Shown: positions 1 to 43,231 of the stretch, piece after piece
Numbering within the stretch: the stretch's first letter is position 1
How the letters are laid out: each line of letters opens with the position of its first letter
IMG/VR virus record: IMGVR_UViG_3300028829_003339
Coordinates: 1-43,231 of that record
Length of the DNA stretch: 43,231 nucleotides
Source of the DNA: a virus
Direction: 5' to 3' (one strand)
Notes under the pieces: model-generated
Seen by the model: only the letters and a program-made list of their open reading frames with translations
Told to the model about the DNA's origin: nothing
The model's database searches: none
Translations under genes and position numbers: made by a program

Positions 1-107
1 AAAGGAACAGAACCACCGAATACGATTTGTAGAACGATAGCAAGGCCAATTAGCATTACGCCAATATCCATAGCACCCGAAACGGCACCTTTGATTTTAT
101 CTAACAT
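1..107 (-). CDS. Small membrane protein, C-terminus cut by window edge
   Basis: An open frame starts at ATG 105-107 and runs off the window after 35 residues (MLDKIKGAVSGAMDIGV...). AGGAG lies 7 bases before the start. Residues 14-31 are strongly hydrophobic (one membrane segment) and are flanked by glycines. A T4-type late promoter lies about 95 bases upstream, so it is probably a late gene. I do not recognise the family and the missing C-terminus prevents a functional call; a virion or holin-like membrane peptide is possible but only a guess. Confidence 0.6.
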   Translation of the reverse strand, partial: MLDKIKGAVSGAMDIGVMLIGLAIVLQIVFGGSVP

Positions 108-201
108 AGTTTTCTCCTATATTTTATTTTTACGTGACCGACCAATTCTTCGTCATTGCTTCTGCGATCACATCAGAGCAATTAATTCTTAACCACTTGT
201 A

Positions 202-209
202 TATTTATA
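202..209 (-). promoter_or_regulatory. T4-type late promoter (TATAAATA)
   Basis: The minus strand reads TATAAATA, an exact match to the T4 late promoter core, in the 148-base gap (108-255) upstream of the first gene. The remaining leader holds AGGAG before the ATG at 107 and nothing else I can name. Confidence 0.6.
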
Positions 210-225
210 GTGATTTTACCCCTTT

Positions 226-248
226 TTAACAGTTAAGTTTACTGTTAA
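226..248. other. 8-bp hairpin after a stop codon
   Basis: TTAACAGT and ACTGTTAA form a perfect 8-bp inverted repeat with a 7-base loop just downstream of the stop of the 256-417 gene. The minus strand has no T run after the stem, so it is at best a weak terminator or an mRNA 3'-end stabiliser. Confidence 0.35.
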
Positions 249-255
249 TAAAATT

Positions 256-417
256 CTATATCTGTGTCATGTTTGCTTCAGCTGCCACTTCTGCTAACAA
301 TTTGACTTCTTTTTCTCTTAACTGAGGAGACATCTTTTTAATTTTAATAGTCCACTCAACAAGAAGTTTATCATATAATTCTTGTTTTTCAGTTTTAGTT
401 TCATTTGGAACTACCAT
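256..417 (-). CDS. Hypothetical 53-aa charged protein
   Basis: I start this gene at ATG 415-417 (MVVPNETKTEKQEL...) and not at the upstream ATG at 447, because the upstream ATG lies inside the -10 element of a consensus promoter and because GGAGAG sits just before 417. The 53-residue product is rich in Lys and Glu, predicted helical, without signal or membrane segment. The family is not recognised. It has its own sigma70 promoter and a hairpin after its stop, so it appears to be a single-gene, host-polymerase-transcribed unit of the kind that often encodes small early host-takeover proteins; that role is inference. Confidence 0.6.
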   Translation of the reverse strand: MVVPNETKTEKQELYDKLLVEWTIKIKKMSPQLREKEVKLLAEVAAEANMTQI

Positions 418-438
418 TCTACTCTCCGTATATTTAAT

Positions 439-466
439 ATTATACATAAGTCAACAATATTGTCAA
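439..466 (-). promoter_or_regulatory. sigma70-type promoter (TTGACA-N16-TATAAT)
   Basis: On the minus strand TTGACA (461-466) and TATAAT (439-444) are separated by 16 bases. Predicted start near 432 gives a short leader with GGAGAG before the ATG at 417. Confidence 0.75.
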
Positions 467-471
467 CCTTT

Positions 472-573
472 CTACCCCGATATTTCTGAAAGAATCCATA
501 AAATAAACCAAACTACAAAATACCATTTAATAAATCTAAAAATTGCAGTCCATATTAAATCACTTGTATTCAT
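472..573 (-). CDS. 33-aa single-pass membrane peptide
   Basis: ATG 571-573 overlaps the TGA of the preceding gene (ATGA) and the frame closes at TAG 472-474, giving 33 residues (MNTSDLIWTAIFRF...). Six aromatic residues in a 20-residue hydrophobic stretch make it a likely membrane peptide. It is the last gene of a four-gene operon of tiny proteins (1185 down to 472) joined by ATGA overlaps or tight spacing. The overlap and the conserved tight packing support it as real; it is too short for family assignment. Confidence 0.55.
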   Translation of the reverse strand: MNTSDLIWTAIFRFIKWYFVVWFILWILSEISG

Positions 574-752
574 TTATTTGCTACTTCCACTTGATTATAA
601 AATGTATGTATTGCCTCGTTGGCAAATGTTATAGCCATTTTATGTGCTTCTAATTGATCTTCCAATACACTTACTCGCTTTGCTTCAACACTACTAATGA
701 ATGCAAATATAACTGCGAATGTTATTGCTACTGCTATGATTATATTTTTCAT
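570..752 (-). CDS. 60-aa protein with N-terminal membrane anchor
   Basis: The product starts MKNIIIAVAITFAVIFAF and then has a charged helical tail (EAKRVSVLEDQLEAHK...). Residues 3-20 form a membrane anchor or uncleaved signal; VEAK at 22-25 could also be read as a signal peptidase site (A-x-A-like is absent, so cleavage is doubtful). The start overlaps the stop of the upstream 45-aa gene by ATGA, and its stop overlaps the next start by ATGA. The arrangement of three small membrane proteins is the only clue to function; family not recognised. Confidence 0.65.
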   Translation of the reverse strand: MKNIIIAVAITFAVIFAFISSVEAKRVSVLEDQLEAHKMAITFANEAIHTFYNQVEVANK

Positions 753-886
753 AACATCATTCCTATTTCAATACCAATCCAAAGAATCATAACACCCATA
801 ATTGAGTAACCAGTTCTCATAATGCTTTTATATGAGTTTCTAATTGATTCCATATTTTCGTTTAAATCTTTTTCCCAAGTTTCCAT
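749..886 (-). CDS. 45-aa single-pass membrane protein
   Basis: ATG 884-886 follows AGGAG by 6 bases and the frame ends at TGA 749-751, overlapping the next ATG by four bases. The product begins METWEKDLNENMESIRN and ends in a hydrophobic stretch (SIMGVMILWIGIEIGMML), so it is a small amphipathic head plus a C-terminal membrane helix. It belongs to the operon driven by the promoter at 1215-1243. The family is unknown; short phage membrane proteins in early operons often inhibit host functions, but nothing here shows that. Confidence 0.65.
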   Translation of the reverse strand: METWEKDLNENMESIRNSYKSIMRTGYSIMGVMILWIGIEIGMML

Positions 887-894
887 ACTATCTC

Positions 895-1185
895 CTAGTT
901 AAATGAAATTCCAAAAAACTCATTAGCAATACCAATATCTTTTATTGAAGCTCTGTTACAAGAACAACTTTTGTTAATACCAAATAAATCATTGCCTGCT
1001 GGTATAATATCTTGTACTGCGTATTCTAAATGATCAACTGCCGCATCTACTCTATTCATAGCGTCTTGCAAGCCAAATGCTTTTACATAAACATTATCAA
1101 CATGTGAACAGTCTGCATCAATAGGACGTAATGTAACCATATATTTTGTCTTAAAACTGTTTAAAAATGCTTTAGAGTTTTTCAT
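895..1185 (-). CDS. Hypothetical 96-aa protein
   Basis: The first gene of the small-protein operon. The start at 1185 has AGGAAAG upstream and lies about 23 bases after the predicted transcription start. The product (MKNSKAFLNSFKTKYMVTLRPIDADCS...) has a predicted mixed alpha/beta composition with a CSC triplet near residues 75-77 and no membrane segment. Its N-terminal part (YMVTLRPIDA...VYVKAFGLQDAM) looks like a beta-strand pair followed by a helix, as in small ferredoxin-like phage proteins, but I do not recognise a family. Confidence 0.65.
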   Translation of the reverse strand: MKNSKAFLNSFKTKYMVTLRPIDADCSHVDNVYVKAFGLQDAMNRVDAAVDHLEYAVQDIIPAGNDLFGINKSCSCNRASIKDIGIANEFFGISFN

Positions 1186-1214
1186 ATCTTTCCTTTATTG
1201 TTTAATATGTATAT

Positions 1215-1243
1215 ATTATAGCAAGAGTTCTTGGTATTGTCAA
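1215..1243 (-). promoter_or_regulatory. Perfect-consensus sigma70 promoter with near-palindromic spacer
   Basis: TTGACA (1238-1243), 17 bases, TATAAT (1215-1220) on the minus strand. The spacer next to the -10 reads GCAAGAGTTCTTGG on the plus strand, 13/14 of the palindrome seen in the promoter at 41152-41180. Drives the 1185-472 operon. Confidence 0.85.
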
Positions 1244-1271
1244 CCTTTTTGCGGTTTTTTTGTCATGCGAA

Positions 1272-1292
1272 AACCCTTACTGCATAAGGGTT
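1272..1292 (-). terminator. Stem-loop terminator after the PiT-like gene
   Basis: AACCCTTA and TAAGGGTT make an 8-bp stem with a 5-base loop, placed 20 bases past the stop of the 1312-2271 gene. On the minus strand it is followed by TTTTCG, a short T tract, so it probably stops the permease transcript before the next operon. A longer T run follows it on the plus strand. Confidence 0.6.
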
Positions 1293-1311
1293 CTCAATTT
1301 TTTTTGATTTT

Positions 1312-2271
1312 TTATAGTCCGTTTGGTACAATTATATAGTGAATTGTAAGAACTACGCCCACACTTGCACCTAAACCAATCATCATTTTTAGGAAATCTT
1401 TAGTAACAAGTGGAAATACTGTTTTGAACTTTTCTTTTCCTGTCATTGTAGCCATAGCAAGTTCACGTCCACATAGTAGTCCTACAAATACCCATGTTGT
1501 TGACATTGGAATATCATTTAGTTCTTTGAAGAAGAACAAAATTAACCAATATACTGCATCAATAATTGTGGCACTTCTTACGTATCTAGTGTTGTGTTTC
1601 TCAATAACAATTTTTTGAATTTTACCTCCGCCTTCACGGAACATATATCCAAGCCCTGCTACAAATACAACACTAATCAATACCATTAGATCCCATGGAA
1701 TCTCCCTTGGTAAGAATACGGCAATGTTTGCCATATCATGTGATAACCAAGTAAACCATAAGAAGCCTGTTGTTACCCATTGGCCAATACGCCACCACTT
1801 CTTATGTGATTCTTTAACTGGTGATGCTTCGTCTAGTAGTTTAGTAACACCTATCCAGATTACATATGCTGCCACGGCCGCAACTGCATAACCCATCATG
1901 CTTTTCATAAGCATTTTTTCTAATACAAATGTGCTTGCAAATGCACTTAGTACTAAGAAACTTGTACTAACTGGTACACCTATTCTTGTAAGTATTAGTA
2001 GTAGTCCTGGTGCCATAGCATGGTACCATTGTATTTCTTGGAATGGAATTCTGTTAAGTCGTCCGTAACTAATGTCACCGCCGTTTACTGTCCAACCATA
2101 CCACAAAGTATAAAGGAGAACTGCCGAAGCCGCTCCCCACATAATTTTCCAATTAACTTTTTCGTTGTTTGATGCGATCCATGTTCCAAGTGTTTGAACT
2201 GAATCATTTGCTATTACTGAATAGCAGGCAAATAGAAATCCTATTGCCATCCATAAAGTGAGTGCGTCCAT
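1312..2271 (-). CDS. PiT-family inorganic phosphate permease homologue
   Basis: A 319-aa polytopic membrane protein with about eight hydrophobic segments and the duplicated signature of PiT/PHO4 phosphate:cation symporters (established family). Repeat 1 has ANDSVQTLGT (21-30) and GVPVSTS (98-104); repeat 2 has SHDMANIAVF (177-186) and IPMSTTWVFVG (254-264), matching the GANDVAN and G-P-V-S-T-T-H boxes of the family. It is shorter than typical bacterial PiT proteins (about 400-500 aa), with a compact central loop. AAGGAG precedes the ATG. It has its own late promoter and a terminator, so it is a single-gene late unit. Probable role: inorganic phosphate uptake by the infected cell; the ion specificity is inferred, since sulfate permeases share the fold. 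Confidence 0.8.
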   Translation of the reverse strand: MDALTLWMAIGFLFACYSVIANDSVQTLGTWIASNNEKVNWKIMWGAASAVLLYTLWYGWTVNGGDISYGRLNRIPFQEIQWYHAMAPGLLLILTRIGVPVSTSFLVLSAFASTFVLEKMLMKSMMGYAVAAVAAYVIWIGVTKLLDEASPVKESHKKWWRIGQWVTTGFLWFTWLSHDMANIAVFLPREIPWDLMVLISVVFVAGLGYMFREGGGKIQKIVIEKHNTRYVRSATIIDAVYWLILFFFKELNDIPMSTTWVFVGLLCGRELAMATMTGKEKFKTVFPLVTKDFLKMMIGLGASVGVVLTIHYIIVPNGL

Positions 2272-2340
2272 AATATTTCTCCTTATTGCTTGACAGCTTT
2301 ACCCTGTCGCTCACAATGTTAGTTTAATTACTAACAAAAT

Positions 2341-2348
2341 TATTTATC
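2341..2348 (-). promoter_or_regulatory. Late promoter (GATAAATA)
   Basis: GATAAATA on the minus strand overlaps the stop codon of the preceding gene and lies about 70 bases before the permease start. The leader contains a 6-bp inverted repeat (2318-2335) and a GACAG/CTGTC pair. Confidence 0.6.
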
Positions 2349-2601
2349 AACCCCAATCTTTAAAGTCACCAGCTTCTTCATTGTCTTTATAGCCGGCCTC
2401 ATATGCTCTAATTTGTTCATCAGTCATATCTTCTCGCTCTACTCTAGTACTATTATGTGTATCGGCTGTGTAATAATGTGGTCTGCAACCTCGTCTATAG
2501 TAACTATCAGCACCACCTCTGTCATATGGACCACCGTGTCTGTCGTCCCATTTACTGAGTTTATCTACTGTTTTTTGTACATCAATTCCTAAGTCAATCA
2601 T
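2347..2601 (-). CDS. Conserved marine-phage protein rich in Tyr, Arg and Gly
   Basis: The 84-aa product has the pattern GGPYDRGGADSYYRR (28-42) followed by PHYYTADTHNSTRVEREDMT and an acidic C-terminus. I recognise this composition from hypothetical proteins that are widespread in T4-like cyanophages and other marine phages; no activity is known to me. No membrane segment or signal. AAGGAAAT lies just before the ATG. It follows the lysin gene by nine bases and is probably cotranscribed from the promoter at 3184-3212. Confidence 0.75.
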   Translation of the reverse strand: MIDLGIDVQKTVDKLSKWDDRHGGPYDRGGADSYYRRGCRPHYYTADTHNSTRVEREDMTDEQIRAYEAGYKDNEEAGDFKDWG

Positions 2602-2610
2602 GTTATTTCC

Positions 2611-3177
2611 TTATGTTATTTTTTTATAAAATTCTTTTTGATATAAACTTAACATTATAGATTGTAGTAATCTTACATATTCTGGCCCTTGTTCACTCCA
2701 ACTTGCCAAATACAATGCTAAATTTATAGGCGTAACACTTTTAATTACTTCTCTTTGAAACTGCAATTCTTCTCTAAATTGCGAATAAACAGGAAGTGTA
2801 TCTAGTATGTGTAAGTAATGTTCTACACTTGCACACCAACTAGTATAAGTTCTTACACCCCAAGGAGCATCTGGCGCCCCTTTTGCTTTTAGTTGTGGAT
2901 CTTCTGGATTCCACGTTCTTATTCCAAACAAGTTATTACCCTGTACTGCAAATCTACTGTTACCCCATGCACTTTCATGTGCCGCTTGAGCAATAATAAG
3001 TTCTAGTGGAACTTGCTTAGTTAACGGATACTTTGTTTTATCTGCATATAAAGATTGTACACAACTTTTTACTTTAAATGCAAACTGTTCATTTGTTACT
3101 ACTGTTTCTTCTGCCTTTGCATTTGTATAGAAAAATATACCCCATATAATGCTTGTAATAATAATTAAGTATTTCAT
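2611..3177 (-). CDS. Secreted glucosaminidase-type lysin (Bax/FlgJ-like)
   Basis: I use ATG 3175-3177 (188 aa, MKYLIIITSIIWGIFF...), since the longer reading needs a TTG inside the promoter. Residues 1-22 look like a signal peptide ending in NAKA. The rest is a glucosaminidase domain (family known from FlgJ, Bax and phage lysins): AQAAHESAWGNSRFA around 63-77, with Glu68 as the probable catalytic acid, and GNNLFGI at 80-86. It would cut glycan strands of peptidoglycan in the periplasm during lysis or, if virion-bound, entry. The ATG lies exactly at the predicted transcription start (leaderless). A Sec signal instead of a holin-dependent cytoplasmic enzyme suggests host-secretion-dependent export. 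Confidence 0.8.
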   Translation of the reverse strand: MKYLIIITSIIWGIFFYTNAKAEETVVTNEQFAFKVKSCVQSLYADKTKYPLTKQVPLELIIAQAAHESAWGNSRFAVQGNNLFGIRTWNPEDPQLKAKGAPDAPWGVRTYTSWCASVEHYLHILDTLPVYSQFREELQFQREVIKSVTPINLALYLASWSEQGPEYVRLLQSIMLSLYQKEFYKKIT

Positions 3178-3183
3178 ATGTAT

Positions 3184-3212
3184 ATAATATAGCAAATACT
3201 GACGTATGTCAA
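3184..3212 (-). promoter_or_regulatory. sigma70-type promoter abutting the lysin ATG
   Basis: TTGACA (3207-3212), 17 bases, TATTAT (3184-3189); an alternative -10 TATATT preceded by TGC is at 3186-3191. The first base of the ATG is 7 bases below the -10, so the mRNA should have no leader. Confidence 0.65.
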
Positions 3213-3215
3213 TAG

Positions 3216-3389
3216 TTAATTATCCGCGGTTTTGCTAGGTTTTTCAGTTATTTCTTCTATTATTTTCTTCTTAATTGGTACTGTAGCAATATCACCAGCA
3301 GTAACATTTACAATACCACCTACTGTAAACAATGTTGGCCCACATGCAGTAAGTAATAAAGTAGATAATACTAAAAGAACACGAATCAT
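3216..3389 (-). CDS. 57-aa lipoprotein
   Basis: ATG 3387-3389 shares a base with the DNA polymerase stop (TAATG), so translation is likely coupled. The product is MIRVLLVLSTLLLTAC followed by 41 residues: a signal peptide with lipobox LTAC, acylated Cys at 16, then a short hydrophobic segment and a Lys/Glu/Pro-rich tail ending SKTADN. It would be anchored in the inner or outer membrane (Gly at +2, no Asp retention signal, so outer membrane is favoured). It lies just before the lysin gene, which suggests a lysis role such as an o-spanin, but no i-spanin is adjacent and a spanin pair exists at 37802-38654. Confidence 0.7.
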   Translation of the reverse strand: MIRVLLVLSTLLLTACGPTLFTVGGIVNVTAGDIATVPIKKKIIEEITEKPSKTADN

Positions 3390-6082
3390 TAAAACTCAAA
3401 TAAGTTGTTAAACGTGTTCTTTGCTGCCGCTTTATCTAAATCCCAATTTAACACGCCTAATAGGTTTTCCAATTTTTTTGTAACCACTACTGTTTCCATA
3501 TGATCATCATCAAAAGGAAGATCCAAAAACCATTGTGGAAGACGTGTTTCATCTGTAGGATATCCTACACTTGTCATTCCAAGTGGATTATCTTTGAGTC
3601 TGCAAACAACAGTTTTCATACCATCTACAATTTCATTGGCATAATTATCACTGTTAATCTCACGCAACTTATTCCAATTAAGTGCCGCAGTAACATGACC
3701 TGGCATTGCTGGCTTTTTAAGTTCGCCTGTTGTTTTATTATTGTTGTGTGCTACTTTGCGTTCTCTTTCAAACTTTGCCATCTTACCTCGATAGTTTGTT
3801 AAGTTATTAACACGTTTAGGCGAGCCTTTTTCCCAACTTGGCTTGGCTCTGTATTCTTTACGGAATTCAACAATCTTATCAAGTATCTCTTGTTCTTCTG
3901 CACCTGTAAGTACTTCAAGCAATACATCTTTTAAAAAGTCTTGCATCCAAGGTGGCGTATCACTACGCTTCAAGTCTAAGCCCATTGCTTTAATATAACC
4001 TGCACTACCGTCTACATCTTCTCGTTTTCCTTCGTTGTCAATTACTAACATTGCATAACGCTTCTTTGTAATAAACAAACCTGCACTACCTACCATTTCT
4101 CTACCTGCGGCAATAATTGCACCCAAGTCTAATGTAGTATGAAATGTTCTACTCATAAATCCAGGAAATGTTTTATTTACTTCTTCGCATATTGCATCAT
4201 AATAACTAATAATAGTATCAACATCCCATTTAATTTCACCATTTTTAATTTGATCTTTTAACATAGGATATGAACTAAAGTATGTGGAATCTGTATCACC
4301 ATATACAATTGCTTTACCTTGATGATCATATTCACCTGCAATAATCTTATTAAGTTCTGCGGCCATATGCTTTGCAATACTACGCCCTGTTAATGTAGTC
4401 GATTGCCCTAGCCTACTATCAAAGAATCTACTGCCAGGATTAAGTAACGCACCATACAAACTGTTCAAGTTAATCTTTTTAACCAACTGTCGTTTGTCCC
4501 AAAACGCAAACTTATCTCCGCCTTCTGCTCTAGCATCACGAGCCTTTGCTTGTAGTTCTTTACGCTCTGCATACCAACGCTCTAGCAATCCAGGAATAAT
4601 GCCTTTTTTCTCATATGTAAAGATTGTACCATTAGCACTAATAATCCAAGGTTGTCCACTGTTAAACACAATTTCATATATCTCTGCACCAGTGGCTTCA
4701 AAACTAGTTCCGTCTTCAAAGTCTAAATGTAGCAACTCGTCAATGTTCTTATCCATTACAAGTTCATACTCATGACAAGCAAACTTTCCTTCCCACGCTT
4801 CAGCAACTGTGCGAGCATTTTGAATCATTTCTTTTGTGTACGTGTGTCGCACTTGACCAATAATAGTTTCAGTACTCATATTACAACTACGAATAATACT
4901 AGGATACAGTGAGTTCAAGTCAATACTTCCAACCCATTTGTGCATACCTTTTTTAGGTGTTGCAACGTAGGCGCCCGCGGCTTGTGTTGAATCTCTATCG
5001 TAACGCTTGTCAGGAACAATTAAGCCTTTAGTATGTGCTTCGTTAATAATTGCTTGGTCTGTTTGTGCAACCGCACCCATTGTTGTTTGTAGCAACACTG
5101 TGTTAGAATGTGCTAACACATTTGCTAAGTCAATAAATTGTAGCTTCTTATTTAAGTTTACAAGTAAGTCAACGTCTTGTCTTGAATAAGCAATAAACTT
5201 TTCAAAGTCATTGTTGTATAATTGATCTAATGTACCTTCATAATCTACTTTACGATCGCCTAGCTCATATTCACCAATTGCATCTAAACTATAACTGTGC
5301 ATTTCGTGATATGTATACTTTCTATACAATTGCATATAGTCCATGTGTACACGACCATGTAAATCATATGTTTGTTGTTCTGCTCCAAAACGTTCAAACT
5401 TTCGTTCTTTGGGAAGCATATCCCATAAACAGAACTTGCGTGTGTGACTTTTGCTCATTACCCTAGATACTCTGTTTACAAGATACGGAATATCAAAGCC
5501 TTCACTGTTCCAACCTGTTAAAATATCTGCATCGTCAATTAAGTCTAAAAATGCTTCAAGCATTTCTTTTTCTGTTTCAAACAGAATAGTATTTTCAAAC
5601 TTGTTAATAACAGTTTCTGCTTCTTTAAATGTCATAGTCTTAGGACCAATTGCTAGACAAATTGTTGCATTCATCCAACTGTTGTGTAAACTAATTGCCG
5701 TTACGGCATTAAAAGGATCTTCAGGTGGAGCAAAACCTACTTCTTTGTTAAAGTCTGTCTCAATATCAAAGAAACAAACATTTAGCTCTGGAACTGATTG
5801 TGGATCATAATTCTCTGCAAATGTTTTAAAAATAACATTTACATCACTTTCATACAAGCCTTTGTGTCCATGAATCTTTTTCTCAGTGTTAAACTTTTTA
5901 CTTGTGTTACACACAATGCGTTCTAGCTTCTCACCAAATATACTTGTAAATTTACCTTTAGGATCTTTGTAATAAAATGTGTACTTGGCAGGAATTTCTT
6001 TGAATTCTCTTTTGCCATTTATACGTTCTACAACATGTACAACGTCTTTGTTTTTATCATGATATGCGTCTACATAACTCAT
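3389..6082 (-). CDS. Family B DNA polymerase (T4 gp43-like replicative polymerase)
   Basis: An 897-aa polymerase, the same size class as T4 gp43 (898 aa). The 3'-5' exonuclease is complete: Exo I FFDIETD (104-110), Exo II NSEGFD (192-197), Exo III YSRQD (299-303). The polymerase motifs are A DLNSLYPSI (388-396), B KKINLNSLYG (535-544) and C YGDTDS (594-599). It copies the phage genome with proofreading, working with clamp and loader proteins that lie outside the window. The ATG overlaps the stop of a 44-aa zinc-ribbon gene (ATGA), and the stop overlaps the lipoprotein start. All three are transcribed from the consensus promoter at 6220-6248, as expected for an early or middle replication gene. 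No insertion or split is seen. Confidence 0.97.
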   Translation of the reverse strand: MSYVDAYHDKNKDVVHVVERINGKREFKEIPAKYTFYYKDPKGKFTSIFGEKLERIVCNTSKKFNTEKKIHGHKGLYESDVNVIFKTFAENYDPQSVPELNVCFFDIETDFNKEVGFAPPEDPFNAVTAISLHNSWMNATICLAIGPKTMTFKEAETVINKFENTILFETEKEMLEAFLDLIDDADILTGWNSEGFDIPYLVNRVSRVMSKSHTRKFCLWDMLPKERKFERFGAEQQTYDLHGRVHMDYMQLYRKYTYHEMHSYSLDAIGEYELGDRKVDYEGTLDQLYNNDFEKFIAYSRQDVDLLVNLNKKLQFIDLANVLAHSNTVLLQTTMGAVAQTDQAIINEAHTKGLIVPDKRYDRDSTQAAGAYVATPKKGMHKWVGSIDLNSLYPSIIRSCNMSTETIIGQVRHTYTKEMIQNARTVAEAWEGKFACHEYELVMDKNIDELLHLDFEDGTSFEATGAEIYEIVFNSGQPWIISANGTIFTYEKKGIIPGLLERWYAERKELQAKARDARAEGGDKFAFWDKRQLVKKINLNSLYGALLNPGSRFFDSRLGQSTTLTGRSIAKHMAAELNKIIAGEYDHQGKAIVYGDTDSTYFSSYPMLKDQIKNGEIKWDVDTIISYYDAICEEVNKTFPGFMSRTFHTTLDLGAIIAAGREMVGSAGLFITKKRYAMLVIDNEGKREDVDGSAGYIKAMGLDLKRSDTPPWMQDFLKDVLLEVLTGAEEQEILDKIVEFRKEYRAKPSWEKGSPKRVNNLTNYRGKMAKFERERKVAHNNNKTTGELKKPAMPGHVTAALNWNKLREINSDNYANEIVDGMKTVVCRLKDNPLGMTSVGYPTDETRLPQWFLDLPFDDDHMETVVVTKKLENLLGVLNWDLDKAAAKNTFNNLFEF

Positions 6083-6213
6083 TTTTTATTCACCTTTTTA
6101 AATCCCCAATCAATAAGATACTTATGTCCACATTTAACACACGGCCTAGGCTTAGGAGCAATAAACCTATCACCACATTGTAGGCATTCCATATCATGTA
6201 TTATTTGTTTCAT
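6079..6213 (-). CDS. 44-aa zinc-ribbon protein upstream of DNA polymerase
   Basis: The frame from ATG 6211-6213 to TGA 6079-6081 encodes MKQIIHDMECLQCGDRFI and so on, with two Cys pairs (C10/C13 and C25/C28) in a zinc-ribbon arrangement and a basic tail (FKKVNKK). No ribosome site is visible, and the ATG lies exactly 7 bases after the -10 of a perfect promoter, so the mRNA is probably leaderless. The stop overlaps the polymerase ATG by four bases, which would couple their translation. A nucleic-acid or polymerase-associated role is plausible from structure and position; the specific family is not known to me. Confidence 0.7.
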   Translation of the reverse strand: MKQIIHDMECLQCGDRFIAPKPRPCVKCGHKYLIDWGFKKVNKK

Positions 6214-6219
6214 AGTACT

Positions 6220-6248
6220 ATTATACGCTCTATATTTTTATTTGTCAA
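6220..6248 (-). promoter_or_regulatory. Perfect-consensus sigma70 promoter of the polymerase operon
   Basis: TTGACA (6243-6248), 17 bases, TATAAT (6220-6225). It lies at the very end of the methyltransferase gene, whose last codons and stop (6238-6240) overlap the spacer and -35. Confidence 0.85.
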
Positions 6249-7359
6249 AGACATAAACGCCTTCCCACTTTTGTCTACCTTCTTTACGATCGTTACCAAC
6301 TCCTGGTCTTGTACTTAGTAACATTTTTATTGTATTTTTATATTTAAAGCCAATCTTTTCAGCAGTTTCTATCCAACGATCAACAACTTCATATGGTTCT
6401 TTTCTATCGTAAGATTTATAGTCTGCAATGTTTGTTGCAAAAATTCCATCACTGTTTAATCCATTGTATATGTTTTGCATTGTTGGTACTGCGTATCCTT
6501 CAAACCATTGATCAAGGTTGTCAAACTCTACCATACACTGTGTAGGTTCATCGCTGTACTTTTCTAAATTAAAATAAGGTGGGCTACTAAATGCTAAGTC
6601 AATATCTTCGCATTGATAATCTTGACTTGTACTACAATATAATTCATTGTCTTTTCCAGGTCCGCCTAATAGTTCATTTAAGTATTCTAAGTAAGCAAAT
6701 GTTTCTGTGTTAGGATCAGTTCCGACATATGTGTAGTTCATATTACTTGCACTTACTCCTAACAGTCTGCCGCCATATCCCATACTGTAATCATATACTC
6801 TGCCCCACATTACAGGACACAAATGTTCTACAATACTTCTGGCATGTTGGGCTTTAAAGTTAGTAACATTTTCTCCAGTAACTAATTCTAATGCAGTTCT
6901 CAATGACATTGGGTATACAAGTTTGTTACTATCTCTAAATTCAAAACAAATGCGTATTGCTCTTTTAAGTTTTTTCTCATCTAAGAATCTATCTCGTAAA
7001 CTGTTTGACCCTCTACCTTTTGGTTCAGCAGTCATCATATTAGGAAATAAAAATCTTCCAATAGATGAACCTGCGTTGTTACCCAGTCCTTGTACATTGT
7101 CTGTTACATGATTATAGCCTCTGCTTTTAAAGTGCTTGAGCTCGTTTATCATTCCTTGTTCTGTAAAGTATGTAATTGGAACAAGATTTACACTGCGATA
7201 TAAATCATATACTTCTTGTATTGTTTGTTGTGGGTTTGCGTAATATACTTCTTTGGTGTAAGTGTCAAACTTGTCGTATAAGTGCTCATAGCCTGTAAAC
7301 TTATCTAAGTCACTTGTATTATTATCTATACCCCAAATTGCATTTATCTTATCAATCAA
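6238..7359 (-). CDS. DNA amino-methyltransferase (N6-adenine or N4-cytosine)
   Basis: The 373-aa protein has an AdoMet-binding region with YDYSMGYGGRLLG (189-201) in the place of motif I, VGTDPN (212-217) as the motif II acidic turn, and SSPPYF (258-263) as catalytic motif IV of amino-methyltransferases, followed by LNSDGIFATNI as a motif VI-like strand. SPPY is common in N4-cytosine enzymes but also occurs in N6-adenine enzymes, so the base is unresolved. The first 150 residues are a helical extension, possibly for target recognition. No endonuclease partner is adjacent, so this is an orphan enzyme that may protect the phage genome from host restriction. It ends inside the polymerase promoter. 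Confidence 0.8.
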   Translation of the reverse strand: MIDKINAIWGIDNNTSDLDKFTGYEHLYDKFDTYTKEVYYANPQQTIQEVYDLYRSVNLVPITYFTEQGMINELKHFKSRGYNHVTDNVQGLGNNAGSSIGRFLFPNMMTAEPKGRGSNSLRDRFLDEKKLKRAIRICFEFRDSNKLVYPMSLRTALELVTGENVTNFKAQHARSIVEHLCPVMWGRVYDYSMGYGGRLLGVSASNMNYTYVGTDPNTETFAYLEYLNELLGGPGKDNELYCSTSQDYQCEDIDLAFSSPPYFNLEKYSDEPTQCMVEFDNLDQWFEGYAVPTMQNIYNGLNSDGIFATNIADYKSYDRKEPYEVVDRWIETAEKIGFKYKNTIKMLLSTRPGVGNDRKEGRQKWEGVYVFDK

Positions 7360-7361
7360 TA

Positions 7362-7733
7362 TTACACTCCAAAGTAATACTTCATTAAGCCCATAGCAAT
7401 AAGAGTAACCAATACACCGTTAAGTAATATAAGTGCTCTATCATGCCAAAGGTAACCTACCCAAAACCATCCAAGTGTTCCAACTAGTCCAAACCACAAA
7501 TCAATATGTGGCATGGTACCTGTTGCTCTTGCCGAAGTAGCAAATAGAATCAGCACAACTGAAACCCATTTAACATACCAAGATAAATCGCCTTTAGGTG
7601 TTATCTTCTTAAACACTCTAGTACTATCTAGTGCTTTGATTTTGTCGTTTAACTTTTCTCGTTTCATTGGTTGTGTCTCAACCTTCTTAGTTCCATCTAA
7701 CGGTCCTGGACCGGGTGTATAGTGGTTGCTCAT
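7362..7733 (-). CDS. Three-helix membrane protein
   Basis: The 123-aa product has a charged 50-residue head and three hydrophobic segments (about 54-70, 78-96 and 100-121). The middle has the pattern GLVGTLGWFWVGYLWHDRA, which I associate with small DUF6552-like membrane proteins common in marine alphaproteobacteria and their phages; this resemblance is from memory and moderate. Function unknown. It sits between the DsbA-like gene and the methyltransferase with gaps of 13 and 2 bases, and shares their promoter at 8034-8062. Confidence 0.65.
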   Translation of the reverse strand: MSNHYTPGPGPLDGTKKVETQPMKREKLNDKIKALDSTRVFKKITPKGDLSWYVKWVSVVLILFATSARATGTMPHIDLWFGLVGTLGWFWVGYLWHDRALILLNGVLVTLIAMGLMKYYFGV

Positions 7734-7746
7734 TTATTTCTTTCCG

Positions 7747-8004
7747 TTAATCAGGTCGTCCAATACTCTCAAGTATAGTTTCAAGTGTATCAAAGTCATC
7801 TCTATGCTTGTGTAGTTCACCCTTGTATGCTACCTTAATAGCTTTATTAATGATTGCAGGCTTAATGCCCATTTCTTCTGCGATATGCTTTACAGTATCT
7901 CTTAGTCCTTCATTAAGTGTTTCCACTTCTTGACTTACTTGAATACCTTCTTGTATTAGTGTTTTAAGTTTTGCTATATCGTCTTGGTTAAATGTAATGC
8001 TCAT
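7747..8004 (-). CDS. DsbA-like double-stranded DNA-binding protein
   Basis: The 85-aa helical protein is close in size to T4 DsbA (89 aa), which binds DNA near late promoters and aids late transcription. Shared features are an N-terminal charged helix, a central N-E-G-L-R-D-T-V-K-H-I-A-E-E-M-G-I-K segment followed by a helix with AIKVAYK, and an acidic C-terminus. The start at 8004 has CTAGGAGA upstream. It is the first gene after a good sigma70 promoter, fitting an early-transcribed regulator. The late promoters seen throughout the window give it a plausible target. Identification rests on pattern and length, not on an alignment. Confidence 0.6.
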   Translation of the reverse strand: MSITFNQDDIAKLKTLIQEGIQVSQEVETLNEGLRDTVKHIAEEMGIKPAIINKAIKVAYKGELHKHRDDFDTLETILESIGRPD

Positions 8005-8033
8005 AGATATTCTCCTAGGTTTAATTAGTTTTA

Positions 8034-8062
8034 ATTATAGACTATAATTACGCTAAAGTCAA
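8034..8062 (-). promoter_or_regulatory. sigma70-type promoter (TTGACT-N17-TATAAT)
   Basis: TTGACT (8057-8062) and TATAAT (8034-8039) on the minus strand with a 17-base spacer, lying across the end of the preceding gene and about 30 bases above the start at 8004. Predicted transcription start near 8027. Confidence 0.7.
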
Positions 8063-8914
8063 TGATTTTCTGATGATATTTTCAGTGAGATTTACTACTT
8101 GCTGTATGTCCGTTAGTCCGTGTTTATGTTGTTTTCTTACAGATTCTAATACTGATAGTGCAAATAGTTTTCTGGCTTGATTTGAATGGAATAAGCTCTC
8201 ATATTTTCCGTAGATATAACACATGGTTTTTAACTTGTTTGTTACATCATTTACTTTTATATCCCATTTGTGATATTGATTGTCTACTTTATATTCGTCT
8301 ATCCACAGTTGTACATTGTTGTTAGGGAATATATTTAATGCGTGATATACTACACTTGGGTTATCTAGCCAATCGTCCATAGCAAGTACAACATCGGCAT
8401 GTTCTGCCCACATGGCATCTTGAGCTAAAAATTGATTGTATAAATGTTTCCATGCTTCAAATAAGTTTATAAACTCATTCATTTCGTCATTGTATTCTCT
8501 TTTTAAGAACAAGTCCATATACTTGTAACAGTTGTTGCCCATAATAGTAGTAACCACAGTTATTGGAAGATTGTGTTCATCTCTCCATTTCATAATATCT
8601 GCTGTGTTTGTTGCATGTGTAAAGAATGCAATGTGTTTACCTGTTTGTAACTTTTTCCATTCGTTACATAAGTTTTGTAGTGTTTCTAATTTTATATTTT
8701 CGTTATTTCTAACATCTGGATTATATGCACTAAACATGCTAGGAACATTCCACCAGTCTTCGATTATTTTAGCAGTATCAAAATGATCTCCATCTTCATG
8801 TAGAAATAAATTCTTATGTACTACATTGTAGAATTGTGGGCTTTGATTAATTATGTAAGTTAATGCACTGGCGCTGATGGCACTACGAGTGCATACTAGA
8901 TATATTTGATCCAT
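8048..8914 (-). CDS. Hypothetical 288-aa protein, possibly sulfotransferase-like
   Basis: The N-terminus IYLVCTRSAISASALTYI (residues 4-21) resembles the first strand, PAPS-loop and helix of sulfotransferases (R-S-x-x-S/T after a hydrophobic strand), and VVLAMDDWLDNPSVVYHAL near 175-195 resembles the later E-D-L-x-x-x-P segment. The middle is rich in Trp, Tyr and Asn and carries no other motif I know. There is no membrane segment. It follows the 98-aa membrane protein with a one-base gap and ends inside the promoter for the DsbA-like gene. The sulfotransferase reading is tentative; a structure prediction would decide it. Confidence 0.6.
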   Translation of the reverse strand: MDQIYLVCTRSAISASALTYIINQSPQFYNVVHKNLFLHEDGDHFDTAKIIEDWWNVPSMFSAYNPDVRNNENIKLETLQNLCNEWKKLQTGKHIAFFTHATNTADIMKWRDEHNLPITVVTTIMGNNCYKYMDLFLKREYNDEMNEFINLFEAWKHLYNQFLAQDAMWAEHADVVLAMDDWLDNPSVVYHALNIFPNNNVQLWIDEYKVDNQYHKWDIKVNDVTNKLKTMCYIYGKYESLFHSNQARKLFALSVLESVRKQHKHGLTDIQQVVNLTENIIRKSLTLA

Positions 8915-8915
8915 G

Positions 8916-9212
8916 TTATTTTACTTTTCGTGTGGTAGTTTTTTCGATCCATGCTAAACGCTTTTCTAAATCTTCTATGCGTTTAGTAAGTTCTGGGTGT
9001 AATTTTTTCCAAGCATTTGGATCTTGTTGGAACCATGTCCAACCATAGCGTGTAACAAAGAAGTTTAGTAATGCTGACCATTTACTGAAAGCCCATGCAC
9101 TAATTCTAGTTCCACGTAAATATGCTACAAACAACGCACCAAATATACTTCCTACTAGAGCAGTGTATACCCATAAACGGTCTGTTGCCATTCTTTCAAT
9201 TATTTCCCACAT
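8916..9212 (-). CDS. 98-aa membrane protein with C-terminal coiled coil
   Basis: I choose ATG 9210-9212 (MWEIIERMATDRLW...), two bases after the stop of the upstream gene, over the longer reading that would overlap it by 53 bases. Residues 11-30 form one membrane helix (WVYTALVGSIFGALFVAYLRG). The remainder is soluble: W-rich 36-66, then LTKRIEDLEKRLAWIEK as a short coiled coil. Proteins with this order (membrane helix, YGWTWF-like aromatic patch, heptads) occur in T4-like marine phages, unnamed as far as I know. A membrane or virion attachment role is possible. Confidence 0.65.
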   Translation of the reverse strand: MWEIIERMATDRLWVYTALVGSIFGALFVAYLRGTRISAWAFSKWSALLNFFVTRYGWTWFQQDPNAWKKLHPELTKRIEDLEKRLAWIEKTTTRKVK

Positions 9213-9216
9213 ATTA

Positions 9217-10347
9217 TTAAAACTGTACGCCTGGTGCGAAGTCTCTGAATTCAGACATTGGTCCACCATTTTTATCTGTTACGTAAATTCCAGGTACTTG
9301 ACCGCCTGCTTTTTGAATCTGGTCAAATCCTTGTGAATAAAATACTACGTTGCTAGGTATATCCATTATTAAAATACCGTCTAGTTTTTCATCTTCGCTT
9401 TTAGATTTAACTGCATAATATTTATCGTGAATCATTTTAACAACATTATCTTGCAATGCTTGTGAGTTATTGTTTTGTATAGCAGTTGCTATATTTCCTT
9501 TAAATTCAGGACCTAGTCCGTTTGTTAGTGCATCAGAAAAGTCATTTGCAAATTGTTGCAACTTTTCTGGTTCTATTTTTGATACAATACTATTCTCTCC
9601 AGGACCTGTAATATATTGCGTTGCTGCTCTCATACCAGCCTTTCCAACTAATGCTACTCTAGTTGATAATTCTGGATAATATTTTTTAATTACCTGAGAC
9701 ATTTTTCTTGGATCAAAATCTGCATAAATTTTTGAATCTGCAAATTTACCTGGGCTTCCAGCACCCTTACCAGATTTACTTGGTACTCTTGCTTTAACTT
9801 CAACTCTATAGTCTACATCACCTTTAACAATTATATCACCTACTGCTGCGTTACCACCACTTGTTTTAAATATTCTAGGAGAAAGAACTGCAAGAGCAAT
9901 TTCACCTGTACCTTCGCCTTGAGCTTTGTAATCTGATAGTAGCATTCTTTTAAATACTCTATTAACAAACGGCATTGATTGCTCTTCCTCATTTGCAGGA
10001 TCAATCTTTGCCTGGTTTTGTAACAATGCTTCTAATGAAGTAGCACTGCCTTTGAGTAATTCACTTATATTAATAAAACCTTTTGAATACGAATCAGCAA
10101 AGTGAATCTTTTCTGCTATTGTACCAGGAATGTTCATTATATCGGCAACAATTTTGTCAACGCCAAAACTTTTAGCATCTGGATCCTGTGCAAGAGCTTG
10201 AACAAGTCTTTCATCTATTCCTGACGATTCCATAGCGTTCAATAGTTTTTTTAATAATGCTTCTTCGTCTGACGAAGTAATTTTGTTGATTAATAATTGT
10301 TTTATTTTATCAATATCGCCTGCTTCAAATAGTCTTGTTAAACGCAT
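9217..10347 (-). CDS. Tagged protein with PD-(D/E)XK nuclease-like core
   Basis: A 376-aa soluble protein. It begins MRLTRLFEAGD, which fits the T4-type capsid-targeting pattern with cleavage expected after Glu8. After a helical region, GEGTGEIALAVLSPRI (145-158) is followed by GDIIVKGDVDYRVEVKA (170-186); Glu149, Asp171 and Glu183-x-Lys185 make a PD-(D/E)XK-like constellation, a pattern I recall in other marine phage proteins with GxGEI and GDI...EVK boxes. If packaged and delivered, it could be a nuclease acting on host DNA or a DNA-handling factor. AAGGAAC lies before the start. The next gene starts two bases after its stop. Nuclease activity is inferred from motif spacing only. Confidence 0.6.
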   Translation of the reverse strand: MRLTRLFEAGDIDKIKQLLINKITSSDEEALLKKLLNAMESSGIDERLVQALAQDPDAKSFGVDKIVADIMNIPGTIAEKIHFADSYSKGFINISELLKGSATSLEALLQNQAKIDPANEEEQSMPFVNRVFKRMLLSDYKAQGEGTGEIALAVLSPRIFKTSGGNAAVGDIIVKGDVDYRVEVKARVPSKSGKGAGSPGKFADSKIYADFDPRKMSQVIKKYYPELSTRVALVGKAGMRAATQYITGPGENSIVSKIEPEKLQQFANDFSDALTNGLGPEFKGNIATAIQNNNSQALQDNVVKMIHDKYYAVKSKSEDEKLDGILIMDIPSNVVFYSQGFDQIQKAGGQVPGIYVTDKNGGPMSEFRDFAPGVQF

Positions 10348-10359
10348 GTCGTTAGTTCC

Positions 10360-10614
10360 TTATTTCTTAATTGCTTTCCAAAGTTCGTTAACTAGTGCAT
10401 CTTTCTTTTTTCTTTTATCAAGTTCTACACCGTACGTTCTGCCGATTTCTTCCATCTTGCCTTTGGTTAGTTTTGCTAATTCTTTTTTGTTTTTAAATGC
10501 TGGCTTAATAACAATAGGTTTAGTAACAGTTTTTGTTACAGTAACTTTTGGTTTTGCTACGAACACTTGTTCTTTAGCGCCTGCTCCAAACATCTTTTTT
10601 ATCCAATTAAACAT
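10360..10614 (-). CDS. Basic 84-aa protein with SAP/HeH-like C-terminus
   Basis: The N-terminal half is a hydrophobic/basic start (MFNWIKKMFG) and a run of KPKVTVTKTVTKP repeats. Residues 50-83, LTKGKMEEIGRTYGVELD then RRK-like basic residues and ALVNELWKAI, match the helix-extension-helix SAP/HeH pattern (L-x-x-x-G...L-x-x-x-x-x-K-x-x-L-I-x-x-L) used for DNA or RNA binding. AGGAG precedes the ATG. It sits between two genes with the tag peptide and probably shares their transcript, so it may be a DNA-binding virion or core component. It has no tag itself. Confidence 0.65.
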   Translation of the reverse strand: MFNWIKKMFGAGAKEQVFVAKPKVTVTKTVTKPIVIKPAFKNKKELAKLTKGKMEEIGRTYGVELDKRKKKDALVNELWKAIKK

Positions 10615-10623
10615 AATATACTC

Positions 10624-11718
10624 CTATTTGTTCTTTTTTGCTTTCCACTTAGCTGATTCCATCATAGAATCTGCTTTACGGTGAATAGCTTCGTTCATTT
10701 CTGCGGTATCCATGTAACTAAACAATGAATCCAATCTCATCATATCTTTTGGGGTTAAACGTTCACCTCTGTCTTGTATATGATCAAATACTGCAATTTC
10801 GGCCCATAGTTCATCAATTGTCATCTTTTCTGGATGTTTGCCTGTAGTAGTCCATGGTGAGCCTGCTTCTCTGACTTTTGGTTCCTTAGATGCGTTAATA
10901 GTTACTCCTCGCATACTTGCTGATGCCTTAGGAGCAGTGCCGGTTATATTGTTACTGGCTTTAAACTTTACACCATTTACTGTTCCTGATGCACTAACTT
11001 TACCTGCTGAACCATCTTTGTTAAGATGATTATTAACAGTCGCCGTTTTATCACCACCTAAATTTAAGGTGCTGCTTACACTACCTGTTTTTTTATTTGC
11101 AATCATTGTATTATTGCCAATCTTCATATAACGTTCATCTGGACCAAACTCATTAATCTTTGTTTCATCTAATTCATTATTGTAATAACCATTAGCTTGT
11201 CTTATTAAGTCTTCTAAGTTTTCACCTGGGTGTGCATCAATCCAATGCATAATATCAGCAATGATATCGCTTGGAGCATCAGCACCCATTTTTACTAAAA
11301 TCTCGTCAATGTTTTTTACACTTTCATCTCTGCCTTTAGTATCTTCTTCTACTTTTTTTGATTCTGCATGCATTGCCGCCATATGCTTTTTGTATTTTGC
11401 AGTACCTTTTTTGTGTGGGCTTTTGCCTTCTTCAACTTTCCAGCCAGCATCTGTAAATACTTTGGCTGCAATCTTTTTAACTACTTTAGACTTACCGTCT
11501 TTGGTGACTGTTACTTCTTTGTGTTTAGGGCCTGAACCTTCTCCACCTTCTTCAACTTCTGCTTCTGTTGTTGGATTTTTAAATTCGTATCTTGAGTCGC
11601 CTGCTTGATAACGTTTCCATGCTTCAGTGTTATATTTTTTATCAGCAACTGTTACTTGCATTTTCTTTGGCTCTGGTGTGTTATTATAACTACCTTCTTC
11701 TAAATTGCTTAATCTCAT
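10624..11718 (-). CDS. Tagged low-complexity protein, likely internal head component
   Basis: I start at ATG 11716-11718, which has AGGAGAA 6 bases upstream; the longer ORF would add 17 residues and overlap the upstream gene. The 364-aa product begins MRLSNLEEGSY, fitting the tag with cleavage after Glu8. It is Lys-, Gly- and Asn-rich with a likely flexible middle (a stretch of GSVSSTLNLGGDKTATVNN-type beta repeats near 220-290) and ordered N- and C-terminal parts. Further L/I-x-E or N-E-F sites occur inside (for example KINEF and DELWAE), compatible with several protease cuts. No enzyme motif is seen. I consider it a scaffold or packaged core protein by context. Confidence 0.65.
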   Translation of the reverse strand: MRLSNLEEGSYNNTPEPKKMQVTVADKKYNTEAWKRYQAGDSRYEFKNPTTEAEVEEGGEGSGPKHKEVTVTKDGKSKVVKKIAAKVFTDAGWKVEEGKSPHKKGTAKYKKHMAAMHAESKKVEEDTKGRDESVKNIDEILVKMGADAPSDIIADIMHWIDAHPGENLEDLIRQANGYYNNELDETKINEFGPDERYMKIGNNTMIANKKTGSVSSTLNLGGDKTATVNNHLNKDGSAGKVSASGTVNGVKFKASNNITGTAPKASASMRGVTINASKEPKVREAGSPWTTTGKHPEKMTIDELWAEIAVFDHIQDRGERLTPKDMMRLDSLFSYMDTAEMNEAIHRKADSMMESAKWKAKKNK

Positions 11719-11728
11719 AATAGTTCTC

Positions 11729-12199
11729 CTACGTTCCGTATAACTCTGTTTTGTCGTCCCACTCTTCAATTAATTCATTAAGTGTGTCTAACATTTTATA
11801 CAGTTCGCCTGTACCTGCTCTATCGCCTGTACCCATTAATTCTTTACTGAACTTGTGTCTTTGATCAATTGCTACCTTTAGTTGGCCTGCTGATTTCATT
11901 AACATTGCTCTAGTATGGTTAAGTTGACCTTTGTCTTGTTCTCTATAGTATTCAGTGCTTCCATGTTCTGCTACTTCGTTAGTTGTTTCACTTTCTAACA
12001 TATGCCAATATTTTTTAACGATACCATTACGTGCTTCAATTTCATCTGGATTAATATGCCCACGAGCATAATGATCTTTTTGAATTTGTGCCATTAATTT
12101 TTGTTCATCTTCAGTACCAAAATGTTTTGCCATTTCAATACCATTTTCTGTATGATAATTATTATCTTCGTTATTTTCAAAATTGGCTTTAGTAAACAT
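11729..12199 (-). CDS. Hypothetical 156-aa helical acidic protein
   Basis: The product (MFTKANFENNEDNNYHTENG...) is predicted largely helical, with a His/Glu-rich N-terminal half and a C-terminal LYKMLDTLNELIEEWDD helix. It lacks the tag peptide, signal or membrane segment. It is preceded by a gap of two bases and followed by ten bases with the next ribosome site. Position among probable head-cargo genes suggests a structural or chaperoning function. Family not recognised. Confidence 0.6.
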   Translation of the reverse strand: MFTKANFENNEDNNYHTENGIEMAKHFGTEDEQKLMAQIQKDHYARGHINPDEIEARNGIVKKYWHMLESETTNEVAEHGSTEYYREQDKGQLNHTRAMLMKSAGQLKVAIDQRHKFSKELMGTGDRAGTGELYKMLDTLNELIEEWDDKTELYGT

Positions 12200-12201
12200 A
12201 A

Positions 12202-13218
12202 TTATTTCACCTTTTTCTTAGCGTTTGCTAATGCATGCTTAAACATGTCTTTTGCTATAACTTGTAAATCATCATTGCGTTTTTCATCAAATTCCATTCC
12301 TTCATTCATTGCTGAATTCTTGGAATGACAATCACAGTGTTCACAATCTGGTCCACATTTGCATTCTGTTATAGGCTTACCACAACATGCTTCTGGACAC
12401 ATTTCTTGTTTTGCTTCATAAACACTTTCACCTAGTTCAAAGTCTGGACCAAAGAAATCTTCTAGTCTACTTTGAACAATATATCTAACATCAAGTACAT
12501 CTCCGCCATCTTCAGCTTCGCCTAGGCTATCTAATAACTCATCGTCAAATATAAAGCCTTGTACCATATCAGTTGTTGCTTCACTTGGTGGACGAGGTTG
12601 AGACATAAACTCTTTATATCTTGCTACTGCGTCTGCATATTCGCCTTCTGGTTGACCATCATACTTCATTAGTCCGCCAATCATAGTGCCTTCATTCATT
12701 TCTTGTGGCATTTCTTGTGGCATTTCGTGTGCGTGTGCTTCTGGTTCGATTTCAGCTTTCATGGCATTGTATTCAGTGTAACGACGAACTGAATCCATAT
12801 CCTTTGAAGCTTGTGCAATCTTACTTGAAACCCATGGTGCTAAATCATCTTGGTCTTTTACAATACCGTGTAATTTAATTGCATCTCTGGCTAGGAAGTA
12901 TAATTGGCTACGAGCCATAAATCCATCTTCGTCTCCGCCGTCTAGTACGCCTTCTGTAATGTTTGATTCTGTCTTTTTGCTTAGTTGCTCATCTACTACG
13001 TGACCTAATGTACCGTAGTGTGCTTCTTGTAGAACCTCATATGTTTCTTCAAGTGCTGTTGCTAAATCTTTTAAATATGATGGGTCTCCATCAATTTCTA
13101 GGATGGCCTGCTCTAGCTTGCCTCCTGGTTGAAATACTTTTTCAAACTTGCTAATTTCGTCCATAACACGATCGAAAGTATTATTAATTTTTATATATGT
13201 TGGGTGGTTTGTATCCAT
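12202..13218 (-). CDS. Conserved head-region protein with Cys-rich tail
   Basis: The 338-aa product contains ITEGVLDGGDEDGFMARSQL (88-107) followed by YFLARDAIKLHGIVKDQDDL and a helix with SVRRYTEYNAM, a block I recognise in several proteins of T4-like marine phages; its function is unknown. After an acidic, Met/Glu/Pro-rich linker (tandem MPQE), a Cys cluster follows at about 283-307 (C-x-x-x-C-C, C-x-C, C-x-x-C-x-C), which could bind zinc or an iron-sulfur centre. The C-terminus is a basic helix (AKDMFKHALANAKKKVK). The internal NITEG could be a protease cut site of the Ile-x-Glu type. Probably a core or scaffold-like component. Confidence 0.65.
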   Translation of the reverse strand: MDTNHPTYIKINNTFDRVMDEISKFEKVFQPGGKLEQAILEIDGDPSYLKDLATALEETYEVLQEAHYGTLGHVVDEQLSKKTESNITEGVLDGGDEDGFMARSQLYFLARDAIKLHGIVKDQDDLAPWVSSKIAQASKDMDSVRRYTEYNAMKAEIEPEAHAHEMPQEMPQEMNEGTMIGGLMKYDGQPEGEYADAVARYKEFMSQPRPPSEATTDMVQGFIFDDELLDSLGEAEDGGDVLDVRYIVQSRLEDFFGPDFELGESVYEAKQEMCPEACCGKPITECKCGPDCEHCDCHSKNSAMNEGMEFDEKRNDDLQVIAKDMFKHALANAKKKVK

Positions 13219-13223
13219 TGTCG

Positions 13224-13520
13224 TTACCTCTTATTGATGCCACGACTGTTCGTACCGCCGCGTTTTCTAATTTGTTCTAATTCTTCATAGGTTTCATTGA
13301 TGGCTTTTATAAATGCTTGTACTAAACCTTTGTTTAGATTGTATTCAACATTTTCCCAATTACCTTTTTCACCCATTTCTGCAATCTCATGAAACATTCT
13401 TACTACTTTAGTTTCTAAAGACTTAAGATCAAGTCTACCCCATCCTTGTACTAATACTTCAGGATTCATAGGTTCGTCTCTGTTTTTTGCATAAATGCTT
13501 TCTAATTGGTCTGCTCTCAT
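13224..13520 (-). CDS. Conserved marine-phage protein, 98 aa
   Basis: The product starts MRADQLESIYAKNRDEPMNP and ends ELEQIRKRGGTNSRGINKR. I recognise both ends from hypothetical proteins of T4-like cyanophages, where they are strongly conserved. The N-terminus is tag-like (MRADQLE) but continues directly into the conserved sequence, so it is a weak case for a cleaved tag. The start overlaps the previous stop by ATGA. Helical, soluble, no catalytic motif. Confidence 0.7.
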   Translation of the reverse strand: MRADQLESIYAKNRDEPMNPEVLVQGWGRLDLKSLETKVVRMFHEIAEMGEKGNWENVEYNLNKGLVQAFIKAINETYEELEQIRKRGGTNSRGINKR

Positions 13521-13723
13521 CGTCTGATAACCTTTACTTGTTCGGTATAACCTACGCTTTGCTTTTTGCGTTTACCATCACCTAAGTATCCTTTTGGATC
13601 AACTGCCTTACGAGCGTCTTTTTTCTTAGTTCCGGGCGTCATAGGGAAAGAAACACTGGCAATATTACCTGCCATTGTACTTCCTGCGTCAGCATCTTCG
13701 GTTATTATGTCCGTAATCTTCAT
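13517..13723 (-). CDS. Tagged 68-aa basic protein, likely packaged
   Basis: The product begins MKITDIITEDADAGSTMAG: a clear tag with Ile-x-Glu at 7-9. The rest is small, basic and Gly/Ser/Ala-rich (SFPMTPGTKKK, then DGKRKKQSVGYTEQVKVIRR). Short relatives beginning with ITEDASAG-like sequence occur in other marine phages. The ATG lies only five bases after a late promoter core, so the late mRNA seems to be leaderless. Size and charge resemble T4 internal proteins, hence the guess that it is packaged with DNA. Confidence 0.65.
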   Translation of the reverse strand: MKITDIITEDADAGSTMAGNIASVSFPMTPGTKKKDARKAVDPKGYLGDGKRKKQSVGYTEQVKVIRR

Positions 13724-13728
13724 ACAAG

Positions 13729-13736
13729 TATTTATC
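13729..13736 (-). promoter_or_regulatory. Late promoter 5 bases from the ATG
   Basis: GATAAATA, then CTTGT, then ATG of the 13517-13723 gene. By T4 spacing the transcript would start at or next to the A of the ATG. Confidence 0.65.
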
Positions 13737-13754
13737 TAATTCGATTAGAAACCT

Positions 13755-14516
13755 TTAGTAATTGAGTGTGGCACTCATTAGTTTCATAACATTTTCCCAA
13801 GTTTTTGGTATATTCATTACTAAATGCATGCTATCTGGTTTCCAACTGTGTGTTCTATGTGTTTTGCGTGTGTCAATATAGTATACACCGCCTGCTTTAA
13901 CAGGCCAAGTATGACCATCTGATACCCATTCATAAGCATCATGTCCTACATTCTTTGATACAAATGCACATACTCTAAATGTATCTCTTGTTAACATTGG
14001 TTGATCTTTGTGTGGTGGGAACCAGCCTCCAGCACCACTATTAACAATCATTGTACGTCCTAATGGCTTCCAATAATCTAATAATGTATGCAAACTTTTA
14101 CAGTCTTTATACAACTGTGTAGGTTCATTAAAATCACATTCACTTAGCTGACGTCCTGTACGCTTCATTGCTTCTGGCATACTCAAACTATCCCAAGGGT
14201 TATCGCCAGGTAATCCTACTAAGCATAGCCCAGTTCTATTGTTTACTACACCTTCTCTGCGTAAGTATGGAACCCACTTATCATCATATGCTTTAATTTC
14301 TTTATTAAACCAACCTAGATCAATTTCCCACTTTAATGGCTCTACTGTACTAAGTGCAGATAATTGTAATTCACATTTAATATCTTCTTCGCTTGGTTCA
14401 TAAAATTCTGGATGATCTACCCACCATTCATAATGTCCTGCCTGTACTTTTTGATTAGCTGGTTCTGAGATTGATTCTAATTTATTGCCGTCTTTGTCTA
14501 CTTTTGAATAGTCCAT
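13755..14516 (-). CDS. 2-oxoglutarate/Fe(II) oxygenase, Asp/Asn beta-hydroxylase-like
   Basis: A 253-aa enzyme whose C-terminal half has the double-stranded beta-helix pattern: GAGGWFPPHKDQP (161-173) gives the His169-x-Asp171 iron ligands, GVYYIDTRKTHRTHSW (210-225) gives the distal His, and MHLVMNIP (230-237) the last strand, matching aspartyl/asparaginyl beta-hydroxylase-type enzymes, where an Arg usually precedes H-L-V. That Arg is replaced here by Ser-Met, so 2OG binding may use another residue. The ribosome site GAGGAG lies in the last codons of the preceding gene. Substrate unknown; a protein or peptide side chain is likely for this family. Confidence 0.7.
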   Translation of the reverse strand: MDYSKVDKDGNKLESISEPANQKVQAGHYEWWVDHPEFYEPSEEDIKCELQLSALSTVEPLKWEIDLGWFNKEIKAYDDKWVPYLRREGVVNNRTGLCLVGLPGDNPWDSLSMPEAMKRTGRQLSECDFNEPTQLYKDCKSLHTLLDYWKPLGRTMIVNSGAGGWFPPHKDQPMLTRDTFRVCAFVSKNVGHDAYEWVSDGHTWPVKAGGVYYIDTRKTHRTHSWKPDSMHLVMNIPKTWENVMKLMSATLNY

Positions 14517-14519
14517 ATT

Positions 14520-14753
14520 TTACTCCTCTAGGTTTTTAAGTATTTGCTTACCTAAATTTCTATCATGTTTTTTACTACTAGTTTTTGCTTTTTGTTTTTT
14601 AGCAATAACTTCTCTGCGTTTGTGTGGTTCTAATTTACTTAAATGTTTTACATCTGGTGCTCCTGCCCAAACTAATGCATCATCTTTTGCTACACTGTTC
14701 ATAGGACCATGTGTATCTTTTAGTTCTTCTTTATTAAATTTCTTACTTGACAT
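14520..14753 (-). CDS. Hypothetical 77-aa basic protein
   Basis: A Lys-rich soluble product (MSSKKFNKEELKDTHGP...KHDRNLGKQILKNLEE) with a run of basic residues around 45-65. Its start lies 34 bases inside the GNAT gene, and its end supplies the ribosome site for the oxygenase gene. Nucleic-acid binding is possible from charge alone. Family not recognised. Confidence 0.55.
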   Translation of the reverse strand: MSSKKFNKEELKDTHGPMNSVAKDDALVWAGAPDVKHLSKLEPHKRREVIAKKQKAKTSSKKHDRNLGKQILKNLEE

Positions 14754-15106
14754 AACTTATTAGCTACCTTTAAACTTGCTTTATTATTAGGGTTAATAAC
14801 ACACCATAGTTGCTTATCTGCAAATTCGTTTTTACACAATAAAACTGCCTGCGTTGCTATGCCCATATTTCTATACTTTTCATTGACAAAGTATGCTGTT
14901 TCAAAATCTTCTTTAACTTCTACTGCACCTGCTAGTATCCCTCCGTTAATCCATATACCCCATGTATTATAACTTGAAATAAACAATTCTGCAACCTCTT
15001 TTGTGAAAGGCCACTCTAGATTACATTGTTCTGCAGTTTCTTTTGTTAGTATACTTCTTAGTTGGAAAAGGTGTTTTGACTGAAAACGTCTCAGTTCAAC
15101 TTTCAT
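14720..15106 (-). CDS. GNAT-family N-acetyltransferase
   Basis: A compact 128-aa GNAT domain. Motif A is FVNEKYRNMGIATQAVLL (73-90) with the acetyl-CoA pyrophosphate loop R79-x-x-G82-x-A84, and motif B is INPNNKASLKVANKL near 104-118 with the Asn and Ser typical of the family. The core is complete apart from a short C-terminus. It would transfer an acetyl group from acetyl-CoA to an amine, either on a small molecule or a protein; the substrate is unknown. It follows the SH3-like gene by one base and overlaps the next gene by 34 bases. Confidence 0.8.
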   Translation of the reverse strand: MKVELRRFQSKHLFQLRSILTKETAEQCNLEWPFTKEVAELFISSYNTWGIWINGGILAGAVEVKEDFETAYFVNEKYRNMGIATQAVLLCKNEFADKQLWCVINPNNKASLKVANKLCQVRNLIKKN

Positions 15107-15107
15107 T

Positions 15108-15299
15108 TTACTTATCCATTAGTTTAACTATTCTAGGTTTGAATAGCTTTTGATCGCCTTTGGTTGTTTTTAACACAGGTTGATTATTGTCATCTACTGC
15201 AAAACCAGTGACAGTTGCTTTACGGTTTTTAAATTTACCCACAAGTATTTCGTCGCCTATTTCTATGCTTGGTAATTTTAATATATCTTTTATTTTCAT
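15108..15299 (-). CDS. Conserved 63-aa SH3-like phage protein
   Basis: The product MKIKDILKLPSIEIGDEILV continues with GKFKNRKATVTGF and QPVLKTTKGDQKLFKPRI. This is a recurrent small protein of T4-like marine phages, with all-beta content typical of a small barrel (IEIGDEILVG as the first strand). It begins with a tag-like MKIKDILK, but lacks a Glu at the cleavage position, so I treat the tag as absent or degenerate. The ATG overlaps the upstream gene stop region by four bases. Function unknown. Confidence 0.7.
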   Translation of the reverse strand: MKIKDILKLPSIEIGDEILVGKFKNRKATVTGFAVDDNNQPVLKTTKGDQKLFKPRIVKLMDK

Positions 15300-15484
15300 A
15301 AGTCAAACTTTTCTTCTAAACTTTCAACTATTTGTCTTGCCTTAAAAGACATATCAACAATGTCATGTCGTTGATGCCATTGTCCTGACATACTAATCTT
15401 ATCTAGTAACTTAATCAATTCTTTAAACTGCTCTTCAGTAGAATCCATTTTGGTATTCATTAATTTATCGTATTGTGGCTTCAT
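15296..15484 (-). CDS. Hypothetical 62-aa helical protein
   Basis: Predicted all-helical (MKPQYDKLMNTKMDSTEEQF...ARQIVESLEEKFDL), soluble. ATGA overlaps connect it to the genes on both sides, so it is translated as part of the 15786-13755 run. Family not recognised. Confidence 0.6.
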   Translation of the reverse strand: MKPQYDKLMNTKMDSTEEQFKELIKLLDKISMSGQWHQRHDIVDMSFKARQIVESLEEKFDL

Positions 15485-15786
15485 TTATTTAATTTATTTC
15501 TTACGTCTATAATTTTGTAAGCTGGTGCAAGGTCACCGTATGTATTTTCTTCGCATATTTGATATTTTATTTTACTTTTATTAATATGATCTAACACACA
15601 ATCATGTATATGATAATTGTATTTTCCGTGTCTCCATTTAACTTCTGTCTCGCCGGCCTTGTGTGCTTGCTTATAATTAGTAAATACTCCTGCTACATAC
15701 CTATGAGGTTCGTCTACATTTCTGTAATCAGCTGAACTACAGTCTACTGTTTTTGACTTTTCCATTTGTACAATATAAACTATCAT
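15481..15786 (-). CDS. Hypothetical 101-aa protein
   Basis: The product starts MIVYIVQMEKSKTVDCSSAD and shows alternating beta/alpha composition (a beta hairpin, then FTNYKQAHKAGETEV as a helix), like small phage proteins that display as activity or host-factor mimics; no motif is recognised. It follows the tagged 15790-16737 gene by three bases and overlaps the next by four. Confidence 0.6.
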   Translation of the reverse strand: MIVYIVQMEKSKTVDCSSADYRNVDEPHRYVAGVFTNYKQAHKAGETEVKWRHGKYNYHIHDCVLDHINKSKIKYQICEENTYGDLAPAYKIIDVRNKLNK

Positions 15787-15789
15787 AAT

Positions 15790-16737
15790 TTATTGTCTCT
15801 TTGACTCTTTGAGATTGTTCTTTTTAATTAAATTAAATAATTTCATTTCCATATCGAGGAACTTTTTTGAATGTTCTTTGTCTGTCTCGGCTTGTTTTTT
15901 ATCTTGCTCGTCTCTGCGTTGATCACCTTTGTATTGGTTTTGTAAAGTTTGATTTGTTTGTGCCATTAGTGCTGACATTATATTATCGGCGTGTGGGTAT
16001 TTTGCTTTTAGTTGTTTAATTGCCATTGCAGTTTGAGGATCAAATCCTGCAATATCATTTGGCTTGTTGTCTTTAGCTTTATCATCTTTGGGTATATCTT
16101 CTTTTTTCTTATCTTCTGTTAAACCTAAATTATATAAATTATGGGCATTACTATTCTTACGTGCTTTTTTGTGTAATTCTGCTGGCTTGCCTTTTCCAAA
16201 AAACTTGGCTGCTTCTTTTTCAGTTTGTCCTGGCTTAACATCTACTGTAGTATTAACTCCTGGAACTATAACGCCATCTTCTTTTATCTTTTTAGAAGCA
16301 TTTAGACTAGCTAGCTTATTAGTTGTTTTTGGTTTATCATATGCCCAACTTTGTGGACCTTTTAGTTGGAATTTGGTATTAGTTGTTTTTCCAGTACCAA
16401 CATCTGTTACGCTCTGTGTTCCTGCTCCACCTGGTATAACAAATCGTTTTGTGCTAGTACCAGTAGTGCCATCTTTTGTACTTGTAAAATTGTTTACTTT
16501 ACTTAATGATGTTCCACCCAAGTCGCCCGTTTTAGATATATACTTACTAAATGTTTTCTTTGAGGCACCTGTGCCTGAATTACTATTTCTTGTTACATTT
16601 GTTCTAGTGTTGAAGGTTGGATTAGTTCCTGGTGAAGATATTTGTGCAGCTCGTTTGGCCAATTCAGCTTTCATATCAATACCTGTATTAACTCTCTTAA
16701 CACCGTTGTTTTCATTAATTATATCAAAAATTTTCAT
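15790..16737 (-). CDS. Tagged low-complexity protein, likely internal head protein
   Basis: The 315-aa product begins MKIFDIINENNG, a very good tag with Ile-x-Glu at 7-9. Residues 10-150 are Thr/Ser/Asn/Gly-rich and probably disordered. A conserved module follows (KEDGVIVPGVNTTVDVKPGQ, then AAKFFGKGKPAELHKKA, about 153-200), which I have seen in other marine T4-like phage proteins. The C-terminal 80 residues are a Gln/Lys/Glu-rich coiled coil ending LIKKNNLKESKRQ. It has its own late promoter and AAGG before the ATG. Scaffold-like or packaged, not enzymatic as far as I see. Confidence 0.65.
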   Translation of the reverse strand: MKIFDIINENNGVKRVNTGIDMKAELAKRAAQISSPGTNPTFNTRTNVTRNSNSGTGASKKTFSKYISKTGDLGGTSLSKVNNFTSTKDGTTGTSTKRFVIPGGAGTQSVTDVGTGKTTNTKFQLKGPQSWAYDKPKTTNKLASLNASKKIKEDGVIVPGVNTTVDVKPGQTEKEAAKFFGKGKPAELHKKARKNSNAHNLYNLGLTEDKKKEDIPKDDKAKDNKPNDIAGFDPQTAMAIKQLKAKYPHADNIMSALMAQTNQTLQNQYKGDQRRDEQDKKQAETDKEHSKKFLDMEMKLFNLIKKNNLKESKRQ

Positions 16738-16754
16738 AGTAATATACCTTTGTT

Positions 16755-17975
16755 TTAAGTATTTATCGATTTATGCAATTCGATAAACGTTTTTTTCCAA
16801 TCTGTACCTCGTATTTCGTCTAACTTCTCTAAAAAAATTATACAATTATATGGATTACTATCGTAGTCTAATGTACTGTTTAAATAACTTATTAAGTGAG
16901 ATAGTTTATCTTTATGTATTGAATTACTATACATATTTATAATATCTAATTTTGCTTGTTTTGGTAAATGTTTTACATCTAAATGACTAGGTGTAGATAA
17001 TATTCTTATATTAATATGATACTGTTTAAAATGATCTAATAAGTTTAATACTGTAAATGCATTAAGCATTTGCCACGTAATACTTATTTCTATTTGTGTA
17101 TTAGGTAATAATTCGTTAATACGTTCTATATTTTCATTTAGTTTATACCATTTACTAGGAAAACGTATATAATCATTTTGCTCACCAAAATCATCTATAC
17201 TACATCTAAGCATTAGTTTTTTAAAGTGCTTCCATTGATTAATTGCACGTTGATGTACATTTGTAATATTAGTATCGTACTCTAGCACTACATTTTTACT
17301 TATATTATTGTCAATTAGCTTTTGCAAAAATTTGTAATGAGGTTCTACTAACATAGGTTCACCGCCTACTAAATAAACGTGTTGTAGTTGTTCCTTGTGT
17401 ATATCTAACTGTTCCCAAAAGTGTTCACTTTCCCACCAATCATAATCCGATGCACGATCTTTCCTATTTTGTTTGGATACGTCCGACATGTTGATTTTTA
17501 TACCGCTGTCGTAAAAATGATCAGTGGAGTGAACTTTTGCCCAGTCTTTATACCACATACTACTACTTCCAGGTCCGCACATTACACACTTTAAGTTGCA
17601 TAAATTACCAAACCTTAAATCCCAATATATAGGCATTTGTGTTGTGCTACCATCTGGTTTTGTTACCTGTACTGCTTTATCGTAATCAAATTCTTTATAA
17701 ATCTTATTTGTAAATGTACGTCTACTGTGACCGCCATTATCTTCTTTAATCCAACATGTGCTACACTCTGTTGGCTTTTCGCCTGCTAAAAATTGTTTAC
17801 GAATTTTACGTGTAAATTCACTGTTGTGTATTTCTTCTACACTGTGTTCTTTAAAATTATGTCCAGTTTCACCGCCTGTGCTGTTACTCATTAAACAACA
17901 AACTCTACTAGATCCATTTGTTTTAGTAGCGGCATGTATCCAAGGAATTGAACAAAAACTATTCTTCTGCATCAT
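16755..17975 (-). CDS. Radical SAM protein with N-terminal SPASM/twitch-like cluster
   Basis: A 406-aa enzyme with the radical SAM motif LCNLKCVMC (C126, C130, C133) and a following glycine-rich GGEP strand (YLVGGEPML near 210). The first 80 residues hold FCSIPW (C8), RVCCLMS (C26, C27) and ECSTC (C71, C74) with the IHNSEFTRKIRKQFLAGEKP helix between them, the layout of a SPASM/twitch auxiliary cluster, normally found after the core. Such enzymes modify peptides or carbohydrates using a 5'-deoxyadenosyl radical. Its start overlaps the upstream radical SAM gene by 17 bases, so they form a two-gene unit from the promoter at 19157-19186. Substrate unknown. Confidence 0.85.
   Translation of the reverse strand: MMQKNSFCSIPWIHAATKTNGSSRVCCLMSNSTGGETGHNFKEHSVEEIHNSEFTRKIRKQFLAGEKPTECSTCWIKEDNGGHSRRTFTNKIYKEFDYDKAVQVTKPDGSTTQMPIYWDLRFGNLCNLKCVMCGPGSSSMWYKDWAKVHSTDHFYDSGIKINMSDVSKQNRKDRASDYDWWESEHFWEQLDIHKEQLQHVYLVGGEPMLVEPHYKFLQKLIDNNISKNVVLEYDTNITNVHQRAINQWKHFKKLMLRCSIDDFGEQNDYIRFPSKWYKLNENIERINELLPNTQIEISITWQMLNAFTVLNLLDHFKQYHINIRILSTPSHLDVKHLPKQAKLDIINMYSNSIHKDKLSHLISYLNSTLDYDSNPYNCIIFLEKLDEIRGTDWKKTFIELHKSINT
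16760..16767 (-). promoter_or_regulatory. Late promoter inside the end of the radical SAM gene
   Basis: GATAAATACTT on the minus strand, 23 bases before the start of the tagged 15790-16737 gene, whose leader carries AAAGG. Confidence 0.65.
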
Positions 17976-19137
17976 TATTAATCCATTCTGCTAACTCAGG
18001 ATCAAAACTATCTAGTGTAACTACACCATGTGTATCGTAATAGTTTACAAAATGTTTTACTTTTTGTTTGCGTTTCATCTCATTGTTAAACGGCTTACGC
18101 ATTTCGTTTATAACATGATCAACTCCCTCTAGCTTATCTTTGTGTTGTTCAAAAAATTCTAAACTATCTGCTTTAAGTCTATCTGGAATGTTTTCCATTA
18201 GTACTTCTGTCTTATTAACAACTGGACGAATCTGTACTTTTGCATCTGGATAGTTTTCCCATAAGTGTGTAATAAGTTTAGGTATGTGTCTTACACTTAA
18301 ACTATTAGCAGTAATGTCCCATACTTTTAATTTAAAATGATTATAGTATTGATCCATTACTTGTAGTTTTTCTTCCCATACTGTATCTTGTCTGGTCCAT
18401 TCATCAGCCGCCCCCCAGCCATCTACACTAAATCTTAAGAATACATTTTCTACTGTTTTTAGTTGTTTTAAATCTTTTTCTCTTAATAGTCTTGTGCCGT
18501 TTGTATTAATAACAAAATTAGCACCCGGAGCCAAACTACCTAGTCTTTCTACTGTAGTAGGAAAGTTTTTAAGATAAAAAGGTTCGCCTCCTGCTAGGTA
18601 TACGTGCTTTAAATTTTTATCTACACTTGAAATAATATTATCCCATGCTACAGGATCATCACTCCAATCGTAATTGCTTTTGTGATACTTTTCTGCTTCT
18701 TTTTCTAAACGTCCTTCTTTCCAATTAAAATGTTTTGCCATTGATTTATGTTGCTGTAATATTTTATTACTGTTACCAGCAAAACACATAACACATGACA
18801 AGTTACATACATTACCTAACCTTAAATCAAGTGCGTGTATTTTCTCATCTTGAAATGGGACTCCGTTATTAATCATACCTAATGCTTTTTGTCTAAAACT
18901 ACGAACTCCATCTCTTTCAGGATCGTAGCATTTAAAACAACCATTAGGTTCGCCACCTGAGGCAATCTCTGCTCTAACAGAATGCATTTCTGGGCTATTC
19001 CAAATTTCACTTAACTTGTAGTCTTTGATATGATACTGTGAAAGTTTATTCTTGAGATTTTTACAGCACAATGCTACATATCCGTCATTATCAACGAATG
19101 TAAAGTTGTTTGTGTATATACAATATTTGTCTGTCAT
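17959..19137 (-). CDS. Radical SAM protein with N-terminal SPASM/twitch-like cluster
   Basis: A 392-aa enzyme. The radical SAM motif is VCNLSCVMC (C111, C115, C118), followed by YLAGGEPFYL (GGEP strand near 183) and INTNGT near 215. Ahead of it are C6, VALCCKN (C24, C25) and GCFKC (C67, C70), joined by an LSEIWNSPEMHSVRAEIASG helix: a SPASM/twitch-like auxiliary site located N-terminally. It shares this architecture with the 16755 and 41929 proteins but differs in sequence, so the three are paralogues or separate acquisitions. AGGAT precedes the ATG; an early sigma70 promoter lies just upstream. Confidence 0.85.
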   Translation of the reverse strand: MTDKYCIYTNNFTFVDNDGYVALCCKNLKNKLSQYHIKDYKLSEIWNSPEMHSVRAEIASGGEPNGCFKCYDPERDGVRSFRQKALGMINNGVPFQDEKIHALDLRLGNVCNLSCVMCFAGNSNKILQQHKSMAKHFNWKEGRLEKEAEKYHKSNYDWSDDPVAWDNIISSVDKNLKHVYLAGGEPFYLKNFPTTVERLGSLAPGANFVINTNGTRLLREKDLKQLKTVENVFLRFSVDGWGAADEWTRQDTVWEEKLQVMDQYYNHFKLKVWDITANSLSVRHIPKLITHLWENYPDAKVQIRPVVNKTEVLMENIPDRLKADSLEFFEQHKDKLEGVDHVINEMRKPFNNEMKRKQKVKHFVNYYDTHGVVTLDSFDPELAEWINNDAEE

Positions 19138-19156
19138 AGATATCCTGTTGTAGTAT

Positions 19157-19186
19157 ATTATACGTTATAAAGGGGATGATTGTCAA
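19157..19186 (-). promoter_or_regulatory. sigma70-type promoter of the radical SAM pair
   Basis: TTGACA (19181-19186), 18 bases, TATAAT (19157-19162). Predicted start near 19150, leader of about 12 bases containing AGGAT. Confidence 0.75.
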
Positions 19187-19191
19187 GTATA

Positions 19192-19458
19192 TTAATCAAC
19201 AACTGCATCAAAATTATCTAAGTAATATTGATGAAGAACTTTATGATCAATGTCTCTGTATGAATTACCAATGTTATATGTATACCAACCTAGTGCATGT
19301 CTAAATATACCACCGTTTTCTTTTTCTTTGCGTAATAATATTGCATGTAATTTTTCTGCAACACGCTGGTATTTGTTTTTTTGTACAACTGGAGTAATTT
19401 TTCTTTTAAGTAATTCCCATGGAGTAGCTTCGTTTGTTGTTACTTCGTTAATTAACAT
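19192..19458 (-). CDS. Tagged 88-aa protein
   Basis: Begins MLINEVTTNEATPWELL; it is a weaker tag (Leu in place of Lys/Arg) with Thr-Thr-Asn-Glu followed by Ala, the T4 IP cleavage context. The rest is helical and basic (KRKITPVVQKNKYQRVAEKL) with an aromatic C-terminal part (FRHALGWYTYNIGNSY). It overlaps the end of the 931-aa gene by 11 bases, suggesting coupled translation and shared fate. No enzyme motif. Confidence 0.6.
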   Translation of the reverse strand: MLINEVTTNEATPWELLKRKITPVVQKNKYQRVAEKLHAILLRKEKENGGIFRHALGWYTYNIGNSYRDIDHKVLHQYYLDNFDAVVD

Positions 19459-22243
19459 CGTCTAGTTCCTCCGGTACACCAATGTCTTGTACAACATTGT
19501 TTTGTTTGAATCCATCTATAACATATTGTAATTTTTCTTTGGTCCAATTCTTTTTAACTGCGGCTAGTAATGATTCAAAACTGTTCAAGTCTTTTCCACT
19601 GTCTAATCCTAGTTGTGTTGCAATCTCATCTGGCTGTTTCCAAGGACCGTCTATTGTTTCATTTTTATTCTTTTTAGTATATCCATCACCATTTTTCTTA
19701 GGAACAGGTGTGCGTTGTACACGCAACAATCCTTCAGTTGGACTCCACATAAAACGTCTTTCTTCCATAGCTCTACCGTCATCTAATTTAGCATCACTTT
19801 GATCTCTGTTGTGTACTGCTGCCAATGTAGCAATCATAATGTTACGATATACACCTTTGTATTTTGATTCTTCTTCGCTTGGTGAGTGATAATAAGTTTT
19901 CATCCAACCTGGGTCGCCTGGCATAAAGTCTACTTGTACAAATCCTGTACGTGGTCTACCGTCTGACTTAGATTGATCAAAGTCCATAATTTTAACTTTT
20001 GTCATAATAACACTGCTTTTGGCAATGTCTAGTACTAGTGGATTCTTTTTAAGTTCTTCTATAAATGCTGGTAATTCTTCTGGTTGTATTTGTAGTGCTA
20101 CATCAATGTCTCCACTGAATTGTCTTTTACCTACACTGCCTAATGTGTTATTCATTAAGTCAACACCTATTGATTTTTCTAATGCTTGTAATGTTGGAGT
20201 AATCTCATCAATATGAATAGCACCAACGCCTGGCATTGCTCCGCCTTCATTTAATGTAAAATATTTTTTAATTAGATTAGTGTTTTCAAATGTTCCATAT
20301 TTTTGTGTCCACTTGTATAAGTTTGTATCCCAATAGTCACCATCTCCCAATCCCCAATCAAATTTCTTTTTAGATTTCTTGGTGCCTCTGTTATTTCCGT
20401 TTGGATCAGCTGTAGTGGATTGAGCATTTGCACCTGCTTTTGCTTGTGCTAGTGCAGCCGCAGCCGCCGCCGCTGCATTTCCTTGTGCTGTAGCACCAGT
20501 TGTATCTATACCACCAGTTGTTGTTCCTGCGCCTGGTAAATCAAGTGCATCAGGTCTTGTAATAGTACCTGTGTCCGGTATTGTAATATCTATGTCTTTT
20601 CCAATGTCACCTACATCTACATTAAGATCAACATCATTTACAGTACTTACTGCTTGTGCTAACGCAATTAGTTTGGCATCACTTGCCTTGTTTTGTGCAT
20701 CTGCTTTAGCATCTGCTTTAGCATCTGCATATGCTTGTCCAAGTGCAATTAAGTTAGCATCGCTGGCTGTATTTTGTGCAGTTGCTTTAGCATCTGCTTG
20801 TGATTGTGCTACTTGTTGTCCAAGTGCAATTAATTTAGCATCACTTGTTGCATTTTGTGTATCTATTTTTTGTTGTGCTACTTGTTGTCCAAGTGCAATT
20901 AATTTAGCATCACTGGCTGTATTTTGTGCAGTTGCTTGTTGTTGGGCCGCCTGTTGTCCAAGTGCAATTAAGTTAGCATCACTGATTGCATTTGCAGCCG
21001 CAATTGCTTTTTGTTGTGCTACTTGTTGTCCAAGTGCTATAAGTTTAGCATCGCTTAATTCTGTTGCTTTAATATCTGCTTGTTGTTGTGCCACTTGTTG
21101 CCCAAGTGCAATTAGTTTTTTATCACTTAATTCTGTCGCTAGTTTATCTGCTTGTTGTTGTGCTACTTGTTGTCCAAGTGCAATTAGTTTTGCATCACTG
21201 GCTGTATTTTGTGCAGTTACTTTGTCTGCCGCCTGTTGGGCTGTTGCAATTTTAGTTGCTAATGAAATAAGTTTTGCATCACTATCATCGTTTTGTTTTG
21301 CTTGTGTTATTGTAGTTGCTAGTTTTATAAGATTATTATCACTTACTAAATTTTGAGCATCAGCAGTTGCTGTTGCTATTGTTTCTAATTCTTTGTCATC
21401 TAATTCAGTTTCTATATTTGCATTTGCAGTTAATTCATTTACACCTGCGGCTAACTCTCCATTTAATTGTTCACTAGCATCTAATGTTAATTGTGTTAAA
21501 TTAGCACCTGCTTGGCCTGATGCCATTGCTGATGCATTAGTGTCTCTCCACTGAACACTACTCATATCTTGCACGCCTCTAACTTTGTCCCATAGTTGAT
21601 ATGCAAGAATAGCCGATGAAGCCATTTTTCTTTCAAGCCAACCAAAATCAGATTTATTAGCAACAATATATGCTGCGGCTGTTGTTGCAGTAAATTTTGC
21701 AGTAAACCAGGCTGCTTGAGCATATCTGGAATACACATAGGCATTCCATGCCGCAATACCAATTGGTACTGCCACTGCTGCCGGGCCTGCTTCGTTAAGT
21801 TGTTTTATTGATTCAAATACTTTGTTGTGTTGTATATTATCTAACGAGTAATCAGCTGATTGTATTTCAAATTCTTTGTTAGATGTTTTAAAATTTTTCT
21901 TACGCATTACTGTTTTAGCGATAAGATCTAATTCGTTGTTTTCTTTATCCCAACGTAAAGCAAATGGTATGTTTACATCTGTTGCTAAATCTTTTAGTAC
22001 TGCTTCTGAGTCTGGGCCCATTTGTGCAATAGGTTTGCCCCAACGTTTGTATTCTTGTTTGAATAAACGTGTAAGTTCGCTTGCAGTAATTTGTTTTACA
22101 TTGCGTTCATCATTTACACGATCTAAGAAGTGACGGGTAAACTCTACATCAATGCCTACTTTCGCAAATAATCTATCTGCAAAAACTTCTAATTGATCCA
22201 GTTCATTTTGTGTTAACCCTTTGTCTACTTCAGTTATTCTCAT
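19448..22243 (-). CDS. Large tagged multidomain protein: toxin-like N-domain, repeats, nucleotidyltransferase
   Basis: A 931-aa mosaic. It begins MRITEVDKGLTQ (tag-like, without a clear cut site). Residues 25-130 (FTRHFLDRVNDERNVKQITA, then KTVMRKKNFKTS) resemble a small RelE-like domain seen in marine phages. About 150-200 is hydrophobic and Ala-rich (possible membrane-active helix). Residues 280-530 hold 11 repeats of S-D-x-x-L-I-A-L-G then Gln/Ala-rich helices. A KKSKKKFDW...YWDTNL module follows near 625-650. The C-terminus is a nucleotidyltransferase domain: LGSVGKRQFSGDIDVAL (about 698-715) has the G-S and D-x-D signature, then QVDFMPGD. If delivered from the head, the repeats could form a delivery stalk or coiled coil and the ends act as effectors; this is inference. 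Confidence 0.7.
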   Translation of the reverse strand: MRITEVDKGLTQNELDQLEVFADRLFAKVGIDVEFTRHFLDRVNDERNVKQITASELTRLFKQEYKRWGKPIAQMGPDSEAVLKDLATDVNIPFALRWDKENNELDLIAKTVMRKKNFKTSNKEFEIQSADYSLDNIQHNKVFESIKQLNEAGPAAVAVPIGIAAWNAYVYSRYAQAAWFTAKFTATTAAAYIVANKSDFGWLERKMASSAILAYQLWDKVRGVQDMSSVQWRDTNASAMASGQAGANLTQLTLDASEQLNGELAAGVNELTANANIETELDDKELETIATATADAQNLVSDNNLIKLATTITQAKQNDDSDAKLISLATKIATAQQAADKVTAQNTASDAKLIALGQQVAQQQADKLATELSDKKLIALGQQVAQQQADIKATELSDAKLIALGQQVAQQKAIAAANAISDANLIALGQQAAQQQATAQNTASDAKLIALGQQVAQQKIDTQNATSDAKLIALGQQVAQSQADAKATAQNTASDANLIALGQAYADAKADAKADAQNKASDAKLIALAQAVSTVNDVDLNVDVGDIGKDIDITIPDTGTITRPDALDLPGAGTTTGGIDTTGATAQGNAAAAAAAALAQAKAGANAQSTTADPNGNNRGTKKSKKKFDWGLGDGDYWDTNLYKWTQKYGTFENTNLIKKYFTLNEGGAMPGVGAIHIDEITPTLQALEKSIGVDLMNNTLGSVGKRQFSGDIDVALQIQPEELPAFIEELKKNPLVLDIAKSSVIMTKVKIMDFDQSKSDGRPRTGFVQVDFMPGDPGWMKTYYHSPSEEESKYKGVYRNIMIATLAAVHNRDQSDAKLDDGRAMEERRFMWSPTEGLLRVQRTPVPKKNGDGYTKKNKNETIDGPWKQPDEIATQLGLDSGKDLNSFESLLAAVKKNWTKEKLQYVIDGFKQNNVVQDIGVPEELDDVN
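20655..21401 (-). repeat. Eleven degenerate repeats in the 931-aa gene
   Basis: Units encode S/D-D-x-x-L-I-x-L-A/G followed by a Gln/Ala/Asp-rich spacer of variable length (period about 18-24 residues). Individual DNA units share long near-identical blocks such as GCAATTAGTTTTGCATCAC-like segments, which points to expansion by recombination or slippage. Confidence 0.85.
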
Positions 22244-22249
22244 CTATAA

Positions 22250-22711
22250 TCACCACTTCCTGCATGACCAATAACGAGCTTTTGTTTTAGGTCCAGGATT
22301 ATCACAGTTATGTCTTGCACGGAAACTCTTACGTGCTTTAGGATTAGACTTACGAATTTTCATAGTCTTTTCACCTTTTGATTTAGCACTTGTTCCGCCA
22401 TGTCCAAAGTTTACTTTTTTAACGTTTCCAGTCTTAGGGTCCTTGACATATACTTTAAACTTTTTAACATCGCCTCTTGTTGGCTTGTTAAGTTTAACTG
22501 TTCGTCCTTGGTATTCCGCTTCAAAAAGATCACTTTCATCAATACTGTATCCTAGATATCCAAACTCTTCATGGAAATCTTGTGATTCATCTAGTGTAAC
22601 TTCGTCTTCTTTGACGCAATTGTTTACACGCTTACCTTTGTTTTTTCCTGTGCCGGGTTTAGTTCCTTGTTTTTTGTAACCATCCCAACAATCTATTTCA
22701 TTTATCTTCAT
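22250..22711 (-). CDS. Tagged conserved basic protein (Cys/Arg-rich C-terminus)
   Basis: I use ATG 22709-22711 (153 aa, MKINEIDCWDGYKKQGTKPG...) and not the longer frame, because the upstream part lies over a late promoter. The N-terminal WDGYKKQGTKPGTGKNKGKR and C-terminal ARKSFRARHNCDNPGPKTK, ending in RYWSCRKW, are blocks known from many T4-like marine phage proteins of unknown function. The middle holds two VTLDES/ESDLFE-like acidic stretches that could be cut by the head protease (L-F-E). The tag start MKINEI fits the set. Charge and Cys/Arg content suggest nucleic-acid contact inside the head. Confidence 0.7.
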   Translation of the reverse strand: MKINEIDCWDGYKKQGTKPGTGKNKGKRVNNCVKEDEVTLDESQDFHEEFGYLGYSIDESDLFEAEYQGRTVKLNKPTRGDVKKFKVYVKDPKTGNVKKVNFGHGGTSAKSKGEKTMKIRKSNPKARKSFRARHNCDNPGPKTKARYWSCRKW

Positions 22712-22716
22712 ACAAC

Positions 22717-22724
22717 TATTTATC
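22717..22724 (-). promoter_or_regulatory. Late promoter 5 bases from the ATG
   Basis: GATAAATA, GTTGT, ATG: the same spacing as at 13729-13736 and 37762-37769. Confidence 0.65.
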
Positions 22725-22728
22725 CTTC

Positions 22729-23091
22729 TTATACCATTAATGATACTATAAACATATATGTAGCATAATGTAGTATCTGGTCTACAGTCTGTAGACGCCA
22801 AAACCCCTTGCCTTCTCTAGGTATTCCAAATATCCATAATATATTAGACTTTAACCAATCAATGTGCCAGTGTGCAACATAATCAATCAGTGCATAACCC
22901 AATGCTAACCAAGGATTAATCCAAAATAATAGTACTATAAATGTTAGTACTGCGTGATCTACTGCATGTAAATGTAATCCTTTGTTTAACCAAAGCCTCT
23001 TTTTAGATGGTGATCTAAATGATTGTATGGCTAGATCGGCTACTGCATGTTTGCACATTAAAGCAAACAATATAATTAATTCTGTTCCCAT
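22729..23091 (-). CDS. DUF3307-type membrane protein
   Basis: A 120-aa polytopic protein with about four membrane segments and His/Asp residues in helices: KHAVADLAIQ (13-22), GLHLHAVDHAVL (38-49), DYVAHWHIDWLKSN (about 70-83) and WRLQTVDQILHYATY near 98-112. The pattern is that of DUF3307 membrane proteins, which occur in phages and bacteria without a known role. The conserved His/Asp facing the membrane would suit metal binding or catalysis. AGGAAAAT precedes the start. It is separated from neighbours by a few bases. Confidence 0.75.
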   Translation of the reverse strand: MGTELIILFALMCKHAVADLAIQSFRSPSKKRLWLNKGLHLHAVDHAVLTFIVLLFWINPWLALGYALIDYVAHWHIDWLKSNILWIFGIPREGKGFWRLQTVDQILHYATYMFIVSLMV

Positions 23092-23092
23092 G

Positions 23093-23314
23093 TTATTTTC
23101 CTGTTGATTTTTCGCCGGTTAAGTGAGGTTTTGAAAACCAATGTTTAAACCATGCATCTGTACCAGGCTGTATATTCTTTTCACGCTGAATGCGTCCCTT
23201 TTCGGAGCCTGTAATACTGATATTACTGCCACCGTTATCTTCTTTCACTTTATTACCATCTCTATCAGTTATACCTGCTAGATATTTTAATTTGTATATG
23301 TCATCCATTTTCAT
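23093..23314 (-). CDS. Conserved 73-aa phage protein
   Basis: MKMDDIYKLKYLAGITDRDG starts the product; it ends IQPGTDAWFKHWFSKPHLTG and EKSTGK. I recognise this C-terminal block (N/D-I-x-P-G-T-x-x-W-F-K-x-W-F-S-x-P-x-L-T-G) from T4-like cyanophage hypothetical proteins. The N-terminus is related to the tag (MKMDDIYK). Start overlaps the previous gene by ATGA. Function unknown; likely a short virion or packaging-associated protein. Confidence 0.7.
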   Translation of the reverse strand: MKMDDIYKLKYLAGITDRDGNKVKEDNGGSNISITGSEKGRIQREKNIQPGTDAWFKHWFSKPHLTGEKSTGK

Positions 23315-23823
23315 TGGTCCACTCCTCTTGGTTCCTCAACTGCACCTAGTTTTCTTGCAATATTTGACCATGCTTCTTGATTTCTATTGTGATGAATGCC
23401 AATCATTCTTTTAAAGTCGGCTCTATTGGCTCCAGGTACATATTCTTGTAGTTTGCTTTCCATAAATTTATATGTAGCATCTAACATATCTACCACAACA
23501 CCTTTGTATTTGCCTGAATATGCATTTGATACAACTATATAAAACAAGTTCTTAGATGATACTCCATCTTCAGTGTGATATAATTGACAACTAAAATTTA
23601 ATGTAAATCCATCGTTATCTGGAGCATATCCTTGGTGATCTGGATTTGTATTAAATGTAAACCCATCGGCTAATCCATCCTCGTCATCCATAGCATGTAA
23701 TTTAACATCTGAGTATTTTCTTTTCCAGACATTGGTCACTACTGTAACTATTTGATCATAATATTCAAGCCAGAATTCATCTTTAAAATCATTATTTTCT
23801 GTTATAAATTCATTTGCTCTCAT
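23311..23823 (-). CDS. Tagged 170-aa protein
   Basis: Begins MRANEFITENNDFK, the closest match in the window to the T4 IP/Alt peptide MKTYQEFIAEA (E-F-I-x-E). After residue 9 comes a soluble alpha/beta domain with LADGFTFNTNPDHQGYAPDN (about 51-70) and NLFYIVVSNAYSGKYKGVVV (92-111). No enzymatic motif is recognised. The start shares a base with the stop of the preceding gene (TAATG). A packaged protein is the favoured reading. Confidence 0.65.
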   Translation of the reverse strand: MRANEFITENNDFKDEFWLEYYDQIVTVVTNVWKRKYSDVKLHAMDDEDGLADGFTFNTNPDHQGYAPDNDGFTLNFSCQLYHTEDGVSSKNLFYIVVSNAYSGKYKGVVVDMLDATYKFMESKLQEYVPGANRADFKRMIGIHHNRNQEAWSNIARKLGAVEEPRGVDQ

Positions 23824-24086
23824 TAGTATGCTCCTAAGTATTGTTTATTGCATCCACATTTACAACCCGCTTTGCAATCACAATCTATAATTCTGTGTCC
23901 GCAAGAACACCATTCCTCTTTGTTAAACTTTGCCTCACTAAACTTTCCATCGTCATTTTTATTTAACTTACCACAATGTGTACAGTATAACTCTTTTGGT
24001 TTCCATTCGTCCATGGTTGCTACACTCCAAAAACCTTGACAGTAATCACAAGTAAAATGCCATATGTTTTCTTTGTTTGCTTCCAT
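23823..24086 (-). CDS. Cys-rich zinc-finger protein
   Basis: The 87-aa product has a zinc-ribbon: FTCDYC (C13, C16) with ELYCTHCG (C35, C38), preceded by WKPK, and then a Cys-dense C-terminus (C60, C62, C69, C71, C75, C77, C79) with DCDCKAGCKCGC. The first ribbon, with a WSVATMDEWKPKE linker, is a repeated marine-phage pattern that is familiar to me but unnamed. The second half could bind a metal cluster. The role is unknown. Start follows the TAA of the 53-aa gene by one base. Confidence 0.7.
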   Translation of the reverse strand: MEANKENIWHFTCDYCQGFWSVATMDEWKPKELYCTHCGKLNKNDDGKFSEAKFNKEEWCSCGHRIIDCDCKAGCKCGCNKQYLGAY

Positions 24087-24087
24087 A

Positions 24088-24249
24088 TTAAAACTTGCTC
24101 ATATCAAAACTAGTTTCCGTTCTAGATGGTGTAAAATATTGTTTCCAGTATTTATTTCTTTTGTTTGTACTAGTTTTATTTGCTTCGTGTTCTTTGTACT
24201 TTTCAATATAATGTTTAAGTTCTTCTTTTGTTAAATTTTGTTTGCTCAT
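24088..24249 (-). CDS. 53-aa basic helical protein
   Basis: ATG 24247-24249 overlaps the TGA of the HAD-domain gene (ATGA) and the frame runs to TAA 24088-24090. The product MSKQNLTKEELKHYIEKYKE continues with NKTSTNKRNKYWKQYFTPS and is helical and Lys/Tyr-rich. The overlap with upstream and the single base before the next ATG support a real gene. Family not recognised. Confidence 0.6.
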   Translation of the reverse strand: MSKQNLTKEELKHYIEKYKEHEANKTSTNKRNKYWKQYFTPSRTETSFDMSKF

Positions 24250-25388
24250 TTCTTTTTGCCGCCTTTCATATTAGCACACCAGTGATACATTTTCGCTTTC
24301 TCACCGCTGGCTTTTTTTGCTTTGGCTCTTAGTTCTGTTACGCTACCGTTACAACTAGCACCACTACGTTTTACACGCCCTGGTCTGCTTTTGCCTTTTA
24401 CTTTACCATCAGCAAAGTTTTCTTCTACTGGTTCTTGCCCATCTTCTAATTCCTGTGCTAACTTAGAAATAGTATCTCCTACTTCTATATCTTTGTGTTG
24501 TATTCCGACACCACCTGCACTACGCCATTTGCTAATGTTTTCTCCAAAGTCATCAATTAATGCGTTTGGAGTTCCATCTGCTTGTTTGGCATATGCTGCC
24601 TTATTATGGTCAATAATAATTTTTGCTGGTGGGAACATACCTAAATGCTTTTTAATCCATGCACGTTTTTGTGGTTCTGAATTAGGATCGCCTGGAAGCG
24701 GCGCACTTAATATATTATACTTTCCTTTAAATTTTTTAATTGCATTTAGCAAACTTTTTCCATTAGGTGTCATTGGCAAGTTAATCCAAAAGTCATCTGT
24801 GTCTTTGATCTTTTGTAATGCTTTATCTATATCTGGAATATCCTTCCAGTGTTTAACACCCATCATTTTATTCCATACACCAAAGAAGTCTGCTAGTACT
24901 CCATCCATGTCTACATATAGTTCTGATTTAGGATCTAAATCTTCAAATAAACTTTCCATTGTTACACTTGGTAAAATAACTTCTGGCATTTTCATACTAG
25001 AAACATCTTTACCCATACTGTCTTTGTATGCGTTTGCAAGTCTATTGCGTTCGTTAGGATCATCTGTTCTATAAAATTGATTTGCAATGGCCATATCAGC
25101 AACAATCATGTTTGCTGGTGCTTCTATTATAATAGGTTTGTAATAGCCTATCTTTTTAAAATCTTTGTTTGTTAAACTGTAAAATGTGCTTTCCCATTTA
25201 TCAGGATGTAAAGCATATGTTCCATTACGTTCTGGAACTATTTCTGCTAATGTATCTGGTCCTTGATGAAACTTTCCTAACTTATATAAACGAACTAACA
25301 TTCCTTCTTCAATAGGCTTTTTTAGATAATATTCTAATCTACCTCTTTCTGTGCTTAAATTATTTTCAAATAGGTCATGAAGTCGCAT
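24246..25388 (-). CDS. Tagged HAD-family phosphatase with basic C-terminal module
   Basis: Three parts in 380 aa. The tag MRLHDLFENN comes first. A unique N-domain follows (about 20-145). A HAD hydrolase has motif I ELYVDMDGVLADF (156-168, Asp160 and Asp162), a motif II-like ILSAPLPG strand, a lysine (WIKKHLG) and IDDFGENISKW as motif IV, resembling 5'(3')-nucleotidases. The last 50 residues are basic with SRPGRVKRSGASCNGS and SGEKAKMYHWCANMK, a block found at the end of many marine T4-like phage proteins. It would remove phosphate from nucleotides or sugars, perhaps after delivery. Start overlaps the tRNA-nucleotidyltransferase-like gene by 14 bases. Confidence 0.75.
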   Translation of the reverse strand: MRLHDLFENNLSTERGRLEYYLKKPIEEGMLVRLYKLGKFHQGPDTLAEIVPERNGTYALHPDKWESTFYSLTNKDFKKIGYYKPIIIEAPANMIVADMAIANQFYRTDDPNERNRLANAYKDSMGKDVSSMKMPEVILPSVTMESLFEDLDPKSELYVDMDGVLADFFGVWNKMMGVKHWKDIPDIDKALQKIKDTDDFWINLPMTPNGKSLLNAIKKFKGKYNILSAPLPGDPNSEPQKRAWIKKHLGMFPPAKIIIDHNKAAYAKQADGTPNALIDDFGENISKWRSAGGVGIQHKDIEVGDTISKLAQELEDGQEPVEENFADGKVKGKSRPGRVKRSGASCNGSVTELRAKAKKASGEKAKMYHWCANMKGGKKK

Positions 25389-26484
25389 TTAATAATTCAT
25401 CCTTTGTAGCAGTAAAGTTACTTGCTTTCCATTGTTGTTTTAATTTGTTTAATGTTGCACCCATTTCTGGACCTGGCTTCATGCCTTTAGCAATTAAGTC
25501 TGCACCTGTTATTGGAAAGTCTGGTACTTGTGCATCAGTGTTTACTAAATCTTTATCAACTCCATCAGCAATCATATCTTCCACTTTCTTTTGGTCAAGT
25601 GGATTGTTTTTGTGTTTAATTAAAAAGTTTAATAATTGTGTTTCGTTGTTACTAAACTTCCATCGTTTAGCAAGATCTACGCTATTATCCAATTGTGCTA
25701 ACGCTAAGACGGGGTTACTCTTGTCTTTTAGAGTGTTTGCATTGTTAGTAGATAGTCCAATAACTTTGCTTACACCTGTTTTTTCTATCATTGATACTAC
25801 ACTAGCAACATTCTGTCCTGAAAGTACTTTGCTCATTTCTTGCCATATTCTCTCGGCACTAATACCGGATAGTCCTTTGGCGTGTTTTGTAATTGCTTCT
25901 AGTGTGTCATTGTCCCAAGTAGGTTTTGATAGTCTACCTTGGAAACGGAAGTAACGCAATATGCGTAAATAATCTTCTGTAATTCTTTCTTCTGCATCAC
26001 CTACAAATTTACTTACTTTATCTTGTAAGTCATCCATGCCGCCAAAGTAGTCATAAACATTACCTTCAATGTCCATGCTCATAGCATTGTATGTTAAGTC
26101 TCTGCGTTTAGCATCTTCTTCCCAACTCTTAACAAACTCAACTTCAGCATGTCTGCCATCAGTTTCTGTATCTGCTCTTAGTGTTGTGATTTCAAATGGT
26201 TCGTTGTCTAGTATTGCAGTAATAGTACCGTGTTCTAATCCTGTAGGTTTGTGTCTAATACCTGCTTTATCAAGTATAGCCATCATTTCGTCTGGAGTAG
26301 CATCTGTGGCAAAGTCAATATCTTTGGGTGACTTACCTAATGCAATATCTCGTACTGCACCACCTACTATACGCATTTCATGATTGTTGTCTTTGAATAC
26401 TTTGTCAAGTTTTATAATAGCCGCGGAGATGATAGGCTTTGCATTTAGTCGTTCTTCATATATTAAGACTTCATCTATACGCAT
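25375..26484 (-). CDS. Tagged tRNA nucleotidyltransferase / poly(A) polymerase-type enzyme
   Basis: A 369-aa class II nucleotidyltransferase. MRIDEVLIYEERL is the tag-like start. The catalytic head is complete: RIVGGAVRDIALG (38-50), DIDFAT with Asp55 and Asp57 (metal ligands), RRDLTYNAMS (127-136) and TEDYLRILRYFRF near 170-182 as the body helix. The family adds CCA to tRNA or A tails to RNA; the phage copy is not split and is of CCA-enzyme length. The late phage tRNA-Gly already encodes its CCA end, so a role in host or other tRNA repair, or poly(A) addition, is open. AAGGAAT precedes the ATG. Confidence 0.85.
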   Translation of the reverse strand: MRIDEVLIYEERLNAKPIISAAIIKLDKVFKDNNHEMRIVGGAVRDIALGKSPKDIDFATDATPDEMMAILDKAGIRHKPTGLEHGTITAILDNEPFEITTLRADTETDGRHAEVEFVKSWEEDAKRRDLTYNAMSMDIEGNVYDYFGGMDDLQDKVSKFVGDAEERITEDYLRILRYFRFQGRLSKPTWDNDTLEAITKHAKGLSGISAERIWQEMSKVLSGQNVASVVSMIEKTGVSKVIGLSTNNANTLKDKSNPVLALAQLDNSVDLAKRWKFSNNETQLLNFLIKHKNNPLDQKKVEDMIADGVDKDLVNTDAQVPDFPITGADLIAKGMKPGPEMGATLNKLKQQWKASNFTATKDELLNATS

Positions 26485-26495
26485 CTTATTATTCC

Positions 26496-27824
26496 TTAGA
26501 AATTACCATATTTCTTTGCGACACCAGATAAGTTAGTATCCCAATAATTACCTTTGTTTAGGTTACTCCAGTAACTTCCCAATTTGCCCTTTTTCTTGTC
26601 TTTGTCTTTGTTTTTGTCTTTGTTTTTGTTATTCTTGTTATTCTTTTTTATATCATCTAACTTTTTGGCTGCAACTTTACTGGTACCTTTGGCAACAACG
26701 GCACCTGAGGCTGCTGTAGTATCAAGTTTGTTTTTATTAACAACTTTGTTTTTCTTAGCATCATTGGCTGCTTTTTGTAACTTATCGTCTACTTTGCCTG
26801 ATACTTTATTAATTACTTTACTGCCTGTTTTAGCGGCAGCTTGTCCTACTGCAACATCTAAGTTTTTACCCATACTGCTTAATGCATCTTGTTGTGTTTT
26901 AGTTAACTTTTTAGTAGTTTTATTAGCTGCCTTTGAAGTATTTTTACCCATACTGCTTAATGCATCTTGTTGTGTTTTAGTTAACTTTTTAGTAGTTTGT
27001 TTCGCGGCTGCTTTTGTTGAAAGAGCTGTTACTGGTGCTGAGACATCTTTTGATACTGGTGCGGCTTTTTTAGCTAAATCTTTAACTTTGTCAACTACTT
27101 TTGCGCCACCATCTTTAACTTTGTTGACTACTTTTGGTGCTACGTCTTTGACTTTGTCAACTACTTTTGCGGCTGCATTTGCACCTGGAACTACTTCTGT
27201 TTTAGTTACTACAGTTGCAAGGTCTGATTTTGGTTTGTTAACTACACTTAATATCTGCTTCTTAATCTCTGCGGCGTTAGGTGCACTTACTCTAGTTGTA
27301 GTTGCTTTACCGTCTACACCTGCAAGGAATTCACCTTTGGCAGTTTTTATAGTATCGCCTGGCTTTGCAGTTTGTACGGCTTTTTTAGTTGAAGTTTTTG
27401 CAGTAGTTGTAGTTGCATTTGCTACTACATTAATACCTGTTGGAGGAACTGCTGCGTCTTTTGGAGTTGGAATATTAGCAGTTTTCTTTTGAGCTGCCCT
27501 GGCTGCTTTTTTAGTTTTGTAAATTTCTTTACCTACTTTAAAACCTTTACCAACGGCTTTAGCTAGTACACCGCCTGCAATACTAATTGCTACATCTGTA
27601 CCTACTCTAGTAGCTAATTCGGCTTGTGTAATCTCACCTGCATCATATGCCTTTTTTGCTTTATATGTATCATAAGCAGTCCAGGCTGCACCACCGGCCC
27701 ATAAAGCAACAGGTATCAACGGTAAAAACTCCATTATAACCTGGCGTTCACCCTTTGGTACTCTTATTTCTTTTAAAATTGTATCTGCTGGTAGTTCTTT
27801 TTCTACTAAGTGTTCTATTCTCAT
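26496..27824 (-). CDS. Tagged Lys/Ala-rich protein with histone-H1-like tail
   Basis: The 442-aa product begins MRIEHLVEKELP (tag with Leu-Val-Glu). A hydrophobic Gly/Ala stretch follows (FLPLIPVALWAGGAAWTAYD, about 33-52, and a second near 74-90). Then comes a long Lys/Ala/Thr/Val-rich region with three VVxKVKD units and two copies of KLTKTQQDALSSMGKN, then a KNKDKNKDKDKKK run, and finally GNYWDTNLSGVAKKYGNF at the C-terminus, which matches a module in the 931-aa protein. The basic composition suggests DNA or polyanion binding inside the head. The N-terminal helices could act on membranes. It has its own late promoter and AGGAG. Confidence 0.65.
   Translation of the reverse strand: MRIEHLVEKELPADTILKEIRVPKGERQVIMEFLPLIPVALWAGGAAWTAYDTYKAKKAYDAGEITQAELATRVGTDVAISIAGGVLAKAVGKGFKVGKEIYKTKKAARAAQKKTANIPTPKDAAVPPTGINVVANATTTTAKTSTKKAVQTAKPGDTIKTAKGEFLAGVDGKATTTRVSAPNAAEIKKQILSVVNKPKSDLATVVTKTEVVPGANAAAKVVDKVKDVAPKVVNKVKDGGAKVVDKVKDLAKKAAPVSKDVSAPVTALSTKAAAKQTTKKLTKTQQDALSSMGKNTSKAANKTTKKLTKTQQDALSSMGKNLDVAVGQAAAKTGSKVINKVSGKVDDKLQKAANDAKKNKVVNKNKLDTTAASGAVVAKGTSKVAAKKLDDIKKNNKNNKNKDKNKDKDKKKGKLGSYWSNLNKGNYWDTNLSGVAKKYGNF
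26863..26998 (-). repeat. Perfect 58-bp direct repeat
   Basis: 26863-26920 and 26941-26998 are identical over 58 bases with a 78-base period. They encode the duplicated KKLTKTQQDALSSMGKN segment, so the gene was recently expanded by a tandem duplication. Confidence 0.9.
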
Positions 27825-27846
27825 TATTGATAACTCCTATTGCTAG

Positions 27847-27854
27847 TATTTATC
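27847..27854 (-). promoter_or_regulatory. Late promoter (GATAAATACTA)
   Basis: Lies 23 bases above the ATG at 27824, in a leader that also holds ATAGGAG. The same GATAAATACT core appears at most other late sites. Confidence 0.65.
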
Positions 27855-27871
27855 AATAATGTAAATTATGC

Positions 27872-28147
27872 TTATAATATAAAAAGTTGTATGAATGCCC
27901 AAGAATTCATAATAGTAAACCATGTGCATAACACAATAGCACTACTTCCACGCCTATATGTACTGAATACTGCTAGTATACTTCCTACTAGGTACAATGG
28001 AACGAATATTGTTGTAGCAGGATCAAGTATTGTAAATGACAATACAGCACTTGCTATAATAAGAACTGTTGTTTCTACTATTTCTGCGTAAAAAGCCATG
28101 CGATCGTTTGCATAGCTTTGTTTAAAAAAGTTAATTATTTTATTCAA
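27872..28147 (-). CDS. Three-helix membrane protein
   Basis: The 91-aa product has an N-terminal amphipathic part (MNKIINFFKQSYANDRM) and hydrophobic segments at about 20-42, 47-63 and 70-91. It is located right after uvdE, with its ATG overlapping the uvdE stop (ATGA), and is probably cotranscribed with it. Small holin-like or transporter-like proteins are possibilities; family not recognised. Confidence 0.65.
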   Translation of the reverse strand: MNKIINFFKQSYANDRMAFYAEIVETTVLIIASAVLSFTILDPATTIFVPLYLVGSILAVFSTYRRGSSAIVLCTWFTIMNSWAFIQLFIL

Positions 28148-29160
28148 TTTGTGGATTCCTCAAATGGTATACTTGCTAGGTTTTTGCTTTTTGCTTCGAC
28201 CATAATGTCAAAGTCTTTACGGAAAGTACCAGCCCATTCGTTTACGGCAGTATTCCACATAAGATCACTGTGTGCTCTTAGTTTTGCTTTCTTATAACCT
28301 TGTTCTATTAATGCTTTGTAATCTGGCTTGACGTCTATTGGATGCCCTTCCAAAAGAGCTTCACGACTAACGCTATAATGACAAGCAGGACGGACGCCCC
28401 GCCAACTATCAATGACACGTTTAATTCTGTCATCGCTTGGAGTAATATATTCTCCGGTGCTATGAACCCAGTGATGGTGTATGTCGACAACTAATGCTAC
28501 CTCCTTTTCAAGTTCAAGTGAGGCATCGAGGCCCCATGCGTTTTCATCGTTTTCGATAGTAATACAGTTTCTTGCCTCTGGAGACAATCGTTGAAGTGCG
28601 GCTTTGATACCGGCTGGACCTTGTCTACCGGAGATGTGGACGTTACACTTGAAGTCTTGCCACTTCTTACCGTAACCCATGTACCTGATGATATCCGCAT
28701 GATATTCAAACTCCTCTATACTGCGTTCTACTATTTCTGGTGTATCACTTGCTAGTACAACAAACTGGCCTGGGTGCATACTAAGACGTACACCTAATTG
28801 TCGTGCAAGCTCACCTGCTTTTGCATAATGCTTAGATGCATAATCTACTACATCTGCTCGTTTCCAATACCAACTCCAGTCTGGGTGTGTTGCGGCTGGT
28901 AATTGATTACTGCCTAAACGTACCATGCGTTGATTCTCTGGAAGATTACCTACATACTCTACAAGGTTGTAAACTGCTTGTGTATTGTGTACCATAATAT
29001 CCCACAAACGCTGTTCAGCTACATCTTTATGCTGTTCGTTAAGCCAACGAATAGTTGTAGATTTTTCTGTGAGTGGACGCTGAATTTCTTCTAGTATCTT
29101 TTTCTTTTGTGTTTGATCGGGATGTAAATACTTACACGCAAAACCTACCTTGCCTACCAT
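28144..29160 (-). CDS. uvdE: UV damage endonuclease UvdE
   Basis: A 338-aa TIM-barrel repair nuclease. Typical features are GFACKYLHPD near 6-15, RLGSNQLPA near 101, the RLSMHPGQFVVLASDTPE strand (about 144-161), ITIENDENAW (about 217-226) with Glu/Asp metal ligands, VVDIHHHWVHS near 238-248 and KLRAHSDLMW near 302-311. UvdE cuts 5' to UV photoproducts and starts alternative excision repair. Phages of sunlit surface water commonly carry repair genes. It is driven by a perfect-consensus promoter (29191-29219), and the leader is about 24 bases with AGGTATAT. No truncation is visible. Confidence 0.92.
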   Translation of the reverse strand: MVGKVGFACKYLHPDQTQKKKILEEIQRPLTEKSTTIRWLNEQHKDVAEQRLWDIMVHNTQAVYNLVEYVGNLPENQRMVRLGSNQLPAATHPDWSWYWKRADVVDYASKHYAKAGELARQLGVRLSMHPGQFVVLASDTPEIVERSIEEFEYHADIIRYMGYGKKWQDFKCNVHISGRQGPAGIKAALQRLSPEARNCITIENDENAWGLDASLELEKEVALVVDIHHHWVHSTGEYITPSDDRIKRVIDSWRGVRPACHYSVSREALLEGHPIDVKPDYKALIEQGYKKAKLRAHSDLMWNTAVNEWAGTFRKDFDIMVEAKSKNLASIPFEESTN

Positions 29161-29190
29161 ATATACCTCTGTAAATTAAGTTATGCGTAT

Positions 29191-29219
29191 ATTATAGCAA
29201 GATTGATTGGTTATGTCAA
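29191..29219 (-). promoter_or_regulatory. Perfect-consensus sigma70 promoter of uvdE
   Basis: TTGACA (29214-29219), 17 bases, TATAAT (29191-29196), preceded by TCTTGC as in the 1215 and 41152 promoters (extended TGC-TATAAT). It starts four bases below the stop of the upstream gene. Confidence 0.85.
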
Positions 29220-29222
29220 CCG

Positions 29223-29786
29223 TTATTTGACGCCATTTTTACGAAGCCATTCGTATATTTCTTTGTTATCAAATTGTGGGCTGCGTCTATGACTTTCTGG
29301 TAATGAATCCCAATCTCTGAGAGCTGGGTGTGATTTTTTACTTTCGCTAAAATACAATCCATAGTGCCATCCTTCTTTAAGCATTTCATCACGCCATCTA
29401 TTGTGATGCCACTTGTTTAAATCTATTGTAGCACTTTCTACTATTTCAGGATCTATATCAAGTTCTACGTCTTGCATTTCATCGTACATGTTTGATATTT
29501 CAATATTAAAATCGGGAATAAATTTATAATCCCATGCCGCAACAACTATTGCAGTTTCTTCTTGAGTTAAATCTCTTGTTAGTGGAACTATGTATGTGTG
29601 TGGGAATTCCGGACAATTATCATCTGTGCCATATTCCATAGCAACTTCTACATGATCATCAACTACTTTATTATATGAGAAAACAACTCCCTCTGGTGCG
29701 AAACGTTTACAAATTCCCAACCAGTCCATTGCAGTTTCACTGTCTAAAGGTTCTGTTGTTTTTAATAATATATGATGTTGATACAT
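29223..29786 (-). CDS. RyR-domain protein
   Basis: The 187-aa product has an unknown N-terminal part (MYQHHILLKTTEPLDSETA...) and a C-terminal ryanodine-receptor-type repeat at about 120-187: KWHHNRWRDEMLKEGWHYG, then KKSHPALRDWDSLPESHR and IYEWLRKNG. The W-x-x-x-x-x-x-x-G-W-x-Y-G and K-x-H-P-x-L-x-x-W-x-x-L-P-E spacing fits RyR domains of bacteria and phages, which are linked to nucleotide or ligand sensing in conflict systems. No signal or membrane segment. Start follows the holin-like gene directly. The N-terminal part (FSYNKVVDDHVEVAMEYG) may be a separate small domain. Confidence 0.65.
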   Translation of the reverse strand: MYQHHILLKTTEPLDSETAMDWLGICKRFAPEGVVFSYNKVVDDHVEVAMEYGTDDNCPEFPHTYIVPLTRDLTQEETAIVVAAWDYKFIPDFNIEISNMYDEMQDVELDIDPEIVESATIDLNKWHHNRWRDEMLKEGWHYGLYFSESKKSHPALRDWDSLPESHRRSPQFDNKEIYEWLRKNGVK

Positions 29787-30143
29787 TTAGTATTTGCTCT
29801 TTTTAGTAGAATAATCTGCTTCTGCACTTGCTGAACCGCTATAACTACCGCGTGTTCCTGAAGTAGAAGTATCAGTTTGTACTACGATCTTTTGACCGTT
29901 TTCACTAGTACTGTTTACATAAAGACCAAACCATGCTGCACCGGCTCCAACTACAACACTAACTAAACCAGCTTGTGCCATATTAGGCTCTTCTAGTAAC
30001 ATAAACCAGTTTGTTACTTCGTATAAAATATATATGTACATTGTAATAAATGCACGAGGGAATAAACGTAGTCTATCAAACCAATATGGAAATGCTTCCA
30101 TCCATGATATTTTACCGTCATTGTTTAAATCTGTGTTAGGCAT
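29787..30143 (-). CDS. Holin-like membrane protein with EF-hand-like loop
   Basis: The 118-aa product begins with DLNNDGKISWME (residues 5-16), a calcium-binding EF-loop with ligands at D5, N7, D9, K11 (backbone), S13 and E16. Two hydrophobic segments follow (about 32-50 and 57-76, rich in Gly/Ala: AGLVSVVVGAGAAWFGLYV), then a Ser/Thr/Gly-rich tail ending STKKSKY. Proteins with this two-helix core occur near lysis or structural genes in marine T4-like phages. Holin activity is a guess; its late promoter fits a late lysis or virion protein. The leader carries TGGAG. Confidence 0.6.
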   Translation of the reverse strand: MPNTDLNNDGKISWMEAFPYWFDRLRLFPRAFITMYIYILYEVTNWFMLLEEPNMAQAGLVSVVVGAGAAWFGLYVNSTSENGQKIVVQTDTSTSGTRGSYSGSASAEADYSTKKSKY

Positions 30144-30145
30144 TG

Positions 30146-30652
30146 TTAATCTCCATTTTTGCTACTAGTATTTATCAATTTATCGTATTCTTCTCTTTCT
30201 CTATCTGACTTATTTAATAATTTTTTATCTTCGCTTTTAGTTATTGTAATTGCAAATCTTTGCCCAGTGATATTATTTACATTATGTGGTATATCTGTTC
30301 TTATTGAATGCCATATATTAGGTTGAAATACAACTGATTCTATAGCAGTTGTACGAGTATCATCATACCAAACAGTAGAAACATTACTTCCACCTGTGTC
30401 TATAATATAATTTATAGCAATATCTCTGGAAATATCTACATGTATTGGTATATTTCCTTTTAACAATTGATACCTAAAAAACTGATGTTCTGGAAACATC
30501 AACTGTAAGTATTCTTTTAATTCATTCTGCACACTGTGAGTGGAATAATTATTACTGAGTCCAGTAAATTCATTATCAAGTTTTAAAACTTCTTCTATAC
30601 TTAATATTAAATGTTTTGGAATTTTTGGCAAATCAAAAATTGTATACATCAT
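30146..30652 (-). CDS. 2-oxoglutarate/Fe(II) oxygenase-like protein
   Basis: A 168-aa beta-helix-type protein with IPIHVDIS (68-75, His71 and Asp73), FQPNIWHSIR (109-118, distal His115) and QRFAITI (131-137, Arg132): the full His-x-Asp...His plus 2OG-binding Arg set in the order used by the 2OG-Fe(II) dioxygenase family. GGSNVSTVWYDD (87-98) forms the middle strands. The substrate is unknown. It overlaps the SGNH-like gene by four bases and is in the operon started by the tRNA and late promoter. An internal late promoter at 30169-30176 lies in its last codons. Confidence 0.7.
   Translation of the reverse strand: MMYTIFDLPKIPKHLILSIEEVLKLDNEFTGLSNNYSTHSVQNELKEYLQLMFPEHQFFRYQLLKGNIPIHVDISRDIAINYIIDTGGSNVSTVWYDDTRTTAIESVVFQPNIWHSIRTDIPHNVNNITGQRFAITITKSEDKKLLNKSDREREEYDKLINTSSKNGD
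30169..30176 (-). promoter_or_regulatory. Late promoter (GATAAATACTA)
   Basis: GATAAATA on the minus strand, 26 bases above the holin-like gene start. Confidence 0.65.
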
Positions 30653-31338
30653 ACACCTTTCTTCTCAAATATAAACTTATCATAGTTTTCAACATATTCT
30701 ATTATTTTATCTGCTATAATTATATTACCTTCTTTATTAATTCCATTAGCACTATTTTCATAGCCAATAAAATAAGGTGTTAAATGATTATGTGTAAAGT
30801 CCATTTTACTTACAATTTCTTTATCAACTATACCAGATGTAAACTTAATCCAGTCTGGAACTCTATTATGTGTGAAATGTATAACTGGTATTTGTTTAGC
30901 AGTGCAATATTGATCTATTTGAATCATTGCTCCAGTGAACCTGTTCATTTGTAAATCTTGATGATAAAAGTATTGCTTATTATCTGTTACTATATCATTT
31001 GCTTTATCTAATGTTAAATCTTCTGCTAGAATTTTATTTGTTTTTTTCCAATAATTCATCTCATCTTTACTAAATTTACTTTTTGTAATATCTTGTACAA
31101 ATCCAGGTACAAATACATAAGTAGGTATTGCATGGAATATAATCGCCATACTAATATCTTTTTGCTTTTTTAAATAAAATAATATTCGTTCTTCGCTACA
31201 TGCTCCTATTCCATAATATGAATTATTAGCATCATAACACTGATATTTTTCTTGTATAATATTTACAAATGTATCAATTGAATTATCTTTTTTAGTTTTG
31301 TACTTAGTCAGGCTATGACCAAAAAATCGTATATTCAT
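30649..31338 (-). CDS. SGNH/GDSL-like hydrolase candidate
   Basis: The 229-aa product starts MNIRFFGHSLTKY, with GHS in the position of the GDS block I of SGNH hydrolases. It ends with NGINKEGNIIIADKIIEYV, aligned to the D-G-x-H-P-N-x-x-G-x-x-x-I-A block V; in this copy the Asp and His are replaced by Asn and Asn, so catalysis is doubtful. An N-N and FTHNRVPDW strand lies in the middle. It may be a binding protein derived from the fold. Start lies 15 bases from the tRNA gene 3' end. Confidence 0.55.
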   Translation of the reverse strand: MNIRFFGHSLTKYKTKKDNSIDTFVNIIQEKYQCYDANNSYYGIGACSEERILFYLKKQKDISMAIIFHAIPTYVFVPGFVQDITKSKFSKDEMNYWKKTNKILAEDLTLDKANDIVTDNKQYFYHQDLQMNRFTGAMIQIDQYCTAKQIPVIHFTHNRVPDWIKFTSGIVDKEIVSKMDFTHNHLTPYFIGYENSANGINKEGNIIIADKIIEYVENYDKFIFEKKGV

Positions 31339-31353
31339 TTATATTCCTTTAAT

Positions 31354-31428
31354 TGGAGCGGACAGCTAAGAATCGAACCTGCGACTTTGGGCTGGAAACC
31401 CATTATGATACCACTTCACCATGTCCGC
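31354..31428 (-). tRNA. tRNA-Gly(UCC) with encoded CCA
   Basis: The minus strand folds into a cloverleaf: acceptor GCGGACA paired with TGTCCGC (7 bp), discriminator T, then CCA; D stem GTGA/TCAT with GG in the loop; anticodon loop TTTCCAG (anticodon UCC) on a 4-bp TGGG/CCCA stem; T loop TTCGATT. The 75-base length, acceptor stem and anticodon loop resemble T4 tRNA-Gly. Two oddities are an A-A mismatch at the base of the anticodon stem and an extra base (bulged A) in the T stem. It would read GGA (and GGG), GGA being common in this AT-rich phage. It lies between a late promoter and the SGNH-like gene. Confidence 0.8.
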
Positions 31429-31465
31429 GACCGACATGGGTCAAAGACTCCTACACCGGCATAAC

Positions 31466-31473
31466 TATTTATC
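31466..31473 (-). promoter_or_regulatory. Late promoter upstream of the tRNA
   Basis: GATAAATAGTT on the minus strand, about 38 bases above the 5' end of the tRNA, directly below the terminator. It would drive the tRNA and the SGNH-like, oxygenase and downstream genes. Confidence 0.55.
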
Positions 31474-31491
31474 TGAGTGTTTAATGGCCAT

Positions 31492-31526
31492 AAAAAAACC
31501 CAGTTCTATTTCTAAAACTGGGTTTT
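31492..31526 (-). terminator. Strong rho-independent terminator
   Basis: An 11-bp stem (AAAACCCAGTT with AACTGGGTTTT, 10-base loop) lies 25 bases below the 31552-31857 stop; on the minus strand the stem runs into a 7-base T tract. It is the best terminator in the window. Confidence 0.9.
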
Positions 31527-31551
31527 CTTTAATTTCAATTAGAAACGTAAA

Positions 31552-31857
31552 TTACGCTACTGTCATTGCACCGGCAGTTGCTAGTGATAATGCTTGTAGA
31601 GCCGTTTGTAATTCTGAAGCATCAGCCCATGAGCTGTTTTCAACTGATACTGTAAATACAGTACCGCCTGTTGCGTGATCAGAAAGACCAATAATTGTAC
31701 CTTTTTGAGATACACACTCTAGAATTGCTTCCATTTCTTCGCCTGGAGCTGTTTCTGCTGAAACGTCTGCTGCAGCTGTGATAGTCCATGAAGTAATTGG
31801 AGCACCGTAGTTGAATTTACCGAATTCAATTAAGTTTGCTGGATTTCTTGTTGCCAT
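31552..31857 (-). CDS. Hypothetical 101-aa, likely abundant structural protein
   Basis: The product begins MATRNPANLIEFGKFNYGAP and is Ala/Thr/Ser-rich with no Lys-rich or membrane region; predicted beta content with an Ala-rich C-terminal helix (LQTALQALSLATAGAMTVA). It has TTAGGAG, a dedicated late promoter (31910-31917) and a strong terminator (31492-31526), and is the only gene in that unit. That isolation fits an abundant virion protein such as a decoration or tail component. Family not recognised. Confidence 0.65.
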   Translation of the reverse strand: MATRNPANLIEFGKFNYGAPITSWTITAAADVSAETAPGEEMEAILECVSQKGTIIGLSDHATGGTVFTVSVENSSWADASELQTALQALSLATAGAMTVA

Positions 31858-31909
31858 TATATATTCTCCTAATAATGTTTTTTAAAGTTCTGTGCTGTTG
31901 CACTACTTT

Positions 31910-31917
31910 TATTTATC
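31910..31917 (-). promoter_or_regulatory. Late promoter of the isolated structural gene
   Basis: GATAAATA lies 53 bases above the ATG at 31857, partly over the last codons of the fibre gene. Confidence 0.65.
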
Positions 31918-31923
31918 TAATTT

Positions 31924-33816
31924 TTATCTTTTTACGGCGTTTTGTTCAACAAAAATAGTCCAATTTACTGTTTTTGCCGCTTCGCCTGTTACTAAAATCT
32001 TTAAACTATTGTTAACAGTATCAGCAGAAACACTTCCAGACCACGTATCATTTGTGGTATCTGCTAGGGTTTCTTTACTTGGAGTACCAATTAATGCTAA
32101 TGTTCCACTAGTTCTATCAATAATACCTTGTAATTTAATACCATAATTATCAGTGCCATCTGCACCAATTTTATCAGTGCCATCTGCACCAATTATATGT
32201 ACTTTATACATAACTGTACTATCGTCATCAATTACTATTCTATTTCCAGTAGTTAATAATGCTTCTGTTGGTGTAGCATCGGTTGTTTCAATTGACATAA
32301 CATAATTATCATGTGTTGCTAATACTACATTAGATACTCTTACTTCTCTGATTACATTAGGTTCTATTACTTTTGAATCAACATAGGATGTTGATGCCAG
32401 TCCTGCTATACTTGGAACGTAAGGTTGATTTGCTAGGTCATTGTAGTCTCCACTAAACAATGTAGGTAAGTTAATTAATGAATTATAATCACCGTTAAAT
32501 GATCCTGCACTTGTAAATGTAAAGTTTCCTGAACCGTCTGTTGTTAATACTTGCCCACTTGTACCATCAATTATATTTAAATCTAAAAGACTATCTGGTG
32601 AATCTGTAATTCCATATCCTGCTATTGTAGTTGGCTTACCATTTAAGTCTGCAAAGTTTCCACTAAACAATGTTGGTGCATTAGTTAAATCATTATAATC
32701 ACCACTAAAGTGAGGACCACGTTCTGTTAATTTTTGATTTACATAGGCTTCAGTTGCATAACTACTTCCGCCAACACCTGTAGTGGCATCCAATGCTGGT
32801 TCCCATTCTGAATTTGTACTATTCCATTTAAGTACTTGACCATTTGTTGGAGATGTACTGCTTACGTCTGATAACCCACCTAATGTAGTTGCTCCACCTG
32901 TTTGAGCAACCCAGGCATAGTCTGTTCCACTCCAACTTAATACTTGACCCGTTGTTGCTGAACTTCTGTTAAGATGTGTGTCAACACTAGCATCAGTATA
33001 AGCTGCACCACTTAATAAATTAGTTGTATCTGTTAGATCACTTATGTCTGCTGGTATAGTTGGTGCACCAGTTAAAGAGCCATATGCTCCATCAAATAAT
33101 GTTGGTGTGTTAGTAAAGTTATTATAATCTAAATAGTAAGTACCATCTTGACTATCTAATGTGTCTGCATCACTTCCACCGCCTCCAGATGTACTATCTG
33201 CTGCTGGTGCCCATGTTGTACCGTTCCATTTAAGTACTTGACCTGTGCTTGGTGCAGTACTGCTTACATCATTTAATGAACCAAGTGTTGTGTTTGCTAT
33301 TTGTGTTTGTACCCAAGTCTGTGTTGCATATCCTGTTAAATCTGGAATTACTGGAGTATTAGTAAGATTATTATAATCACCATCAAAGAATGTAGCATTT
33401 GCAATAGCAGTATTAATCTTGCTTGTTACTTCTGAAGACAAGTCGTAATTTGCTATTGTACCTGACAATGATGCATTGGTTACATAATTGCTTAAATCTG
33501 CACCAGGTATAGCGGCTATTTGAGCATCTACATATGTAGTATCTGCTTTAGTTCCAATTGATGTGTTAAGTGTTGCTACCTGTGTCGCTAATGCTGTAGT
33601 TGTAACATAGTCACTTAAATCAACACTACCTCCACTTTGTATATTTGCTATTAAGGCATTAACTTGTGCTAATGTTGTAAAATTACCCGTTTCATTGTGA
33701 AAGGCTTTGTCTATATCTCTATAAACTAAAATATCGCCATCAGCAATACTTGTTAATAAATTGAAATCTGGTGTAGGTAGTTGTTGTATACCACCACTGA
33801 ATGCTTGAATTGCCAA
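31924..33816 (-). CDS. Tail-fibre-like structural protein
   Basis: A 630-aa repetitive beta-rich protein with a TTG start at 33814-33816 after AAAGGAG. It begins MAIQAFSGGIQQLPTPD and has repeats of the type GxYNxLTNxPxxP (for example YNNLTNTPVIPDL) and LSDVSST-x-P-x-x-GQVLKWN, which are common in phage tail fibres and lower-collar fibres. Repeats run from about 150 to 480; the C-terminal part (from about 480) is less regular, ending KTVNWTIFVEQNAVKR. It probably forms a trimeric fibre that binds the host surface. A 24-bp tandem duplication lies in the C-terminal region. It is followed by the isolated late gene 31552-31857. Confidence 0.75.
   Translation of the reverse strand: MAIQAFSGGIQQLPTPDFNLLTSIADGDILVYRDIDKAFHNETGNFTTLAQVNALIANIQSGGSVDLSDYVTTTALATQVATLNTSIGTKADTTYVDAQIAAIPGADLSNYVTNASLSGTIANYDLSSEVTSKINTAIANATFFDGDYNNLTNTPVIPDLTGYATQTWVQTQIANTTLGSLNDVSSTAPSTGQVLKWNGTTWAPAADSTSGGGGSDADTLDSQDGTYYLDYNNFTNTPTLFDGAYGSLTGAPTIPADISDLTDTTNLLSGAAYTDASVDTHLNRSSATTGQVLSWSGTDYAWVAQTGGATTLGGLSDVSSTSPTNGQVLKWNSTNSEWEPALDATTGVGGSSYATEAYVNQKLTERGPHFSGDYNDLTNAPTLFSGNFADLNGKPTTIAGYGITDSPDSLLDLNIIDGTSGQVLTTDGSGNFTFTSAGSFNGDYNSLINLPTLFSGDYNDLANQPYVPSIAGLASTSYVDSKVIEPNVIREVRVSNVVLATHDNYVMSIETTDATPTEALLTTGNRIVIDDDSTVMYKVHIIGADGTDKIGADGTDNYGIKLQGIIDRTSGTLALIGTPSKETLADTTNDTWSGSVSADTVNNSLKILVTGEAAKTVNWTIFVEQNAVKR
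32147..32194 (-). repeat. Perfect 24-bp tandem duplication in the fibre gene
   Basis: 32147-32170 and 32171-32194 are identical and adjacent, adding eight codons in frame (IGADGTDK/IGADGTDN). It is a recent slippage event in the part of the fibre nearest to the distal end. Confidence 0.9.
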
Positions 33817-33829
33817 GTTTATTTCTCCT

Positions 33830-34201
33830 TTATATTAAAACTACTACTTTGTTTAAAGCGCCATGTAATGCCGCATCATACGATCCTGCACCTAAATATG
33901 CTCTATCAACTTTAACACGTAAATAAACAAAGTTGCCTTCAAAACTTGTACCTTTGGTACTAGTTTCTGCAGTAAATTGAATATATGATGTTAAGTTTGA
34001 TAATTCAATAGGAAACCAATCGTTTTCTGTTGGTTGTTCTACAATTGTTGCTTCTAAGTGAATTCTTCCAGTAAAGTTACTTACATGGAAACTCATTGTA
34101 TGTAAACCGTCAGCAAATCCATAGTAACCATCACCTTTTACAGGGTCACTTGTATATGTAAGTTCGTTTTTATTTGTTAGAACTATGTTAGAACTAGCCA
34201 T
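33830..34201 (-). CDS. Virion-associated beta-sandwich protein
   Basis: The 123-aa product has GDGYYGFADGLHTMSFHVSN (24-43) and RIHLEATIVEQPTENDWFPI (46-65), a pattern I recognise from structural genes next to fibre proteins in marine T4-like phages. It is all-beta, soluble, ends in a hydrophobic VVVLI. A late promoter with the leader AAAGGAGA precedes it, and the fibre gene follows by 13 bases, so the two form a late operon. Probably a fibre adaptor or chaperone-like subunit. Confidence 0.65.
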   Translation of the reverse strand: MASSNIVLTNKNELTYTSDPVKGDGYYGFADGLHTMSFHVSNFTGRIHLEATIVEQPTENDWFPIELSNLTSYIQFTAETSTKGTSFEGNFVYLRVKVDRAYLGAGSYDAALHGALNKVVVLI

Positions 34202-34226
34202 TAATAATCTCCTTTAATCTTACAAG

Positions 34227-34234
34227 TATTTATC
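34227..34234 (-). promoter_or_regulatory. Late promoter (GATAAATACTT)
   Basis: GATAAATA overlaps the TGA of the upstream gene and lies 26 bases above the fibre-adaptor start. Confidence 0.65.
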
Positions 34235-34847
34235 AATTATTGAGTTCTTGAAGCGTTATACAGGTTTCCATAGTCATTTTAAGCATATCACTGTATGCTA
34301 ACTTGTATAACATCATAGTTTCTTCACTGTTTGTGAATATAGTGGGTGGTTGTGCTAATCTATTGACTGTTCCAAAATAGGAACCATATGAGGTGGATAC
34401 AACTCTATTTTCACCTTTAGGAAAGTGTTCATATACCCAATGAATCATCTTTATGCTTTCTTCACGACTAGTATTCCTATCCCAATTATGCCATGCAGAT
34501 ATTTTATGCTTGTATCTGTTAAACCATAACTTGTTGCGGATAACTACTTTTCTGTCACGCTTATGTAATAGTTCTCTGTGAGTGTCATTTAAAGGTTGTG
34601 TTATTTCTGTTACTTCGAAGTTATCTAACACATCTTGTACAATTTCTGTATTTGATGTGTATAAGTTACAATCATATTCATGCTTGCTTCTGTATATTTT
34701 TACTACTCTGTATTGTAGTCTTGCTCGAGAATCAAATTTATCATATTTGAAATGAAAGTTGCGTGGTATTTTTACTATTTTAAGTCGTGTATCAAAGTAT
34801 CTATAAAATACAGTTTCTGTGGGCAGTACTGTTATATTATTTTCCAT
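34233..34847 (-). CDS. Hypothetical 204-aa protein
   Basis: A Tyr/Arg/Asn-rich soluble protein (MENNITVLPTETVFYRYFDT...), ending in a long helix (YKLAYSDMLKMTMETCITLQ). The middle contains WFNRYKHKISAWHNWDRNTS. No motif is recognised. Its start lies 11 bases inside the ClpA-like gene, so expression is tied to it. It could be a substrate adaptor for the unfoldase, judging from position only. Confidence 0.6.
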   Translation of the reverse strand: MENNITVLPTETVFYRYFDTRLKIVKIPRNFHFKYDKFDSRARLQYRVVKIYRSKHEYDCNLYTSNTEIVQDVLDNFEVTEITQPLNDTHRELLHKRDRKVVIRNKLWFNRYKHKISAWHNWDRNTSREESIKMIHWVYEHFPKGENRVVSTSYGSYFGTVNRLAQPPTIFTNSEETMMLYKLAYSDMLKMTMETCITLQELNN

Positions 34848-37092
34848 TAATAGTTAGTGCGTCTTTTTTCCAGTCTAAATCTAATGTAAAGTCTTTGTTA
34901 TGATCTAGTAAATGTTTTGCTAACGGAAGTTTAACACTTTCATTAATTAATCTTGCAAGTGGCCTTGCACCCATTGTAGGATCATATCCTTTGTCTTCTA
35001 GCATTGCTAATAGCTCGGGTCCCCAATTAATTACAATGTGTCTGCCTTCTACATATGTTTCAAGCTCACCTAAGAACTTAATAACAATACGCTTCATATC
35101 GTTTCTTGTTAAAGAATTAAACTTAACAATACCGTCTAGTCTGTTACGGAACTCTGGTGCAAAGTAATTGTTTACTGCGTCATCTACTGCTTTTGCATTA
35201 TATGTTTCTTCATTAAAGCCAATACTTTTAACTGCCGCGTCTCTGGCTCCAAGGTTACTTGTCATAATAACAATAGCGTTCTTGGCACTTACTACTTTAC
35301 CTGTACTTGATGTAATTGTACCTTCGTCTAATAAACTTAACAATACGCTCATTAAATCTGGGTGTGCTTTTTCTACTTCGTCCAATAATAACACACAATT
35401 AGGATTGTCTTCTAATTGATTAATAAGTAAACCATCACCTGCTTTACCATCTGCATGACCTACATAACCCGGAGGTGAACCAATTAGTTTTGATACTGTA
35501 TGACGTTCTTGATATTCTGCCATATCATATCTACATAGTTTCATGCTCATTGATTGTGCTAAACGTTTAGCAAGTTCTGTTTTACCAACACCTGTTGGAC
35601 CTGTAAGCAAATAACTTCCAATAGGTTTAATAGGATCTTTAAGTCCTGCCATACTAACTGTAATACTATCTACTACACAATCAATTGCTGCCTGTTGTCC
35701 AAATACTGTGCTTTCTAAAAACTCTCTAACTTCTGAATGCTTTTTATTTGTTGCTTCGTCTTCGGCTTTTCCTAAATGTTCTTTTGGAATGCCAGTTAAT
35801 CTTGCCACCTCTGCTTTAATTTCATCTTCACCTAAAATATCTAAACGTTCTTCAACTGGTAATATTTTATTAAATGCACATGCTCTATCAATAATATCAA
35901 ATGCTTTGTCTGGTAGTTTTTTATTAAAAATATATTGGTTACTTAATTCTACTGAAAGATCTGCTGCCTCTGGTCTAATAGTAACATCATGAAATGCTTC
36001 ATATGATATTAAAGAGTTATATACAACTTCTTTTGCGTCTTTTGTGTTAGGTTCGTCTACTACAACTTTTGTAAACCTACGTGCCAGTGCTGTTTCTTTT
36101 TCAAATACTTTTCTATATTCTTCATCTGTTGTAGCACCTATTACTTTTAGTTTACCATTGCTTAATGCCGGCTTTAACATATTACCTGCGTCCATAGTAC
36201 CATTTGTACTACCTGCACCAATAATTGTATGTATTTCGTCTACAAATAAAATAATATTAGGTTCTTGTATTAGTGCTTCGCCTAATTGTTTCATACGTTC
36301 TTCAAAGTCGCCTCTGTATTTTGTACCAGCAACTAACTTAGTCATATCTAATTCCCATACAACTTTATCTTTAATAATATCAGGAACATTTCCTTCAACT
36401 ATAAGTTTTGCTAGTCCTTGTACGACTGCTGTTTTACCAACACCACTACCACCAGTTAGAATAGCATTAGATTTTTTCTTACGTGCAACTGTTTGTACTA
36501 ATTCTTTTAATTCATGTCTGCGACCAATTAAATCATCATATTCATCATATGCTTCATTCATGTTAGTACAAAACTGTGCTAATACATCTCTAGGTGTCAT
36601 TGCACCTTGAGGTCTACGAGGATCACCTAATCCATCAACTGGGCCAAATATTTGCTCATTTTCTTGTGCTTGTGTTTCTTGCATCCATTTTATAACTTTA
36701 TTTTTACTAAGACCTAACTGTTCTGCGTACTGTGCCGCTATACTATTTTCTTCACCTAGTATACTTAATACTAAATCTAGTTGGTTAAGATGTTTCTTAC
36801 CTTGAAATAATGCTTGTGTTAATGCTCTATTAAATACTCGTTCAAGCATTTGTGTTTTAAAAGGGTTTGGTTCTTGAGCATCATTCTTAACTAATTCAAC
36901 ACATTCTTTTTCTAAATATTCTACTAATGCAATTTGCAAACTTTCAAAATCTGCATTTACTTCAAAACACATTGCTTGCACTTGTGGATCATCTAATATA
37001 ACTGCGGCTATATGTTCTATTGTTACATATTCGTGTTTTAATTTTTTTGCTAAATTGATAGCAGTTATTACAATTTTTTCAATATCAGTCAT
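34837..37092 (-). CDS. ClpA-type AAA+ unfoldase with ClpP-binding loop
   Basis: A 751-aa Hsp100 with an N-terminal Clp repeat domain (about 1-140) and two ATPase domains: D1 with Walker A GGSGVGKT (214-221) and Walker B ILFVDEIHT (281-289); D2 with GPTGVGKT (498-505) and VLLLDEVEKAH (567-577). After MTSNLGARD the sequence SIGF (623-626) sits where Escherichia coli ClpA has IGL, the ClpP-docking loop. No ClpB-type middle coiled-coil domain separates D1 and D2, so it is ClpA-like, not a disaggregase. No ClpP is encoded in the window, so it could reprogramme host ClpP. Cotranscribed with the DnaJ-like gene, whose end overlaps it by 8 bases. Confidence 0.9.
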   Translation of the reverse strand: MTDIEKIVITAINLAKKLKHEYVTIEHIAAVILDDPQVQAMCFEVNADFESLQIALVEYLEKECVELVKNDAQEPNPFKTQMLERVFNRALTQALFQGKKHLNQLDLVLSILGEENSIAAQYAEQLGLSKNKVIKWMQETQAQENEQIFGPVDGLGDPRRPQGAMTPRDVLAQFCTNMNEAYDEYDDLIGRRHELKELVQTVARKKKSNAILTGGSGVGKTAVVQGLAKLIVEGNVPDIIKDKVVWELDMTKLVAGTKYRGDFEERMKQLGEALIQEPNIILFVDEIHTIIGAGSTNGTMDAGNMLKPALSNGKLKVIGATTDEEYRKVFEKETALARRFTKVVVDEPNTKDAKEVVYNSLISYEAFHDVTIRPEAADLSVELSNQYIFNKKLPDKAFDIIDRACAFNKILPVEERLDILGEDEIKAEVARLTGIPKEHLGKAEDEATNKKHSEVREFLESTVFGQQAAIDCVVDSITVSMAGLKDPIKPIGSYLLTGPTGVGKTELAKRLAQSMSMKLCRYDMAEYQERHTVSKLIGSPPGYVGHADGKAGDGLLINQLEDNPNCVLLLDEVEKAHPDLMSVLLSLLDEGTITSSTGKVVSAKNAIVIMTSNLGARDAAVKSIGFNEETYNAKAVDDAVNNYFAPEFRNRLDGIVKFNSLTRNDMKRIVIKFLGELETYVEGRHIVINWGPELLAMLEDKGYDPTMGARPLARLINESVKLPLAKHLLDHNKDFTLDLDWKKDALTINGK

Positions 37093-37756
37093 TTGTCCTT
37101 AACCTCGTTATAAATTCTTCCATGTTAGTACTATTTAAGTAAGGTATGTCCACCTTTATATGTATCCTTAAATTTCCTTTTCTTTTGCTCTTTCTGTTGT
37201 ATAACCCATGTCCCTTTAGCACTATTATACTTCCTGTTACTGTGTCCGTTGGAATATCAATTTCACAACGCTCACCTGTTGGTGTTATTATCATAAATGA
37301 ATTTAGTTTCATTACATCAATAACATCTAATGTCTTATACATTATAATATTATTTCCTGATCTTGTAAAGACTTTATTTGCCTTTTCTTTTACATTTATT
37401 ATATATTTCTTTCTTTTATCGGTTACTTTGAATTTATCACCTACTAATACACCAGCTGGAATGTTTACTTTTAAATATAAATCATCAATTTGAATATAAT
37501 CATTTATTCCATTAATTTGTTGTTCTATTGTTAATGCTAAATCTACCATTTGTACATCTGGTGATTTTACAATAGGAATATGTTTCTTTTCTGTTATATT
37601 ATCGTATGCATCACTTATAGCCAACCAGTCGGCGATAGTACCGCCCTTGTCTGGATGATTTTTTAGAGCTAATTTTTTGTATGCTGTTTTGACCTCTTTT
37701 AATGTAGCACCTGGTTCTAGGCCAAGAATAAACCAAGGGTTGTTCATTTTCTTCAT
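37085..37756 (-). CDS. DnaJ/CbpA-like co-chaperone without zinc finger
   Basis: I use ATG 37754-37756 (223 aa, MKKMNNPWFILGLEPG...) because the longer frame begins inside a late promoter. Residues 8-60 are a J domain with HPDKGG (about 34-39) and LAISDAYDNI. After a linker, VDLALTIEQQINGI starts a DnaJ C-terminal beta domain that continues to the end (LYLKVNIPAG, GERCEIDIP, VLKGHGLYNRK, NLRIHIKVDIP). There is no Cys-rich zinc centre, as in CbpA. It would recruit host DnaK, and because it precedes and overlaps the ClpA-like gene, it may feed substrates to it. Confidence 0.85.
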   Translation of the reverse strand: MKKMNNPWFILGLEPGATLKEVKTAYKKLALKNHPDKGGTIADWLAISDAYDNITEKKHIPIVKSPDVQMVDLALTIEQQINGINDYIQIDDLYLKVNIPAGVLVGDKFKVTDKRKKYIINVKEKANKVFTRSGNNIIMYKTLDVIDVMKLNSFMIITPTGERCEIDIPTDTVTGSIIVLKGHGLYNRKSKRKGNLRIHIKVDIPYLNSTNMEEFITRLRTND

Positions 37757-37761
37757 CGTAG

Positions 37762-37769
37762 TATTTATT
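37762..37769 (-). promoter_or_regulatory. Late promoter 5 bases from the ATG
   Basis: AATAAATA, CTACG, ATG: third case of a late core five bases from a start codon. It lies inside the longer reading of the DnaJ frame. Confidence 0.55.
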
Positions 37770-37801
37770 GACATTATGAAGAGCCTTAAACGTTAGTGTT
37801 T

Positions 37802-38251
37802 TTAATTAAGAAATTTGTCGAGTATTCCTGTTTTTTCAACAGGAACTTGTATTGTTTTACTGTTGTGGTCATCTATATTTTTTTCTGTTTGTTCGTAATA
37901 TTCTTTGTATGCTTCAATAATTGCTTTTTGTTCTGATAACAATTTAATTACATCTGCCATATTTAATGCAAGTTGCTCGTAGCCTTCTGTTGTTAATGCA
38001 TATATAACTACAGGTTCGCCATCTTCTTTTAACTTATCAAATATTGTTCCTAATGCTTCTGGTGTAATAATATCCCAATCAGCATCTCTTAATTCTAGTG
38101 TGCCTGCGGCAGGTAATACTAGTGCTGGTTTTTCAATAGGTTCTGCTTTGTATGAAATTACCTGTGGTGCAGTTGCACAACTACTTAGGAATATAGTTAG
38201 GATTAGCAATGCCAGGACATTCAGTATTGGCTTTTGATTTTTGTGTAACAT
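37802..38251 (-). CDS. Rz1-like outer-membrane lipoprotein (o-spanin candidate)
   Basis: The 149-aa product has a signal with lipobox LSSC (acylated Cys25), then a Pro-rich stretch (KAEPIEKPALVLPAAG) and a mixed domain with WDIITPEALGTIF and helices near the C-terminus. Its first 71 bases overlap the 3' end of the inner-membrane coiled-coil gene in another frame, the classical embedded Rz/Rz1 order. GGAGAAAG lies before the ATG. It would link with the i-spanin across the periplasm to fuse the membranes at the end of lysis. It is longer than lambda Rz1 but in the range for other phages. No enzymatic motif. Confidence 0.65.
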   Translation of the reverse strand: MLHKNQKPILNVLALLILTIFLSSCATAPQVISYKAEPIEKPALVLPAAGTLELRDADWDIITPEALGTIFDKLKEDGEPVVIYALTTEGYEQLALNMADVIKLLSEQKAIIEAYKEYYEQTEKNIDDHNSKTIQVPVEKTGILDKFLN

Positions 38252-38654
38252 TGATTTCTTTCTCCGTTAATGGTGAACCGCTTAGTATCTCTATACATCT
38301 TGCTACGTTGTTGCTGGCTTTGTCAATTATTTTTTCAACTAATCCAGGTCTTGCTTGTGCAAGTTGACCTAAGTCATGTTCGCTTAGTTTTTCTTCAAGT
38401 GTATCAACACGTGATTGTGCTGATGCAAATTCTTTGCTTACTTCATTATATTGTTTTTGTACTTCTGCTAGATCTTTTTGTACTGATTCAAATGCTGCCT
38501 CAGATGCAGCAGCGGCCTGCTCAGCAGTTGCGGCGTTTGTGGCATATACACGAATCTGTTCTTGAGTGTATGTGTAATACTTCCACGCACCAAAACCGAC
38601 GGCACCTATTACCGCGGTCAGGATAAGAAGTAATTTTAATTTTCCTAAGATCAT
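38181..38654 (-). CDS. Inner-membrane coiled-coil protein (i-spanin candidate)
   Basis: The 157-aa product has an uncleaved N-terminal anchor (residues 8-24, LLILTAVIGAVGFGAWK), then a long periplasmic coiled coil (about 35-100, QKDLAEVQKQYNEVSKEF) and a tail with two Cys (ARCIEIL, TECPG). That is the Rz plan: membrane anchor and alpha-helical rod. It overlaps the lipoprotein gene by 71 bases. With that partner it would form a spanin complex. Starts four bases after the previous stop. Confidence 0.7.
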   Translation of the reverse strand: MILGKLKLLLILTAVIGAVGFGAWKYYTYTQEQIRVYATNAATAEQAAAASEAAFESVQKDLAEVQKQYNEVSKEFASAQSRVDTLEEKLSEHDLGQLAQARPGLVEKIIDKASNNVARCIEILSGSPLTEKEINVTQKSKANTECPGIANPNYIPK

Positions 38655-38658
38655 AATA

Positions 38659-39126
38659 TTAATACTTGTTTAAAAATTTAATGCGTTCCGATATTTCTTG
38701 TGCCTTAGGGTTAGTGGCCATTTCATAATCGTAACTACTTGAGTATACACTACTTTCAAAGTTTTGTCTATTCCAACTTGAAGGCATATCGCTTTTATAT
38801 GCATTAAACATAAAGTTGTTTGCTGATTCGTCTATGCGAGTAATATCTTTTAGTATGTTATCAATTGCATCAAATAACTTACTGTTTCGTTGTAACTCGA
38901 CAAAAACTTTGTAATTTCCGTCTTTGTCTGGACCTGGTGATACGTCTACATCTATTGTATCATGTCCTGTTTCTATAAATTGGCTTAAATCTTTTGCTGG
39001 GTCGGCATCTTTGACTTCAAATGCTAATACTACAACATTCTTATCATCGCCTATTTTACTTTTGTATTGATCTACACTAAATGTTGATTGTACTAAATCT
39101 ATTAAATCATTGTTTTGTATGCTCAT
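38659..39126 (-). CDS. Conserved marine T4-like phage protein, 155 aa
   Basis: The product contains VVVLAFEVKDADPAKDLSQF (31-50) then TIDVDVSPGPDKDGNYKVFV (57-76), a block I recognise from cyanophage proteins of the same gene neighbourhood. A C-terminal helix follows (NPKAQEISERIKFLNKY). Soluble alpha/beta. The ATG overlaps the stop of its upstream partner (ATGA). Function unknown; conserved neighbours suggest a virion or assembly component. Confidence 0.7.
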   Translation of the reverse strand: MSIQNNDLIDLVQSTFSVDQYKSKIGDDKNVVVLAFEVKDADPAKDLSQFIETGHDTIDVDVSPGPDKDGNYKVFVELQRNSKLFDAIDNILKDITRIDESANNFMFNAYKSDMPSSWNRQNFESSVYSSSYDYEMATNPKAQEISERIKFLNKY

Positions 39127-39650
39127 AAGTCTAATCCTTCATCTGCAGCAGATATCTCATCTGTGTATGCTTGCTCTACTGCATTACTATCAATACCTTG
39201 ATCATCAACACGCAATTTAGCTGCTTCTACATCATTCATATATTTTCTAGGCATTACTATTGTTACTAACCAAATAGGCTTAATAACTCTCTTAGCACGT
39301 GATTGGCCTGGTCTTCTACCGTCCGCATTATCCTGTCCTTCACTGTCGTCTGGACTTTTTAGTTTTGCAGCCGTAATATATTCTTCTTCCGCATAATATA
39401 CCTTACAACCATTTCTTGTTAATCTCATTGCACCTTCTGGATCTGGCATTTGATTTTTATAATACATTAAGGTAACTGTTACCCAGTATCTATCAATATG
39501 TGGACCTTCGACAATTTCGCCTTCCATCCAGTTTTTATATGCATAAATGTTGGCAGTATCCATTACACGTTCAAAGTCCATTAGTGTTTCTAATGCACTA
39601 TCTCTACTAGTGTTTGCTCTTAGGTTGTTTAAAATATAATTTTGATCCAT
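39123..39650 (-). CDS. Conserved marine T4-like phage protein, 175 aa
   Basis: The product has SALETLMDFERVMDTANIYA (18-37) and KNWMEGEIVEGPHIDRYWVT (39-58) with MPDPEGAMRLTRNGCKVYY further on, which I recognise from conserved hypothetical proteins of T4-like cyanophages, where it sits beside the previous gene. It ends with a flexible Gly/Asp/Arg loop and VTIVMPRKYMNDVEAAK. A late promoter and AAAGGAAA precede the ATG. Probably a structural or assembly protein. Confidence 0.7.
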   Translation of the reverse strand: MDQNYILNNLRANTSRDSALETLMDFERVMDTANIYAYKNWMEGEIVEGPHIDRYWVTVTLMYYKNQMPDPEGAMRLTRNGCKVYYAEEEYITAAKLKSPDDSEGQDNADGRRPGQSRAKRVIKPIWLVTIVMPRKYMNDVEAAKLRVDDQGIDSNAVEQAYTDEISAADEGLDL

Positions 39651-39674
39651 TGTGAATTTCCTTTAATATATACT

Positions 39675-39682
39675 TATTTATG
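39675..39682 (-). promoter_or_regulatory. Late promoter (CATAAATA)
   Basis: CATAAATA 25 bases above the ATG at 39650, in the 150-base gap (39651-39800) between the divergent genes. The rest of the gap holds the phoH leader with AGGAGA and a weak plus-strand TTAAATACTT, resembling a late core. Confidence 0.55.
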
Positions 39683-39800
39683 ACAGTTAGTTCTTAGTGT
39701 CTACCTTTTTATTCTTTTTATACTAAGTTAACTTATTCGTTAAACTATTAAATACTTATGAGCAGGCAGTAAAGGGCCCAACATCCAAATAGGAGAACAC

Positions 39801-40535
39801 ATGGCTAAACGAGCTCGAAAAACCAAAAAACAACAATATCAACAAGAACATTCACAGGATAAGATAGTCCAACTTAACGCACACAGAAAAAGACACGTAC
39901 AAATTGTACCACGAAATCTTGCACAAGAAGATTATGTGGAACTTCTTGACGATGAAAAACGTAACATTGTGTTTGCAATGGGGCCTGCTGGTACAGGTAA
40001 AACATTGCTAGGCGTGTTAGCGGCTATTGACGCATACAATTCAAACTTATGTAGTAAAATTGTAATTACACGACCTGCTGTCAGTGTTGATGAACAACAT
40101 GGATTTCTACCAGGAACACTAGTAGAAAAAATGGCACCATGGACAAGACCTATATTTGACGTAATGGAAGAATATTGGTCACCAAGCACAATCGAACATA
40201 TGATTAATGAGAACATTATCGAGATTGCACCACTGGCATATATGCGTGGTAGAACTTTTAAGAATTCTTGGATTATAGCAGACGAAATGCAAAATGCGAC
40301 ACCATCTCAAATGAAGATGTTATTAACACGCATTGGCGAGAATTCTAAAATTATTGTAACAGGAGACTTAGCACAACACGACCGTGGATTCGAAGACAAC
40401 GGTCTTAAAAATTTCGTAAAACTACTAGAACAAAGAGGTAGTGATATAATTGGAGTTGTCAGCTTTACCAAAGGTGATGTTGAACGACATGTCGCTGTTA
40501 CTGAAGTTCTAACTATTTACGGAGACGAAGAATAA
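39801..40535 (+). CDS. phoH: PhoH-like P-loop ATPase
   Basis: The only plus-strand gene. The 244-aa PhoH domain has Walker A GPAGTGKT (61-68), TRPAVSVDEQHGFLPG (90-105) and Walker B SWIIADEMQN (156-165), with TGDLAQHDRG near 193-202. PhoH is a member of the phosphate-starvation-induced family, commonly carried by marine phages, with an ATPase or RNA-helicase-related activity that is not resolved. It is diverged from the minus-strand operon at 39650 and ends one base from the convergent HAD gene. AGGAG lies just before ATG. The coexistence with a PiT-like permease is notable but a phosphate link is inference. Confidence 0.92.
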   Translation: MAKRARKTKKQQYQQEHSQDKIVQLNAHRKRHVQIVPRNLAQEDYVELLDDEKRNIVFAMGPAGTGKTLLGVLAAIDAYNSNLCSKIVITRPAVSVDEQHGFLPGTLVEKMAPWTRPIFDVMEEYWSPSTIEHMINENIIEIAPLAYMRGRTFKNSWIIADEMQNATPSQMKMLLTRIGENSKIIVTGDLAQHDRGFEDNGLKNFVKLLEQRGSDIIGVVSFTKGDVERHVAVTEVLTIYGDEE

Positions 40536-40536
40536 T

Positions 40537-41142
40537 TTAACTGTTGACAATAATGTCAACTATATCGGCCCAATTGCCTGCCATTATTATTCCGTCCATT
40601 AAGACTTCATTTTTATTATGATCGTGTTTTAATAGAATACTTTTTAATCCTATTTTTGCACCACTTTCTGCATTTTCGAGTTTGTCCTCGATCCAAAATG
40701 CATCACTTCCGACATATGGAGCTAGTGCTTCATCTTTATCAGCACCTGTATCCAAACATAATACTTCTTTAAATGTACCTTTACCAAATACATTTTCTAA
40801 GTTGTACTTCCTTAAACGTATTGCTTTCTTATCTAAACTTAAACTAGTAATACAATGAAACCTATATCCATGCTCGTATAATTTAGCAACACCGCTTCGT
40901 GCATCACGGAATGCTTTTAAATAACCCATCCATGCACTTTCATTAAATATTTTAATTAACTGTTTGCCTTCGGACTTTTCAAATCCGTACTGCTGGCTTA
41001 TATCGTACATTCCATGTGCTACTTTAACATGTCCATGTGATTCCATCCATTTATGAAATGCACTTTCCCAATCTAGTAGTACACCATCGCAATCTGTAAG
41101 TATAATTTTATCTTCCAACTTTAATCCTCTTTTTTCTAACAT
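40537..41142 (-). CDS. HAD-family phosphatase
   Basis: A 201-aa HAD protein with motif I LTDCDGVLLDW (15-25, nucleophile Asp17 and acid Asp19), a motif II FHCITSLS (Thr near 99), a Lys in a helix and motif IV AFWIEDKLENA (about 150). Small phage and cyanophage HADs with this T-D-C-D-G start are known as putative nucleotide or sugar phosphatases. The annotated ATG is only about three bases from the predicted transcription start; a TTG at 41118 with AGAGGA upstream is an alternative start (193 aa). It ends one base from the convergent phoH stop. Driven by the perfect-consensus promoter at 41152-41180. Confidence 0.8.
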   Translation of the reverse strand: MLEKRGLKLEDKIILTDCDGVLLDWESAFHKWMESHGHVKVAHGMYDISQQYGFEKSEGKQLIKIFNESAWMGYLKAFRDARSGVAKLYEHGYRFHCITSLSLDKKAIRLRKYNLENVFGKGTFKEVLCLDTGADKDEALAPYVGSDAFWIEDKLENAESGAKIGLKSILLKHDHNKNEVLMDGIIMAGNWADIVDIIVNS

Positions 41143-41151
41143 TATGTGTAT

Positions 41152-41180
41152 ATTATAGCAAGAGTTCTTGCTTTTGTCAA
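41152..41180 (-). promoter_or_regulatory. Perfect-consensus sigma70 promoter with palindromic spacer
   Basis: TTGACA (41175-41180), 17 bases, TATAAT (41152-41157). The spacer half next to the -10 is the perfect palindrome GCAAGAGTTCTTGC (41158-41171), a possible operator. Confidence 0.85.
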
Positions 41181-41181
41181 C

Positions 41182-41433
41182 CTATTTCATGTCAATTAGG
41201 TCTTGATATTCCCAAACTGCTTTCTCAAATTCACCTGGCCATTTATCTTCGCCTTCAAAGGATTTATTTCGTTCTATCTTGTGTAAGTATTCTGGTGTTA
41301 GTCCATGTAATGTAGTTAAATCATGCATATCAATATTTGGAGAGAACTTCATTTTAACTATCATTGCTTGTTCATCAGTCATTACAACTGTATCGTTTTT
41401 GCCTTTGATAGTAACACTCCAGACTTTTGTCAT
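41182..41433 (-). CDS. Hypothetical 83-aa protein
   Basis: A beta/alpha protein (MTKVWSVTIKGKNDTVVMTD...) with a C-terminal Trp-rich helix (WPGEFEKAVWEYQDLID). The start overlaps the stop of the upstream conserved gene by ATGA. It lies between that gene and the promoter at 41152-41180. No recognised family; soluble. Confidence 0.6.
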   Translation of the reverse strand: MTKVWSVTIKGKNDTVVMTDEQAMIVKMKFSPNIDMHDLTTLHGLTPEYLHKIERNKSFEGEDKWPGEFEKAVWEYQDLIDMK

Positions 41434-41870
41434 TAACGCCTCATTTGTGCAATTTCAACTGCTTGTTCTTTTTGATCTTCAAAGATAGGTACCATGTTGC
41501 TTTTGTGCATTGTGGCAATACCTAGTAACTTACGCTCACCTGTGTATTGCATTGGTTCTTTACGTGTGCCATTACCAATAATATTATTACTGAGACTTGG
41601 ATAGTTTTGTGTTTCACGTACCTTTGGAGGTTCGTATGCTTGGCGTTTTGTTGTAGTTTTTGGGGCTTTGTATGTACCACTTACATATGCAACAAAGTCT
41701 TCAAACTTTGCAAATTGTGCCGCATGTATATGTCGCCTGCGACAATCTTTATTGTGTTGTCGCCATTGTACTTTTAGTTTTTCTAGTTTTGCTGGACTCA
41801 AAGCCTTTTTGCTTTTCTTACGACTGTATTGAGTAGTGGACATTTCTGGTCCTAGAAGATGCATTGTCAT
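41433..41870 (-). CDS. Conserved marine-phage protein with MHKSNxVPxF block
   Basis: The 145-aa product starts MTMHLLGPEMSTTQYSRKKS and later has NIIGNGTRKEPMQYTGERKL then LGIATMHKSNMVPIF (about 115-129) and AVEIAQMRR. The G-I-x-T-M-H-K-S-N-x-V-P-x-F motif and the basic HNKDCRRRHIH helix are familiar from a very widespread hypothetical protein of marine myo- and siphoviruses; function unknown to me. GGAG precedes the ATG. Transcribed from the consensus promoter at 41904-41932. Confidence 0.75.
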   Translation of the reverse strand: MTMHLLGPEMSTTQYSRKKSKKALSPAKLEKLKVQWRQHNKDCRRRHIHAAQFAKFEDFVAYVSGTYKAPKTTTKRQAYEPPKVRETQNYPSLSNNIIGNGTRKEPMQYTGERKLLGIATMHKSNMVPIFEDQKEQAVEIAQMRR

Positions 41871-41903
41871 ATTTACGCTCCGTAGTAAATTTGTTACATT
41901 TAC

Positions 41904-41932
41904 ATTATAGCGTAAATTATGCTATTTGTCAA
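41904..41932 (-). promoter_or_regulatory. Perfect-consensus sigma70 promoter overlapping a stop codon
   Basis: TTGACA (41927-41932), 17 bases, TATAAT (41904-41909). The TGA stop of the radical SAM gene (41929-41931) lies inside the -35 hexamer. Confidence 0.85.
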
Positions 41933-43164
41933 GTAAAGTAATGGTCATAAGTGCTATAAACCCAGTCACCTAATTGCTTATTGTAATCATATAAGTACAT
42001 ATTTCTATACTTGTCTGTTTCTATTGTTCTTCTTACAAACTTTCTAACCGCATCACGATCTGCTTGTGGTTTTGATAAATTTAAATAAGCATCGTCAATT
42101 GTTCTTTGTAATCTTTGCGAACTTATCTGATCTACAACTTTATAGTTTTTTAATTTTTTTAATTCTTCTTGTCTCATTTCTAACGGTAATACATCTGTTC
42201 TAAATACTCTTGGATTTAGTAATTGTCTTGAATTATTACTAGCACCGCATTCTATAGCTAAATTATTAAGTTGCAGTATAGTATCAAAATTATATGCTTG
42301 TATACTAGCATTTAATGAAAAATTAAACCAACTACTATTTACTTGTGCAAAATACTTTAAATCAGCTAATACTTTTTCCATTTCTGCCCAAGTAAATACT
42401 CCTGCACTACGCATATATTCAAACATAGTACTAGGTGCATCTAAACTTAAATCAAGTTCAAAACTTTTTAATGTTTCAAAACTTTGTAATCTGTCTAAAT
42501 CTAACTTTGATCCATTTGTTGTAACAACTAAATCTGTCTCAAATGATTTATCATGTTGATCTAATATGCCTACAAGATCATAAACATTATTATCTATAAA
42601 AGGTTCACCGCCTGTTATCCAAATACTTGTTACACTATCTAACTTACTTGGATCATTTCGCAAAGTATCATTTATAAAATTTCTATTTTTAATTAAGTTA
42701 TTATCGAGTTTAGATTTAGGAACTATATTTAATGATGCTAGACGCTTAAATTCTGGTATAAGACCGTTACTGTATAAAGGACTACACATTCTACATTTAA
42801 AATTACAGATATTACTGTAATTAATAAACATATGATTTACTGGATTTCCTGTTACTTGTGGATTATTATATCCTTCTTGACTTTTAAAATCATGTGGGTT
42901 ACGCAATAGCCATTTTTGTCTTTGACTAATATTTCCATGTTGTTCTTTTTTATAACAGGTTTCACACCCTGTTTTATCCCACTTGCCGTCAAGCATATCT
43001 TGACGTAGTTTTTTCATTTGTTCGCTATCATAACTTTCACCCATTGGAGTGTCACTCATCATACAACGAGTAAATGCACCTGTGGGGTGAAAGCTAATAG
43101 CATTAAATGGAATTGGACACCAAGTATCGCTATGTTTATTAACTGGCTTAGTGTTTTTATCCAT
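41929..43164 (-). CDS. Radical SAM protein with N-terminal SPASM/twitch-like cluster
   Basis: A 411-aa enzyme. Radical SAM motif ICNFKCRMC (C120, C124, C127), then ITGGEPF (near 183-189) and VTTNGS near 213. Ahead of it are WCPIPF (C16), RCMMS (C34) and GCETC (C67, C70), separated by the LRQDMLDGKWDK helix: the same N-terminal auxiliary-cluster plan as the 16755 and 17959 proteins, though this copy has one Cys fewer. It lies two bases after the end of a peptidoglycan-binding protein gene. Its C-terminal 60 residues (DRDAVRKFVRRTIETDKYRN) are unlike the other two. Substrate unknown. Confidence 0.85.
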   Translation of the reverse strand: MDKNTKPVNKHSDTWCPIPFNAISFHPTGAFTRCMMSDTPMGESYDSEQMKKLRQDMLDGKWDKTGCETCYKKEQHGNISQRQKWLLRNPHDFKSQEGYNNPQVTGNPVNHMFINYSNICNFKCRMCSPLYSNGLIPEFKRLASLNIVPKSKLDNNLIKNRNFINDTLRNDPSKLDSVTSIWITGGEPFIDNNVYDLVGILDQHDKSFETDLVVTTNGSKLDLDRLQSFETLKSFELDLSLDAPSTMFEYMRSAGVFTWAEMEKVLADLKYFAQVNSSWFNFSLNASIQAYNFDTILQLNNLAIECGASNNSRQLLNPRVFRTDVLPLEMRQEELKKLKNYKVVDQISSQRLQRTIDDAYLNLSKPQADRDAVRKFVRRTIETDKYRNMYLYDYNKQLGDWVYSTYDHYFT

Positions 43165-43166
43165 TA

Positions 43167-43231
43167 TTATTTAAATAAGATTCCTAGTGTGTTGGGTCCT
43201 GCAATACCATCCGGTGTTAATCCTCTAAGAG
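43167..43231 (-). CDS. C-terminus of a peptidoglycan-binding protein (partial)
   Basis: The frame enters from the window edge and ends at TAA 43167-43169. The visible residues (LRGLTPDGIAGPNTLGILFK) have the pattern of the end of a PG-binding-1 domain (x-L-x-x-D-G-I-x-G-P-x-T-L), as found at the end of endolysins and virion hydrolases. The catalytic part would lie beyond the window. The stop is two bases from the ATG of the radical SAM gene. Confidence 0.7.
   Translation of the reverse strand, partial: LRGLTPDGIAGPNTLGILFK

Follow-up and report, generated by a model that had tools for sequence, protein, structure and literature searches.

The permease gene and its relatives

The DNA analysed here, which we refer to as the window, is the whole 43,231-nucleotide stretch of IMG/VR record IMGVR_UViG_3300028829_003339, a 43-kb virus fragment of 34.5% GC that is probably from a marine phage. 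On its minus strand, at 1312–2271, an open reading frame of 319 aa encodes a predicted permease of the PiT fold, with two inverted halves that each carry an ND/HD and a PxST motif. These are VIANDSVQTLGT and GVPVSTS in the N-terminal half, and WLSHDMANIA and DIPMSTTW in the C-terminal half. The first-pass annotation had pointed out the duplicated boxes without giving a strand, and they are indeed conserved: 40 viral relatives, 55–90% identical, show no change at N22, D23, Q26 and P100-V-S-T103, or at H178, D179, A181, N182 and P255-M-S-T-T259.

The sole Pfam match is PHO4 (PF01384) at an E-value of 0.059, the 12.8 bits lying below the curated cut-off of 33.7, which is also missed by the bacterial relatives of the permease. 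Comparison with the PDB by phmmer returns only TmPiT (6L85; E 0.0064), with the second-half motifs aligned, and a fold search with the AlphaFold model (pLDDT 81.8) has 6L85 as its sole match at E ≤ 0.001 (E 6.8e-4, probability 1.00, TM 0.65); a BFVD fold search gave no match. Because PHO4 is the only family found in Pfam, and TmPiT the only match in the PDB by sequence and by predicted fold, we take the protein to be a divergent PiT-fold permease. The profile comparison with PHO4 proposed in the first-pass annotation therefore gives the expected family at a score under its cut-off, for which reason we use the label "PiT-like" and do not list the protein as a certified PHO4 member. A better match to an unrelated family, named there as the contrary outcome, is seen neither in Pfam nor among PDB sequences or confident fold matches.

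Relatives of the permease are encoded in 529 IMG/VR candidate stretches, and none was found in cultured phages. Bacterial relatives, approximately 60% identical, occur in SAR11, other Alphaproteobacteria and Flavobacteriales. The reduced size to which attention had been drawn is not peculiar to the phage protein, as the SAR11 and Flavobacteriales proteins are likewise about 310–320 aa, and the size therefore appears to derive from the bacterial subfamily. In a phylogenetic tree the window permease falls in a virus-only clade (support 95/92) while some other viral copies cluster with bacterial ones, and it is thus probable, as judged from the tree, that viruses captured the permease more than once. 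Two contigs (L202 and L204) of the 'Rhodobacteraceae' MAG Water_Bin34 encode proteins closely related to the viral permease (88% and 73%), and L204 also has the leader element described below; both probably come from phages and were binned with a bacterial genome.

Elsewhere in the window, the DNA polymerase is T4-type and is nearest to those of jumbo phages such as Atu_ph07 (44–48%). Three minus-strand radical-SAM-type reading frames (16755–17975, 17959–19137 and 41929–43164) all match PHROG 14086 within this one phage fragment. Downstream of the permease, a perfect sigma-70 consensus promoter (TTGACA-17-TATAAT; 1215–1243, minus strand), with TG ahead of the second hexamer, is directed at a 96-aa reading frame at 895–1185.

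Promoter-like sequences and a covarying RNA leader

Upstream of the permease, a T4-late-like box GATAAATA at 2341–2348 (minus strand) agrees with the T4 sequence TATAAATA at 7 of 8 positions and overlaps the stop codon of an 84-aa reading frame. For 116 of 138 distinct leaders, a TAAATA or TAAGTA core lies in the 150 nt upstream, as compared with 14% of random 150-mers drawn from the same loci, genic DNA included. A late promoter of T4-like type, as claimed in the first-pass annotation, is plausible. Zero-mismatch Pho-box-like repeats precede viral permeases in 11% of cases and other viral ORFs in 0.6% (approximately 18-fold), and in the window no such direct repeats were found with up to one mismatch.

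Between the box and the gene there are two potential hairpins, and the second of these, which the first-pass annotation overlooked, is a conserved structured RNA leader. The upstream one, hairpin A (TGTTAG-TAATTAAA-CTAACA; 2317–2336, minus strand), lies close to where the late transcript is expected to begin and differs in sequence and loop among phages. In seven loci (L084, L104, L128, L166, L182, L195 and L201) its loop is of the GUAAA type, like that of the leader element, and it is followed by a T run, so as to resemble an intrinsic terminator near the start of the late transcript.

The leader element itself, UGUGAGC-GACAG-GGUAAAG-CUGUC-AAGCA, occupies 29 nt at 2287–2315 (minus strand), and alignment of upstream DNA places it adjacent to, and on the upstream side of, the permease Shine-Dalgarno sequence AAGGAG (2279–2284, minus strand). 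Its stem consists of five covarying base pairs, formed in the window by 2308–2304 with 2296–2292, while the loop and flanks are constant, giving the consensus GUGAGN-(5 bp)-NGUAAAN-(5 bp)-AARCA. Across the five core pairs in 24 distinct sequences, and with counts that ignore kinship, 36 cells carry changes in both partners and none is disrupted, two-sided changes being seen at every pair; all five pairs are standard in 85 of 85 distinct copies. The pattern has 245 matches in real sequence and none in simulated sequence of the same size. At the base of the hairpin UGY and RCA may also pair, the inner of these pairs being standard in 85 of 85 copies. An inner GC/GC extension of the stem was rejected, since pair 9–29 is broken in 24 of 85 copies, and coding sequence was rejected as an explanation of the element since its distance to the ATG is not confined to multiples of three and the stem changes are compensatory.

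We read the element as RNA and not as a DNA operator because the stem varies in sequence between copies, whereas its loop and flanks do not. Folding energies of the whole leader are ordinary, so that the case rests on covariation together with placement, the element lying 28–35 nt before the permease start when measured from the loop. An Rfam search at gathering score matched no family, and a literature search, with subscription journals mostly outside its coverage, turned up no description of such a leader, which is probably novel. Within the permease gene, several codons among positions 21–33 are unusually conserved at synonymous sites in the leader-bearing viral genes, and this may reflect either more RNA structure or recent common origin.

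Distribution of the leader and a probable phosphate-uptake module

The leader stands before 131 of the 212 distinct viral permease starts, and before none of 75 cellular ones. The other 81 viral starts are without it. In the close relatives L002 and L003, 96% identical in protein, the entire promoter-leader stretch is absent, and it follows that the leader is dispensable in some phages. Whole viral records, ranging up to 268 kb, have a single copy, or a second one as well where a PstS or barrel gene is present. In exact-pattern scans of IMG/VR, in which the pattern had to be followed by an ATGA, ATGY or ATGGB start, with ATGGA starts sampled from among the matches listed in a scan that set no start codon, leaders with a complete stem occur only before genes for the permease, PstS-like proteins (PF12849) and outer-membrane beta-barrels (PF24653 and a group with weak similarity to DUF2490), and, in a single type of locus, before a 55-aa Cys-rich reading frame upstream of the permease. 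The other matches have 0–2 stem pairs and look like chance occurrences. No leader was found near the PhoH-like gene of the window (39801–40535, plus strand), which is the sole sizeable recognised plus-strand gene found there. Roughly 630 sampled genomes (Pelagibacterales, Alphaproteobacteria and the order of a Flavobacteriales relative) likewise gave no leader under strict filters and without a positive-control genome.

Among cultured phages, relatives of the PstS-like protein are found in Pelagibacter phage Mosig, where the leader of the gene differs from the conserved element, in two Acinetobacter 'phage' records and in one fecal fragment. Of the two Acinetobacter records, the one that was inspected, CAKLQF020000007.1 (L434), named Acinetobacter phage MD-2021a, carries ipdC, aroP, sphX, pstC and pstA and resembles bacterial chromosomal DNA.

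A PstS (PF12849) or outer-membrane barrel gene lies next to the permease in 39 of 333 viral loci, on the same strand every time, and a Porin_O_P gene is directly beside one Flavobacteriales permease relative. Together with the shared leader and the Pho-box-like repeats, these neighbours give the phosphate specificity assigned in the first-pass annotation good, if indirect, support, and the PiT type stands on the matches described above. Sulfate permeases such as CysP also use the PiT fold, the second-half motif of the window protein is SHDMAN and not GANDVAN, and the Pfam match is weak, all of which would suit a carrier of another oxyanion such as sulfate; against the PstS, barrel, Porin_O_P and Pho-box associations we regard this as improbable. 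On comparative sequence grounds, then, we group these genes into a phage module for phosphate uptake that has a conserved RNA leader of its own.

Models for leader function

We propose, as the likely single explanation of these observations, a phage-captured permease that belongs to a phosphate module and is served by a late promoter and by a leader acting as an RNA operator or aptamer. The PiT-fold protein would reside in the inner membrane and most likely import phosphate by ion symport during infection, with a PstS-like binding protein and outer-membrane beta-barrels as its partners in related phages. Transcription would probably be late, from the T4-like promoter; many relatives may also use a promoter of the PhoB type belonging to the host. 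As the hairpin adjoins the ribosome-binding site, translational control is suggested, and the constancy of loop and flanks around a stem that drifts suggests that a factor or ligand recognises it. The leader is thus most likely a translational operator or small aptamer that tunes the output of uptake proteins, and we infer that any binding partner could be a factor encoded by phage or host, or else a metabolite.

The same hairpin might instead be a generic stabiliser of mRNA or a ribosome standby structure, copied with its promoter as a cassette among neighbouring module genes. Genes that share the leader are usually adjacent, the leaders of neighbours can resemble each other, and a good proportion of viral permeases manage without one, as described above. 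However, a generic stabiliser would be expected before other late genes, yet there are only one or two copies per whole record, and stabilisation by itself would not call for a GUAAA loop and for GAG and AA-R-C flanks that are invariant next to a drifting stem; we consider this reading doubtful. A similarly tentative standing is given to a two-state translational switch, in which the GUGAG flank pairs with CUCAC in codons 4–5 of the permease (CTCAC, 2258–2262, minus strand), enclosing the Shine-Dalgarno sequence and start and competing with UGY/RCA pairing at the hairpin base. This long-range pairing appears in minimum-energy folds, and CTCAC is present in the first 24 nt of 101 of 122 leader-bearing genes as compared with 15 of 79 leaderless viral and 0 of 74 cellular genes. 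CTC makes up 81% of codons at Leu4, as opposed to 4.7% of those for Leu in the body of the gene, Leu4 is the most conserved of 23 Leu columns, and the uniformly standard inner UGY/RCA pair also fits. Nevertheless, the PstS and barrel genes carry GUGAG without CUCAC, GCGAG and GUAAG variants occur without a compensating change, and other early codons are well conserved too in what are related sequences.

In its covariation and its position by the Shine-Dalgarno sequence, the element has the form of a conserved structured leader adjoining an expression platform, as is required of a riboswitch. That it is specifically a small riboswitch-like aptamer sensing phosphate or a metabolite that reflects phosphate status, and so setting translation of a phage phosphate-uptake regulon, seems to us rather unlikely, and the broader reading as an operator or small aptamer remains the one we prefer.

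Control of phage phosphate uptake has so far been explained by host PhoB acting at promoters. A covarying leader that occurs only before phage phosphate-uptake genes, and that was not found in the host-type genomes searched, points to a second layer, acting on RNA and owned by the phages, and its comparative pattern suggests that viruses carrying it control phosphate uptake at the RNA level. The leader also provides a sequence handle by which uncharacterised genes of the phosphate module, the barrels among them, may be found in uncultured viruses, and it is short and easily studied in reporter tests.

Comparison with known systems places these features as follows. The window permease has in common with TmPiT (6L85) and the PiT PHO4 family (PF01384) the inverted two-half architecture, the ND/HD and PxST motifs and the fold, but differs in its length of 319 aa, its sub-threshold Pfam score, the SHDMAN of its second half and its membership of a separate subfamily common to SAR11 and Flavobacteriales. 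Genes of the PiT type on phages are known from soil, where pit genes have been reported (PMC10987575); the family described here is probably set apart from these by its relationship to the SAR11 type and by its leader. A literature search of the same coverage as above found no paper on marine phage pit genes. In a study on cyanophages (PMC10976474), pstS is under host PhoB control, which links phage phosphate-uptake genes to host phosphate control; Pho-box-like repeats are found upstream of the permease relatives too. The phages described here differ in having a permease as well, a late box of T4-like type and the conserved leader element, whereas in the available text of that study no leader RNA was found. 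Freshwater-2 RNA (RF02980) is also a structured leader near a Shine-Dalgarno sequence. It is present in two of the phage loci (L027 and L031, 6452–6525, plus strand), about 500 nt downstream of the permease, behind a TAAATA box and ahead of another gene, so that these phages have more than one such leader. The window leader is nevertheless a different motif, scoring 16.1 bits against the freshwater-2 cut-off of 49.9 (E = 2).
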